DNA of 64,000 bases from the NCBI GenBank assembly GCA_950295325.1, contig OX485803.1, forward strand, positions 50,237,554 through 50,301,553. Reading direction: 5' to 3'. Made by a program: the position numbers and the translations under genes. Source of the DNA: Polytrichum commune. Lineage: Eukaryota > Streptophyta > Polytrichopsida > Polytrichales > Polytrichaceae. This document shows, piece after piece, positions 1-64,000 of this stretch. The notes beneath the pieces are model-generated. The model saw only the letters and a program-made list of their open reading frames with translations, did not search any database and was not told where the DNA came from. Positions within the stretch are counted from its first letter, which is position 1; each line of letters begins with the position of its first letter.

Positions 1-1279
1 AATATAAGCACCATGTCCTTTAGTTGCGTCCCCAAATTATGTTTAATTTCACGGAGGCTTGAAAGTGAGACGCCTTGTTCCAACATCATGCAATGTGGTG
101 CCTTGTTGACCTATGTGTGTACACGGTACATACTTTACTTCTTTTGTAACGGAATTTGGGGTCTCATTGTATGAGACTCATTGAACTATGAGTCGGCAAT
201 TGCCATTGAACTAAAAGGACATTTAAGCAAAGGGGGGACGATTGATTTGATAGGGCAAGTGATTTTTGGATAGGGACACATACAAAAGGAAATAGCAAGA
301 CCTATTCCTGATTTTCACTAGAAATTAACACTTAAGAGATGCACCTTGGATGCATTCCAAATAAGTTTTTCTCCATAAGAATATAATTCTATACAGTGTT
401 TTATATTCAACTCCTATCCAAGCAAGCAAATGAGAGAAATATGAACATATTTAACTCCTAAATGTTTTTAGGGTATGTTAACTTGGATGGAATCTTTTGA
501 GGACTTAACAAAGCCAATGTAATCCAATTTCCTAAATAGGGTGTTGCCTAAAGGTTGTGTTTTTGATGGGCAATTCTTTATAATTAAGAAAGATTGCCTC
601 CTTGATCAAGTCTATGTGATTGTCCATAAGCATCATAGGTATTCACTTCCAAGCATTGTTCTCTTTTAGCTCAGAGCGAAAGCTAACCGGACTTGTACCT
701 ATCTATTATTGTAATCTCCATGCCAAGTGAACCGTTTAGGTGATGACACGAGGTGGCAGTCTACAATACTCTCGCGCCAAGAGAATTGAGATGGCATCTC
801 TAGTCATCAAGGACAATTAAGGGCTCAATGAAATGATGGCCAATACAAATTTTTATTTCTTTTACTTCTTTGGTGATGTAACATCTTGAGCTCCAAAAAC
901 CTCTCATAATTATGGCGTTATGATACATATTGAGAGGGAAACCAATGATGGAGAGAGGGGATTATCACATATGAGAGTACCTCTCTTTAGTCTAACATAA
1001 AATCTTGATCCCCTATATCTTTATGGTCAATCCATCTCAACGACTTGGACTAGACTAATTCGAAATCTTTAAAGCAAATCCCCATATCACAATAACTTAG
1101 AAAAACATCCTTGGGCTGCATATTGTTTCATGGCTTTTATGATGATTGAATAAGAGGTGCATGTACCAAATAACATCCATATATCTTATGGTGTAAATGA
1201 CATCCTTGAACCTAGTTCCATCCAACTCGTGAACCAATGAAGTCCAACCCCTCCTCCTCCTCCTCGAATCGTCACCTGG
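1..1279. other. intergenic, no gene seen
   Basis: AT-rich sequence with frequent stops in all frames. I see no coding region, RNA gene or clear terminal-repeat pair here. Confidence 0.5.
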
Positions 1280-1768
1280 GGGTGAATCTTCACAACACCT
1301 ACTGAGGGGGAGGATTAACTGGGGATGGGAAGGGTGAAAACATTGATTCTTATTGTAGAGCCTAGGAATTATGGATTAATCTAAATTAAACCCTAAATGT
1401 GGGTTAGAAACCCCAAAATAGGATAGTGAACAAAACTTGGAACGAATAAGCAACCCACTTGTACCCCCCCCCCTCCCCCATGTGTTAGGAAACTAAAGTG
1501 CTCACTTGGATGATGAATGCCATCTTGCAATTTGGTTCCTAATACCTACCGAGGGGGTAATAGTAAAACACACCCCTTATAAGGTGATTGCTTATTTCTT
1601 CGAAGTTTAGTGCAGGAGAATAATTCGGGGTCTCTAACCCAGATTAGGACTTAAATTTAAATGAAAACAACAACATTTGTGATCTACAGTAAAATTCAAC
1701 ATTCTCACCCTCCCCTTCCACGGTTTGCCCTCCTCCTCAGTAAGCTTAGGTGTTGTGAACATTCACCC
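1280..1768. repeat. long inverted repeat / foldback MITE
   Basis: The left end GGGTGAATCTTCACAACACCT (from 1280) recurs as its near-complement at the right end (1749-1768). The similarity runs inward: 'gggttagaaacccc' near 1401 pairs with 'ggggtctctaaccc' near 1628, and 'gaataagcaaccca' near 1444 pairs with 'ggtgattgcttatttc' near 1583. The whole segment could fold as one imperfect hairpin around a C-rich centre. No protein is encoded and no convincing target-site duplication was found. Confidence 0.6.
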
Positions 1769-3870
1769 ACCATCTTGCCAACACCAAAGTGAAGGAATAA
1801 ACCTTTAAAAGAGAAGAGAAGAAAAAAAAGAAAAACAAAGAAAACAAAACAAATGGCTTCGAATCTTCTGCTCTCTCTCCAAAATTACTGACATACACAC
1901 ATGATGTGACAAATGGCAAATCCCAAACAGCTTCACAATCCCCACAAGACACATGGCAGACCCAGCAAACACCTATTCCATGATATGACATCTTGAGCTT
2001 AAAGAACCCATAGACTTAAATGGGCAGGGACACTCCGACAACTTACATCATACCTCAACTTATTATCAGGAGGGAAGCTGAATTGGATGACTTGGATGAA
2101 TCAGTTTAAGTTAAGATAAGTTAATTGGAAGTTCGCAGCAGAAAAACCGACTGGTCATTGTTTAAATACAGTACGCAATCTTGAAGTCTGGGTCGACACA
2201 AATTGAATGATTTTTTGGAGGAAATATGCCACACGTCACATTCACATTGGTCAATACCTATTGAATCCCAATTGGAAATCCTATTTTGACACTCAAAGTG
2301 TTGTACCATAGGTCAATCTACAGAAACCATCTACACATCCAAAGTCCAACAGCGAGTGACAGTGAGAGGGAATATGAGTGTCGCATACGAACATATCAAT
2401 TTGTTAGTTTGGTATATAGGTGAATGCATGGCATCAATAATCAACGGTAAACATGTCATATGCGATAATTCCCTCTTGTTCAAACTCCAAGAGCAAGTGA
2501 GTAACTTTGCCCCTTATTTTTTGCGTCAATTATCAGTGCGGTAACTTTGAGGGCGGCAAATGAAATGAAATTCAGTTTGTTTGTACTTACAGTGGCAGTG
2601 GCAGCCTCCTTGAATGCTCTCGTGGAGGTAGCAAAGCATTGAGTGCAGAACCTTTCTGATTATGAGTTGTAAGGCCACCCACAGAATTTCATTATAGCAG
2701 CAGACTCTTACGCCACATTCAAGCTTCCGAGTTTTCTTTTCTTTACTCCCCCAAGCACCATCAGAGGAAGCAGAAGAAGTTCAGGTCTTGTCATCACAGG
2801 TTTTGCTCACAGCGTTGGGTTAACTTAACAGTCTCCGAGGTGGTAGCTTCAAGTTGAGCATTTGGTATGAGGAAGAAGGGATTTCTGTTTTTGGAGGGTT
2901 GATCTGATGTGGTGGGGCCTCGGAGGATGACACGCTTCATAATTGTGATGCTTTGCCAAGTTTTTCCTTTGTGGTATTTTAAGCTTGGTCCAGTAGTTAA
3001 GGTTGAGCAATGATTTGCTATGTGTAGATACATACACAATACTCAGATTTTTATAGTATAAGTTGCAGAGAGGAGTGTGAGCCTTTTTGATCTTTCTTCT
3101 TCTCCTTCTGCATGGTCTGGGTCAGATTTTCCCTCGAAAACACTGCTCGCTGTTTCTTGGGCTTCTCCATTTCACTCAGGCTGTGAGTACACATCAGTAC
3201 TTGACATTTCTTGCTTAATTCTGCACACCGGAACTTTTCCAGAGAGTTTTGGGTATTGCAGCCGGATCTGACAATCGATTCCGGGCTACTTCAGTAGGTA
3301 ACCTAGTTTGTGTGATCTCTCCCAGAATTCACCATAGCAGCCTGTGATCATCGGGTCTCTCGCTTTCTCCTCAGTTTCATGCACAGAAGCATCCTCTATC
3401 ATGGCTTGTATGTGTAACACCTTATAGCATATATAATTAACTTACAAGCCATGATCATGGTTTACACATACAACCTCACCATGGCGACGAAATGTGGTTC
3501 GAGTTGAAGAGATTTTTGTAAATAACTTAGTGTGTCTCCTGACTTTCGGAGCCGAAACGAGAAAGTTGACAGGGTGAGGAGGTGCTGATATTTTGAGGAA
3601 TTTGATGATCTTCCGGGGCCCACATGTGTCGACTCGTGTCCTCGTCATCCATGCCGAAATACACGATTACCTGACCCTCTTCGTTCGTTCGATTGGCACC
3701 CGACGATGAGGATTCGAGGGTGATGTTCACTTGATGCCAGTTGTTTCTTCTGACGGTCCACCAGGTCGAGTATTCGGAGTAGGCTATTCAGGTTGCTCCT
3801 TATGTGGTTCTGCTGTTTCTTTGTGCAGGTTTGATAGATATAACTTTCTTGAAAGCTTCTTAATAGCGAG
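1769..3870 (+). promoter_or_regulatory. upstream region and probable leader of gene 1
   Basis: No long open frame. A pyrimidine-rich acceptor ending in AG at 3827-3828 lies 42 bases before the ATG of gene 1, which suggests a leader intron and a last non-coding piece at 3829-3870. A 13-base exact inverted repeat (3398-3410 with 3443-3455) brackets an AT-rich 'catatataattaa'. It is not established that this is the core promoter, and no transcription start can be read from sequence alone. Confidence 0.35.
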
Positions 3871-6800
3871 ATGCCTCGTGGACGTGCTGCCAAGGGTACC
3901 ACGAAGACCCAGGCTGCAAAAGCGAGCGATGAATTAGCTGGTGAGTAGTAAGTTGGTGTGTGTTCATGCTCTATGATGATGATGATGATGTTTCTTGGGC
4001 ATCTTGAGCTAATTGGGTTATGACAAAATAACACAAGGGCGGAATTCGAGTTGATGTTCTTTGCCCATTTGATGAGTGTGGGTTGAGAGAAAGAAATATT
4101 GGCAGACGCTGTATGTAGCCAAGAGCTCGTTCATGTCGTGTACATTGCGGAGTGGAAGTCAGAAATGCTGCAGCAAGGATGTGTTTGCTGGAATTTTCTT
4201 GGTATCCAAGCAGAATTGAAGGGTGTGAGTATTCTGGGGTTTCAGTTAAGAAGGCTAGGAAAGTGGTTTGTGGGAAGAAATTGCCGCCTTCTCTGAATTT
4301 TTTGTGGGGTTTCTCCATGTGTGGGTAGAAGTGAATGAATAACATTCCGTGACTATGTTGGTTGCCAAAACACTATCATCTCTGCCTGCAAGCCATTTTC
4401 ACACTGCTCACGTTTTCCCCTCTGCTTAGTATGGAATTCAAGAACCAGCATCGGGTAGGGTCGAGTTTGAGTGAAAGCAAGATGTCCTATTTTATCGTCA
4501 GTGCAAGAACATCATGATGGGTTCATGCATAATCTTCAGGTCAGACTTTGAAGGATGAGAGAACTTCTTTCGTAAGGTGAAATTATAGTGCTGAAATCAC
4601 TTGAGCACTGCTTACCTAATGTATTCAGTTGGGAAAATAGATGCCTGACACATCCAATTACAATCACAGAGTCTCTTGTGACCCGAATAAGTTGAGCATG
4701 ATACCTGTGATTTTCAGAGGCAGAGGAGCCGGCCGAAGAAGAGCAAGTAGGGGGCTCCACTATGAAGACTCGTGGGAAGAAGAATACTACTGCTGCTGTT
4801 GAGGATAAGAAAGAGCATGTCACAATGGGAGGTAATTAGGTTGAAACACCCAAGTATATGCACTGCACGTTGTGCTTTCCACTCATGGGAATGCTTCGGG
4901 GCCTTCAGAGTCTTGATATACTTTATGCATGTATGTGTATGTAGAAATTGGAATCTTATCGAGTTTTGGTAACTCATTTGTAGCCAGAAACATTTCACAG
5001 TTAAGCATAGTGCCCATCTCCATCACCCTAAATTCTTCCTTATTCTACTTGGAAATTTCGAGAGTCTGTGGTGAATGGCATCTTTGTGTTAGTTGTACAT
5101 GGGAAGCACTTCCTGTAATTTCCCCGTTATGGAGCTGATTGATGTGCCATTGATGCGGCTGTGGCTATACAGAGCAGAAGAAGAGAGGAAGGAAGCGCAA
5201 ATCTGCTGAAAGCGCCAACTTGACGAAAGAGCATGCGATCTCTGAAGCCGAGAAGTCTGAGGAGAGTGGTGTCCCAGAAGTGAAAAAGGATGAAGTAGAG
5301 GTAGCTGCAAAAGAGGACGTCGAAGAAAATCCCAAGGAGGATCCTAAGGACAAAGAAGAAGAAGATGCAACGACTGATGCCCCATCGCAGGTATGTGTTC
5401 CTATGTTGCACCGTTGTAAAGTTCGCTTTTTTCTTAGATCGGTAAGGCGTACCTTAAAATGGCAGAGCAAGTTACGTCAGTACAGATAAAGAAGGATCTC
5501 ACAATTTGAGGTCGAACTCGCAGTATTTGGCAATCTGGACCACTTCTCCTTATCTGAAAGTGATTGTAATGTAGACTGTAGAACTTAGACAATGAAAGAG
5601 CATCTGAATGACTCCAAGGGTAAATTAGTCAAACTCACTGTATTTATGTAAAAGCTCTTGATTTTGGACACGGCTTTCCATGCCTGTGGGAGTTGACAAA
5701 GTACTGCAGTCGAATTTGGAGTACTTAGCAATCCGGAGTAATATATTCCCCTTATCTGAAAGTGGTTGCAATGTAGGATGTAGAACTTGGACAATGATAG
5801 ACCCTCTGAATGGCTCCAAGGATGATATAGTCCAACCTACTGAATTTGTACGAAGGCTCTTGATTGTGGGCATGGCTTACCATGTCTGTGAGCTTTGTCA
5901 AAGTACTTCAGAAATACTCTTTGAAGGATCTCAGAATTTGAGGTCGAACTTGAAGTAGTAGCAATCTGGAGTAGTATACCCTCTCTGAAAGTGATTGTAA
6001 TGTGGAATGTAGAACTTGGACAAAGAACATCTGAATGGGCTCCAAGGATGAATTAGTCCAACCTACTGAATTCTTAATAAAGGCTCTTGATTGTGGACAT
6101 TGCTTACCATGTCTGTGAGATTTGACAAAGTACTTGAGAGTTATCTTTTCCATCATTTGTTGTCGCACTAACAGTGAGTGTTCATATTTTGTGAGGTGCA
6201 GGAGGGAGAGATCAAGGTGAACCGCGCTCCAGTCCTCACCATGTGGGTTGCTGCAGTGGCAGAGAGGCAGGGATTCAACTTCGACGAGGCTGTCACGTTC
6301 GGCAAGGCAATCTCAAGCCTGTTTGCTCAATCGAAGGGAAAGAGGATTGGGGTTGTTGATGATTCCGCAAAAGAACCCGAAGAATCTGGCAAGAAGAAAT
6401 CGAAGAAGGACACGGAGAAGTTTGAGGTTTTTGGAAACAGTGTGTACGGGAAGACCACAGACAAAGGGCGCTTCGCAGTTGAATCCGGGAAAGCCATCAC
6501 CCCCAACACAGTGAAAGCTTATCTCCATCGTGCTTTCAAGAATGATTATGATCGTGTGAAAGGTTGGGCTAAACCTGATCTATTTTTGGATTTATATTTA
6601 ATAGTCCATATTCTTCTCAAGCTTCACGTTTTGATAGGTCTAAATAACTTATAACATTGATAGTTTTTCCTCGAACTCAACATGCCTTTTGGTCGGGAGT
6701 TGGTTGTCTTGCGTGGAATACCTTCCATGTTTTGGTAAGTTTGTGGTGCATACTTGGAGGTAGTGTGGAGGTTTGACAAAGAACATTCTATATCGATTCA

Positions 6801-7547
6801 TTGAGGGTCAACCTCATTTTTCATCTTGGCTTACTAAGAGATGCTAAATTAAGTTTGGCCCTCTATGAACCGTAATGGGTTGCTCTTCATTCAAATTCAA
6901 ACACAACCTCCGAGCATGCACCACAAGTGGAAAGAAATTATTGACAATGTATGCAAACCAACCAACGAAAAATAATAGGGGACCGACTCCCATTGAAAAG
7001 TTCCATAGAGTTAAAGGATAACATTCAATATTCAAAAGCCCAGTATGGAAACTCCTAATTATTTAATAGAATTGCTGGCATGCGATAGACATGTCACTGA
7101 GCTCATCTTGTCTTTCTACCTTGCTATGTACTGCAAACACCATCCAAGGTTTGGATATTTCTCTCCTGCCTTCTTCACTGGCAAGGGCATTTGAGCTCCT
7201 TGCCAACATCTGTCTCCACTTACACTTCTTAAAAGTTAGCCGGAACCCCAAATTTTACTAACAAATGCCTACCATCTTTAAAATTCTGTTTTCAAATCCT
7301 TTTTTTCCATAAGAATCTTGAGTTTAGAAAAACTATTGTTAGCTGCATCTGATTGTAGGGTTCACATTATGTAATTGTTCCTGCAGAGGCGTTTGAGACT
7401 TTAGCCAACTCATTTGAGCCAGAGGAGATTGGAGGCAAGGCATATAATCTATATGAGAAATTCAGGCCCGTTGTGCCTGACGGTGCCAAAGGTTGGGGTG
7501 CCAGAGGCCTTCTAGATCTCAAGCATGTGCATGAGCTAGCAGCCTAG
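3871..7547 (+). CDS. chromatin-like N-terminus fused to a conserved domain shared with bacterial/fungal uncharacterised proteins
   Basis: Spliced model: exons 3871-3940, 4718-4831, 5173-5390, 6202-6562 and 7387-7547. All introns are GT-AG and phases match (924 coding bases, 307 aa). The ATG at 3871 opens MPRGRAAKGTTK. Residues 1-134 are low-complexity: AT-hook-like basic clusters (PRGRAAKG, MKTRGKK, KKRGRKRKS) alternate with Glu/Lys-rich stretches, so nuclear location is likely. From about residue 135 a compact domain starts with EGEIKVNRAPVLTMWVAAVA. It includes AVTFGKAISSLFAQSKGKR, a Lys/Glu insert, VFGNSVYGK, and ends YEKFRPVVPDGAKGWGARG followed by LDLKHVHELAA. From memory this NRAPVLT-to-GWGA layout is that of short uncharacterised bacterial and fungal proteins; the reaction is unknown. 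The plant-type N-terminus and the insert are additions. Exon 3 ends at a phase-0 boundary exactly where the conserved domain begins. Exon borders are read by eye; the frame is well supported. Confidence 0.8.
5490..6145 (+). repeat. threefold tandem repeat in intron 3 of gene 1
   Basis: Three diverged copies of about 210-230 bases start near 5490, 5690 and 5921. Each contains 'tctgaaagtg.ttg.aatgt', 'tagaactt.gacaa', 'ctgaatg..ctccaagg' and a 'gctcttgatt.tgg' block. Together they fill most of the 811-base intron (5391-6201). The similarity is in non-coding sequence; open stretches across it are accidental. Confidence 0.75.
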
Positions 7548-10500
7548 TGGATGAAAGAATCAGGCAGTGCGCTCAACTGCATCCACTTTATCCTTTTATC
7601 TTGTCATTTGGTCGAGAGATCAAGGTTGTAACATCATCATCAGGACTTTCTTTTACTGCAGAATCAGGTGCCAAGATAGTAGGTTTTGGGCATCTTAGGT
7701 GTTCCACTCTTCTCAACCCTCAACAGTTCTGTACCTAGTGGCATCTGAAGATGTCAGAACTTGAGGTCTGTACAGAGTTATATCACCTTTCTGTACAGTC
7801 ATTTTTGTAAAGAAACTGGTACGAACTCTGCTGGTGTATCTAATGACTTCGCACTTTTTGGGTTGTGGGTGCTTTTCTAACCTGTTCTTACAGAAAATGA
7901 GATTTGATAACACTATCAATCAAACATGTCTGCTGAAGAATATTAGATGTAAGATTCTTCCGAGGATGTCAACTAATTGGTTATTGTAGTCCGTCCAATC
8001 AGATGATATATTGTACACATCAGACTTGGGTATTGTTACCTGCCATCTTATGATTGAACACTGATTGATAAACCTGGCGACCTGTCCAAGGTTGCCTTGT
8101 TTCATTCAGTCACTGACATTATTTGGAATCTATCATTCTACATGAAGGTGAGAAGAGTACGAAAAAAAAAAATAGTGTGAACGTATAGTTTGTCACCAAA
8201 ATGACCATTTAACTTCGCTTGTGGATAGGTATTGCTAGCCCTGCACCTGGTGCTCAATAATTCTAGGACATATGAAAGTTCTTTGTACTGCAGCCTTGCC
8301 TTTCTGTCCAAAGAAATAGAGCATAATTCACTTAGTTTCCTGACATCAGGAGGGGTTGCTTCAAGCATAGAGTGGTTCTCTTGGGCTACTTGTTCATTGG
8401 AAGTGCTATTGACCTCGTCAGAAAGTGCAATTTATAATGTTCATGTCATTGGAGCAATATCTTTCTGTTAGGTAGGTTCATGTAGCTTCTATATGGAATT
8501 TAGTAAATGGCATGCTGATAATCAGAATATCACTATTCTCTATTTGCATGATATAGTATGAGAATCTTCCAATTATAACGCTTCTGATTTCTCCAGTTTT
8601 TATTTTCAAAACTTTTGGAACTATGAACTATTTGTCACTGGAAATAGTGTTCATGTGACAGATTTGCCTGCTTTTAATGAGGCTTTGGGAGTTACTACAT
8701 GCTCAAACAACTCCGGTGACTAGCTGTTTGGATACTATTATAGTATGTTAGACTGTAATGTAGATAAAATTCAATTCTGGAGTACAATTCTGTCTGTTCA
8801 GTCTCGAGACCTGCATATTGAAATCCGCATGCAGTGCAGTCAAACCTTGAGCAGCAAGATTTCCATCAAGTTGCTTGCAGAAAGATCATTCCATGCTGTC
8901 CAGCAGACTTTGCTGACACCTGTACAATATATACAGGCTCCAGAGTTGGGACCTTGAGCAGTTCTGACTTGCTTACTTGTATTTATTTACATGTTGTCCG
9001 ACTCCAATATGCAGCATGTCCAAGTTCATGGGCAACGACTTTAATTAAGTAAGGTAGGATTGAAGAGCACGGGGACTCCCTCGATGTGTGCAAGATTAAT
9101 GAAGAACTATTGAGTTGTAACTTGTGATCCTCTTGTGATAGTCTGACAACAATAACTCACTCGTTGTTACAAAGTTGAAGCAATATTCATGAACTGATGA
9201 TTGAATAATAATTTCTTTTCTATTCCTTTCAAAGACAAATTTGCGTAGGATGTGTGCTCTGGGATGCTGCATGCTGCATTGTTCATGGTATCTAGTGTCA
9301 CTCGCTATTTGGAGTTACAGCTTTTTACTTAAAATGTAGGTTTTTACCAAGCGATTCTTTTATGCTCTATAATGTGCAAATGATTCATTTGTATATTGTT
9401 TGTTAAAAGCTGAAATCTAGTATAATTGGTTGTTGCATTACGTAATTCCAAACAGCAAGCGACCATAGCATTCTAAAAGATGGGCACACTCTAGACATTG
9501 GTATTATGTTTGCTTGGGCCCATATCCAATATTTTATGATATGAAAATTAAGATGGGGTTAACTTAATCAATTGGAACCCAAATGCCAATAAAATTTAGT
9601 TAAAGTGTACTTTACATACGACAACGGTGTCAACAAGCATCGCCATTGGAGTTAGAAACCCCTCTTAAATAAGGTAAAGTAGAGGCACCTATTCCTGATC
9701 AGGACCCCATCGACAATCTATAGGGTATTGAGATTTCGATCAGATTGGGACTGAATTCAATCAAGCCGGAACCATGAGTGCCATGACACATGCCCTAATT
9801 TTGAGTACTAAAGTGAGGAGTGAGTGGTTAAAATGAGCAGTTATGGCATACTCTAGACATTAGTATTATGTTCGGGCCAACTTTTGCCTCCAAAAACTCA
9901 CAATAATTTCAATTTGAGGAATTTCAAAATTACCCAAAAATTTGCGATCCTCCCGATTTCTATCTTCCTACACATGATACATTTGCACCACCTTAAACTT
10001 CTCTAGATTGGGCGCAAAATCTCTTAAGTGATCGGTTATGGGTGCCTCTACTCTAGATCATTCAAATTATTTTGTGGGTCGGGGTCTCGTCTTGGAATAT
10101 CCAATAAGAGGTTACCACAAGGTAGGCCTAATCCACAAACCTCTCCCATGATTGTGGGAGCACTAGAGACATGCCATAAATGACATTCAATATTCTATGT
10201 TTTTGAGAGCGGAAAGCCTCCGGAAGCTCATGATTGCGGGTTGTCACTAGCAAAGGGGGATGTGGCAACCGCTAGAGCACAGTCCGGGGAGTTCTATACA
10301 AAAATCGGTACATTTCCCGCCTTTTATAAAACGGTTTGGATTTTTTTCTTTTCACTCGGAAGCTACCAAAAGCTAGTTTTAGGGTTTTTTTTTTCCCGGT
10401 TAAATTCTGAGGTTTACCTTTACCATTCGGTAATTTTCCTAGTTTCTAAATTTTACTTTGGTATATTTTCGAAGTTAAGTATATTAAGTTGGATTTTTTG

Positions 10501-11885
10501 AAATATAAAATAAAATTGGTGTTATGCTTTTAAGGGAGTGTATTTGTGTTAAAAGAAATCTCAAGTATCTCTGGAAGGAGTTGAACCTTGCCAAGTCCCC
10601 ACCATCTTGGGGTCAAGAATGTAGCCTTTGAAAAATGTATGAATCCAAAGAGGGTGCATACATTTTTTAGAGGTTGGTTAGTACAACAATACATGCAATC
10701 TTGAAACTAATCAACATCCTTAGAATTGGGAACATAACTAAAGTTATTGAACAAAAAACGTCACTTGCAGAAGACATATAACGTGAATGGTTGGCATATA
10801 GGGACCGGTACTTAGTTCCATTTTTCCACAAAGGAATTGCCTCTTCAATGATATTATCAAAGTTCTCATATGGCCCCTCCCAAGAAAATCTAAGAATAAC
10901 TTCCATGTTTTTGCTTCCAACCCAGCGGGCCTTGAATCACTCACAACCGACACCCGAATGTGATCCCCCAAACCACCATAAGCACCCACAACTTACAATC
11001 AACCCACCAACATGAAAAGACAACATAAATGTTCCTCGAACCTCCATGCATCCACGAACATCATCACTCAACCTACAATCAATCTATTGTCAAGACATGG
11101 CCACAATCACCATAACTACTATCACCCACAATTGCAAAACCAAAAGAAAAGATGGAAAAAAAACTAGCATTTTCGCACTTAATTCAATGTACCCTTGAAC
11201 GAGATTGACAAGTGATGCAAGATTGGAAGCCACCCACTGAGCTTGAAGACAAACATGGAGCTTGAAAACATCAATTAAAAATACAAGAGCAAAAGCTTAG
11301 AGCATGAATGGGGTAGAGAGGAAAACCCTAATTGAGGAGTGAGGTACTTTGCCCAAGGGGTTCAAACTCTTCTTATACTTGTGAGAGAGGGTTCCTGGTT
11401 GCTTAGTGCCTCAAAACCCTAATCGGCCTAATGACAACGGAACCAACCATAAATTAGCCTTCATGGTTTTGACCTTATGAGTCATGACTCTAGTATTACC
11501 CTAGTAACATTTCCGCCCTATCCCTAGTCCCTTCGGCTACTTGCCTAAAATTAAAAAATTGACTCGGTAAATATCATGAACAATGATGCCTCAACTGGCC
11601 ATATTGCCGGTCTATTATCCCTTGAACCGGTTGATTTCCGACCTCAACAATTTTACATCGGTACCACATCCGAATCATTACGAACTCATTCGGTACTCCC
11701 CGTACATTGAGGTAGAGTAGACATACACATTTTGAATATCCACATGAACTTCCACACATGTAATTGTCATTTTCTAATGTGATGGATTAAGTCATGAAGA
11801 ATTGTACATGTAGCCTTCACACTTGGCATGATGGAAAGAGTAAGTTAAAGGGGCATGAATTTATGTTTCTTGAAAAGGGGAGTAA
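7548..11885. other. gene 1 3' region and intergenic DNA
   Basis: The first 1-1.5 kb probably includes the 3' untranslated region; no terminator can be assigned. Further on, 'ctctagacatt.gtattatgtt' occurs twice (near 9490 and 9850). 'gtagaggcacctattcctgatca' (near 9680) has an imperfect inverted partner near 10025-10050, so a decayed element of about 0.4 kb may lie at 9.67-10.06 kb. No gene seen. Confidence 0.4.
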
Positions 11886-12466
11886 GGAGTTGTTTACATC
11901 ATGGGCCATAAAGTTGTCCCATGTCAAAGGGCAATTTTCCATAGTCATACTTCATGATCACAAAACCATGGTCCGATTCTAAAAGTTACGTTTCTGAAGC
12001 CTGTTGGCCCTTGACTAGGTGTAAACTGAACGTGGACCAAGAGAAGTGGCCATGCACCCAACAATGGATGTGTTGATTTTTTTAATATGTGTTCAAAAAG
12101 GGCAATTTGGGAATTTTCTTCATGTTTGACCTTGTCCCCTTCTTCTTCCATTCTTTTCTCGTAACTATGGAAACGTTTGGCCCCAAAAAAACGATTTAAA
12201 ATATTAAAACGACATTTCTCTGCCATGGTCCTTTGACATTTGCAACCAGAGAACCTCTTTTGCCTCTCCCACTGCAAAACCCGTTGGACCATGATAGTGG
12301 ATAATGTAGGCCTGAAAATAAGCCTTTTGGGGACACCAAGTTCCATGGTAACCCTTGCATTTTGTTCTTGATGGAAACCAAAGTGGTCCCGGGACAAGTT
12401 CGATGGCCAATCACATATTTTAGAGGAGCAAGGGACGACGTCATGGTCCATGATGTCAATGGCCCC
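11886..12466. mobile_element. Tourist-like MITE, family T1 (copy 1)
   Basis: A TAA target duplication (11883-11885 and 12467-12469) brackets imperfect terminal inverted repeats of the form GG.G...TT.ACATCATGG.CCAT. The three-base TAA duplication is typical of PIF/Harbinger. Internal blocks ('ctctcccactgcaaaacccg', 'ttggaccatg') recur reversed in the copy at 20375 and in the same direction at 54154. Open frames inside are spurious. Confidence 0.85.
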
Positions 12467-12469
12467 TAA

Positions 12470-13157
12470 TTATACTCAAGTTTTCGTCTCCAAGCTATTG
12501 AAAATAGGTCAACCTATGTTATGAGTATGGGTTGGGAGAGAATCTTGCCTTTGGAAAATCTAAAGTAATTACAAAACTTGGAAATAAATTATGGATTTTA
12601 TGACAAATTCAAGGATTATGAAAAAAAATCTCAAGATCAAAATATTTGAGGTCATGAAATTTACGTCTAGAACCAAATTTAATCATTTTCTTTTGAGCAT
12701 TACTTCTAAGGATAACTTTTGAAGATCTTATCTAGATATTCTATATTTGAGTACTTAACACAACAATAAAGACCACCGTGATTATTTTTCTCCCAATTGA
12801 ATCAACATTTTGCTACTACTTTAAGACGTTTGACCAAAGAATCATTCTACTCCTAGTCTGGTGCACTGGTAGTGATCAATCGCCGTTTTCTATTTTTCTA
12901 CCTTTATAGTTGCTTCCGCTCCACTCTTCATCCGTGTCTTGAATTAGTGAACAACTATTCACTTGTATTCAACTGTCTTAGAGCTCCCCTCTATACTAGC
13001 AGGCTCCACTCTTAGCCACGATCGATGTACTTAAGATTCTCTTTAATTCTTTAGTCTTCACATGGCTTCGGAATCGGGTCACAAAGGGGTTCTGAAGCTT
13101 GAGCGAGTCAATTTGTTGGACTCAAATCCTGCCAATTTTTTAGTTCCCTAATAATAA
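12470..13157. other. intergenic, nothing recognised
   Basis: AT-rich spacer between two MITEs. No open frame of note and no terminal-repeat pair seen. Confidence 0.45.
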
Positions 13158-13652
13158 GGGCCACTTCACACACGAGCCAAGAGCCGTGACCATGAAATTG
13201 TGAGAGCCCAAAAGAAAGTGTCCAAAGGCCGTCCCAACACACTCCGAAATCTTAGAGTGTGGTCACAGATCCTCAAGTGTAGTGTGAAGTCCTCAACCAA
13301 ATGCTATTATATCAATAATTTTGATTATTCATACGGGTCCTCACGCATGATAAAATAAAATAAAATAAATCAATGGTTGTGAGCCTTCGCAATGCCATGG
13401 TCTCCCGGTTTTTGTGGTAGGCCTACCTCCAAGAGGTGGTTTTTGAGAATGGTTCAAGTGACCATGAAACATGATCCATTCAATGCCATGTAGGAATCCA
13501 TGTAGACTTTACATCCATCTTGCATTCACATACTCCGTTGGTCCCTCAAGCATACTAGTGTGAAGCAAACTTGGACCAGCTCCACCTTTTCCACCAAAGA
13601 GTGCTTGAAGTGTAATGGTCACGGGCTCTCAGTCTCATGTGTGAAGTGGCTC
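13158..13652. mobile_element. Tourist-like MITE, family T2 (copy 1, empty of CACTA insert)
   Basis: A TAA duplication (13155-13157 and 13653-13655) brackets inverted termini GGGCCACTTCACACACGAGC and, at the other end, the complement of GAGCCACTTCACACATGAGA. Non-coding. A second copy at 49819-50663 shares most of the sequence but carries a nested CACTA MITE. The unoccupied site here is at about 13520-13526 ('catccatcttgc'). Confidence 0.88.
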
Positions 13653-13655
13653 TAA

Positions 13656-15040
13656 GCTACGCCCTAGAAGGTGTGAAACAAGACATAATAAGCTTCCTCA
13701 CACCCGTGTCCTAATTTACCACAAAGGTTGAGGCTCTTTAGCAAAAGAAAAATGTGAGCACATGGCAAGTTAACATAATCCTAACATATGTGGTAACTTG
13801 ATTTAGTGATAAGTTTAAAATGGGCCAGGCGTGAATCTAGGTAAGGTATCACTTCCTACAAAGGGTAAGAAATACCACAAAAAGTTACCATCATGTGCAA
13901 ACCCACCCTTTGCCTTTTGATTAGAGGTGCATCTATTCTTAACTTAGTTAAAATTATGCATTTTATTATACTCATGAAATTTTGAGGCATTTTTTTATGT
14001 TTTTAATTATACATTCACTACTACAATCAATCTAGGCCAATAGGGCAAATACAGACACGCACAACTTTGTCAATTGTTCCATATTACCCATATAGCATTA
14101 GTATATTCAAACTCGACGGCACTGCCTGAGCCTTAAGCCCTACCACATGAGCTGACAAATACCGGAATACGGATTTCGCATTAGGGGACGATTGAGGCAC
14201 AACTTTGGATCAATACTTGGGTGGAGAAGAACTCGAAGAACTAGTCCCGGAAGAGGAGAATGTTTCCGACAATGATTTTCCAAAAAGGACCTCAAGGATT
14301 GATGTCTTTGATGATTTTCAATATTCAATTTTTTTTTTTTTAAAAATGCCGCCTCTGACCTCTAGAAGAAAAAATGTAACACTACTTTCAATGGATTAAT
14401 TTGCCTAGAAGTGTGAAAGTAATCAAAGTGTATTATGTAGGCACTAAATTAACCACTAGACACATGTGAAGTTACCATCGTAGGCAAGCTTAATCGCGTC
14501 CATGAACCCTACCTTATTTCCTCCCACATTAGGTTTTAACAAGCTCATTGTCTCTTGTTAAATTAATTAATTAATTTTTTTTTCAGAACCGATGATGATC
14601 ATGTTGCTGCCTCATGGAAGGCAGTGAATACTTGGATTCATTTCGCGTTCTTGTGCAGGCAAGTGTCACAAATTGTTATACTAACTAACATATTTAGTGT
14701 TTGATTATATTTAATGTTGTTACCACCCTACCTTGCTCAACACTAAATTTCAATTCTTTGACAACTAGTGTTGGAAGATATGCTGGAATTCTCCTTTTAT
14801 CATTGTTATTTTTTTTCTTTATATTTTTACTAACACTAAATTCAAACATTTAACTTCCACATATTACCATAGCTGATATTTAGTGTTTGAGTTTACATTT
14901 AATGTTACTTACTTTCATAGGGTTATTGATATTTAGTGTATGCGTTCATATGTAGTGTATCAAATACTGAATATCCTATTTAGTGTAGTGTTCCTGCAAA
15001 AACATTTATGGATGAGGTGACTTTGAATGGTAGACAAGGA
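13656..15040. other. intergenic with clustered TTTAGTGT motifs
   Basis: No gene. Between about 14690 and 14990 the octamer TTTAGTGT and its complement appear repeatedly in both orientations. This resembles the ends of the dispersed TTTAGTGT MITE family seen elsewhere, suggesting piled-up remnants. Confidence 0.4.
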
Positions 15041-15044
15041 GGTG

Positions 15045-15165
15045 TTTGTTATTATAATGGATGGGGGAGAACCGACCGCTAGTTACAGATGAACCGGTTG
15101 AGTTTGAGGAATAACCGGTGATTGAAGTTCGAAACTTCAGGAACATCATCCATCATTTTAGTGGA
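15045..15165 (+). repeat. dispersed repeat R1 (copy 1)
   Basis: The block 'ggagaaccg.c.gctagtta' followed by 'gatgaaccggttgagtttga' and 'aacttcaggaa' recurs reversed at about 61130-61240. Non-coding; element class not identified. Confidence 0.6.
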
Positions 15166-15437
15166 ATCTAGAAGATTTTACACCTCAAATTAACAATTGA
15201 AAAACCGAAACGATCACACCATCTTAATTGGTTGCACTTGGAAACGCTTGGATTTTGACTAATTGTGTCCCAAAAATCTCCCCAAACACCGGCTTATTAA
15301 CACCATTGTTGTGGTTGTCGTTCCTCCTTCATATAAAAGTCATTGAACGTTGAAGTACACTTGTGTTGGGATGGGCCCATGAAAATTCTTGAAAATCCAA
15401 CACACAAGGTGCGGTTTCTAGCAACCATAGGTGATTA

Positions 15438-16870
15438 GTAGCCTAGGTTGAGGGGATGATCACACCAGCCACTTTTGGCATCATGATGTTGATTTGTTTG
15501 AACATGGTTTTGATTTTCATGATAGGAGGTTTAAGTTTTGTTTCCAAATTTATCATTGATGGGATGTGTGTTGTGGCTCTTGCACCTGAGGCTAAGACCA
15601 TAAGTGGTGCTACATCCCATCCTCTTGTTGTGATGTTGTTGATGAGTGGTTGATATTTTGTAGTAGTTTTCCTAGCTAGAGTTTCTACAACAAATCTATC
15701 ATTACAGTGTGTAAATTCTATAAATTATATGGTGAGTTCTGGTGGTGCATGATTATTATACATGTGACCTATGGCGCATAGTGTGTTAGGCTTGAACCTG
15801 GCGTTGCAGTGGCACCTTTGGGCACCGCATGCACACGGCAGTAGCCATTTTAGTACAATGTTTTCTTGGGGTAGTCCATTGTACGTGCATGCATTCATAA
15901 AGTGTGTAATGTCTTGATATTTTATTTGATATGATAAGTTTACATAATTCCCATACAACTTTGTTGTGCCTTTTTGTTATTAGCGCATGAATGTGTTGTT
16001 GTTTGCGTTTGAGTAGTACGTGTAGCCATGTATTTCTATATGATGAGTTGCAAATAGGGCATTTTTTTTTATGGGTAGGCTTCTCCACCAAAGAAAAGTT
16101 GTTTCTGAATGGTCCATATACTATCCAGTTCAAAATTTAACTAGGCATGTTTTTTGTTCATCTATAATAGCGGGGTTTTTCCATAAGTCGTTTGATAATA
16201 TTTTGTCAATATCTTTGTTTTCAAGCCACTTGTGTAATTAGTGTGTTTGGTTTGCTATCACTTCTAGGTTATGCCCTTTATCATATTTGAGGATGTATTT
16301 TCCAAGGTGTCGGATGGGACCTTTGTCTAGTGTTTCTTGCATTGAGTGCCACCAATCTTTTTGGAGGTAGTATGGTGTAGGGTGTGCATGTTCGTATGGG
16401 GTTGCGGCGTCTCTATGATCTAGTTCGCATCCGGATTTGACTAGCACATCTGCCTATTCATTGCCATTTATGTTAGCGTGGGCTTTGATTTTATGGAGTG
16501 TGGTGGTTTGTGTGCAGGGGTGTAGCATTTTGGCCATAGATTCGAGGATATTTTTATATGGGTGGTTGTTATGCAAAGTGGGGTGTTTGATTTGTGTGTT
16601 TAGTAGGTATAGGACATTGAGGCAGTTTGTGAAGATATGTGTTGGTTCATCATGATATGTGATGGTGAGGAGTTGGAGGGTGTGGTGTGTAGCCATCATT
16701 TTTGCTTGTAATATATTTTGTAGCCTTGGTAGTCTTTCTGCATTTTGTAGATTTTTAATGGGATTGTATATGCCATATCTTGCCTTTTCGCATTTATGGT
16801 GTCCTTGAGTTGTTTCTTTAGGTGGTTTGAATGACCCGTCTATGTAATAATATAATTGTAGTGGGTATTT
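15438..16870 (-). pseudogene. RNase H plus zinc-knuckle C-terminal part of the element
   Basis: RNase H begins LQLYYYIDGSFKPP (first catalytic Asp), followed by an AKMMATHHTLQLL helix and FTNCLNVLYLL where TDS is usual. It ends HKIKAHANINGNE, a stop (TAG) and ADVLVKSGCEL (last Asp region). Two usual acidic positions are therefore changed. After a frameshift comes CPICNSSYRNTWLHVLL, a CPxC...H arrangement as in C-terminal knuckles of non-LTR ORF2 proteins. The tail includes WLLPCACGAQRCHCNARF and APLMVLASGARATTHIPS. Stops and at least two frame changes make this a pseudogene. Confidence 0.65.
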
Positions 16871-17189
16871 GAGGGGTAGACATCGTTCTAGGTTGGTGAC
16901 GAGTGGGGTACCAATGGTTTGGGTGATTGATGGGTGTGTGTGTGTGTGTGGGGGGGGGGGGGGGGACCATTTTGTACTATGGTTTACTAGGGTGTCTTTT
17001 GGCGTAGGTGGTGCAGTTTAGGTGAACATCGCGGGTATTTTTAGGGTGTAAGCGAAGGCATCCATATGTTGGGTATATTCTCATGATCCAATGGATGTAG
17101 TTTTGTGGTGTATGCGTACGTAGTGTATGGATGGCATGGTTTTCTATTCTAGGCTCAAATTCAAAATTTTGGTGGTATTTTTGGCTCTT

Positions 17190-18340
17190 TGTATATGATG
17201 GTGTCAACTTTGAAGTGTGTTATGACATGTGAGTCTAGGAAGGGGCTTTCGTGGGGGTTGAGGTTGTGGTACTAGTTTGGATTTATTGTTATCAATATTG
17301 TAACTATGTCAGGGTTATTTTTGGATACAAGTCGTGCCCAGTGGAGGGCTTGTTGGGCTTTGTTTCCTATATGTGGGTGGGCGTATCCGTTACCTTGCCA
17401 TTTGTGTTGGAATGTTGTTCATATTGATCCGAACACGCCATCCTGAGGAAATGGAGAATAGAATTGTCTGAGTGTGGCAGAGCATGTTATTGGTGATGAG
17501 AAGTAGGAGTGCATAATTTGGAAGGAGTCTATGAGGTGCTCAAGGATGGTGTTTGGGAGCGTGTATTGTGAGATTTTTAGGGGGTTGTTTTTGGGTGTTC
17601 TATATTTGTATCTTTGATATAACCATGCTACTTCCGTCTCATACGGTTGCATGGGAGGTTCTAGGTTTTGTGGTCTATGTAATGTTGTTTGATATTGTTC
17701 CCATAGCCATTGTAGCCTTTGTTCGGGGATGGTGATCAGGTGACAGGCAGTGTGGTCATAGATGTGTGATACACCATGTTGACTTTGAATGGTGCTTTGT
17801 GTGTAGGTGATGTCATCTTCTGGTTTGCATTCGTTGGTGTGGATGTGACATAGGGGTATGGTTTGTGGTGAGAGGATGTATCTTGTGTCTCTCATTTGTT
17901 CTTGATTGAAGTTTGATTGTAGTATGCTCATGAAATGTTGGTGTTGTTTGTGAGTGTAATATTGTGTTAAGAGTAGAATGTTGTGGTTTATGGCGTTTTG
18001 GTTGTTCCATGGGAACAATTCTCTTTGGAGCAACCATTTGTTATAATGTATTTTGTTTGGTAGTGACCGTTGGCATAAGTAAGATGTGTATTTATCTTTG
18101 TATGTGTCAAGGCGGTCTTTTAGTATGGTGTGTATTGGGAATTGTGTGTGGTCTTTTAGGATGTGTAAGGGTGGTTTTGGGTATTCCGGTGGTGGTGGGG
18201 GTAAGGGGTGCGCGTTGTGTTCTCGTTGTCTTGTATGTATGTTATGGTTTTGTATTATATATTCATTTTTTAAGGTATTTGGCGGAGTGTGTGTTAAGCA
18301 CATATTCGGACATTGGTTGTGACATGGGGTTTCAAATATG
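17190..18340 (-). pseudogene. PCIF1-methyltransferase-like domain of the RNase H element
   Basis: Residues upstream of 17.6 kb are Pro-, His- and Gln-rich. Then comes a block with YFSSPITC, FYSPFPQDGVFGSI, a stop (TGA, 17421-17419), W-Q-G-N-G-Y-A-H-P, ALHWARLV, DIVTILI, a second stop where Trp is expected (NPN-stop-YHN), and HVITHFKVDTIIYKEP. The order 'SP(L/I)...F.D...FGS.G...G...P.....A...L...ILVV.P.W...L.....H.Y' matches my recollection of the PCIF1 cap-adenosine methyltransferase core. The catalytic NPPF tetrad is replaced here by A-H-P-H. The family call is inference from motif order; a dead or repurposed fold is likely. Confidence 0.5.
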
Positions 18341-18343
18341 TCA

Positions 18344-19112
18344 AATGTACACACTAGAGAAAATAATACCTCTCCTTTATGTGTACTATGTATGCTAATG
18401 CCACAAATAATGTCCCTTTTTACACTCACGCTACTTCATACTTGGTATGAAGGGTCCACCCCCGGGGTCCACAGTGACCTTATAATTTGATATTCTCAAA
18501 CATTGGGACATCCATCACTCTTGGCATGACATTTATCATAAGTATCTAGTTTCAAGAACTGGACATTAGTTAGGGCACACGATGCACTACACTAAACATC
18601 TAATTTAGTGTGGCCCACACTATTCATCATCGACCCACATTATAATTGGCTTTGCAATCAACGAATAGCAACAAAGGTAAGCAAGCTTCAAAGTGAACTC
18701 CCATAGTTTTTGTTGATTTTAGGTTTCTTACTATTTTGGAAAAATTCAAGAAAATCAACCTGGGTTAGCAAATGGCTTACAAACATGCCCATCAAAAAAC
18801 ATTTCTTTGTGACTCTTGTAAATCCTCAAAGTGCAGTGCATCATGGGGTCTTTTGATGTTAGAGAAGAGGGGGAGGGTCCACTACTACTAGATTATCATG
18901 TGAATACCTTTATGAAATTAGCCTCATAATACATATGAGCCCTTTATTGGTTGTGGCCCAAACTTGGGATAGAAGCATTGTGGGAACCCGAGGATGGACT
19001 CTTCATACCATGTATGAACTAATGTGACTGTAAGAAGGGGGTATTATTTGAGGCACTAGTGTACATAGTATACATAAGAGAGAGGTTTTAATTTTCTCTA
19101 GTGTGTACATTT
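18344..19112. repeat. large inverted repeat with about 125-base arms
   Basis: Left arm (18344-18467) begins 'aatgtacacactagagaaaa' and includes 'cttcatacttggtatgaagg'. The right arm (about 18985-19112) is its reverse complement with modest divergence. The first ~30 codons of the apparent minus-strand open frame ending at 17419 are encoded by the left arm and are therefore not native to the RNase H element. The interior holds a TTTAGTGT MITE fragment. Confidence 0.7.
18586..18680 (+). repeat. TTTAGTGT MITE family M3 (fragment)
   Basis: 'cactaaacatctaatttagt' followed by 'gtggcccacactattcatca' matches the longer copies at 37360, 43779 and, reversed, 44504. Only the left part is clear here. Confidence 0.6.
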
Positions 19113-20371
19113 AAAAAGGATATTAAGTATTTTGAAGTAAAGGTAGATGTACAAAAGGGGGCCCTAAGGTTTAGAGGAGATTTTGACAATGAATTTGTTA
19201 ATTTCATCCAATTCACATTCATCCATTGTTGTCATATGGTAATAGTCCTTAATGAATTCCTTGTTCATTCTTTTTAGAATTCGCATTTGAGTTCTAGGAC
19301 AAGCTAGAGGTTGTTGAAGTGTTCATGGGCTCCCTTGAGTTTTTTCTCCAAATTGTGGCTAAGTTATTGTGCTCTTGTCTTTCTTTATTCAATGCAATCA
19401 TTGAGCTACATGCTATGAATGAAATGATGCTCAATGACTTTCTCACTAAAAAGTGAACATGGATTTTATATGTAATAAAGGCATAATTAATTCAAGATTT
19501 ATATGTTGTATGTGTAGTGGAGGCATCTATCACATTAAATTTAAAAACTCATCACAAATACATGAGTTTGTTTTCTAGCATGTTGTTAGTACATATACAT
19601 TTTTTTTTCTTTATAAATTTCTCATATATAGGGGGTTTCATTTCATAGTGGCCCATGCACATCATTTAGGTTTCTAGTGAAGAGTCCACCCCTTGGGGTG
19701 GGAACACCACTTGAGAAAGTATAGAGAGTGGAGAATAAATTGTAAGATTAATATAGAAGTGTACAGTAGATAAGCCATGGGGGAGGGGAGCATAACATTA
19801 TTAAGTAGTGTATGTTCATTCATGTGGGCCCTGAAAGTATAGCCACGGGATGTCCCGATCTAGTGCAAATTCAAACTTAAGTCTCTTTACACTAGGTTGG
19901 TGCATCCCATGATTAATTATATTCTCAAGGTCCACATAAAAGAACACACTTGCTTAAGAATGTTATGAGCTACAGACAAGGAGAATGAAACATAGGGTGA
20001 ATGTAGGGTATATTGTAGGATGAATATTGAGTAGGACAATGCCTCACATGGCGAAGTTGCTTGTTATGTTAGATGAGGGAATTGTTCACATTCACTACAA
20101 ACATATGAGGATTTTGTCACAAAGTAAATGACTATGTTGCTGGTGACGTACGTCACATGTAATTGGTAGTTACCTAGGACATGCTTAACTAGAATGAGCG
20201 GTGCAAGATGAGTGATGAAGGACACCGTGACAAAAGGACAGTTGCAATGTCAATATCTTGGTCGGATTTCATTTATTTAATTTAAAGTTATCAGGCAGCC
20301 TAAACGAATTTCTATTTCTTAAAACTAATCACACAGAACAAAAGTAAATCCAAATAAATGTCCATAGGGCC
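19113..20371. other. intergenic, no gene
   Basis: AT-rich DNA. A short 'gaagagtccaccccttgggg' near 19680 echoes the inverted-repeat arms at 18.45 and 18.99 kb. Nothing else supported. Confidence 0.4.
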
Positions 20372-20374
20372 TAA

Positions 20375-20922
20375 GGGGTTGTTTACACCATGGACCATGA
20401 AGTTGTCCCAAGGCCCTGTAAAATCTGTAATTGGTTGTTGAACTCGTTATGGGACCACTTCAATTTACATCAACGAAAAAATGTCAGTGTGACCATGGAG
20501 TTCTAGGTCCCCAAAAGGCATATTTTAAGGCCTACATTATCATCTGACATGGTCCAACGGGTTTTGCGGTGAGAGAGGCAAAAGAGGTGCTATGGTACAA
20601 AAGGCGGGTGCCCCTAGCAGAGTAACGTTATTATATTAAATTTTTAATGAATTTTTTTTGGGAAGAGAAGAGGAAGACAAGAGAAGGCAAGAGAATGGTC
20701 AAACTTGATTTTTTTTTTTGAAACTGCCCTTTTTGGACATATATTTAAAAAAAATCAGCACATGCACTTTTTGGTGCATGGTCATTCCTCTTGATTCACA
20801 TTCGGTTTATAACTAGTGAGGAGCCCAAAGGCTTTGTAAATTGATGTTTTTAAGAAATTGGACCATGAAGTCAGACCATGGAAATAGACCATCCTTTCAT
20901 GGTCCATGATGTAAACCAACCC
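20375..20922. mobile_element. Tourist-like MITE, family T1 (copy 2)
   Basis: TAA duplications (20372-20374 and 20923-20925) bracket GGGGTTGTTTACACCATGGA and the complement of GGGTTGGTTTACATCATGGA. The right half (about 20660-20922: 'gaatggtcaaactt', 'aaaatcagcacatg', 'tggtcattcctcttg', 'ctagtgagg') matches the right end of Harbinger element B at 27930-28233, marking B-type elements as the likely autonomous source. Confidence 0.88.
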
Positions 20923-20925
20923 TAA

Positions 20926-21481
20926 GTAGAAGTTAGCCCTAGATATATACACTAACTAGGGGATGGTAAGCAAGGGACTTAGAGTTAGTTTCCATGTAGG
21001 CCACGCTCACCCACGAGATTGTAGTGGAAATATAGATTCAACATGATGCCAACATGTATAGCATTGTCTAGCAGCGCTGTTCTAGTTGGATGGGCCCTTG
21101 AATCGGTGAACGATAATCTAGTGCACATCCTCAAACGGAACAATGTCAGGTTGAAACAACAAGTATTCATGAGCCTTGTTAATTATGTCGAAACGCATGG
21201 TTGCAGCAACAGTTGTGGACCACCCCCGGCGCCGCATCATCGCGGCTCCAGTTGGTTGATTTCTTTACTTGTTCATCAACACTCACACAAGAGATAAGGC
21301 TCATCAGGCATGTTTCGCATCTGTGGGAAATTAGATGGTGCATGAGGAGGAGGAGTATTATAGGTTTGCCTTACAAATTGTGCCTTGTTCACAGCTAGCC
21401 TGGAGTGTGATCCAAGGCGGGAGCAGGGTCAAGAATTTGTTCCCCAGTACTTTTAGTACATTTCATCCTCTCCCACTTCTG
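20926..21481. other. spacer left of Harbinger B
   Basis: Contains a short GC-richer stretch near 21215-21255. A short segment near 20975 ('agtttccatgtaggcc') recurs at 37650. The left terminus of element B should lie here or further left but could not be recognised. Confidence 0.35.
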
Positions 21482-22361
21482 TCAATGACAAATTTCAGCC
21501 AAGGAGGACAGTTAGATAGTCATCATTCATATGTTAGAGCAGAAATGTTTGAAGAAAAAAAAGAAATTGAAGGAGCAGTGAAGAGCCAACTAGCAGGAAG
21601 AAAGAGAGGGCGTGTCACAAAAGAAGCAACGAAAAAAATGAAGAAAGGCGACAAGAAGAATACGATTGAAATTGGCGAATCAAAAGAAGAAGAAATTACC
21701 ATAATCAAATGGAAGGATTTCGAAGTGCATCATCTGATAGCAATTCGTGGGGAGATGGACGAAGAATTCACAAAAACAGCAAACAAGCAAGGTAATTTGT
21801 TTTTGGGTTTTTTCAATATTTTTTGTAATGTTTTTTTGAATATTTTTTGAAAATGTTCTGTAATTTGTTGTAGAATTTTTAATTTTTTTTTATAGATTCT
21901 TTCAATTTTTTGGTAAAATATGTTGACCTTTGATGTTGGCTGTATGATGTGGCCGTAGGGGGGCTTGGCCTTAGCCGTAAGCCCCTATTGGCGGGAGCAC
22001 ATGGCCGGCCTGAGCAGGGGGCGCAGCCTGCCAGGTCTGTGGGAAGACCGGACAGATGTGGAGTTTACATCCACCCCATCCACCAGCGGATGGATGCTGC
22101 AGCCCTTCCAAGTGGAGGCTTATTTATTTAGTTTTTTTTTCTCGTGCCCGCCGCTTTTGGGGCAGCCCAACTAAACATGTTAGAAACCTAATATGTAAGC
22201 TTAACTGGGAGGGTGGCTGCGAGGATACTTGTGAGTGTTTAGTTGCTACCATTTCTTGAGTTTGTATGTTTTTAAGGAATTTTTTGTTGTGGTGATTTTT
22301 AGTTATATTATTTAGTATTTTAGGGTGTAGTAGAGGGAACGGGTCTTGTAAGAGTAGTGGA

Positions 22362-23678
22362 ATGGACACACATGACAAGATGTGGGCACTTATTTTGTCA
22401 TTTTTTCTTTTCAATGGAGTGACATTACGGTGTATGTCAAGGAAGAGAAAGAGAGCTCTTCTAAGAAGTTCTTCAAATTTGGAAGAACGTCCTTTCATGG
22501 TGAGGGTATTTCCAATTATTATAGCCATTCTCTCATTGTTTGAGCCGCAACCTGGACGTGTGTGGTGAAATGAGCCTCGACAATCAACACAATGGGACAT
22601 CATTGAAGGTTTGGTATGACACACTTCACCAGATATGAGAGATAGAAAATACCTAGAAGCATATCGTATGTCTTATACATCTTTTATGTATTTGGTCTCC
22701 GAGCTTGAGCCTTACTTGCAATCTACTTCTATTCACTTTGTACGTGCTCCTTTAGAAATTAGAAAAGTTGTAGGTATAGTGTTATACCGTCTTGTTCATG
22801 GAATCACTGCAAAAATTATAGCGGATAGATTTAATGTAGGTGTTTCAACAGTACGTAAGTATATGAGAATTGTTTTGGATGCTTTAGTATCTAGAGACAA
22901 GTTATTTGGGAAGTACATTTCGGTGCCTTCAGGTGCTCGTTTAGATAGGATTATAGCAGGGTATGTTCAGAGTTGTGGATTACCAAATGTGTGCGGGAGT
23001 ATAGATGGAAGCCACAGTCCTCTTCAACGAAGGCCCGATAAACGTCAAACAGTTGTAGTGGCAGATTTCTGGTGTAGAAGAAAATTTTTTAGCTCCGTAG
23101 TTCTACAAGCTGTTTGTGACATGGACAAGGTGTTTTGGAATGTATGTTGTTCGGTACCTGGTGGAACTGCTGATGAAGGTCAATTTAAGATCTCACAGAT
23201 CTATGAGCAGATTCGACGGAGAGAAATATTGGCTACACCAGTTGTCATCGTAGATGAAACACATATCAAACAGTTTTTATTAGGTGATACAGGGTATCCT
23301 AGCAGAACCTACTTGCTTCGAAATTACAAACTGGCAGATAGAGATGTAGACAAAATAAGGTTTGATAGATAAATAAACGGTGATAGAGTAAGCATTGAGA
23401 ATGCTTTTGGATTATTAAAAATGCGATGGCGCATTCTTAATTCTGTAAATTCTAGGGTAGATATTGCACCGTCTATAGTTGTAGGTTGTTGTGTTCTACA
23501 CAACTTTTGCCAGCTCATGAAGGAATCACTTCTGAGAACGGATCCGGTTCCACTACACATGGTGAGAGGCCGACGGCCAGTTATCAGAGGTCGTGCAGCT
23601 AAAGAGGCTGGAGAAGAGATGCGTGATGTTTTGTTCAAAAATTGGTTAAATGTGCAAGAGAATGTACCAACCTCTTGA
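22362..23678 (+). pseudogene. Harbinger A DDE transposase with three in-frame stops
   Basis: A single frame from the ATG at 22362 to the TGA at 23676 (439 codons), interrupted only at 22566 (TGA), 22617 (TGA) and 23370 (TAA), with no frameshift. The long open part starts at 22635 (MRDRKYLEAY). Domain signs, numbered from that ATG: winged-helix-like VGVSTVRKY (69-77), first catalytic Asp in GSIDGSH (124), second acidic site in GGTADEGQ (about 180), GDTGYP (218-223). After the third stop come the catalytic Glu motif RVSIENAFGLLK and RWRIL...CCVLHNFC. This is the plant PIF/Harbinger nuclease (DDE_Tnp_4 type), a cut-and-paste transposase with TWA target preference. The stops make it inactive as read. 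The region before 22635 is less like the family and may be non-native. Confidence 0.85.
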
Positions 23679-23703
23679 ACTGTTTGAAACTTGATTGTTA
23701 TGA

Positions 23704-24000
23704 TCATTTTAGAAGAATTTATATAATATACCCCAATTTAATAAAGGAAATCCGGAGGATGTGAACATGTCACCGGTTGGACTTGCAAACACTACGATCT
23801 TACTGGTTATGTCCAGGAATCTCCCAGAGCACTGCTGCCTACATCATCTGCTCATTTTAGAGGAATTTATATAATATACCCCAATTTAGTAAAGAAAATC
23901 CGGAGGATGTGAACATGTCACCGGTTGGACTTGCAAACACTAGGATCTTACTGGTTATGCCCAGGAATCTCCCGGAGCACTGCTGCCTATATCATCTGCT
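23704..24000 (+). repeat. tandem duplication, two units of about 148 bases
   Basis: Units 23704-23851 and 23852-24000 are nearly identical. Both contain 'gaatttatataatatacccc', 'aaatccggaggatgtgaaca' and 'tgtcaccggttggacttgca'. They lie between the two convergent genes of element A. A diverged relative of 'accggttggacttg.a..ca' occurs near 52390. Confidence 0.85.
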
Positions 24001-24196
24001 TGATTATTATGAGCAATTTTTTGTAACATTTTATACAAACTCTTTAAATGACATACCACTGGTAGTGCTCAATGCCACAGATCATACTAGTATGTATGAA
24101 GATAGAGCATATATATAAGGGTATAATCTTGAATAACAATAACTATAGATGTAAAAACAAACATACAAATGAAACATTGGCAATGACACCAAACTA

Positions 24197-25212
24197 TCAT
24201 GATGTTGAATTGTGCGCACTATGGAGGTTGTTGCTAAACGACTCTGCAATCCTGAGTTGCATCACAACAACTTCACGCCAAGCCTCCATATCAAGTCGCC
24301 TTGTCTCCATGTCCATATCCATCTGCTTCATTACAATGGCTTTATTGGTTTCCATCTGGATATTGTGCATCCGTTTTTGGGCCTCCATCTTGTACCGTTC
24401 TACTTGGAAAGAACCTTCAGCAAACTTAGTGATTGCATCTGCCATATATGATGCATTCCCAGTGAGTACACGCTTACGAGAATTTGGTTTCTCATCCACC
24501 CCTGGCTTCATGTATGAAGCGGTCTTGGGAAAAACAATCTTCTCCGAGGCAACTGTTGTGGGAGTACTAAAGGAATGCTCTCCACTAGCTGTAGACATTG
24601 GCGTCTTAGGAATTCCCCCTTCTTCCAAAACAACAGTATCCTCCTCATCTTCTGACAATAACACACTAGTTCCCATATCCACTCCACCAGGAACTCCTTC
24701 TCCTTTTCTGATCCAGTGAGTATCTCGGACATTCGCTCAAACCAATGTCACGAAGATCCTTCTCTACCTGTGGCCTCCTCTGGAGAGTTTTCTTGAACTC
24801 TTCATTCAGCCTTGAGCTTCTCAATCTTCCCCTTGATATGCTCTTCCTTACGACGCATAACTAGTGGCATTTGTCTATGGTGCTCAGTACGAATGTGTGT
24901 CCAGTGTTTAGGTTTTAGATTACCTTTGTCTATGCGAATCTACTCCTCTTGATACAAGTCCAAAATGTTGTTGATGGCATCGTCGCTCCACCACCCGCCA
25001 ATGGTAGCTTCGTCATCTACCAATGTAGAAGCAACAACAACCTTCTTTTTTTGCACCCTCTTTGGTTTAGAATTGGGTTGTATACGTCGTGGTTTCGGAA
25101 TTGTCACTGAAATCACTGGAGGAATTGGTTCGAAGCGCTCCACGTGTGCTACGTTAGCACTACTTCCTTCCATCATAAACTCCATGAATGACCCTGGCAA
25201 TTCATCCCCCAT
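24197..25212 (-). pseudogene. Harbinger A Myb/SANT-like protein, frameshifted
   Basis: Starts with the ATG at 25212 (MGDELPGSFMEFMMEGSSAN). A basic linker (KPRRIQPNSKPKRVQKKK) precedes a SANT/trihelix-like block WWSDDAINNILDLYQEE, stop (TAG near 24942), IRIDKGNLKPKHWTHIR. 'Gnlk.khW..i' is typical of Harbinger Myb/SANT proteins. After a second stop and frame changes, the C-terminal part (24682-24197) is open for 161 codons, with a Met/Glu/Lys-rich helix (ERYKMEAQKRMHNIQMETNK) likely to be a coiled coil. Not functional as read. Confidence 0.7.
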
Positions 25213-25796
25213 CTAACAACAAAACTCTTACTATGAACCCTAAGATTTGAAAAATCCACAAAATTGAAACCTCAAAATATGAAGAATTTTTTTTCTAGAC
25301 AAAAGGCATGATTAGTACAATCTATTTTATCATGAACATATAAACATAAAGTAGATCTAGAGAACTTCCACATCCAAAAAATGAAATTGAAAAAGCTTTA
25401 AAAACTCACCTTGTAGAAAGCGTTTGAAGTTGGCTGAGAAAATGACACAAATGAGGTAGCTTCCGGCCTCTGGAGTCTGTTCAGAGAAGTACAGAGGGGC
25501 AGTTCACAAAGTTTTTGACCTGCTTGTTGAATTTGCTTTTTTTCCCACAACCCGGCGTGGCTGCCCGCAGGCTGGGCTGTAGATGTGTTGCGCCTCTTGC
25601 CCAGGCAGCTCGCGTGAGGCCTCTCTCCCGAGCTCCCAAAGAAGCGCCGCTTCTGTGTGCAGCGGGACGGGGGCGCAGCCTGGGCGGCGGGTTTTTGGTC
25701 CATGTGCGTGAGCCATATGTCCCCCGTCCCCCAATATACCGGCGGCCACTGCCGTGGGGGCTTCAAGTTTCGTTATTATGTTTAGTAAAAATATGC

Positions 25797-25890
25797 CGAT
25801 GTCGGGAATGGAACCCACGTCTCTTCTTTCCTCGCTTTCTGTCATTGCTTCTCCTTACCACTGCGTCACTCTCTCTATTTCGATGTCTTC
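25797..25890 (-). repeat. tRNA-like (SINE-type) unit in the SANT intron of B
   Basis: On the minus strand 'gagtgacgcagtggtaagga' (25871-25852) resembles a pol III A box. About 40 bases later 'gggttccattcccga' (25816-25802) resembles a B box. Cloverleaf pairing is not complete, so this is a tRNA-derived relic rather than a tRNA gene. A similar unit is in the corresponding intron of element C. Confidence 0.4.
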
Positions 25891-26627
25891 ATAGATAGCA
25901 TATGTCTTTATACTACATTTCTCTTATGCTGATTTTTTTCTTACATCGTCAATTTCAACATCTTTTAGCTTCTATTTTACAATTTTAATGTGTTTTCTAT
26001 TACTTGTGTAGGTGCCAACTCCTGGATCAAATTACAGATTCGAATGGTCGCTGCAATTAAAGGATTCAATCGATCATGATTATCATGCAAAAAAAATACA
26101 AAAACGTCTTAAATGTATACACAACTGATGAGAGAGCAAATAAAATTTCAAGTAGTGATAGAAAACAAGAATGCAAGTGGTTTACTGAGATGGATCAATG
26201 ACATGGTAGCAGGGCGAATGTTCATAATGACATTCATGCAAGTGTCACAAAATCTTGGATAGAAGATGTTATTCCTTCTACCCCTACACCGTCTCAGACA
26301 ACAACTTCTGCACCGCCAATACAAGAGAAAAAAAAAAGACACAAGAAAAGATTGAAACTCTTCTAGAACAGGTTGTAGGAAATTCAGGGGCATTTTTTGC
26401 ATCATTCCAAGAATCTACTCCTATCCTCAAGAATATAGACAAGAAAATTGTTGCTCTTATATTTAAATTCTAGCTTTAATCCATTAAATCAATCTCACTA
26501 TCACTATCACTATCAGTTTCCATAATACTATATTTTTTACATAGTTTGTATTGCCACAAACTTTCTGCCAATATTTCGTGCATCGTTGTAGTTTCCCACA
26601 AAAGGTCATTAGCCCTCTCATTTTCTC

Positions 26628-27890
26628 TCAATAAAAATAAATTTGTCTCTGCATCATTCTCTTCGTCTGCAATAGCACATTTTTCCTAGCTAGAATCATT
26701 CTTCGCACTTCTGCAATTCTAGCTATTTCGCCTTGTAATTCATTGTCTTCACTTACTTCACCCTCGATAATTCTTCTAGCTAATTTACATTCTGCTTCAA
26801 TAATCCAATCTTCTTCTATACCTTCGTTATTGACAATACATATATTATGTAATACTATACAAGCTGCTACAATATCAGACATATTCCTCAAAGGTACCTC
26901 AGGTCGTTTCATTATCAACCTTCATCTACCTTTCAAAATCCCGAACATCCTCTCTACGCACATCCTTGTCAAAGATTGTATAAAATTCCAATGTATCTCT
27001 TTCCCGGATAGCGTTGTTTTTCCACCCTTGGATGGACAATACATCCAAGGCCTTACTGGATATGCAGCATCTCCTATCAACTTATATGGCTGAAATTTAC
27101 CCTCAATGCAAGCGCGTCCAATTTTTGTCATTTGAAATACTGCCCAATCGTGAAGACTTCATGCCCATCCAAACTCATAATCCGAAAACATGCAATCTGA
27201 TCCAACAATTCCCTACAAAATAGCTGAATGAAATGACTTCCTGCAATAATAATCTTCTCCGCCAATTATAGGAGCCAAATCAGGAATATGTGATCCATCT
27301 ATCGCACCTATGATGTAAGGTATTCCGTACAACTACTCGAACTTCGAAGCTAACATCCTAAACTGCGATTCTCTTGGAGTTTGCACGAAAACCGGTTGAA
27401 GATATTTTCTCACGGCTCAACAAAATTCTCTCACTATTATGGACAATATGTTTTTATGTACTCCATACAAATCACCTATGGTTTGCAATCCATCACCACT
27501 ACCTAACCGATGCAACGACATCACTATCCTCTCTTGCACGAGTACCGTAACCCTAAAACGGGTATCTTCTTTCTTCAAATACGGACCCAACCTCTCACAC
27601 AAAAACCTAAATGTCGTATATGTCACTCGCGTTTGCTTTCTAAATTTTTTCTCCGTCCACGAACCCAATAGCAACCGGTCCACAAAACCTAACATCCTCT
27701 CTTGACTCCATATGTTCCTCTCTCTACGTCCAATGCTTTCGTAAACCACGCTCAAAATTGCAATTTTTTCCCATTCTCCTTGCAAAATCGGTGTTTGAAT
27801 GCCCACAACATTCTTCACAAGCATGTACAAAAATATGTACAATTCTAGTAGCATGACTAGCTTCCTCCTCTTCTCCTCCATTTCGACCAT
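26628..27890 (-). pseudogene. Harbinger B DDE transposase with five in-frame stops
   Basis: One uninterrupted frame from the ATG at 27890 to the stop at 26628, broken only by stops at 27419 (TGA), 27335 (TAG), 27215 (TAG), 27161 (TGA) and 26921 (TAG); no frameshift. Family features in order: FRKQTRVTYTTFRFLCERLG, TIGDLYGVHKN (helix-turn-helix region), first Asp in GAIDGSHIPDLAP, second Asp in SLHDWAVF, IGDAAYPVRPW, catalytic Glu in CVERMFGILKGR, and CIVLHNICI. It is a different lineage from element A (GDAAYP against GDTGYP) and closely related to element C. Its right terminus matches T1 MITEs, so intact relatives would be the likely source of transposase for them. Confidence 0.85.
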
Positions 27891-27929
27891 ACTTGCTGAA
27901 TTTTAAGGCGAAAAAAAGAAAAAACTAAG

Positions 27930-28233
27930 TGACAAGATAAGTGAAGGCATGTGTAGGCAAGTGAAGGCAAATTGAAGTCAACAAAATGGTCAAACTTCAT
28001 TTTTTCCCAAAACTCCCTTTTTTGGGCTTATATTAAAAAAATCAGCACATCCACTTCTTGCCCCATGGTCATTCCTCTTGGTCCACATTCGGTTTACACC
28101 TAGTGAGGGGCCCAACGGCTTTGTAAATCAATTTTCTAAGAACTCGGACCATGAAATGTAGACCATGAACTTGTACCGCGGAATAAGGCATCTTCCGTAG
28201 GACGAGTTCATGGTGTATGGTGTAAACCGCCCC
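27930..28233. repeat. right terminal region of Harbinger B
   Basis: Shares 'aatggtcaaactt', 'aaaatcagcacat.cact', 'atggtcattcctcttg' and 'acctagtgaggggcc' with T1 MITEs. It ends '..ccatgaacttgtac...gtgtaaaccgcccc' followed by TTA (28234-28236). Confidence 0.8.
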
Positions 28234-28418
28234 TTAGTCTAAGACATTAGGATTGAAGGGTAGCATAGCCTCCTGCCACTGCATGCACGTTTAGGGTTCA
28301 GGGTTTAGGAAGGAGGGTGCAGGAGCCCATGGTCTTATTGTGGCACTTTGGTTGTAGAGCTCTTTTGGAAGCACCTTCTCATTTGCCCGATTTGATTCCT
28401 ATGAATCTATATACATTT

Positions 28419-28545
28419 TGTTTTGTTTTACGTCATCTACCAATAAAACTTTGAGCCTTTGAAAGTGTTGTTTACAGGTTTCGAAGAAGGCGAACTTTGG
28501 TGTGTCGAAATCCCCTATAAATTGCTCCCTTATTGGAGCTCACAG
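28419..28545 (+). repeat. direct repeat D1 (left copy)
   Basis: 'tcatctaccaataaaacttt', 'tttcgaagaaggcgaact' and 'ggtgtgtcg.aatcccct.taaa' are shared in the same direction with 33586-33713. No open frame common to both copies. The two copies bracket element C. Confidence 0.75.
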
Positions 28546-28615
28546 TTGCCTAGTTCTTCTTCACTTCTTGTTTCTTGCTCTTGCTTTGTCCGTGTGTGAT
28601 TGCTTGCTTGTAGAA

Positions 28616-30611
28616 TGGATAGCTCATCGCAATATGCCGCAAGGATCATTGATGAGTCACCCGATTTGCAAGGAAGAGGCGTGTTTAGTGTAGGATCTCA
28701 CACATTTCAACTATTCCGCCCTATTATAGCAAGAAGATCAAAATTTGTCTTTTTCAGTGTCAAACACTCATGTCAGCTCAATGCGATCATTAAACCTATA
28801 AAAATGCCATGTGTAGAAGCCATAGTCATAGAAACCCTCGTTGATGATGTAGACGTCCAAATTGTTCATAGAGGACCTTCAACAACAACAAAAAACAAGC
28901 CCCACGTACAAAGATTACAACAAAAGTAACAAAATCTAAGAAAACAACATCGAAAGAGGAACATGCAGAAGATGGAGAATTTGGAGGTTCAAAGAATTGA
29001 AAAGATTTTGATGTGGAAGCATTAATTGCTTTGCGAGGTGAAATGGAACTAGATTTTGTGAAGAATGCGAAGAAACAAATTACTTCTATGCAATTTGTTT
29101 ATGTTCTAATGCTTCATGTTTGCAAAGCCCATAGAATGAAACCCTAATAAATGAAAAAAAATATTCAAATTCAAATTGGGCCAATTGGGCCTTTTAAAGG
29201 CCTTGGCCTTAGCCGTTGCTCGTTTGCACCTCTTTTTTTTCTCCCCCCCCCCCCCCTCCCTCCATTGCAAGTGTGTGATGTTATCACAGTGGATTGAATC
29301 CAACTCTCTTGGGGAGAGAGAGTAACCACCAAGTTGTCATTATATAATATGAATAATTACTTTATTTTTAAATATATTATTCCACAACAACGCTGATTTT
29401 TTTTTAGGATTAGGATTTAGGATCCAAAATCTTTTTTTTTTATCATTTCTCTTATGAATTTACCTCTACATTGGTATAAGAATTGATACATGATTAAAGC
29501 TATATGCCAGGATGATTGCAGCAGTTCCAGGGTTCACAAAATCATCATAGGCTTGTAATAAGAAGTTCAATATATTATTCAAGCAATATGGATGTGATAA
29601 TATGGCCACGGGTAGATCACTCTAAGGCATTTTTGTGCACCACGTGCGGCTGGGGTTTTTTTGTTTTGGGGCTATTTACCTTCAAGGGTTGAATTAAAGT
29701 CTCCCTATAATTACTTAAATTTAAAAAATGGCCCATTTGTTTGCACGCTTCCATTACTTATATTATCCAAGTCACTACAATTTTTTGTACTCTATATTCC
29801 TTTTAAGTAATAAAAGCTAATCTACTTCCTAACGCAATTGACGAGTGTTGAGGGAAAGCATGGAAATAAAGAAGGGTGCAAACAATAATACCGTTGCAAA
29901 CATAGTTATGAAGAAAACACATAGGAGACCATAGCAAAATAATACCATTGCAAACACTGTTATGATGAAAACACAGAGGAGATGCCAGCACAAATACCAT
30001 AGCGGTCATTACCATACTAAACATACCTTCTGGGATCCTTATCTTCAGCCCCTATATTAATTTTACAAAAAAATAATGGCCCACGTTTTATGTCCATCTA
30101 ACTTACTTATAATGGGATTGTCTACATTTAATGGCCCCTTCATTATTTGGAATTCCTTTATAATTCTTATTTCAAATGATTTTAATCCTCTCTATATTAT
30201 ACCGCACGTCGTTTTTAAAATGCACTAAGTGATCTACCCGTGAATATGGCTAATAGAGTTTTTGGAGAGAACATACATGAATACAAATTTTACAATTCAA
30301 TTATATAGTGGTGGCATCAATCTAGAACAATTATGAAGCATGTTATAATATCTATAAATGAATCTTCTGATCAACCAACCACTCCAACTACATAACAAAA
30401 AAACACAGATTTCTTGGACATTGAGCCTATATCGGAACCAATCTCACAATCTGCTTTAAAGAGTGGTGAGAAATTATTTAATGATCAAGTCATATGTATA
30501 TTTTCCAATATGGTTGAAAACAATAGTAGTATGGTTAGAAATTTTGAAAAAACCAATGTTTTATTAGAGAAAATTAATCGTCAAATAAACAAACTCATAG
30601 ATAAACTATGA
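28616..30611 (+). pseudogene. Harbinger C Myb/SANT-like protein, decayed
   Basis: An open N-terminal piece (MDSSSQYAARIIDESPDLQG..., 28616-28927) precedes, after a frame change, a basic stretch and KDFDVEALIALRGEMELDF ending NAKKQ (about 29000-29088). This aligns with WKDFEVHHLIAIRGEMDEEF of element B; the leading Trp is a TGA stop here (TGG to TGA). The C-terminal part is at 30414-30611 (FNDQVICIFSNMVENNSSMV, then NVLLEKINRQINKLIDKL), a helical tail similar in position to that of B. Whether the first piece belongs to the same gene is uncertain. The donor seen in B is not preserved. Confidence 0.55.
29250..29340 (-). repeat. tRNA-like unit in the SANT intron of C
   Basis: On the minus strand 'tgacaacttggtggttactc' (about 29335-29316; A-box-like) is followed by 'gttggattcaatccactg' (B-box-like). 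The position relative to the SANT exon and the flanking 'ggccttggccttagccg' match the unit at 25797 and the sequence at 21966 in element B. Confidence 0.35.
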
Positions 30612-30779
30612 CATCGATTTAGTCAATCACTATCTAAATATGATGTACTAGGATAGACAACCTTACATTAATTTATCAACTTTGCTACATAAAATATTTA
30701 TGCAAATAACTCATGAGTTTGAGTGACTTCTTGTAGTAATTTTTTTTTTAGTAATTTTTTTTTTAATTTAAAACTTTAT

Positions 30780-32290
30780 CTTCAATTTCTCCGTCATTCG
30801 TGTTGTTTTCTTCATTGAAATTTATCTCCAATTCTTGAATATTATCAAGATATTGTAACTTTCGTATTATTTTTTATTGAACTTTTAGCAACATAAAATA
30901 TATTAGTAACTTTCTATATTCTAAAGGTGTTGTTTGCTTCATTTTGCATCATTTCTCTGGCTTCTTTTGTCGAGTCCATATTAAATGCATCTCCATGTAT
31001 AATGCATAGATTAACACAATATTCATTAAAATGAGAGTTTTCCAGTGAATTGAGAGTACATAAAGCAAACTATTAATCCAAGAATGAAATGAAAACCACT
31101 AGAAAGTTGTAGAGTACAAGTAAAAAAATAACATTTGATTTTCCGCCGTAGTTTCCATTAAAATGAGAGTATGTTAAGTTGGGAAATCGACTCATTTAGG
31201 TCGACTCAACCTAAATTGACAATATATTGTCCTCATTTAGGTCGACTCAACCTAAATTAACTAACATATTGTCCTCATTTAGGTCGACTCAACCTAAATA
31301 GACTAACATAATTATCCTCATTTAGGTCGACTCAACCTAAATTGACAACATAATGTCCTCGTTTAGGTCGACTCAACCTAAATTGACAAAATATTGTCCT
31401 CATTTAGGTCGACTCAACCTAAATGAGTCGATTTCCCCGCTTAACATACTCTTATTTTAATGGAAACTACACGTCTGAAGTATAATCTAGTATTTATCAA
31501 CCTAACATGACTTTTAGGTGTCCAAATGGCCAACATTATTTTGAGAGGATCCCACTCTCTCAAAATATTGAATATCGTGTTGATTGTGTAGACACAACGA
31601 AGCAGTGACCAAATCCGATAGATACCTCAGTGGCATATTCACCATTTTCAATAGAATTCTCCATCATCATTTGGTCTTCCAAATGTTCTTTCAATTGCAT
31701 TTTTGTACTAGATTGCATAAAAATCCAATATATTTTTGGTTTTAATAGATCATTCTTCTCACATTTGAATAGAGAATAAAACAAGGGTTTCATGGGATAG
31801 GTTGCATCTCCAATCGGTTTGTAAGATAAATATGCACCTCTCATTATTATTTTTTCAATTTTAGTTTGTTGAAACAATGCCCAATCGTAATAATGTCCTG
31901 CCCATATGAAATCATAGTCCCAAAATTTGTATTTTTTATTATTATTCCTTGTAGTAAAACTGAATAAAGTTCTTTACGGCAATAATAAGATGTTGGGCCA
32001 AATTTAAAAGCAATTATGGGTATGTGGCCGCCATTTATAGCTCAAATAATATATGAACTTCCTTGCAATGCTTCAAATTATGTTACCATTCTTTTTATAC
32101 TTTGACTATTGGGTTTTCAAAATACTAAAGGCTTTAAATGTTTTCTAATGGATGCACAAAAATCTCTAACTATAATAAAAATTATATTTTTTACCACTTC
32201 AAAGACCTCACCACATATTTGTAATGTATTACTACTTCTTAATCGACCTAATGCTATAGTTACACGTGTCTCTACTGAAATATAAGCTTA
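30780..32290 (-). pseudogene. Harbinger C DDE transposase, interrupted by a MITE
   Basis: Minus-strand fragments align in order with B: ETRVTIALGRLRSSNTLQIC, VKNIIFIIVRDFCASIRKHL, AINGGHIPIIAFKFGP (first Asp changed to Asn), SYYCRKELYSVLLQGI, then YLSYKPIGDATYPMKP (31877-31560 open stretch), and a C-terminal remnant near 31.04-30.84 kb. Several stops and frame changes are present. A 323-base foldback MITE (31148-31470) lies between the last two parts. More decayed than A and B. Confidence 0.75.
31148..31470. mobile_element. foldback MITE with six palindromic tandem units
   Basis: Terminal inverted repeats of about 58 bases (GTAGTTTCCATTAAAAT.AG AGTATGTTAAG...AAATCGACTCATTTAGG) with only a few mismatches. 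The core is six copies of ATTTAGGTCGACTCAACC + TAAAT (one has a single base change) spaced by 16-21 bases; each unit can form an 8-bp hairpin (ATTTAGGT/ACCTAAAT). Inserted in the transposase remnant of Harbinger C. No target duplication is visible. Confidence 0.85.
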
Positions 32291-32299
32291 TATATGATA

Positions 32300-33585
32300 A
32301 TCAAATTTTCTCAAAGGATGTGCAACAATTGAACAAAATCATTAAAAAAATTTCTAGATTCAACATTGTCCGGTGATTGAACATTCGAATTGAATAACTA
32401 TCCCATCAATTATCTCTTCATGTATCCGTAAATTCTCTCGTATATCCAAACACTACATCCTTGTAGTTCGTTGTCCTTAATAATCATGGCAAACATTATC
32501 ATCATAGTTTTACAGCGGTCACCAATAGCAAGTTGTTGTGCGGCTACTACAACCGTTATGATGTGCCGAATGGCCATGACAAACACTAAAGCCACCAAAG
32601 TTTTGTGTCTATGGAAATCCACAATGCATACACAAAAAACCCTACAACTCAAAAAGTGAGACAAAACTCAAAACATAAAGAACCCAAATAGAATGAGTGA
32701 GAGATGCAATGAAGTGTATGAAGTTTTCAAGCCTTGGCCTCACACCCTCAGCCCCTAGGGCTTTACATTAGTGATCCTTGGCCCCTAGGATACTTGTTTT
32801 TAATTGTTCATTTGAAGCCAACTCGAGCTTCAAACGAACTCAAATATTGGTTAAGTTGGCCCCAAGATTTCAAGGCCTTGACTCCTCGTGTAGAGCAGCC
32901 TTGAATGAAGATCAAATGTGAAGAGTTTAGGTCTAGAGTTGGCTATCGTTTGATCCAACAATGGAGATCAAATGCAAAAGATTGTATTTTATTTGTGTAC
33001 TCGTTGGCCCCAAGGCGCTTTGGTAACCCCCCAATCCATGAGGGTTGTTTTTGTGCCTTGGTGGCCATGTCAAGGCCCACAATTTATAGATTAAAATATT
33101 CAATTAATTGTTGGCCTCGACTCCTAGTGTAAAGTGGGCCGAAGTGTTGATGAAAAAGTCTACAACATGTGCGACATTATTCAGGAGATTGAGTTGAAAA
33201 GGTGACGATTCCCATCGTTACCAGAATAAAGACCCACTTTAGGCACTGGAAGCAATGACACATGAAGCGGAAAGCGGATTGCACTGTTAGGTGTTGCCAC
33301 ACACATATTGTTATACCTACTCATTTGGTCGAAACAGTGAGTTTTTTTGGGCGGTTTGGGGTTCTGAGTGATCATGTCAAAGAAGAAACTGGCTTACAGG
33401 TTGTGAGATTCTCCCAAGTTCTTACAGGAGCCCAATATGTAACATGTGTTGAACTCCGAGCTTCCATGCACCACTTCGGCAGTTGGAGGACAAAAGAAAG
33501 AAAGATTCAACTGACCACGTTCAAGTCCTTGATACTTGTTAGACTAAGATGTCAACCTGTTGCAATAAAGCGGTGGTGAGGAGGT
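32300..33585. other. spacer with decayed repeats
   Basis: No gene recognised. Two related segments ('ggccttgactcctcgtgtag' near 32875 and 'ggcctcgactcctagtgtaa' near 33113) form a diverged direct repeat. An open stretch of 105 codons at 33262-33579 matches nothing I know. Confidence 0.35.
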
Positions 33586-33713
33586 CTTTTTCGTTTTAGG
33601 TCATCTACCAATAAAACTTTGAACCCTTAAAAAGTTCTGCTTACAGATTTCGAAGAAGGCGAACTGTGGTGTGTCGGAATCCCCTGTAAAATGCTACCTG
33701 ATTGGAACTCACA
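33586..33713 (+). repeat. direct repeat D1 (right copy)
   Basis: Same orientation as 28419-28545, roughly 85% similar by eye. It lies about 5 kb downstream, beyond element C. Confidence 0.7.
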
Positions 33714-33967
33714 ACACGAAGCTCACAGTATTTGTTGGGGTAGTTAACTATTGATTAAAAAGGAGTTGCACTGGAAGTAAAATTGGTCAAAACTCAATAA
33801 AAGAAGAGAACAGAATGGTCAAAAAAATCATGGGTGCTAGGTTGAGAAGGAAGAGTGACAACCTTGATACTGCTGTCAACCTAGTCGGAGAATCTGGTTT
33901 ATTTGGAAGAGTGTTGCTTCTGCGGACTCCACTTTCATCCGCTTGTTTTCAACATTTTTCCTGAGAG

Positions 33968-34870
33968 CTATGTAGCCTCGTGAGCAAACTTGGCCCAATT
34001 GACTTTGTGGCTTTGTTTCTCAGCAAGCCACGCCCTCAAATATGTGGCCAGGTAAAAACCATTTGATGGGCGACCGCCATATACAAGCTCGTCATGCCTT
34101 CTACACTCAGTAGTTATATCCTCTGCTGACGGATATTTTGAATCCACCTTCCATCCCTGATCACCTCGACGCCTAAAATATGGAACAATGGTATCGTTGT
34201 GAATCCCCACATCTGCACCTCAATCCTTAGAAGTATCACACCCATAGTCCCTGACACCAAAAATTTTTGCAAAGTCATCGACACTCGAGCTCTCTCTTAG
34301 AACCAAACCTGCAAGTCGAATCCTCTCAGCCTCTCTGGAGGTTAAACTGCTCTCACCTCAGTCTTCACGCTCATAATATGTCGCATTTACGTCATGCTTG
34401 CAAAGAATGAGTATGCACGACAACAAAGAGGATCAAATTGTGTTGCAAACACGAACGGAAATTTTCAAAACCGAGTAGAGTGGATCTGTTCCCCTTGAAG
34501 CCGACCTGTCCTCAACGCCCATCTTCACCCTAATCCCTACAAAGCCCAGAACCCTAATGGCATCAAATTGTGGCCACAGAGTGGAGATAATGGGCCCAAC
34601 CCAAGCATGAGATCCCCTGCACCAATTCACAAGCTCCAAAACTGAAGCCTTGCCCCTCCTGAGCTGGAAAGTGGGAAAAAGGTTGCATGCTCCCCGTGAT
34701 TCCCCGGCATTCTCACACAATGTTCTCACGACACCAACAAGTGCCAATTTCACTTGCCCCAAATGCGTGCCAGGATCAAAGATTGTCCACTTTTTGTGCT
34801 TGGGCCCAACATTATTCCTTGTAAAACTTTTTGGGGCACTATAGATGTACGATGTTGCAAATACTGACAC
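33968..34870 (-). pseudogene. unknown coding-like remnant
   Basis: Two minus-strand open stretches: 34870-34433 (145 codons, with WTIFDPGTHLGQVKLALVGV and CRGSHAWVGPIISTLWPQFD) and, in another frame, 34210-33968 (VPYFRRRGDQGWKVDSKYPS, ending EKQSHKVNWAKFAHEAT). The second is preceded by readable but stop-broken sequence (TSREAERIRLAGLVLRESSS). Residue composition looks protein-like rather than random, but I recognise no family. It may be a captured gene fragment or part of an unidentified transposon gene. Confidence 0.35.
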
Positions 34871-37356
34871 TTACTAAGTGAATTCAATCATCCATGACAA
34901 TATTATATTGCAAAATCGTTAGGATGCTAAATATACCAAACTTTGTTTCAATTAATTGGTATGATTTTAATGCTTTATGCCACAGTTACAAACTAAAAGT
35001 AAGTTTGGATGCACTATAAGTAAGTTGGGATGACAATACTTGAAGAGTTATTCATAAGGATTGTCACTAGACAAGTTACCATAGTAACATAAAACACCAT
35101 ATGGCACTAAGTATAATATTTAGTGTAGTTGCATCAACTATTGTTACACCGATCATCCCATTTAGTGAGGTTGGGTTAATAATGGGTGTGGAATATTAGT
35201 TAAGGTGATACTAAATTTCTTTACGCTATGAAATCAGTGCCACCATACTATGTAGGGTGTGGGAGTCCAAAGTGTCAAAGTGTCGGAAACTCTCGATGTG
35301 AGCTCTTTTTAGTTTCTTGGTGTTGGGAGATGCCTCGGGAGTGAGCGGCACCGATTGAAAAGAAGAAGCCTCTTTGAACTCACCAAAAACAAATTATACA
35401 CCCCACAAACACCTTAGAGCATGCACTGATTTTCTTGAAATGTATGGTAAATGAGCATATATTCTTGAATTTAGTATCACTCGATAGAAATATTAGCCCT
35501 TGCTAATTTTGGAATTTTACAAAATAGTGTGTGTTTCAAGAATGAGCACCACACATACTAAATGGGACAATAAATGTAGCTATATCGATTGTCAAAAAAA
35601 TTCCTTGGTGTTGGTACCATATTGTATGTCATTACATCGAGTATCCCATTTAGTGTGTGTTATTATCCAGAGTTACGCAATGCTGTAACTATTTAATGTG
35701 AACGTATTTTTCTACCAAGCAAAGTCATTTTTGTTCTATAATGTCCGAACAACCTATTGAATTATCATTAGTAAAAATTGAACTCTTGAAGAAGACCTCA
35801 TATTGCATTGTGTAGTTCCAAATGATAACATGCACTAAATGGGATAGTCATTGCAATCATCACAATTGAAATCACATTTTTTGATTCCTAGTCACATGTC
35901 AACTTGTAGTTACATTGACCATCGTTCTAAGTCTTATATGCTTGTCGTGTTTTTGTGGAACATTTCTTAAAACTTACTCTGCCTCATTAAGCAGGTAGAT
36001 CCGAGATTAGCCACTATTATTGGCCACATTTCATGCTACTATTATGATGCTTACATCCTTCATACACCGCCACTACAATTGGCCAAAGTGGTGTTATTTT
36101 GTACACTAGTATTCTATGACTAGTGTGGTCGACAATGACAACCATAAATATATAGTTAATTATGTGATGGGAAACTCTCAAGACCTTATTGCCTAAAAAG
36201 TTATTGAAATGTAGTACTTTGTAGGGAAAACTCAACAAGATGAGCATCGTCAATGTCAAGGATTATCAACCAAAGCTACAATATGTTTCTTTTAAATATA
36301 AACAAGAATACTAACAATTCCTCGATCTCTATGTGCTTTATAGTTGAATGTGTTTGTTTGAAGAATGTTGACATGTCCCAATGTTCAACGAGTGTATGTT
36401 GAACCTTGGACCAAGAGAGTCTTAGGGGGCCTTGGGTAAGGGTGTATCATCAAGGGTTTTGCTCACATTTTGCTTGAGTTAATCATATATGGATGTCGTA
36501 GATATGTATATTGCTTGTACATAAGAGGAGGGGAATAGGTAATGGGAGGCACTTATTGCTACAAATTGTGTACCAACCAAATTGTTGTGAGGTAGACCTC
36601 TCAAAACACCTCGAAATCTAGTGTTTACAACACTGAGCACATCTACGTGACTGAATTCAAGGCTATCAACATTGAGCACATCTACCAAGGCTAAATTCAT
36701 AAGTTGTCCCATGCTCTTCGTGTTTTAACCTCAAAGTATGCATGTAAATACAAACATTGTCAATTTCACCTTGCAACATGTGCAATGTTGTAAATCCAAA
36801 AAATTGAGAGTTTTATTTGAATTTTTTTTGAATGAAATTCCACTTTGAATGTGTCCTTAATTCCATACAAACATATAGAATTAAAAAACCCAATAACCAT
36901 TTACTTTATGAAGTGCGAAGACCCCTCCATATAAATAATAAAAACAAGAGTTGCAACATGACCTGAGACCTCAGGATATATGAAGACATCATCATATATA
37001 GAAATAACTATTCACAGAATTTACAATCAAGTTTTGTCAATGTGATAGACAATTCAATCGCTACGTTTACGAACAAGAATTGTGATTTTATTTTATTTTG
37101 AACAAGCTTCAGTCAATTGAAGTGGAGGGTTCCAAATTTTGGTACATTTTAGCTATAAAGGGTTTAGAATAGATAAGATTGGTTTGATACATCATAAATC
37201 AATCTACGCATTCAAGATTCATGTTGAGTTCATGTTGATCAAGAAGGGAATCAAATGGCAGCTTTCACATGAGTGAAACTCATGAAAGCCCTTCCTTTTT
37301 CAATGATTGATTGCTTCAAAATTCAAGGTTTTGGGGTTGTCAAGAGCTTGTTGTTA
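34871..37356. other. intergenic with TTTAGTGT/ACTAAATGGGA repeats
   Basis: Repeated pieces: 'cactaaatggga' and its complement near 35160, 35555, 35653 and 35833. A tail ('gttacgcaatgctgtaacta', then 'ctaccaagcaaagtcattt' at 35670-35735) recurs at 59760 and, reversed, 60090-60140. These are overlapping MITE remnants. A short hairpin 'ctttcacatgagt/actcatgaaag' lies near 37265-37292. No gene. Confidence 0.4.
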
Positions 37357-37359
37357 GTA

Positions 37360-37535
37360 GACTAAACATGATAATTAGTGTGGCCCACATTATTCATCAT
37401 CGACTAACACCCAACTTACACTTCTACTTGTTTTGAATCACTTGGTGGCAAGTAGAAATGGTGTCATATGACATTTGATGTTGCATGACCAATCACAAAG
37501 ATCATTGTTAATTAATATGGCAGATGTTTAGTGTA
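37360..37535 (+). repeat. TTTAGTGT MITE family M3 (copy)
   Basis: Starts 'actaaacatgataattagtg' + 'tggcccac.ttattcatcat', contains 'ggtggcaa.tagaaa.ggtg' and ends 'cagatgtttagtgta'. This is the same order as the copy at 43779. Confidence 0.65.
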
Positions 37536-37539
37536 ATTA

Positions 37540-39990
37540 AGTGTGAGATGACGCATTGGCAACTTGCTTTGACTAAGCTATTAAAAAAAACAAATTATGA
37601 AGACTAAGAGTTTCCTCGTCTATTTCAGGAGACACCCAATTAACTAGGGTGAGTTTCCATGTAGGCCGCTCGCCCATTAGATTCTATTTAATAGTGGGTT
37701 GGAAGTGTTCTCATGTAGATGCGGCCAAGCCGCCAACCCATTACATTATGATGGCCTACTAGAATGTGTAGGGCCATGGTCATGGGCTGCTAGACTTTCA
37801 TGCGCCCAGTGAAGCACTTTCAACCTACAAGTTCTAGTCACCAAAGCACTGAAGACATGTTTTAGGAGGAGGAGGATATTTTAATGTGGAGGAGGCTAGC
37901 AATTCCACATGAGGAAGAGTGGTAGTGAAAATTTGTGATTAGAGTTTGTATCTTCTTGGGATGTCTAATCAAATTGTAATTTCCATATCAAGGTTCACAT
38001 GTACTTAGAGTGTCATTTCCCTATGCCTACTCAAGATTTAAAAGTTGTCACATCCAAACAAGCATGTATTATGAATATGTTTGAAACTCCACCCATGAAT
38101 ACATGTAAACGGTCCCAAAGTGATCACAAAATAAAACTCCACTCCTCCTCCAATTGGAAGTGATCCAAAGTGGTTCCACTCCTTCCTTTAATGACGGCAC
38201 CAAGTTTCATCAATGGAATTCACACTTATTATGAGGTTATATGTAACTATGCTTAGAATGGCCCAATCAATTCTAATACATAGAAAGGCAACACCAAACC
38301 CATGTTTATTTGTGCTTGAAGTAGAATTAAAACTGCAAACTAACTAACCACATACAACAAGTGACCACACACTACATGAATCGCAGTTCCTTACCACTAG
38401 TGTTCTTCCACTCGGTGGTTTTATGACCTACTACAACAATAGACTTTTTCAATCCACATTCATAAATGTCAAACATGTATACCTAGTGGAAGAGAACCCG
38501 TGAAAAGGATCAGAACCGCAATTCCCGTAGTGACATACGGCTTAACAAGGCCCTACAACTATATAAGAACCCTTCAAACGTCGCTTCCCATTGGTTGAAA
38601 ACATCTCTTGCACTTTACTCTCAAGTGTACTATTACAAACAATGTTGTGGAAACTTTCCGGTGTAACTTGCGATGATAAACAGTGTGGTGTCAACTTATA
38701 TACAACACACGGTGCACTTTGTACTAAAACTGTAAACCTGGCAGGAGTTTAACAAATAAAACAAAGAGCAATAACTTTTAGTATCTGTTCACTACCAACA
38801 TATGAGTCCTAAGCAATCGTCATGTACCGGTGAAAGAAATTGCAAATCTACCATTATGGTAGATTTGCAAATTTCCAAGTGACATGCTGACGCAGGTCAA
38901 TTGCGGAGGACTCATATGCTTGTAATGATTCCAATAAAACGTACCACTAACACACGCAGTCGTAGCTGCCTTTCAGATGATCCCTACTCCTGCACTCCAA
39001 GACTTGGGAAGGTACTTAATTATCTTAAAATACTTAATTCTTGGTCTGATTTCTTCAACTCAGCCGACAGTCACTTCACCCTGTACAGGTTAAAAGTTTC
39101 CATCAAGGTTGCAGGGTAAGTAAGTAAGTAAGTAAGTAATATCCATTCTCGGTGTGATGATTCTTCTTCCACTTCAGAGCTAGGTAGTACATAACTACCT
39201 TACATCTCCTCATAATATCTTTCTTGCAGTAACTCCCCAGTAACTAAACTGATTGAATCGCAGCATTTGTATAGTGAAGTTAGTAGGCAGGAGTTGGCCA
39301 AGTTACCCAGTTATTAGTGGAGGCGAAGAATCATGCTCACTTGTATATGTATGTTTGTGCACACAATGAAATGGAATTTGAAGTTAATAGTAAGCCATGC
39401 ATGTTGAAGAACTTGCTGGGTAAGAAGATGATAAAAGAGGACACTTTGCATCAAGACCGACTCTAGTACTCTACCGATGTCACTATGTCACAAGTTAGTT
39501 ATTGGGATATATGTATATATATATGTAAGGTTATATGTTGACGATATGATCCATAAATATATATATGTATATATACATATATATGAAGAAAGATGCCAGA
39601 TTGATCCATCATCATCTACCTATCATTCTATCATTCTCTCCTGTCTCGGATGTTTTTATATATCATAATTGTGGCATTCTTCTCGGAGACAGCTACATAC
39701 CCACTAAAGTTTAAAGACCTCATGTGTTGCTTACTATACTGTCGCCATCTTTTCGTCACCTCACGCATCCCCTCATCACACACTTGTTGGCTGGCTGCTC
39801 ATCCCTGCAGGCATAACTTGGAACGGAAGGGAGGAGTCTCGGAGTCTCGGAGGCTGCAGGCTGCAAGAAAGGATCATAATTTAATCACTTAGCTTAGCCT
39901 ATTTATTTGCTCCACTCCTCCTCGTCATCATCATCGCCACCATCCATCATGCAGTCATTCATTCAATCAACGTAGGCTGCCTGAGCATTC
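37540..39990. other. intergenic region before gene 2
   Basis: No gene. Contains a GTAA microsatellite (about 39116-39139), an AT-rich palindromic run (about 39555-39590) and the palindrome listed separately. Towards 39.7-40 kb GC rises as gene 2 is approached. Confidence 0.4.
38841..38869. repeat. perfect palindrome, 14-base arms
   Basis: TGCAAATCTACCAT, one centre base, then its exact complement. On RNA it would form a tight hairpin; on DNA it could be a cruciform or a dimeric binding site. No larger element was recognised around it. Confidence 0.8.
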
Positions 39991-40810
39991 GGAGCCGCAG
40001 TGATTCGCCGTCATTTTTTTGATATATTCCACGTAATTTGCTGCTGGTACTGGGGCAGGTGTGCGACGAAGTTACGTGCTTTTTCTTTCTTGCCGGGTGA
40101 GTCTTCGGGGCCGACCGTGGTGTACGACGAAGTTTCTAGTTTAGTTTCTTTTGCTTTTTGTTTTTTGTTTTGTACATGCCCGGCAAGCAAGTTGGAGGGA
40201 GGAAAGCTAGCTAAGTTAAGTTATTGCAGTGGTTCGGAGCCACTTTTTGGTGGCAGTGTGTGGAGTGGGGTAATTCTTGGCGGTGGGCTTTTCTTGGCTT
40301 GGGGTTTCTGAGGAGTGAGGGGTTGGTGAGGGTTAAGAGGTGCTACGGTAGTCGGATTTGTGAATTCATTCGGTGGTGTTTGGGGATGCATTGGGATTCA
40401 TCCGGGTGGCGGAGGGAGGGTTAGGTATGGTGCGGGCAGGCAGTGGTCGAGGTTTTTGTTGCTGCTGCTTTTGGTTTGCGATGTTCTGAAGTTTATGTTG
40501 ATGTTTGTGCTGGTGGTGTTTTGTGGTGATGTTTTCTGTGTTCATGGTTTTCGTTGCTGAAGGTGCGCATGGGGTTTTATGGTGCAGGTGATCGTGGAGT
40601 CTTTGTTGCTTCCTGCGGCAGCTGTTTTGATTTGCGGTGCGAGGGATGAAGGTCGAGGCAATTAGGGTACGAGGAGCGAAGCGAATTGCGGTGGAAGAGA
40701 GAGAGAAAGAAAGAAAGGGGCGCAAGGGTTAAGTGTGAGTGAGTGAGTGCGTTGTTCTTGTTTGCCGCGGTTTGTTTGGTTTTGTTTAAGCAGCGGTAGC
40801 AGCGGTGGCG
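39990..40810 (+). promoter_or_regulatory. GC-richer upstream region and probable 5' UTR of gene 2
   Basis: Base composition shifts from AT-rich to GT/GC-rich, with many CpGs towards 40810. Open frames on both strands here look like by-products of the composition. A purine-rich run (about 40694-40720) precedes the ATG. Core promoter elements could not be fixed. Confidence 0.4.
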
Positions 40811-43800
40811 ATGATGTCTTCGACGGTGGCGGAAACGGAGGAGGCCGCCGTGGCCGTGGCGGAAACGCTTGACAAGTCGCAAAAGCGGATGTGGATGAAG
40901 TATTACTGCGACGCGTGCGAGGCGTGGGAGACACGTGAGCTCTTCGAGACCAACGTTGATGCATCATCATCGCGGCATCGAGGAGGTCAAAGTGGAAATG
41001 GAGGAAACGCAGAAAACGGAGGGAAAGATGATGCATTGTTGTATTCTTGGGGTTGCGCAAAGGTCATCCATTACGGCTCCTTCCAAACCTTGCGGGTGGA
41101 CCAACTGAACAGCGCAGACGGCCGGGATGCGCCCCAAGATGCTCGCTTCCCCGACGAAGTGGCCGCCGCCTTTCCTTCGCTCTCTTCGCAGCCGGCCGAC
41201 CAGGTGTGCATATATTCCAACCACAAATCACACACAATCCCCAAAAATTAATGTTTGCATACAAACAAACATACATACATAACTCACTCACTCTTCGCCA
41301 TTTTACCATGGCTACCATCTCCCGCGGCGGAGAAGCCCAGGAGGGCGGAGGGGGAGGTGATGGGTGGGGACGACTGATTGCATGACTGATTGATTGATCG
41401 ATTTGCCCTACTTGGGCGATGATGATTTCCCCGCGACCAATTGTGCATTTTCCAACTTCCAAGACGAGTTGTTCTTGTCTGTTCGTCGGCAGTGAATATA
41501 GTAACCCTGGGGCTAGGCTTCTCTGTGTCTGCCGATGTGAATAATTCCTGTTCGGCGATTTATGTTGATAAGTGTTTGATCGAGCGCTGTGATGATGATC
41601 ATCATCGTGGGTAGCGTTTTGGTGGTGGATATGATAGTACTGTTATTGTCAGTTCTGAAACATATTGTTTGAACCTGGAATCTTCTGAAGAGGTAGGTAG
41701 ATACGTACAAGGGTTTTGATGGTTCTGAGCTGGGCCATTTAAGGACGTGAGTTGAGAATTGCATTTAGGCCTCGATGACATTCATCAATATGCGAGTTGC
41801 TATTCTCTGAAGCCACTGGGGTTTATGGTTCACCAAAATAGTTAGAGCCACATTGAAAATGGTCCTCTGAAGGATGATGATGCTTCTCACAACGGTTTCG
41901 TGGATCCCAGTTCTTCACTCAAAAAGTCACTGCGACGTCTTTAGAAAAGATTCAATTCGATGATCTGGTCATAATTTCACGGTATCTTTGATGATGATTC
42001 ATGCTACCTCCGAATTGGCCACAGACATGGTGTTTGTATGGAATTGGTCGCATCGATTTTGGGGCGATGGTCTAACACCCCTGGTTGCATCGTCGTTTTG
42101 TTTTGTTTTGATGCAGCAAGTGCGCTCTAGAATGATGACTCGTGCCAAGGCGGACAGTACGCAACAACTACTACTCCAGGCTGCACATTCTAACGGTTCG
42201 TTACAAAGCAAGTCGCAAAGTAAGCGGTCGAGGAAACAAGCTCACCCTACAAGCGCGCACACCTCGAAAGTGGAGGCCGCGTCGCCCAATTCGCAAGGCG
42301 GAGTGACATCGTCGTCCCACCCTGCGGAGAACGTCACGACCAGCAAACGCCAAGTTGGCAACAATAATGCGTTCGACGAGACCGAGGCTGCCGGCACAGA
42401 AAGCCCTGCTGTCATCGACGCGGAGCGACTTGGAAGTAAACATTTCTTTCTTTCTTTCTTTCTTTTATTCTTAAGTACGCAAAGCATTTCTTAAGTCTAA
42501 AAAGTGGAACAAGCTTCAATAATGGATGAGAAGTGGGAGATACAATGTTCATCACAAATCTTTGGAATTCTTTATACAAGCAAGGGAGGAGAAGAGCATT
42601 CACGATGCTTTGCAGGGATAGTAATCTAGGTTAATTGATTCGATCAATTCCCACGACCCTACAATATGATGGTCCTGAAATTCTGACTCCTAGCGTGAAA
42701 CATGGTTTGGTCCAGAACCAATGGTTCTTTCGTAGTACGCAAGTATTTCTTAAGTGTACAAAGTCGAACACGCTTGATGGATAAGAAGTGAGAGAGTATT
42801 AGTGTCAATAACGAATGTTGAAGTCTCTATGCAAGCAAGGGGAGAAGACGAGCATCCACGATGCTTTTGCAGGGAGTGTAACCTAGGGTAATTGATTCAA
42901 TCAATTCCCACGACCATACATTGTGATTGTCCTGACATTCTGCCTCCTAGCCTTGAACATGGTTCGATCCAGAACGTATTCCTAGGTTTGTCCGCCGGAT
43001 CATTCAGGGTAGAGTTTCCCATCCTTCGGAACATCATCGTCTTGTCTTTCTATGTTGCTGCCAGGTGATTAGTGATTGAGAAGAGAAACTTGGGAAGCAA
43101 GAGGCATTTAAACATTCCTTAAGTCTACAATGTGGAACAAGATTATTGGATGAGAAGTGGGTAGTTCTTCATGAAGTGTCCACCACGAATCTTGGATTCA
43201 TCACGATGCAAACAAGCGGAAACGAAGGACATTCACGATGCTTTTGCAGTGAGTGTAGTAACCTAGGTTAATCTATTCATTGAACTCTCACGACCATCCT
43301 ATAATATGATGTTCCTGAAATTCTGCCTCCTAGCTTCAACCGCGGTTCGATACAGAATCTATTCAAAGGTCTGTCGGCTGGATCATTCAGAGTAGAGGAG
43401 CCTCCCATCCTTCGGAACATCATCGCAAGAAGTCAGGTCGCCATGCCTTTCTATGTTGCAGCCAGGTGAGTCAATGATTGAAAAGATAAATTTAGGAAGC
43501 AAGAGGTATTCAAGACGCAAGAGGCTAATGCCAGACTAAATCAGATTTTTAGTGTAGTGGGGATTGCCATCCTACCTAGTTTTGTTGCGAGAAGAGGGGC
43601 TCTGCAGTTATGGCATTAGGGTTTGGGGCCTCCCTCAGGGTTTAGGTCAAGCCGTTCAGGGTTTTTTGTACAGAAACCTCAACATTATCACCTGCGTTGT
43701 TCGTTGGACACAGACTAAGTTCTGATGGTTTTTGTTTATGAAAGTTGTACTATGAATTCTTTTCCTTGGGCAATTTGGCACACTGAACATCTGATTTAGT

Positions 43801-45195
43801 GTGGCCCACACCATTCATCAATGACCCATGTTAACCGTCTTGCAATCACTGAGTGGCAACTAGAGAAACACTTGGTGCTACATGACTAGTCGTGAAGTCC
43901 ACTGTAATGAACGTGGCACACCAATTTGAATGCCACATTATATCATATGGTTAGTGTATTGGTGGTTGCCAACCTAACTTGTCTTGTTGCGAGAGGAGGC
44001 ATTGTGCAATTATGGCATTAGGGTTTAGGGCCTCCCTCACGTTGAGAAGGGTTTTATATTTTCAGTAACTAAAACTCAATCATCACCTGCCCTGTCTGTT
44101 GGAAACAGATGGACCCCTGAAGCGGCCAAGAAGGTTGACAGCTGGGGATCGAGGATTTGCTCAAGCTCTGGAGTATGAGAAAGAGTCTCGTACACCAACA
44201 ACAACACCGAAACCTGTTGCCAAGGACAAGAGCAGCGTCGTAAAGCCGGAGGCGAAAACATCATCACCAGCTGCAATGAAAAGACCCAAACGTGTCACGG
44301 CAGGGCTTCGAGGCCTAGTTCTTGCTGCAGAGAATGCACATTTCTCTCCGAGGGTAAGCCCAAAGGAAGTTTTTGCTTTTTCATAAAAAAGATCTGAACT
44401 ACACTGTTTATGGTGTTTAGTGCGATGTAGCTCAGACCTATAACTTTATAGATTGCAAATTCTTACCAAGTAAAGTCTCTTATGTTTTAAAATGTCCAAA
44501 TGACACTTGACATCTAAACTAGTGTGGCACCACAATTGGCGTGCCATGTTGTTTAGGAGTGGTTTTCATGACTTTTCATATAGCACCAGGTGCCATATGA
44601 GACCCTCTCTGGTTGCCACCCACCAATTGCAAGATAATTAGAGCAGGTCAATGATGAATACTACTGTAGGTCACACTAAATCAGATGTTTAGTGTACCTA
44701 TTTGAAGTTTATTATAAAAAATATAAAGATTTAGTAAAGATTTACACCCGTTATGTGACTCCAAGTAGTAAGGGACAGTAAATGCCATAAAGAGTATATT
44801 GTGGATTTATGTAGTTAGGTTCAACTGGTGGATGATTTGTTTTTTTGCTTTTGAATGACGGCTGTGTTTTATAGATAGCACTGTGTGTGGCAGTCCCTTA
44901 GGAACCCAAAAAGGTTCTAGTGGGACTGATGGTTGTAAATGTCTATCACACAAAGCTGACCATGTGCTTGCAGTTTGAGGTGCTATGAAACTCGCATGAT
45001 TTCAAAGCCTAAGATTAGGGTGCTGATGAATTCCTTTTGTGGATCTGTTTTTGACATTTGCAGGGGACTGCAACTGAACCCAAGAAGGAGCAGAACGTTG
45101 AACGGCTGCAAGTTGGTGTGGGGACAAGGTCGTCACAGAAGAAGTTAATACCCAAATCATCAAAAAAGAACCGGAGGCTTGGGGACCTCTACTAG
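40811..45195 (+). CDS. unknown plant-type nuclear protein with duplicated KRP.R.TAG.RG motif
   Basis: Spliced model: exons 40811-41203, 42117-42435, 44109-44353 and 45064-45195. All introns are GT-AG and phases fit (1089 coding bases, 362 aa, stop TAG). Exon 1 encodes an Ala/Glu-rich start, then KRMWMKYYCDACEAWETREL, containing a CxxC pair, and SWGCAKVIHYGSFQTLRVD. Exon 2 is polar and basic (KSKSQSKRSRKQ-like), probably disordered. Exon 3 holds two related motifs, LKRPRRLTAGDRGFAQALEY and MKRPKRVTAGLRGLVLAAEN, about 45 residues apart. Exon 4 is a basic tail (SSKKNRRLGDLY). Basic clusters suggest nuclear or chromatin association. I recognise no named family; function unknown. Either ATG of the initial MM pair (40811 or 40814) could start. 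Confidence 0.75.
42489..43530 (+). repeat. threefold tandem repeat in intron 2 of gene 2
   Basis: Copies begin near 42489, 42747 and 43114. Shared blocks include 'cttaagt.tac.aagt.gaac', 'cacgatgctttt.gcag', 'aattcccacgacc', 'ctgaaattctg.ctcctagc' and, in copies 2-3, 'ggatcattcag.gtagag' and 'tcccatccttcggaacatca'. Copy 1 is shorter. Non-coding. Confidence 0.8.
43556..43713 (+). promoter_or_regulatory. duplicate (decoy) of the exon-3 splice-acceptor region
   Basis: This stretch and 43955-44108 share 'ttgttgcgaga.gagg', 'attatggcattagggttt' and 'cctccctca', ending in '..cacctg.....gttgga.acag'. The downstream copy is the acceptor used in the gene model. The upstream AG at 43712-43713 would, if used, continue the exon-2 frame straight into TAA. 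Confidence 0.6.
43779..43958 (+). mobile_element. TTTAGTGT MITE family M3 in intron 2 of gene 2
   Basis: Begins 'cacactgaacatctgattta' and ends 'catatggttagtgta'. Related in forward orientation to 37360-37535 and in reverse to 44504-44697. No open frame. Confidence 0.7.
44504..44697 (-). mobile_element. TTTAGTGT MITE family M3 in intron 3 of gene 2, inverted
   Basis: Read on the minus strand it starts 'tacactaaacatctgattta' + 'gtgtgacctac' and contains 'attcatcattgacc', 'ggtggcaaccagaga' and 'cctggtgctatatga'. It matches the intron-2 copy over most of its length, in opposite orientation. Confidence 0.7.
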
Positions 45196-48100
45196 CTGGT
45201 CTGTCTCCAACTCATATTTCCTCCTTTTAGGTCTTTACAACCATAAAATATAGAAACAAAAGGTCAAAATGGCAACCTTAATGGTTGATAGGCATCGTAT
45301 CAATGTTGTGTTTTGATGTGATTGAATCGATGTATAATTAGTGTTTTGATGATACCCATATGGATCTAGAGTTGCTATTATGGAGGGAAATGACCTCCAC
45401 CAACCTTAGGGGCTGCTGGTTTGATTGAAGTTGGAAAAGCATTAAAAGGGTGTTTATTGCTGAAAGTACACCGCACCAAAACACTACAACTTGAAATTGA
45501 GCTAGTTGAGCTTTTTTAGAATTGCAATTTAGGGGCTGTACAATGTTGGTTAATTTTATATGGAAGGGGCTTCACTGTAGTCTTCTTTCTTCAAACTATG
45601 GGTTTGGCATTGCCAATTGCAATACTTCTTTTCTGAAGGAATTTACTATTGCAGGGAATAGCGGAGCAGACGTGGTCCAATCATGTTGCAATTCTTGAAG
45701 CTTGGAGTGTGCCATTATTTTCTAGGTTGATGAGAAGGTGTCTTGAGATTGGCCAAGAAGCCTTTTGCAAATTTTCGCTGAGATTCTGGCCCATATCGCG
45801 ACTTGTACAACATATAGACCCACACACACACACAGGCATGACTGGGTAATTGAGACCGTTCTTTTTTGACAAGATTGTTCACAAGTGATGTGCTGTTTAG
45901 GTGTTTCGCATATTGTGAGATAGTCGCATTAGTGATAAATGGCTAGAAGTGTTAGGCAAGGGCTTTGGGTAACTTAGTTTAAGCTATGTTGTACAGATGA
46001 CATGTATGAAAGGTAGAAGTAATTGTGTACATGCACTTCACCCCCTCATGTTGACAGTCGACTTTGTGCATTGAAGAAGGATGAGGTTTGTTGGAATGCT
46101 ATGGTTTTTGCCGTCCTTTGCTGGTTGCGGCTGTCTGGTGTTAAGAGTTGTGACGATTTATGATGTGTTTCATCTGATTATTACAGTGGCCTAGTTGACG
46201 TCGTACTTGGAAATGTAATCCCTGGCAAGGATAGGTTCAGGTTCTTGTTGATCATGCCACCCCTGTGCTAGACTTGACAAAGTCAACATGCAAATGAACA
46301 CTCCACATGCAGTGGAAATTTGGATTATTTTTATTTTATATTCTGAAAGGTAGAAAGTGCATTGGAAGGCGAATCTGGCTTAAAGATTAGCTTACATTAA
46401 GAAATGTCATGGGTTTTACCGAGTTTATTATATGCAAGGTACGGTAGATGTGTCTTATTTGGCAACTTTTCTCTTTGCACCCACTTCACATAGGATATGA
46501 AACATGTAACTAGTGCGAGATAATCAGCAAACCCAAATCGTGTGCGTACCGAGTCATTTGTGTCATAATGGTTGGAGCTCATATGAATATACTATTCAGT
46601 ATCGAAGAGAAGATTCCCGTGCTCATCAAGTGATCATATACGTCCCGCCCAATTATGTTGATTATCAATTCTAGAATGGATAATGTATTTTGAACTTGTA
46701 GTCCAATCTGTTTTAAACACATGTCACATTTAACCACACAACTTACCGCTCAAACATAAATATCCATATTATTGCTATATTAGATTTAGGCATGTCTGCC
46801 TTAGTCATTTCAAGGCACAGAAAACACCTATAGCAGCTACATCTAAGTACTTCAAATAAATGTTACAAGGCCTTGTTGACCATTATTTTGTCGTCTACCA
46901 TGAATTTACTATACGTTTATTGATTACCACCGCGCAATTGCTGTGGACTTTGAATTACTTCATACAGTGCAAAGTAACTGCTGGTGCGAGGTCTCTGTTA
47001 AGGCTTGAAAACAAGACATGTATCTATCAAGTTAACATAGTGTCCTTGTCACCTGCACTGCAACTGGCAAACGGTTATTGTGAAGTCCTCTTTAATGAAC
47101 ACAGAACTCAGGCATTTGACCATGTCTTGTTATTTTTCTTTGCTTTTCGTTTCCAATAACTGTAACGTATGGATAGAGTGTTTGGCAAGGTGACAAAGTT
47201 GTCTACTTGCACTGTAGAAGGGGTGTATTTTTTTCTTCTTCTAGTTTTTTGGCCTATTTGTTGTCAGCTTGAGTCATAAGTTGGGACTCCCACCAACAAA
47301 AGGTTTCATTCATGTGCCTGGATAAGGGTACACACGGATGTTTGACTGTATATACTTGCGGGCCCTTTACACCATTGCCACTTACAAGGTACAATATAAT
47401 ATTCAATCTTGAGCTCCGTTGGTTTAGATGTACCCAAACCTCTAACTTCCCAAGCAACTCATTTATGGTTGATGCATGATTTCTTCCCTACATTAACCCC
47501 ACCGAACTCATCCATCTGCTATCAAAATAATTATAAACATCAATCCAACATGGATATCTGCAAATGAACTCATGACTCATGCAATTTGGAGATGATTAGA
47601 ATGTGTAGCAAAATGTCTAAGTGGGAAGTGGTCATGTTTTTGTTGTCTTGGGAGCTCATGTGAGGGTGTTAACTCCAATCAATGTTTGCCACTTCAATGC
47701 AAGCGTTGCATGAACATCAAAGATGTTTATTTTGGTAAGAGGTTTTTTTTTTTTTTTTTTTGATGTTCATATAAAAATGGTCTTTGCCCTCACATCAACC
47801 GTTTGATTTAACATTTGGACATTCTTTGATTTTAAAGTAATTTTTTTGCATATATTTGGTTGGAAATATGAGACAATTTACATACTCTCAATGCAAGGTG
47901 GCTAGCCTATTGTGGTTTGCACATTTTGGCATGAGAATTGGTGGAGGTGCTCAATTGTTGAGTAGTTCCCATCTAATGGATCACACAAGCATTCCACTCA
48001 TTTTCCAAGTGGATTCAAGTGTTCAAAGGTCTTTTTGGGGGGGATAAAACATGGCATTTTCTTGTGCATCACTTCCTTCAATCATTATAATGTATAAATA

Positions 48101-48725
48101 CAAAAATCATTCACACCCGTTTTTTCCCTCAAAATAACTCATCTCCCACGTTTCAAGATCCCTTGGATAAATCCCACTTAACCCCAAAACTTGTCCATGA
48201 AAATTTCACAACCAACATTGAGTGAAATGCACTCAAAACAACCCTTTTAAAGGTTTGGGAAGTTGAGGGTGTACTCAATTGGACGTGAACCATGACAAGA
48301 GGTTGTAGATGGTATCTCAATAACCCACTAAAATGTGTATTTAGTGCCAATGAGGATTTTGGGAAATTGTACTCTACGCTCAAGTTTTTATGATGAGAAT
48401 AAGTATCACATAGCCCCTGTGAAGATTGCAAATAATGCCCTCCTGAAAACCGGGCCCTTAAAAGTTGAGGTTAGTAGGTCGAATTTGTATTTTATTTTTG
48501 GCATAGAAAATATACTTGGGTATCAATTACCCAAACGAAAAAAACCGGCACCAATACATGAGGTGTTCCAAAAGTTGGGACCCTCCAACGGGGTTTAAGT
48601 AACATCACCCATAACTAAGTAACTAACACCCATAACTGAATGCACAAATTGATCATGTGACCAATCATGAATCTCCTACACCGCTTATTATCACAAAAAA
48701 AATGGAGAAGGGGGCATTATGTTTA
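45196..48725. other. gene 2 3' region and intergenic DNA
   Basis: The first several hundred bases probably hold the 3' UTR. Nothing else is assigned. A poly-T run near 47744-47761 is flanked by a short inverted pair ('gaacatcaaa' / 'tttgatgttc'). No gene recognised. Confidence 0.4.
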
Positions 48726-48843
48726 CACTAGTAGTAAACCATGCCCAAGAAAACCGCAGCCAAAATCGGCTGCAGTTCTTTTGAGCAACCTAATTTGCAA
48801 TCACTAAACGACTACAAATTTTCCTTTTTGTTTCGCAACTACA

Positions 48844-48882
<39 letters not shown>

Positions 48883-49102
48883 GTCGTGTAATGTACCGTT
48901 TAAAAGGTGCTTTCAAGACCTTTTCAATGGTGTATTACATGCCTCCAAATTCCTAAAATTACAGTAACTAAACTAAAGGAAAAAAACAAATAAAATTAAA
49001 ACTAAAAAAACAACCGTTTAGCAACTATAGATCAGGCTGGTCAAAAAAACGGCAATCGATTTCGGCTGCGGTTCTTGTTGACATAGTGTTTTTTTACTAG
49101 TG
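48726..49102. mobile_element. CACTA MITE, family C1 (copy 1)
   Basis: Starts CACTAGTAGTAAACC and ends TTTTTACTAGTG, with TTA duplications (48723-48725 and 49103-49105). Subterminal inverted blocks: 'gcagccaaaatcggctgcag' on the left, 'tcgatttcggctgcggttct' on the right. An AT microsatellite lies inside (about 48847-48879). CACTA ends with 3-base duplications are diagnostic of the En/Spm superfamily. Confidence 0.9.
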
Positions 49103-49180
49103 TTAGCCACATCCAGGGCCTTCTGTCGCTCAATGGCCATTCCAAGCAAATTGGTAAACCTTGTAAGGAGACCTTCGCTA

Positions 49181-49493
49181 AGGTAGCGGGGCACATTCCC
49201 GCTCGGGTCCTTAAACCGCTCATTAGACCTATCCAAACAAGAGGTACATTATACCTTCCAACCTCAAATTTCTATGTAATCATGGTGTACACTTTTGGGG
49301 TGAGTGGTTTTGGGTACCCCTATGAGTTCTCCTTCCAAAATTCATAACTAATTCAATATTAATCCAAAAGTAATTATTCCAATTGGTCCAATTTCCAATG
49401 TACTTTGCACATCTTCCAAGATTGATTCCCCCTTAATAACTCCCCAATGAACATGCCAATCTGAAATTCGAGCGGGAATGTGCCCCGCTACCT
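49181..49493. mobile_element. small element with exact 25-base terminal inverted repeats
   Basis: AGGTAGCGGGGCACATTCCC + GCTCG (49181-49205) has its exact reverse complement at 49469-49493. Each arm also contains AGCGGG...CCCGCT and can fold on itself. The 263-base interior is non-coding and AT-richer. No target duplication was found at the visible borders, so class is unknown. Confidence 0.75.
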
Positions 49494-49818
49494 GAACTAT
49501 AATTTACTGAAGACAAGAGCATTTTGGTTCCTTCCAAATAAGGCACAGAGTGAAGCTATACTGGAAGAGCATAAGCGTCTTACAATGGCAAAGATTGTTT
49601 GGTAAACTCCTATCAAAGAGACATTTATTGCAAGAGAAGGGGGACCGCACGCACTTGAAGAAGAGTAACTTAGAGTGGGCAGAAACATACATGGCAGGTG
49701 CATTGGGGCAGAGGAGACTTATCGAATTTGTGCTCCACTAATTCCGGGCTCCCAGTCCCACAGTGCCAGCAACACACGACCCCCCCACTTTCCGGGGCCT
49801 CGGTTCTTGTGAGGTTAA

Positions 49819-50663
49819 GGGCCACTTCACACACCAGCCAAGAGCCGTGACCATGCAATTAATTGTAAGAGCCCAAAAGAAAGTGAGTGTCCAAAGGCCG
49901 TCCCAACACATCTCCAACATCATGTGGTGTGGTCACGGACCCTCAAGTGTAGTGTGAAGTCATATGTGACCACGCCCTCAACCAAATGCTATTTCGGTGA
50001 ATTTCTACTCATGCGGGTTCTCACACATGATAAAACAGAATAAATCAACGGTTGTGAGCGTTCGGAGTGTCATGGTCTCCCGGTTTTGTGTTAGGCTACC
50101 TCCGAGAGGTGGTTTTTGAGAATAGTCCAAGTGACCATGAAACATGATCCAGTTGATGCTATGTAGGAATCCATGTAGACTTTACATCCATCACTAGTAG
50201 GAAAAAAAAAAAAAAAAACTATGCCCAATAAATCATTTTGGCTACAGTTCTTTTGACCACCTTGATCTACAGTCGCTAAATGACTACAGATTTTTCTTTT
50301 CCATTTTGTGACTGAAATTTTAAAATTTTCAAGTCGTGTAATATACCTCTGAAAAGGTATTCTCAAGACCTTTCCAACGGTATATTACACACACCTAAAT
50401 TCCTAAAATATCAATCGCTAAATCAAAAAACAAATATGCAATTATTTAATGACTACAAATCATGTTGGTCAAAAGAATGGCAGTCGATTTCGGCCGCGGC
50501 TCTTTTTGACATAGCTTTCTACTAGTGCATCTTGCATTCACATACTCCGTTGGTCCCGCAAGCATAGTGTGAATCGAACTTGGACCGGCTCCACCTTTCC
50601 CACCAATGAGAATGCTTGAAGTGTAATGGTCACGGGCTCTCAGTCTCGTGTGTGAAGTGGCCC
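49819..50663. mobile_element. Tourist-like MITE, family T2 (copy 2, with nested CACTA MITE)
   Basis: TAA duplications (49816-49818 and 50664-50666) bracket GGGCCACTTCACACACCAGC and the complement of GGGCCACTTCACACACGAGA. It is collinear with 13158-13652 except for the insert at 50192-50527. Confidence 0.88.
50192..50527. mobile_element. CACTA MITE, family C1 (copy 2), nested in T2
   Basis: Starts CACTAGTAGG and ends TTCTACTAGTG, with CAT duplications (50189-50191 and 50528-50530). The paralogous uninterrupted sequence at about 13515-13530 has a single CAT at this point, confirming borders and duplication. Confidence 0.93.
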
Positions 50664-50666
50664 TAA

Positions 50667-53600
50667 TAGTCGGGCTCTTTGCAAATTGCACCAACTACAT
50701 GACAAAACGGGGTTTTAGTTTTAGGAGCCACAAAAATCATACCACTCATAGCTAAGATTAGATGTGTTATTCTGAACTTGGTGGGCTTCAAATTTTTGAA
50801 GTTGAAAGGTCATACCACCATGTAGGAAAATTCACATAATTGAAAGGTTGAAGGTTCATGGGTTTTGGGAGTCTCTCTTTTAGACCAATAGGACATTGCG
50901 ACCAATGTTGGCCCGGCATATAGATGCATGCAAGGTATCAATAATCAACATCAATAGAGGTATGCCAAAGAACCTATCCATGGGTATCAAAATTGTAAAA
51001 TTGGTCAAATATTGATATGTTTGGTGGGTATCTCGAGGTGAGAGAATTTGTGTATACCTACCCGGATTATTATTTGGATGAATATCATTCTAGACCACAT
51101 TGATATTAGGACGATACTACCCAGGTATGAAGGTTCTTACATGGTATATACACGTGAATGGCAGCAAAATCAAAAATATCCTCATATACCCATACCCTAG
51201 TGGCATCAAAAATGTGAAATCCTCATTATAGATATTTGTTTAATTAATTAATTAATTAAAACGATGATACCAGTCCAACATTGGTTGAGACATTGGTGAG
51301 CCTAACCCTAAAAGTGATTATAAGTGAATAAAAAGTGAAACATTGGATGGGTGCCCACTCTTCGTCAAGAGTGTCCCCATTGCAATTAAACATCTCAAAT
51401 CCTATTTTTGATCCTATAGTTCCACAACACTCGGTCAAATCATCCACGATGATTCAAGATGGACAAAATTAAGGTGGCCCGCACTAAATCCTTAAAACAT
51501 GTGTTGAGGTCCACATACCATTGGCAATTGATGTGAACTTAAAAGTGATCCTTGCTAATTAAGATACACATTCTAGTGTTACGCACACATTCTCTATAAC
51601 CTTGAAATCATACAAGATGTCCAAGTAACCACGTTGAAGACAATCAACATTTCGCTTTGGCAGTCAGATCCAATAGAATTCATTGAACGCTTGAATTGGC
51701 GTAACACGTTACACAAAGTCATCTTTATTTTGAGCATCATGTGCAAGCTCTTTGCATGTAAACTCATCTGCGTGTCAAGGATTGTAATACAACTTCCTTA
51801 AGAGCTACCCATGACCCATGTCATTCCACTCCCAACCATAGCAAACCTTCATATTAATAGAACTGCAAATGGTTTTAGGCAATGCATTCGAGGCGTACAA
51901 GGTCCTCAAAACCACTAGGAGGTGGGGTGGGCTCCTCGTCGTTAGCACATATGAATTTACATGGTTCCCCATGTTTGGGGCCCATGATGGCAGCCAAGCG
52001 CTTGGGAATTAGGGTTTAGCGATCTACTGGATAGTCAATTATCGTCTAGGAATCGATTGTGTTTGGTGGACTGCTATCTAGTAGTCGGTTGACGTGAGTA
52101 GTCGCCCAAAAGAAGCAAGTGGTTGAAGATTTCTCCTTCCCTAATTAAACCCATATTCCCATCCACATATGGTGTTCATTACTCTCACAAGCAGTTAATT
52201 AGGAGGTCGACTGCTCAGAAGAATAGTTGGCTCCCTAGTCAATTGCTAATGGGAGCAATGGACTTTGTGATGATGTTGTAAAAATAACATCATGTGGTGA
52301 CAACTTTCGTTACCGAAGTAATGTCCACTGAGCGTCACATCCAAACGTGACACGATGTGAAGCCACGTCATGTCCATTTACACATCCCTGAACCGGTTGG
52401 ACTTGGAAGCACTAGGATATCAACCGCTTATACCCAAATCTTCTCAAAGATTGTGCTTGTCCAAAGGGTCTTTTGAATCATGCCCTCACATATTTTTTGA
52501 CATGTGTATCCATCTCAAATCAAACTTTCTATTAAAAAAACAACATATGTACAAAATAACGTGATCGCTAACTAATAAGTGAGGTAGAATCCTCTCTCTC
52601 TCTCTCTCAAACAAATAATATTCCTATGGAATTAATGAATGAATGAAATAAGATGTACATTGGTGGTCTAGCATGACCTACATGAGCCCATTTACCTTGT
52701 TGTGATCACGAGTGTTTTTTTTTTGCGATGCAATCGTTTATTTTCACATTAGCATTTTCCAATGTCTCCTCTCTAGCAACAATCTTCTAGGTTTCAAAAT
52801 GTTGAAATGACTAATGCACCAATCACACGGGAGGGCTTGCCAACTCAAACTAGCAACCAACACGTAATAATGTTTGTCCTTTTTGTGATTTCGGACAATG
52901 ATGACCATTTCGAGTTGGTCATCCACATGTTTGAAGAAGCTCTTTTGTTGATGACCGATTTCAAATGCCCACTCTCCACCAAAAACAAGAAGAAACAACA
53001 CATTCATTATGTGTTGGTTGGAGTTGGGAAGTCTTCTTGTGTGAATTGATGTATAAAGCTCATGACCATTTTGTTTCATTACGAGAAAAATGTTTATCCC
53101 CTTAATGTGTACCCATTGGATGCCTCAAAATCACCTTGGAAGCTTCTATGTGAATATCAAAAACTTTGACAATTGACATGGCCACATTTCGTAAATGAAT
53201 TCTGAATGCAACTATATAGTTGTTCAAAGCATGAGGTTGAGGAGTGATACCTTAACAAATTTAAGCCATCCAAATATCTCATGGTATGCTATTGTAAGGA
53301 TAACTTAGATTTTTTCACCTAGATGACTTATCAAGGTCCATAATATATTAAGGTATATTAAGTTCACTAATACACCATTCGAAATGTACTTAAAAATATC
53401 AAGCACATGCAACTTACAACCCCAACAAATGCTACATTTTGAATTCTTGAAAGCCCTTCTTGTGGATACTAGACATTCTCGTTGGAGATAAGTGTATTGG
53501 ATATCAATAGGACTAGAGATAAGATTGCACAAGCACATAGACATACACAAAGGCATATGAACAATGCTTGGAATGAGATGATCTCATGCTCTTCTTGCTT

Positions 53601-54150
53601 TGCATGTTATTGCTTTTCTTCTTTTTATTGGTTTATACAAACAATATGGATAACTCTTATCCCTCTTTGAACTACCATTGCAACCTTATTCTAATCTTAT
53701 TCTTTCTCATGCCACTTCCATTATATATATATTTATTAATTACGAGCAATCTAATGCTCTACCTTCTACAAAGTTGACACATTTTGTGATTTTGAATTGG
53801 GCATTTATCACAAATTTGCCAACTCATAAAAATTGCAAAGTTGTCCCATACCACACATCCTTCCAAGTATGCTAAAAATCACATAAGTGGGAGAAAGAAA
53901 GAGAAAGAGAAAGGCCATTTTGCATGTCTAGGTCACACCACAAACTATCACAATTCTCAATATAAAACCGCATTGTAATTGTGTTGACTAAGATTCAAAG
54001 TAAGACTCATGGTGGAACACCTAAGGATCATTTTAGTGGAATCTATATTTTTTTATAAAACCGAGAAAAAATACCTAACTGACGTTAGGTAGAAGAGAAG
54101 CACACCATAAATACCACAAAAACTTCTAAACACTACAAATGAGTGTCACC
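50667..54150. other. intergenic, no gene recognised
   Basis: Contains short simple repeats (TTAA/TAAT near 51241-51258, CT near 52592-52607). Overlapping open stretches on both strands at 52.74-53.08 kb match nothing I know. No terminal-repeat pairs seen. Confidence 0.4.
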
Positions 54151-54153
54151 TAA

Positions 54154-54722
54154 GGGCCAATTTACACCATGGACCATGAACTCCGACCATGGGAAGGTGG
54201 TTTTTTTCCATGGTCCAACTTCCGTGGTCTGAATTTCTTTTTTATTTATAGAATTTTAAATTTTAAAACAAGCCTTTGGGCCCCTCACTAGGTGTAAACC
54301 GAATGTGGACCAAGAGGACTGACCATGCACCGAATAATGAATGTGGTGAATTTTTTGAACATATGTCCAAAAAGGACAGTTTTGAAAAATATTGTCTTCG
54401 TCTTCTCTTCCTCAGAAAAAAATTTTCGTTAAATTTTTATTTAACATTTAACATTTAACAACATTTTTCTTTTTGTCATGGGCCCCTGTCCTTTTTTCTA
54501 CTAAAGCATTTTTTTTTTGCCTTTCCCATCACAGAACCTATTGGACCAAGTCAGTGGATAATGTAAGCCTTCAAATATATATTTTGAGGACCTCAACTCC
54601 ATGGTCACTTTGACATTGTTTCCTTGGTGCAAACCGAAGTGGTCCTAGGACGAGTTCAACAGCCAATCACAAACTTTACATGGCTTTGGGACAACTTCAT
54701 GGTCCATGGTGTAAACAACCCT
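54154..54722. mobile_element. Tourist-like MITE, family T1 (copy 3)
   Basis: TAA at 54151-54153 and 54723-54725. Inverted ends GGGCCAATTTACACCATGGA and, at the right, the complement of AGGGTTGTTTACACCATGGA. Same orientation as 11886-12466 ('ctcactaggtgtaaaccgaa', 'gtggaccaagaggactgacc'). Confidence 0.87.
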
Positions 54723-55274
54723 TAAGTTAGAGCCAAAAGGTTTGTAACCAAGGAGGCTAAGGATTTCATTGGACTAACCAAAGGCTTTCCAAAATCACTT
54801 AAATGAAGGCACGCATTTTCAAGTCTAGTGTGCAACCATGAGTTATTAGATCATGTTGTCAACAATATGTTTGATTTATCAACAATTTGGTCCATCCTTT
54901 TATAATCACAACACTATGTCTTCACAGGGCCCATGTATTCTCAATGTTGAAACAATGGCTTTGGACCTTTGAGGTCGGTTTAAGCTTATAAGATGCATAG
55001 TAACCTAGGGGTCTCTTTGGTTCTTGGGGTGCCTGAATGCAAATGGGACTCAATCACACGGGTCTCAATCAATGTGGGGATGACATGTGGCATACTTTGA
55101 GGGGAAAAAATACTTTTTTGTCGGAGTAGGGAGCCCTCTACAAATTTCTAAATTGGTGTTGAGCAAGTTTTTGAAACCTGAAATTGAAATACTACCTCCA
55201 TGTTCAAATACTGGGTCTTGATATTGGGCAAATTAAGGTATTGGGGCTCTAATCAAACACCAGCCTTGTGCATA

Positions 55275-57255
55275 AACCTAGATTTGAGTGGTATATGGAA
55301 AAGCTTGTACTTATGAACAAACATCGAGAAGATGTGTTTTACGGTGAGATTGGATTACGTGCTCAAATTAAGGACACCATTCTAAGCTTAGTAGTTAATA
55401 CCATTGGGAGGACCTGATGGTCATCACTTTGAAAGAAAAAGGGAAAAATTAAAATTACACACACACACACACACTTACTTTGACTTCTTATACCCCTTTG
55501 CATCTCAACTCCAATTTCGATGCTTGCAACAATAGTTTTCATGAATCACAATTGTTGACCGTATGAGTTGATTCACAATCTCATCCAACGTCACAAAATA
55601 TTTGTGGAGTTGGAAGTGCCCGTTATAAGACCACATACAGTCTTGTGTAAGGGAAGCAAACCTTTCATGGTCACTTTTTCTAATCTAACAACCATATCTG
55701 AGTGGTGTGTGGTTAAGTGTGGATATAAGAACATAAACCAAAAAGACATGTGTTCAAAAGAGATTGGAATACATGTTCAAAGTATGTTAAGCGTCCTAAA
55801 CTCCATAGTTAGCATGATTGTGGGGGGAGGGGACCTATATGATCATTCAATGTTCATTTTAATAATGAATAAAACATTCATATGAACTTTGGGAATTATG
55901 GGGAAAAGACTATAGACACAATTTAAAAATTGACATCCATCTCACTCTAATTGTGTGTTTTACAACCTATAAAAAGTGGGCTCAGAGCTTAAAGTAACCA
56001 TTTAACACCCACTCACCTTAGTATGTGGTTGATGACTTGATTTAGACGAATAAATTATGTATGAATGTGACAAAGGTTTAACCTATGGAGTCAACATCTA
56101 AGTACTAAATCACAAACTCAAGATGGCTTGAATACATATCAAGAAAGTCGGAGTCCATCACGGCGGGACATTTCTACACAATAAAATATAATACAAAAAA
56201 AATCCGGGAAATAGGACTATCATTTTGGGACGGAGGGAGTAATGATCAATGATGGTTACAGTGTCAACATGGTCTCCATGTTTCATAGTAGGTTTCGCTT
56301 TACCTTGAAGAGGTGGGCCATCCCGGCCTACGGAATTAATATATACAAGCACACCTCTCATTCATCCACCATAAAAGTCTCGAAATAGTATGCATTCCAT
56401 CGGTTACTTTTTTCAATTTAGTCAACACCTAGATTGCCTTTAAAGACCCCTCAAATCTGTGTACATGAGGTCATTTGAGATTAATCAACAACAAACTTAC
56501 TGGGGGTCGAGCTTTATGTTAAATGGATGAGAAGTACGCTCATGTAAGAATGATCCCCTCTCTCCCTTGCTTAGAACCAAATATGGAAGATTGAAAAACA
56601 TGTTCCATTAGGTACCATCTAAAAATTCAGGTACACTAATATGTGCAATTAAGTTGACCCATGCCAATTTATTGACATTCCACACTATTTAAAAAAATTA
56701 TTGTCACAGTAAAAAAAATGAAAACGAAAATGTTGCAATTGTTATATATTTGAATAAATAAGAATTATAAGGCTTGTGATATGGTTTAGACCCAAAGTTA
56801 TTTGCATGGGTAAAGAGTCAACCTAATCGTGAGGTCAACCTAATATGTCTATACCTTTTCATCGAAGTTACTTAAGTTATATCATTATAGGCTCCGTTGA
56901 TTCCTCCACCACCAAGTGTGAACTTCGACCTATGAAGAGTTTAATATTTAATGGTTCACTATACATGTATACTTTGGTTTAGATTCAGATACACTATACA
57001 TGTATCTAAAGTAAGGGGGCCTAATGTAGTTACTTACATTAATCGTACACTTATATGTGAGTGGTGGGTGGTTAGCTATAGATCTAAGAACCGACCCTAG
57101 AAACATGTGTGTTTGAAAGAGATTGGATTATGTGTTAAAAACTAAATTTAATTGTAATTGATTTTTCAATTTGTGCCAAAAAAATAAAATAAAATTCCAC
57201 ACTCAATACTTAACATAATTGGGAGGACTTAAATGTGACCTTCTTATGGCTCAAT
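55275..57255 (+). repeat. three diverged copies of one repeat (R2)
   Basis: Copies at about 55275-55420, 55695-55855 and 57050-57255. Each has 'gagtggt.tgtgg', then 'acatgtgtt' or similar, 'agattggatta..tgttcaaa', and 'attgggaggac.t' near the end. Strongly diverged, non-coding, class unknown. Confidence 0.5.
56203..56239. repeat. solo Stowaway-type MITE terminus
   Basis: 'ctatcattttgggacggagg' + 'gag' followed by TA is the complement of the classic TA-CTCCCTCCGTCCCAAAAT end of plant Stowaway (Tc1/mariner-derived) elements. No partner end is visible within several hundred bases to the left, so it looks truncated. Confidence 0.65.
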
Positions 57256-59727
57256 GTTAGTGGTCTTTGATTATTCATACCAATTTGAGATTAGTTACAG
57301 AATTTCATGGGAGGAAGCTTAACTTCTTCATAAACACATAGAGGTGCACATAAATTTCAACCTCATGAACATGTCACTTGATTGTATGATACCTCAGCCA
57401 CACAACACATTTGCCATTGGCCAAACTTTCTAGTGTTGATTTACCTCCGTACAATGACTACGCCGCTTGTAATATGACATTTTTAGGCCCCAATTTGTCA
57501 TATAATAGAGGAAAATTGTTGTGCATAAGTGATGGGACCCACATGTATTCAAATGTTCATATGTGATTAATGCTTTGGATCATGCATGGGAAGTCTTACT
57601 CATCTTTGAATCTTGGAAGTGAAGAATCTTTTATTGAGAAATATCATTGTGCAGTTGGCAAGGGAGGAAATTGTTGATACATAGTACAACATGGTTGAGT
57701 TGATGGACTTGTCATGGGGTAGAGAAGTCCTTTGGATGTAGATATATAAGAATGAATAACCCATGGAGGGGAATGATGTGGATGACCAACCAACACAAGT
57801 AGTCAAGCTTCTGCAAGCATGTGAGTATGCCCAATTGCTATCATAAATTGTTGTGGAAAATTCTTCGGAGATTTCAATTGCAAATATGACAATATATGCA
57901 ATATTTTTTTGGAAGAAATCGAACAAGATGTCAATTGCCAGCATCATCAAAAGACAAGATATTCTTACGTTCATAGTGTGTGACATAGCAAGCACATCAT
58001 CATGGGACCACATAAGCTTTTTATCTCCATACTGTGTGACATTGTGAGCATATTTCCTTGATACACATGTTCTTCCATACTTATGTATCTTCATTATGTA
58101 TACAAAATGGCATTTTGCATTGAAATAGGCCATTTTCCTAAAACCCTCAATACCTTGACATTCGAGACCAAAATGTCATATTACAAAGAATACGACACTC
58201 CAAGAATACGACACTTTCTTGCGCAACCAGACGTGTCTTAATAAAGAGGGAGAATGATATAAGATAACACACAACAAAAAATTAACCAAATAAGACCCAT
58301 CTACCTACCTTATAAATTTTATATGACATTAAGATTGATGTGCAAATGCAAAGTATAATGGTCTTTATATATCATAATAAAAAATGTAGCAGCAAGTATC
58401 CCGTGCCACCTTCTCCAATTGCCACCGAATGATTGCAAGATCGCTTAAATTGGTCGATATTGACTAGTATGGGCCACACTAAATGGGATGTATGGTGGTC
58501 GAGTGTGCAAGAAGAGCGAGGATAAGGGACCTTTGAAAGCCCCAAAATGGGTTGGATATTTCCCACAATTGCGTGGATTTACAGGCATGTCAAGAATCGT
58601 AAAGCTCCGGTCAATCCCTCCCTCGAAACTTGGTAACTTAGTTAGGTCTAGTTTAGGACACCCTTTTAGGACCAAAACCTCCCTAAATGGAGGGCCACTC
58701 GTGCACCGATTTCACCTAAAGTGACAATGCACTCAGTTATTTTACAAATCGATTCCTCTTTTCCTTTATCCGAATTGACTTTGAAATTCCACTCGTTATG
58801 GAATTTTTGTTACCGAACCAATAGTGTCAATTGTGTGTCGATTACCCTATATTCAAGCCTATGTATATATAGGCTACACCAATTGCACAGATGACTTCAC
58901 TTAGTGTCACAACAAATATGGAAGTAACAGTAGATTAGAAATGAGTTCAAAGAATGGATCATATTCATATGTCAAGTTGAATATAAAGTAACCCCTATAT
59001 TACATGCCATAGATGATTTTAAAATTTATGATATTTTTCTACATATACATAATCATTGATAGTATTTTTGTCTAATTTTTTGAAATTTTTAGTCATCTTC
59101 ATTTTTTTAATGATTTTTTTAAGTTCAATTTTGCGTCATTCTAGTTAGAGACGGTATGTTTTTATAATAAAAACAAATCATCAGATTTAGTTACCATTAT
59201 TTACTATGTAATAGGTATTGTGCATATCTACTCCTGAAAAAACATTGGTAAAAGTTTGACCCATTTTGGTGATGCTTTATGTAAAAAGTAGGATTCTATA
59301 CATGTAAAGTGTTCACACGTGGTTGTTCAACTTTACAATGGAGTGACCTCCCCGTATATGATTATTGCGACTTACCATTGAAAGGGCCTTGGGCATTCTA
59401 AAATGGAACTAAAATTGGTGTTTTATTTTTAGAGTTATTATTGTATAATATTTTAGTTAATACCTTCTATTTTCACATAAGGTCCACATACCTTACAATG
59501 ACTATTTGCGGATACAAATGGCTTCCTTACTCCTTCAGTAATTGTCATTTTGTCAGTTGGGCAATAGACAAGGTTTACTTTTTATTACTAATTGTAGTTC
59601 CCAAACCCCCTAAACGTCTAAGAAGCCAAAAAGCGGTTGCAAGCATTTCCAAATATACTCACTTCAAGGTTAATTTTTTGATGTTTTCTTCCTTGAGTTC
59701 TTTTCCTCAAGTTTGAAACTAAATTGA
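57256..59727. other. intergenic, no gene accepted
   Basis: A 177-codon minus-strand open stretch (58133-57600) has no recognisable domain and AT-rich composition; see rejected items. An 'actaaatggga' motif near 58475 links to the TTTAGTGT repeats. Confidence 0.35.
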
Positions 59728-60168
59728 TCATCCAATTAGTGTGTGTTACTATTCAGAGTTGCGCAATGCAATAACGTCTTACTCATGAAGGCATTTCTAA
59801 CTGACAAAAGTTCAATGGGTTTTTCCTCGAGGGGTTCACTGGCAAAAATCGTAGAACAACGTGCGATAAAAAATAGGGTCCAATATATTCATTGTAGATA
59901 AATTTTGTAAAAAATGTACATGTAAAATAGGGGATTTCAAAATAGTGAAATATGTTTACATGTAAAATACCATCACCTTATAATCTTTTCCTGCAAGGTA
60001 AATAATCCCCCCAATAAATAGGTCTCGAACGCATGTGTATGCAAAATATAAGAGAGAGTGAACCCCCCAAGGGTTTTTCGGGCATAAATGACTTTGCTTG
60101 TAAAATCTAAATAGTTAACACATTGCATAACTCTGATTAGTAAGCGCATTAATTGGGATAATCAATGC
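59728..60168. repeat. foldback MITE remnant split by a hAT-type MITE
   Basis: Left arm 'gatcatccaattagtgtgtg' + 'ttactattcagagttgcgca' and right arm (reversed) 'gattatcccaattaatgcgc' + 'ttactaatcagagttatgca' form an inverted pair. The right part also matches 35653-35735. The insert at 59826-60071 sits near the centre. Confidence 0.6.
59826..60071. mobile_element. hAT-type MITE, family H1 (copy 1)
   Basis: The 8-base direct duplication GGTTTTTC (59818-59825 and 60072-60079) flanks ends CTCGAGGGGTTCACT and AGTGAACCCCCCAAG. Interior 'gtagaacaacgtgcgataaa' and 'aataaataggtctcgaacgc' match copy 2 at 61598. Eight-base duplications are typical of hAT. Confidence 0.85.
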
Positions 60169-61597
60169 ACCCAAGTTCTTTGGCAATTCAAACAAACCAT
60201 TTGAAACTAACTATACAACAACCTCTTGTGTTTATGCACCTTGAAACCACCTTGCGGTGCTTGAAATCATTGATGTCTTCTCCCTTGCTTACAAACTTAA
60301 AATGTTGAGGAAGTTAACAAGGTCAGTGACATTGACCACAGTGTTTATTTGTCCCACCAAATTACAAAACTCATCAAAGATCAAATGACTTTTACGTAGC
60401 TTTAAACTATTTTGAGAATAATTTTTTTCATAAACTTATTCGAGAAGATCAAGAAGAGTTTGTTCTTATTCCGACAATATGAATGTACTTTCAATTTCAT
60501 TCTTTACATTTTTCTTTTCTCACGTATCAACTCCAAATAAAGTCTCTATGTTATATAATACATCTTTGATTTGAGATGGAACCCTGTGCATTTAGGTGAC
60601 TTGATAATATTGGACAGTGGTTGAGTGTCCCTTGCTATGGACATAATAGATTATGCCACTTTTGCTCTTGTAATGCGGTTGAATATGAGGCACACTTTTT
60701 TGTTGGAGTGTCCCCTAGATAACCCCATTAGAGATGAGTTTTCATCGTTACTTAAGAATGTAGTATTAGAAAATCTCAAGTCTTTCATTCAATTGGACCA
60801 GCCAGCAAGTTGACATTACCCTCTATTTTGCAGAGGCTGCCAAACTCCATCATTCTAAAAAATTAGTTGGTTTACAACCATCATGATGCACTTTAAATCC
60901 CATTAGCCTTTTGGCTTCCTAGACTTCAAAGTAATTCCATTTCATTCCAGTGGGAAGTGGTCAACTTTGAAACCTCAAACTTAGATCGAATTGCCATTGG
61001 CTTGCATTTCAGCGTCCATGAATTTTTTTGGGCATAACCGGTCGAGATCCTAATGTTTCCAAGTCCAAGTTGTTACAAGTTGACATCTTTTGATTCTTCT
61101 TTATTAATTTGAGGTATATTTTATACATTCCTCCAGTACGATCGGTAATTTTCCTGAAGTCTTGACCTTAAATTGGTTATTTCTCAAACTCGACCAGTTC
61201 ATTTATAACTAGCAGCCGGTTCTCCCCGTTCATTATTGCATTTTCAAGAATTTGTGGGTGCATCAACATCAAGGCTATGTGAGTCGTGCTCAAGACTTTG
61301 ACGGTGTCCCATGTTATAAGATGATCTCAAGTATGTGCTATATTAGACGAGGTCAAAAATGTTCTATATATAGACCCACATGTTTGAGGTGCATTTAATC
61401 TATTCCGTTTCACACCGATAGCCTTCTAGCCTACAACATCCCATGAGTTTTTGTTTGTTTTTCTTTTCTTTTCTTTTCTTTTCTTTTCTTTTCCCTCCCC
61501 CGATTAGTAATGATGATGATGATGATTTTATCCATCTCAAAACGTTCATGCGTGTCCCAAAGTTCGATAACATTCCTTTCGTGACGAGGTTCAATAC
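60169..61597. other. intergenic with repeat R1 (copy 2, reversed)
   Basis: No gene. At about 61130-61240 the R1 repeat of 15045-15165 recurs in reverse ('ttataactagcagccggttc', 'tctccccgttcattattgca'). A TTTTC microsatellite (61459-61493) and a GAT run (61509-61526) follow. Confidence 0.5.
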
Positions 61598-61866
61598 CTC
61601 GGGGGGTTCGCTGGCGAAAATCGTAGAACAACGTGCGATAAAAAATAAGGTCTAATATATTCATTGTAGATAAATTTTGTAAAAAACTTACATATAATAT
61701 AGGGGGTTTTAAAATAATGAAAAAGGATTACATGTAAAATAGCATCACACCTTTATTTTGAAAAATACCATACCTTATAATATTTTCTGCAAGGTAAATA
61801 GCCCCCCAATAAATAGGTCCCGAACGCACGTGTATGCAAAATATAAGAGGGAGTGAACCCCCCGAG
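61598..61866. mobile_element. hAT-type MITE, family H1 (copy 2)
   Basis: The 8-base direct duplication TTCAATAC (61590-61597 and 61867-61874) flanks ends CTCGGGGGGTTCGCT and AGTGAACCCCCCGAG. Collinear with copy 1, with a short extra stretch near 61750. Confidence 0.9.
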
Positions 61867-62214
61867 TTCAATACTCAGCACCTCAGTCCACCGTTTATGA
61901 TATTTAGTGTCATATACACTATTTGCAAAGGACTTGAACAAGATGCTTAGAGGTTTCAAAGTGTCACATCTGCTAATTGCTAATATGATACCATTTGTTA
62001 CATAAATAATTTTATTTATTTATTTTACATTATGGTATTTAGTGTAGCACATTGGGATACATTAGATGATAGTCTTGTGTTTTAGTAATATGCAAAGGAA
62101 AGATATTTTTGAGCATACTAATGACGAGTATCATATGTTCACATTATAGTTTGCAAGAGGAAGGTATTCTTTAGCATACTAATGCCAAGTATTATTTGTG
62201 TACACTTTCATCAA

Positions 62215-62493
62215 CACTAGTAGAAAATGCAGCCAAAAAAACCGCAGCCAAAATTGGTTGCAGTTCTTTTGACCAACATGATTTGCAGTCGTTAAACGAC
62301 TATAGATTTTTGTTTTTTTGTTTTGCGACTACAATTTTTTATTTTTTTTTGTTTTTTTTTTTGGGGGGGGGGGCTTGTAACATATTGTTGGAAAATGTAT
62401 TTTCAAGACCTTTCCAACGGTATGTTACATGCCCCCAAATTCCTAAAATTTCCGTCACTAAACCAAAGAAACAAATTTAGTTTTCTACTAGTG
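62215..62493. mobile_element. CACTA MITE, family C1 (copy 3), right part deleted
   Basis: Starts CACTAGTAGAAAATGC and ends TTCTACTAGTG, with CAA duplications (62212-62214 and 62494-62496). The left subterminal block ('ccgcagccaaaattggttgc') is present, but the matching right block seen in copies 1 and 2 is absent. Confidence 0.88.
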
Positions 62494-62496
62494 CAA

Positions 62497-64000
62497 CTTG
62501 TAGACCATTGCGTAACATAGGCATATACACCTCGTATCAAGTTTATTGAACAAATGCATGCCAAGATATTAGTCAGCGCACTCGGACACCAAGTGTCATG
62601 AGGTGACACCAATGGCGAAGTTATTGATCAACATTGTAACTTAGTATATGCCTCAAAATAAAGTAAGTGAACCTATTATGGTTGTGACACTAAATAACAT
62701 TAATGGTGTACTAGAATACGTACATACAAACCAATTTATGCACAAGAAAGTACCAACATTCATACTAGTGCATTCAATTTATGCATCATGTGCATAATAG
62801 GTGCCCATACTCAAGGTCAAACACCATCATCCCCCCCCCCCCAAACCACCACCACCACACACACACACAAATACCCCAAGGAGTCCACCTTTTGAAAAGG
62901 CACGAGTCCACACCTTCTCCTACATCATGGATACCCATGATCAATATAAGGATAATGTGCTCACATCCACATCCACATCAGTACAAAGAACCTTGACAAT
63001 TTCTTTTCTTTTTTCTTTTTCTTTTTATTTGTTTAATGCAACATGTCACTAAGTGCAAACCTTCACACAACATATAACTTCCAGTAGTTATATCAATATT
63101 GGAACGAATATGAAACCTCGTAAGCACATGTCATTGTACAATAACTTAGGGCAAATTTGTATAAGGATCCGAGTCTAAGAAATTTTGGGTTCAAAACAAA
63201 CACACCTTATTGGACCCAACTTTTGTACTTGAGTGGTTGCTTAAATTTTATTATTATAGATGTTGGAGGATTCTAGAATGATCATTGTTTTTGGATTAAA
63301 ACCAAGTTGTTATTCATGATCTCCAAAGCCCACCCAATAGACACAATAGTTTTGAAACATGAGTTTAAACTAATTTATAACTCAAATTGAGCAAATGATG
63401 GTTCGGTTCTTTAAATAATTTCATGATCTATTCATGATCGACTTAGGTACAATTCATCATGTTTCCCTTATTACTTTTTTGAATGTAATGAGCTTAATAA
63501 GTATAGAGTCGTGCAACATTCATATCATTCTCAAATCTTTTTCCCAATGAAGCAATCAATGAGTCTATCTTGCAGGTTATCTCATTGACTAGCTACCTCA
63601 TTCATGATCATGCAATGGAATCACCATAAGTTTTGTAAGGACCACAACTACAATGTTGGCCTTAACTTATCTAATGTCCATAGCATTTACTCACCAGAGC
63701 AAGGTGAGAGGGTCCAAATTTACAAATATTCAACATTATGAAAATGCCGGACTTTGGTTTGGAAACCCTTCATGCCACCAATAGAAAGTGAAGTCACTCG
63801 CATCTCATCTCTAATTACATAAGCCTGTTACAAGAAAGGCAACCATTCCAGGATACTTCCGACCATTAAACCCAATATTAACTCCTGTCTTTGATCTTAA
63901 CTATAAGCTTCTACAAAACCAAAATAAATGAAAATTTTCTGTTGGGTTGAAGGTGTTGGTTGATAGGAGGTTGAAAATATTCACGAAGTTGATAATCATA
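62497..64000. other. intergenic, no gene
   Basis: AT-rich sequence with a poly-C tract (near 62830) and an AC repeat (near 62857). No coding region or terminal repeats recognised up to the window edge. Confidence 0.4.

Follow-up and report, generated by a model that had tools for sequence, protein, structure and literature searches.

The mRNA cap-adenosine N6-methyltransferase PCIF1, also called CAPAM, occurs in eukaryotes alone and goes back to their last common ancestor (PMC8868631), and the Pfam family PF12237, which bears the name of a WW domain, represents its CAPAM-like methyltransferase (PMC7641849). Mutation of the Asn and Phe of the NPPF motif inactivates PCIF1, and cap binding is credited to its helical domain (PMC10544176). 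Drosophila Pcif1, which is altered in NPPF, is called catalytically dead and still regulates expression (PMC9479742, PMC10544176). Among retrotransposons, the Dualen/RandI elements are marked by an APE and a PD-(D/E)XK-type endonuclease within one element (PMC3636483) and are reported to carry RNase H (PMC4640811). The trypanosome LINEs L1Tc and Ingi bear 2A sequences. In the open-access literature that we searched, with partial coverage and without Repbase, we found no transposable element described as carrying a PCIF1 domain.

Here we describe such a domain in a LINE family of Polytrichum commune, first met as a decayed copy in a window of 64,000 nucleotides, the whole stretch of DNA that was analysed. 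A LINE with a cap-methyltransferase-like domain appears to be new, and because the literature coverage was partial and Repbase could not be searched, this claim is limited to none having been seen.

A truncated LINE copy and its intact relatives

The window contains on its minus strand a dead, truncated copy of a large non-LTR retrotransposon (LINE) family of the host genome (Table 1). In tblastn it matched ORF2 of an intact relative, L001, with 69.8% identity over 394 aligned positions and 58.5% over 574, and three ORF2 queries gave no match in the window outside 15455-18327. In-frame stops and frame changes occur across the copy. Its 5' limit lies downstream of the reverse transcriptase (RT), and the match ends a few residues before the end of ORF2. 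The original prediction, made from the sequence alone, had described a mobile element that joins a PCIF1-like block to RNase H and a zinc knuckle, and had left undecided whether the missing RT meant truncation or true absence. It is truncation: the relatives carry an APE endonuclease and RT upstream. The junction of the block with RNase H held as well, by alignment with the intact relative and not by Pfam, as the RNase H remnant itself had no Pfam match at E≤1. In this remnant the stretches AEL and TDC of L001 have become AKM and TNC. The zinc knuckle held as a CCHC motif of the intact relatives, the last Cys of which reads Arg in the window copy, and the endonuclease remnant has KPN where the relatives show KPD or RPD. 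For the piece between the RT and the block, Pfam gave no separate family at E≤1. A PH_2 match on a window piece (E 0.0079) fell under that family's own cut-off and was set aside as unsupported. At 16930-16966, in the decayed ORF between the block and RNase H, (GT)n repeats give way to a long stretch of G.

Table 1. Features of the window copy and 2A-like motif regions of its relatives (positions in the window unless a locus is named)
Feature	Position	Strand	Basis or remark
Decayed, truncated LINE ORF2 copy	15455..18327	-	Corresponds to L001 ORF2 aa 1188-2150 of 2169; both ends absent
Post-RT region and lead-in to the PCIF1-like block	17677..18327	-	Aligned with L001 aa 1188 to ~1409
PCIF1/CAPAM-like methyltransferase block	17227..17676 (lower end approximate)	-	PF12237 match and L001 alignment
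SSPITC motif	17482-17499	-	Read in the window translation
VFGS(I) motif	17422-17436	-	Read in the window translation
TGA stop inside the block	17419..17421	-	Directly after VFGSI
KWQGNGYAHP loop replacing NPPF	17374..17403	-	Placed against PCIF1 NPPF via the 6irv alignment
TAG stop at a conserved Trp	17272..17274	-	Within NPN*YHN, past the strand
RNase H remnant, YYYIDGSF to GNE*AD	16448..16852 (about)	-	Alignment with L001, where PF00075 matches at E 8.3e-15
CCHC zinc knuckle remnant CPICNSSYRNTWLHVLLKR	16005..16061 (about)	-	Frame 15786-16136; intact form in relatives
Remnant of a probable R2-type restriction-like endonuclease region	15455..15844	-	Weak R2 match of the relatives' profile
FIEFTHCNDRF within the endonuclease remnant	15692-15724	-	
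2A-like motif region, L001	7291-9234 of L001	-	
2A-like motif region, L004	2594-4861 of L004	+	
2A-like motif regions, L002, L047 and L048			

L001 has a single open ORF2 of 2169 aa with an APE-type endonuclease (PF14529, E 5.3e-7), RT at aa 659-925 (PF00078, 2.5e-26), PF12237 at aa 1410-1525 and RNase H at aa 1681-1823 (PF00075, 8.3e-15). The order in the relatives is 2A-like motifs, APE endonuclease, RT, PCIF1-like block, RNase H, CCHC and a probable R2-type endonuclease. A second subfamily (L025-L030), which has a GLAFP loop in the block where the others have GYAHP, showed the identical order of RT, block and RNase H when read by motif; five of its copies, when aligned, were 36-40% identical to L001 over the PCIF1-like region. 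The element is abundant, with 2362 first-look candidates, 119 of them scored (these counts are rough). When genome searches were compared by eye, a match to the PCIF1-like methyltransferase lay just upstream of RNase H in 20/20 rows; these were the first of 150 RNase H search rows, the other 130 were not compared, and the methyltransferase query came from the GLAFP subfamily and had 150 scored matches.

Motifs of the form GD[IV]xxNPGP (for example GDIQLNPGP, GDIELNPGP and GDIHPNPGP) precede ORF2, three in L001, two in L002 and one each in L047 and L048. In L005 one frame of 2919 aa spans the RNase H place, and its upstream part (L047) has a 2A-like motif ahead of the endonuclease region within that frame; a 2A skip is therefore plausible, although this is inferred. 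The 2A-like motifs are a likeness to L1Tc/Ingi, from which the element differs in having up to three of them per copy (L001) and another ORF2 layout.

Downstream of RNase H, an alignment of the relatives showed CPICN...H....C and then K/R-P-D-I ... F-I-E-F-T. A profile of this tail found two PDB sequences at E≤5, both at E 0.78 and with the match at RHNK; their label is 'Reverse transcriptase-like protein', and we take them to be R2 of Bombyx. A restriction-like endonuclease in the tail is thus probable, an inference that rests on this weak match. DUF2043, matched by two of eight tail members (best 7.1e-4), was set aside as unsupported. The RT matched an R2 retrotransposon protein in the PDB at 1.8e-25, and the next RT of another kind (8c8j) at 6.9e-14. 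The element resembles Dualen/RandI in that APE and RNase H are both present by Pfam, in that its RT is closer to R2 proteins than to the other PDB-listed RTs and, tentatively, in an R2-like CCHC/RLE tail; it differs in the PCIF1-like block between RT and RNase H. We call it Dualen/RandI-like and not a proven member, as no tree with a Dualen sequence was made.

The 3' UTRs of both subfamilies are alike: an AGTGTC..GACACT or GAGCCC..GGGCTC stem (identified by eye), a hairpin that begins with ATT[CT]A..CCGG and a short-repeat tail of TTC, CTAT or T/C-rich sequence (L001, L041, L045 and L046 of the GYAHP type; L042-L044 of the GLAFP type). This module is perhaps the 3' end that RT binds. It was not found in the window copy, and seven loci and the window gave no Rfam match at gathering. 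Words like TAGCTCAG and GAATCGAACC in the 3' UTR of L001, L002 and L041 look like the A and B boxes of tRNA genes placed in opposite orientation; ARAGORN found no tRNA genes in five loci scanned, including these three. The host is photosynthetic, its genome giving 58 matches to the light-harvesting family, and at G000:C5:1751760-1846160 fourteen such matches, all scoring alike, lie together. Long chains of 9vfj aside (best 375.2 bits), the PDB sequences closest to one of these proteins (L050) were chain 9 of 7xqp and of 8htu (364.6 and 363.2 bits), well ahead of 7d0j (239.2 bits); we take chain 9 to be the moss protein Lhcb9, from which a moss host is inferred.

Homology of the block to PCIF1 and the loop in place of NPPF

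The open piece of the window at 18435-17419 matched PF12237 at E 6.2e-8, with 32.9 bits against a curated cut-off of 31.1. This match covers aa 254-338 of the piece (17422-17676); the extent of the block was set by the L001 alignment, with the block defined as L001 aa 1410-1560. The intact ORF2 of L001 matched the family at 1.6e-9, and that of L003 was likewise above the cut-off. We aligned 17 copies, drawn from the 31 with the anchor in their longest frame (alignment A1), and all 17 matched PF12237 at E≤0.1, the best at 1.2e-13. In the reverse direction, the A1 profile found only two of 177,635 distinct PDB sequences at E≤1, and both were PCIF1 (6irx, E 0.0023; 6irv, E 0.079). Both PDB matches are modest in strength, and the NPPF loop is crossed by just one of the alignments, the weaker one to 6irv. 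The relationship of the block to PCIF1 is shown as profile homology and is well supported; the fold is not shown, since a prediction for the read-through of the window copy from a single sequence without an alignment was uninformative (mean pLDDT 33.2).

Through a large part of the methyltransferase domain the block runs collinear with PCIF1/CAPAM: SP..C, a stretch closing with FGS.G and the helix past the loop all fall within the match. It differs in being fused inside a LINE ORF2. Two other parts of PCIF1 were not recognised: a WW domain had no Pfam match in L001 ORF2 at E≤0.1, and toward the helical domain the A1 profile gave only stretches of -1.8 and -4.0 bits.

A scan of the host genome (408 Mb searched) with PF12237 gave at least 697 candidates; 150 were scored and all 150 passed the cut-off, the best at 55.6 bits and some extending to profile position 173 of 176. 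As candidates for a separate host PCIF1 gene, six of these places were fetched (L035-L040; ranks 1, 3, 4, 5, 9 and one lower), and 6/6 carried the LINE-type block with the GYAHP loop; an RNase H match from the RNase H genome search adjoined two of them. The remaining places were not all inspected, and a host gene split by introns could escape. One A1 scan of viral contigs gave 17 pattern matches, none of which was confirmed.

The loop departs from that of PCIF1. The W-x-G-x-G-x-A-x-P pattern was present in 37 of the 39 readable copies, and NPPF stood at the loop in none of them (L001-L040 were counted, with L012 left out for want of a readable anchor). The two exceptions, L010 and L011, each differ at one Gly. 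In A1, W207, G209, G211, A213 and P215 were invariant. By the 6irv alignment the H-P of the GYAHP type lies opposite the N-P of NPPF, with the next two places variable, and in the same register the GLAFP type has F-P-T-D at the NPPF place. A wider pattern matched in L027 only, as DILF, in the strand upstream of the loop. As the different loop is common to the copies and kept, the change is not the decay of one copy. A precedent is the catalytically dead Drosophila Pcif1, likewise a PCIF1 relative with an altered NPPF, which differs in being a host gene with a Phe-to-His change in the motif; in the LINE the loop is different throughout, and the domain is part of a mobile element.

Most of what the original prediction had said about the block held. 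The minus-strand order of PCIF1-like motifs was confirmed, with SSPITC, VFGS and KWQGNGYAHP all read, and the resemblance stood as profile homology, with PF12237 above its cut-off and PCIF1 found in the PDB. The predicted alteration at NPPF held in 39/39 readable copies. The Trp said to be lost to a stop is W249, invariant in 17/17 rows of A1, at which the window copy has TAG. The prediction was to be refuted by a profile search without a PCIF1 match, and the search gave one; or by intact relatives showing the block to be an ordinary part of a known retrotransposon family, and this is half met, as this element family carries the block as a regular component and the published Dualen/RandI elements were not compared. 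A role as an RNA-cap or RNA-binding module remains a suggestion, resting on inference.

Purifying selection on the block and its history

The block is under purifying selection and present in both sampled subfamilies. Its median dN/dS was 0.079 (33 pairs), compared to 0.057 for RT (17 pairs), 0.112 for RNase H (26), 0.107 for the post-RT region (29), 0.132 for the lead-in (35) and 0.306 for the linker between the block and RNase H (41); 22 pairs were left for the tail and 8 for EN-RT. The linker value exceeded the block value in 10/10 computable pairs (of 13 printed). Among ten diverse copies, 47 of 150 block columns (31%) were invariant, compared to 46% in RT, 30% in RNase H and 5% in the linker. 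The ratios are pairwise Nei-Gojobori estimates over in-frame codons from an alignment of 21 of 34 loci, hand-chosen and with some near-identical copies kept; medians were taken from 210 pairs after excluding those with dS outside 0.1-1.2 or with <60 codons. The pairs are not independent, and many of the printed ones have dS >1, near saturation.

Trees of RT, block and RNase H, made from 17 of these 21 loci, each split the four GLAFP copies from the rest, and all three recovered L005+L013, L001+L002+L004+L022 and L006+L011. The GLAFP branch point lay beside the L001 group in the RT tree (0.832) and beside L005+L013 in the block tree (0.888); the RNase H tree placed it beside L005+L013 without support. 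Because the block occurs in both subfamilies, its acquisition before they split is the simplest account, although inferred, and the differing branch point in the RT and block trees leaves room for a later transfer of the block from one subfamily to the other.

Possible roles of the PCIF1-like domain

Our preferred reading, which we consider no more secure than an even call, is that a Dualen/RandI-like LINE acquired a PCIF1-like domain, which it retains as a nucleic-acid-binding pseudo-methyltransferase. The domain was most likely gained before the two sampled subfamilies split, the time and manner of the gain being inferred, and selection has kept it. The NPPF place now holds W-x-G-x-G-x-A-x-P, and catalysis is presumably absent. 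During target-primed reverse transcription the domain may hold the RNA of its own element, possibly by the cap and first nucleotides, to the RT/RNase H module, and the outcome would be that the element's transcript is favoured or that its 5' end is completed. The fold, the catalytic loss, the binding of RNA or cap and the part in reverse transcription are all inferred, without binding or catalysis data, and the RNA or cap role is proposed by analogy with the function of PCIF1 and with fly Pcif1. Since the helical domain of PCIF1 was not found in the element, the cap version is weakened, and general RNA binding is the safer proposal.

Several other explanations must be set against this one. A merely accidental likeness to PCIF1 within a pseudogene has in its favour that the window copy alone is barely above the Pfam cut-off, but all 17 aligned copies match, the PDB profile search returns PCIF1 alone and the block is under selection, so that chance is all but excluded. 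The domain could still be an active methyltransferase with an altered catalytic loop, acting on the element's RNA, its cDNA or a host target. Both the block and the new loop are strongly conserved, and a Pro is kept at the place aligned with the first Pro of NPPF. However, in the 39 readable copies neither the Asn nor the Phe of NPPF stands at its aligned place in the loop, and mutation of those residues inactivates PCIF1 (PMC10544176), which makes an active enzyme improbable. We infer nonetheless that the absence of NPPF is no proof of lost methyl transfer.

The domain could also be a ligand-free structural spacer that sets RNase H relative to RT, as it sits between the two in long open frames. 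A structural role of this kind would also yield conservation like that observed. Against this, constraint is high in the block and its loop whereas the adjoining linker changes freely, and a spacer has no obvious need for the W.G.G.A.P loop kept in 37/39 copies; we regard a mere spacer as unlikely. Finally, the block may be a general, unannotated domain of Dualen/RandI elements in green plants and algae and not a capture by one lineage. Its presence in both subfamilies and the otherwise Dualen/RandI-like layout speak for this, but no Dualen/RandI sequence from another organism was available for comparison, and we lean slightly against it. This alternative concerns the origin of the domain and is compatible with any functional reading.

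Returning to the nucleic-acid-binding pseudo-methyltransferase, a bolder form of it, which we think unlikely, is that a captured cap methyltransferase became a sensor of the cap or 5' end in a reverse-transcription machine. If true, such a sensor would let the element recognise intact capped transcripts and complete full-length insertions, a choice of template not known to us in any other retrotransposon. It has long been asked how LINE proteins select their own transcript and arrive at its 5' end. A relative of a cap enzyme, kept by selection in the RT/RNase H protein of a very abundant family, offers one answer that can be tested directly. PCIF1 proteins are known as cap methyltransferases of the host, and the finding widens their family to mobile elements; it also shows that annotation as PF12237 in a plant genome can flag a retrotransposon.
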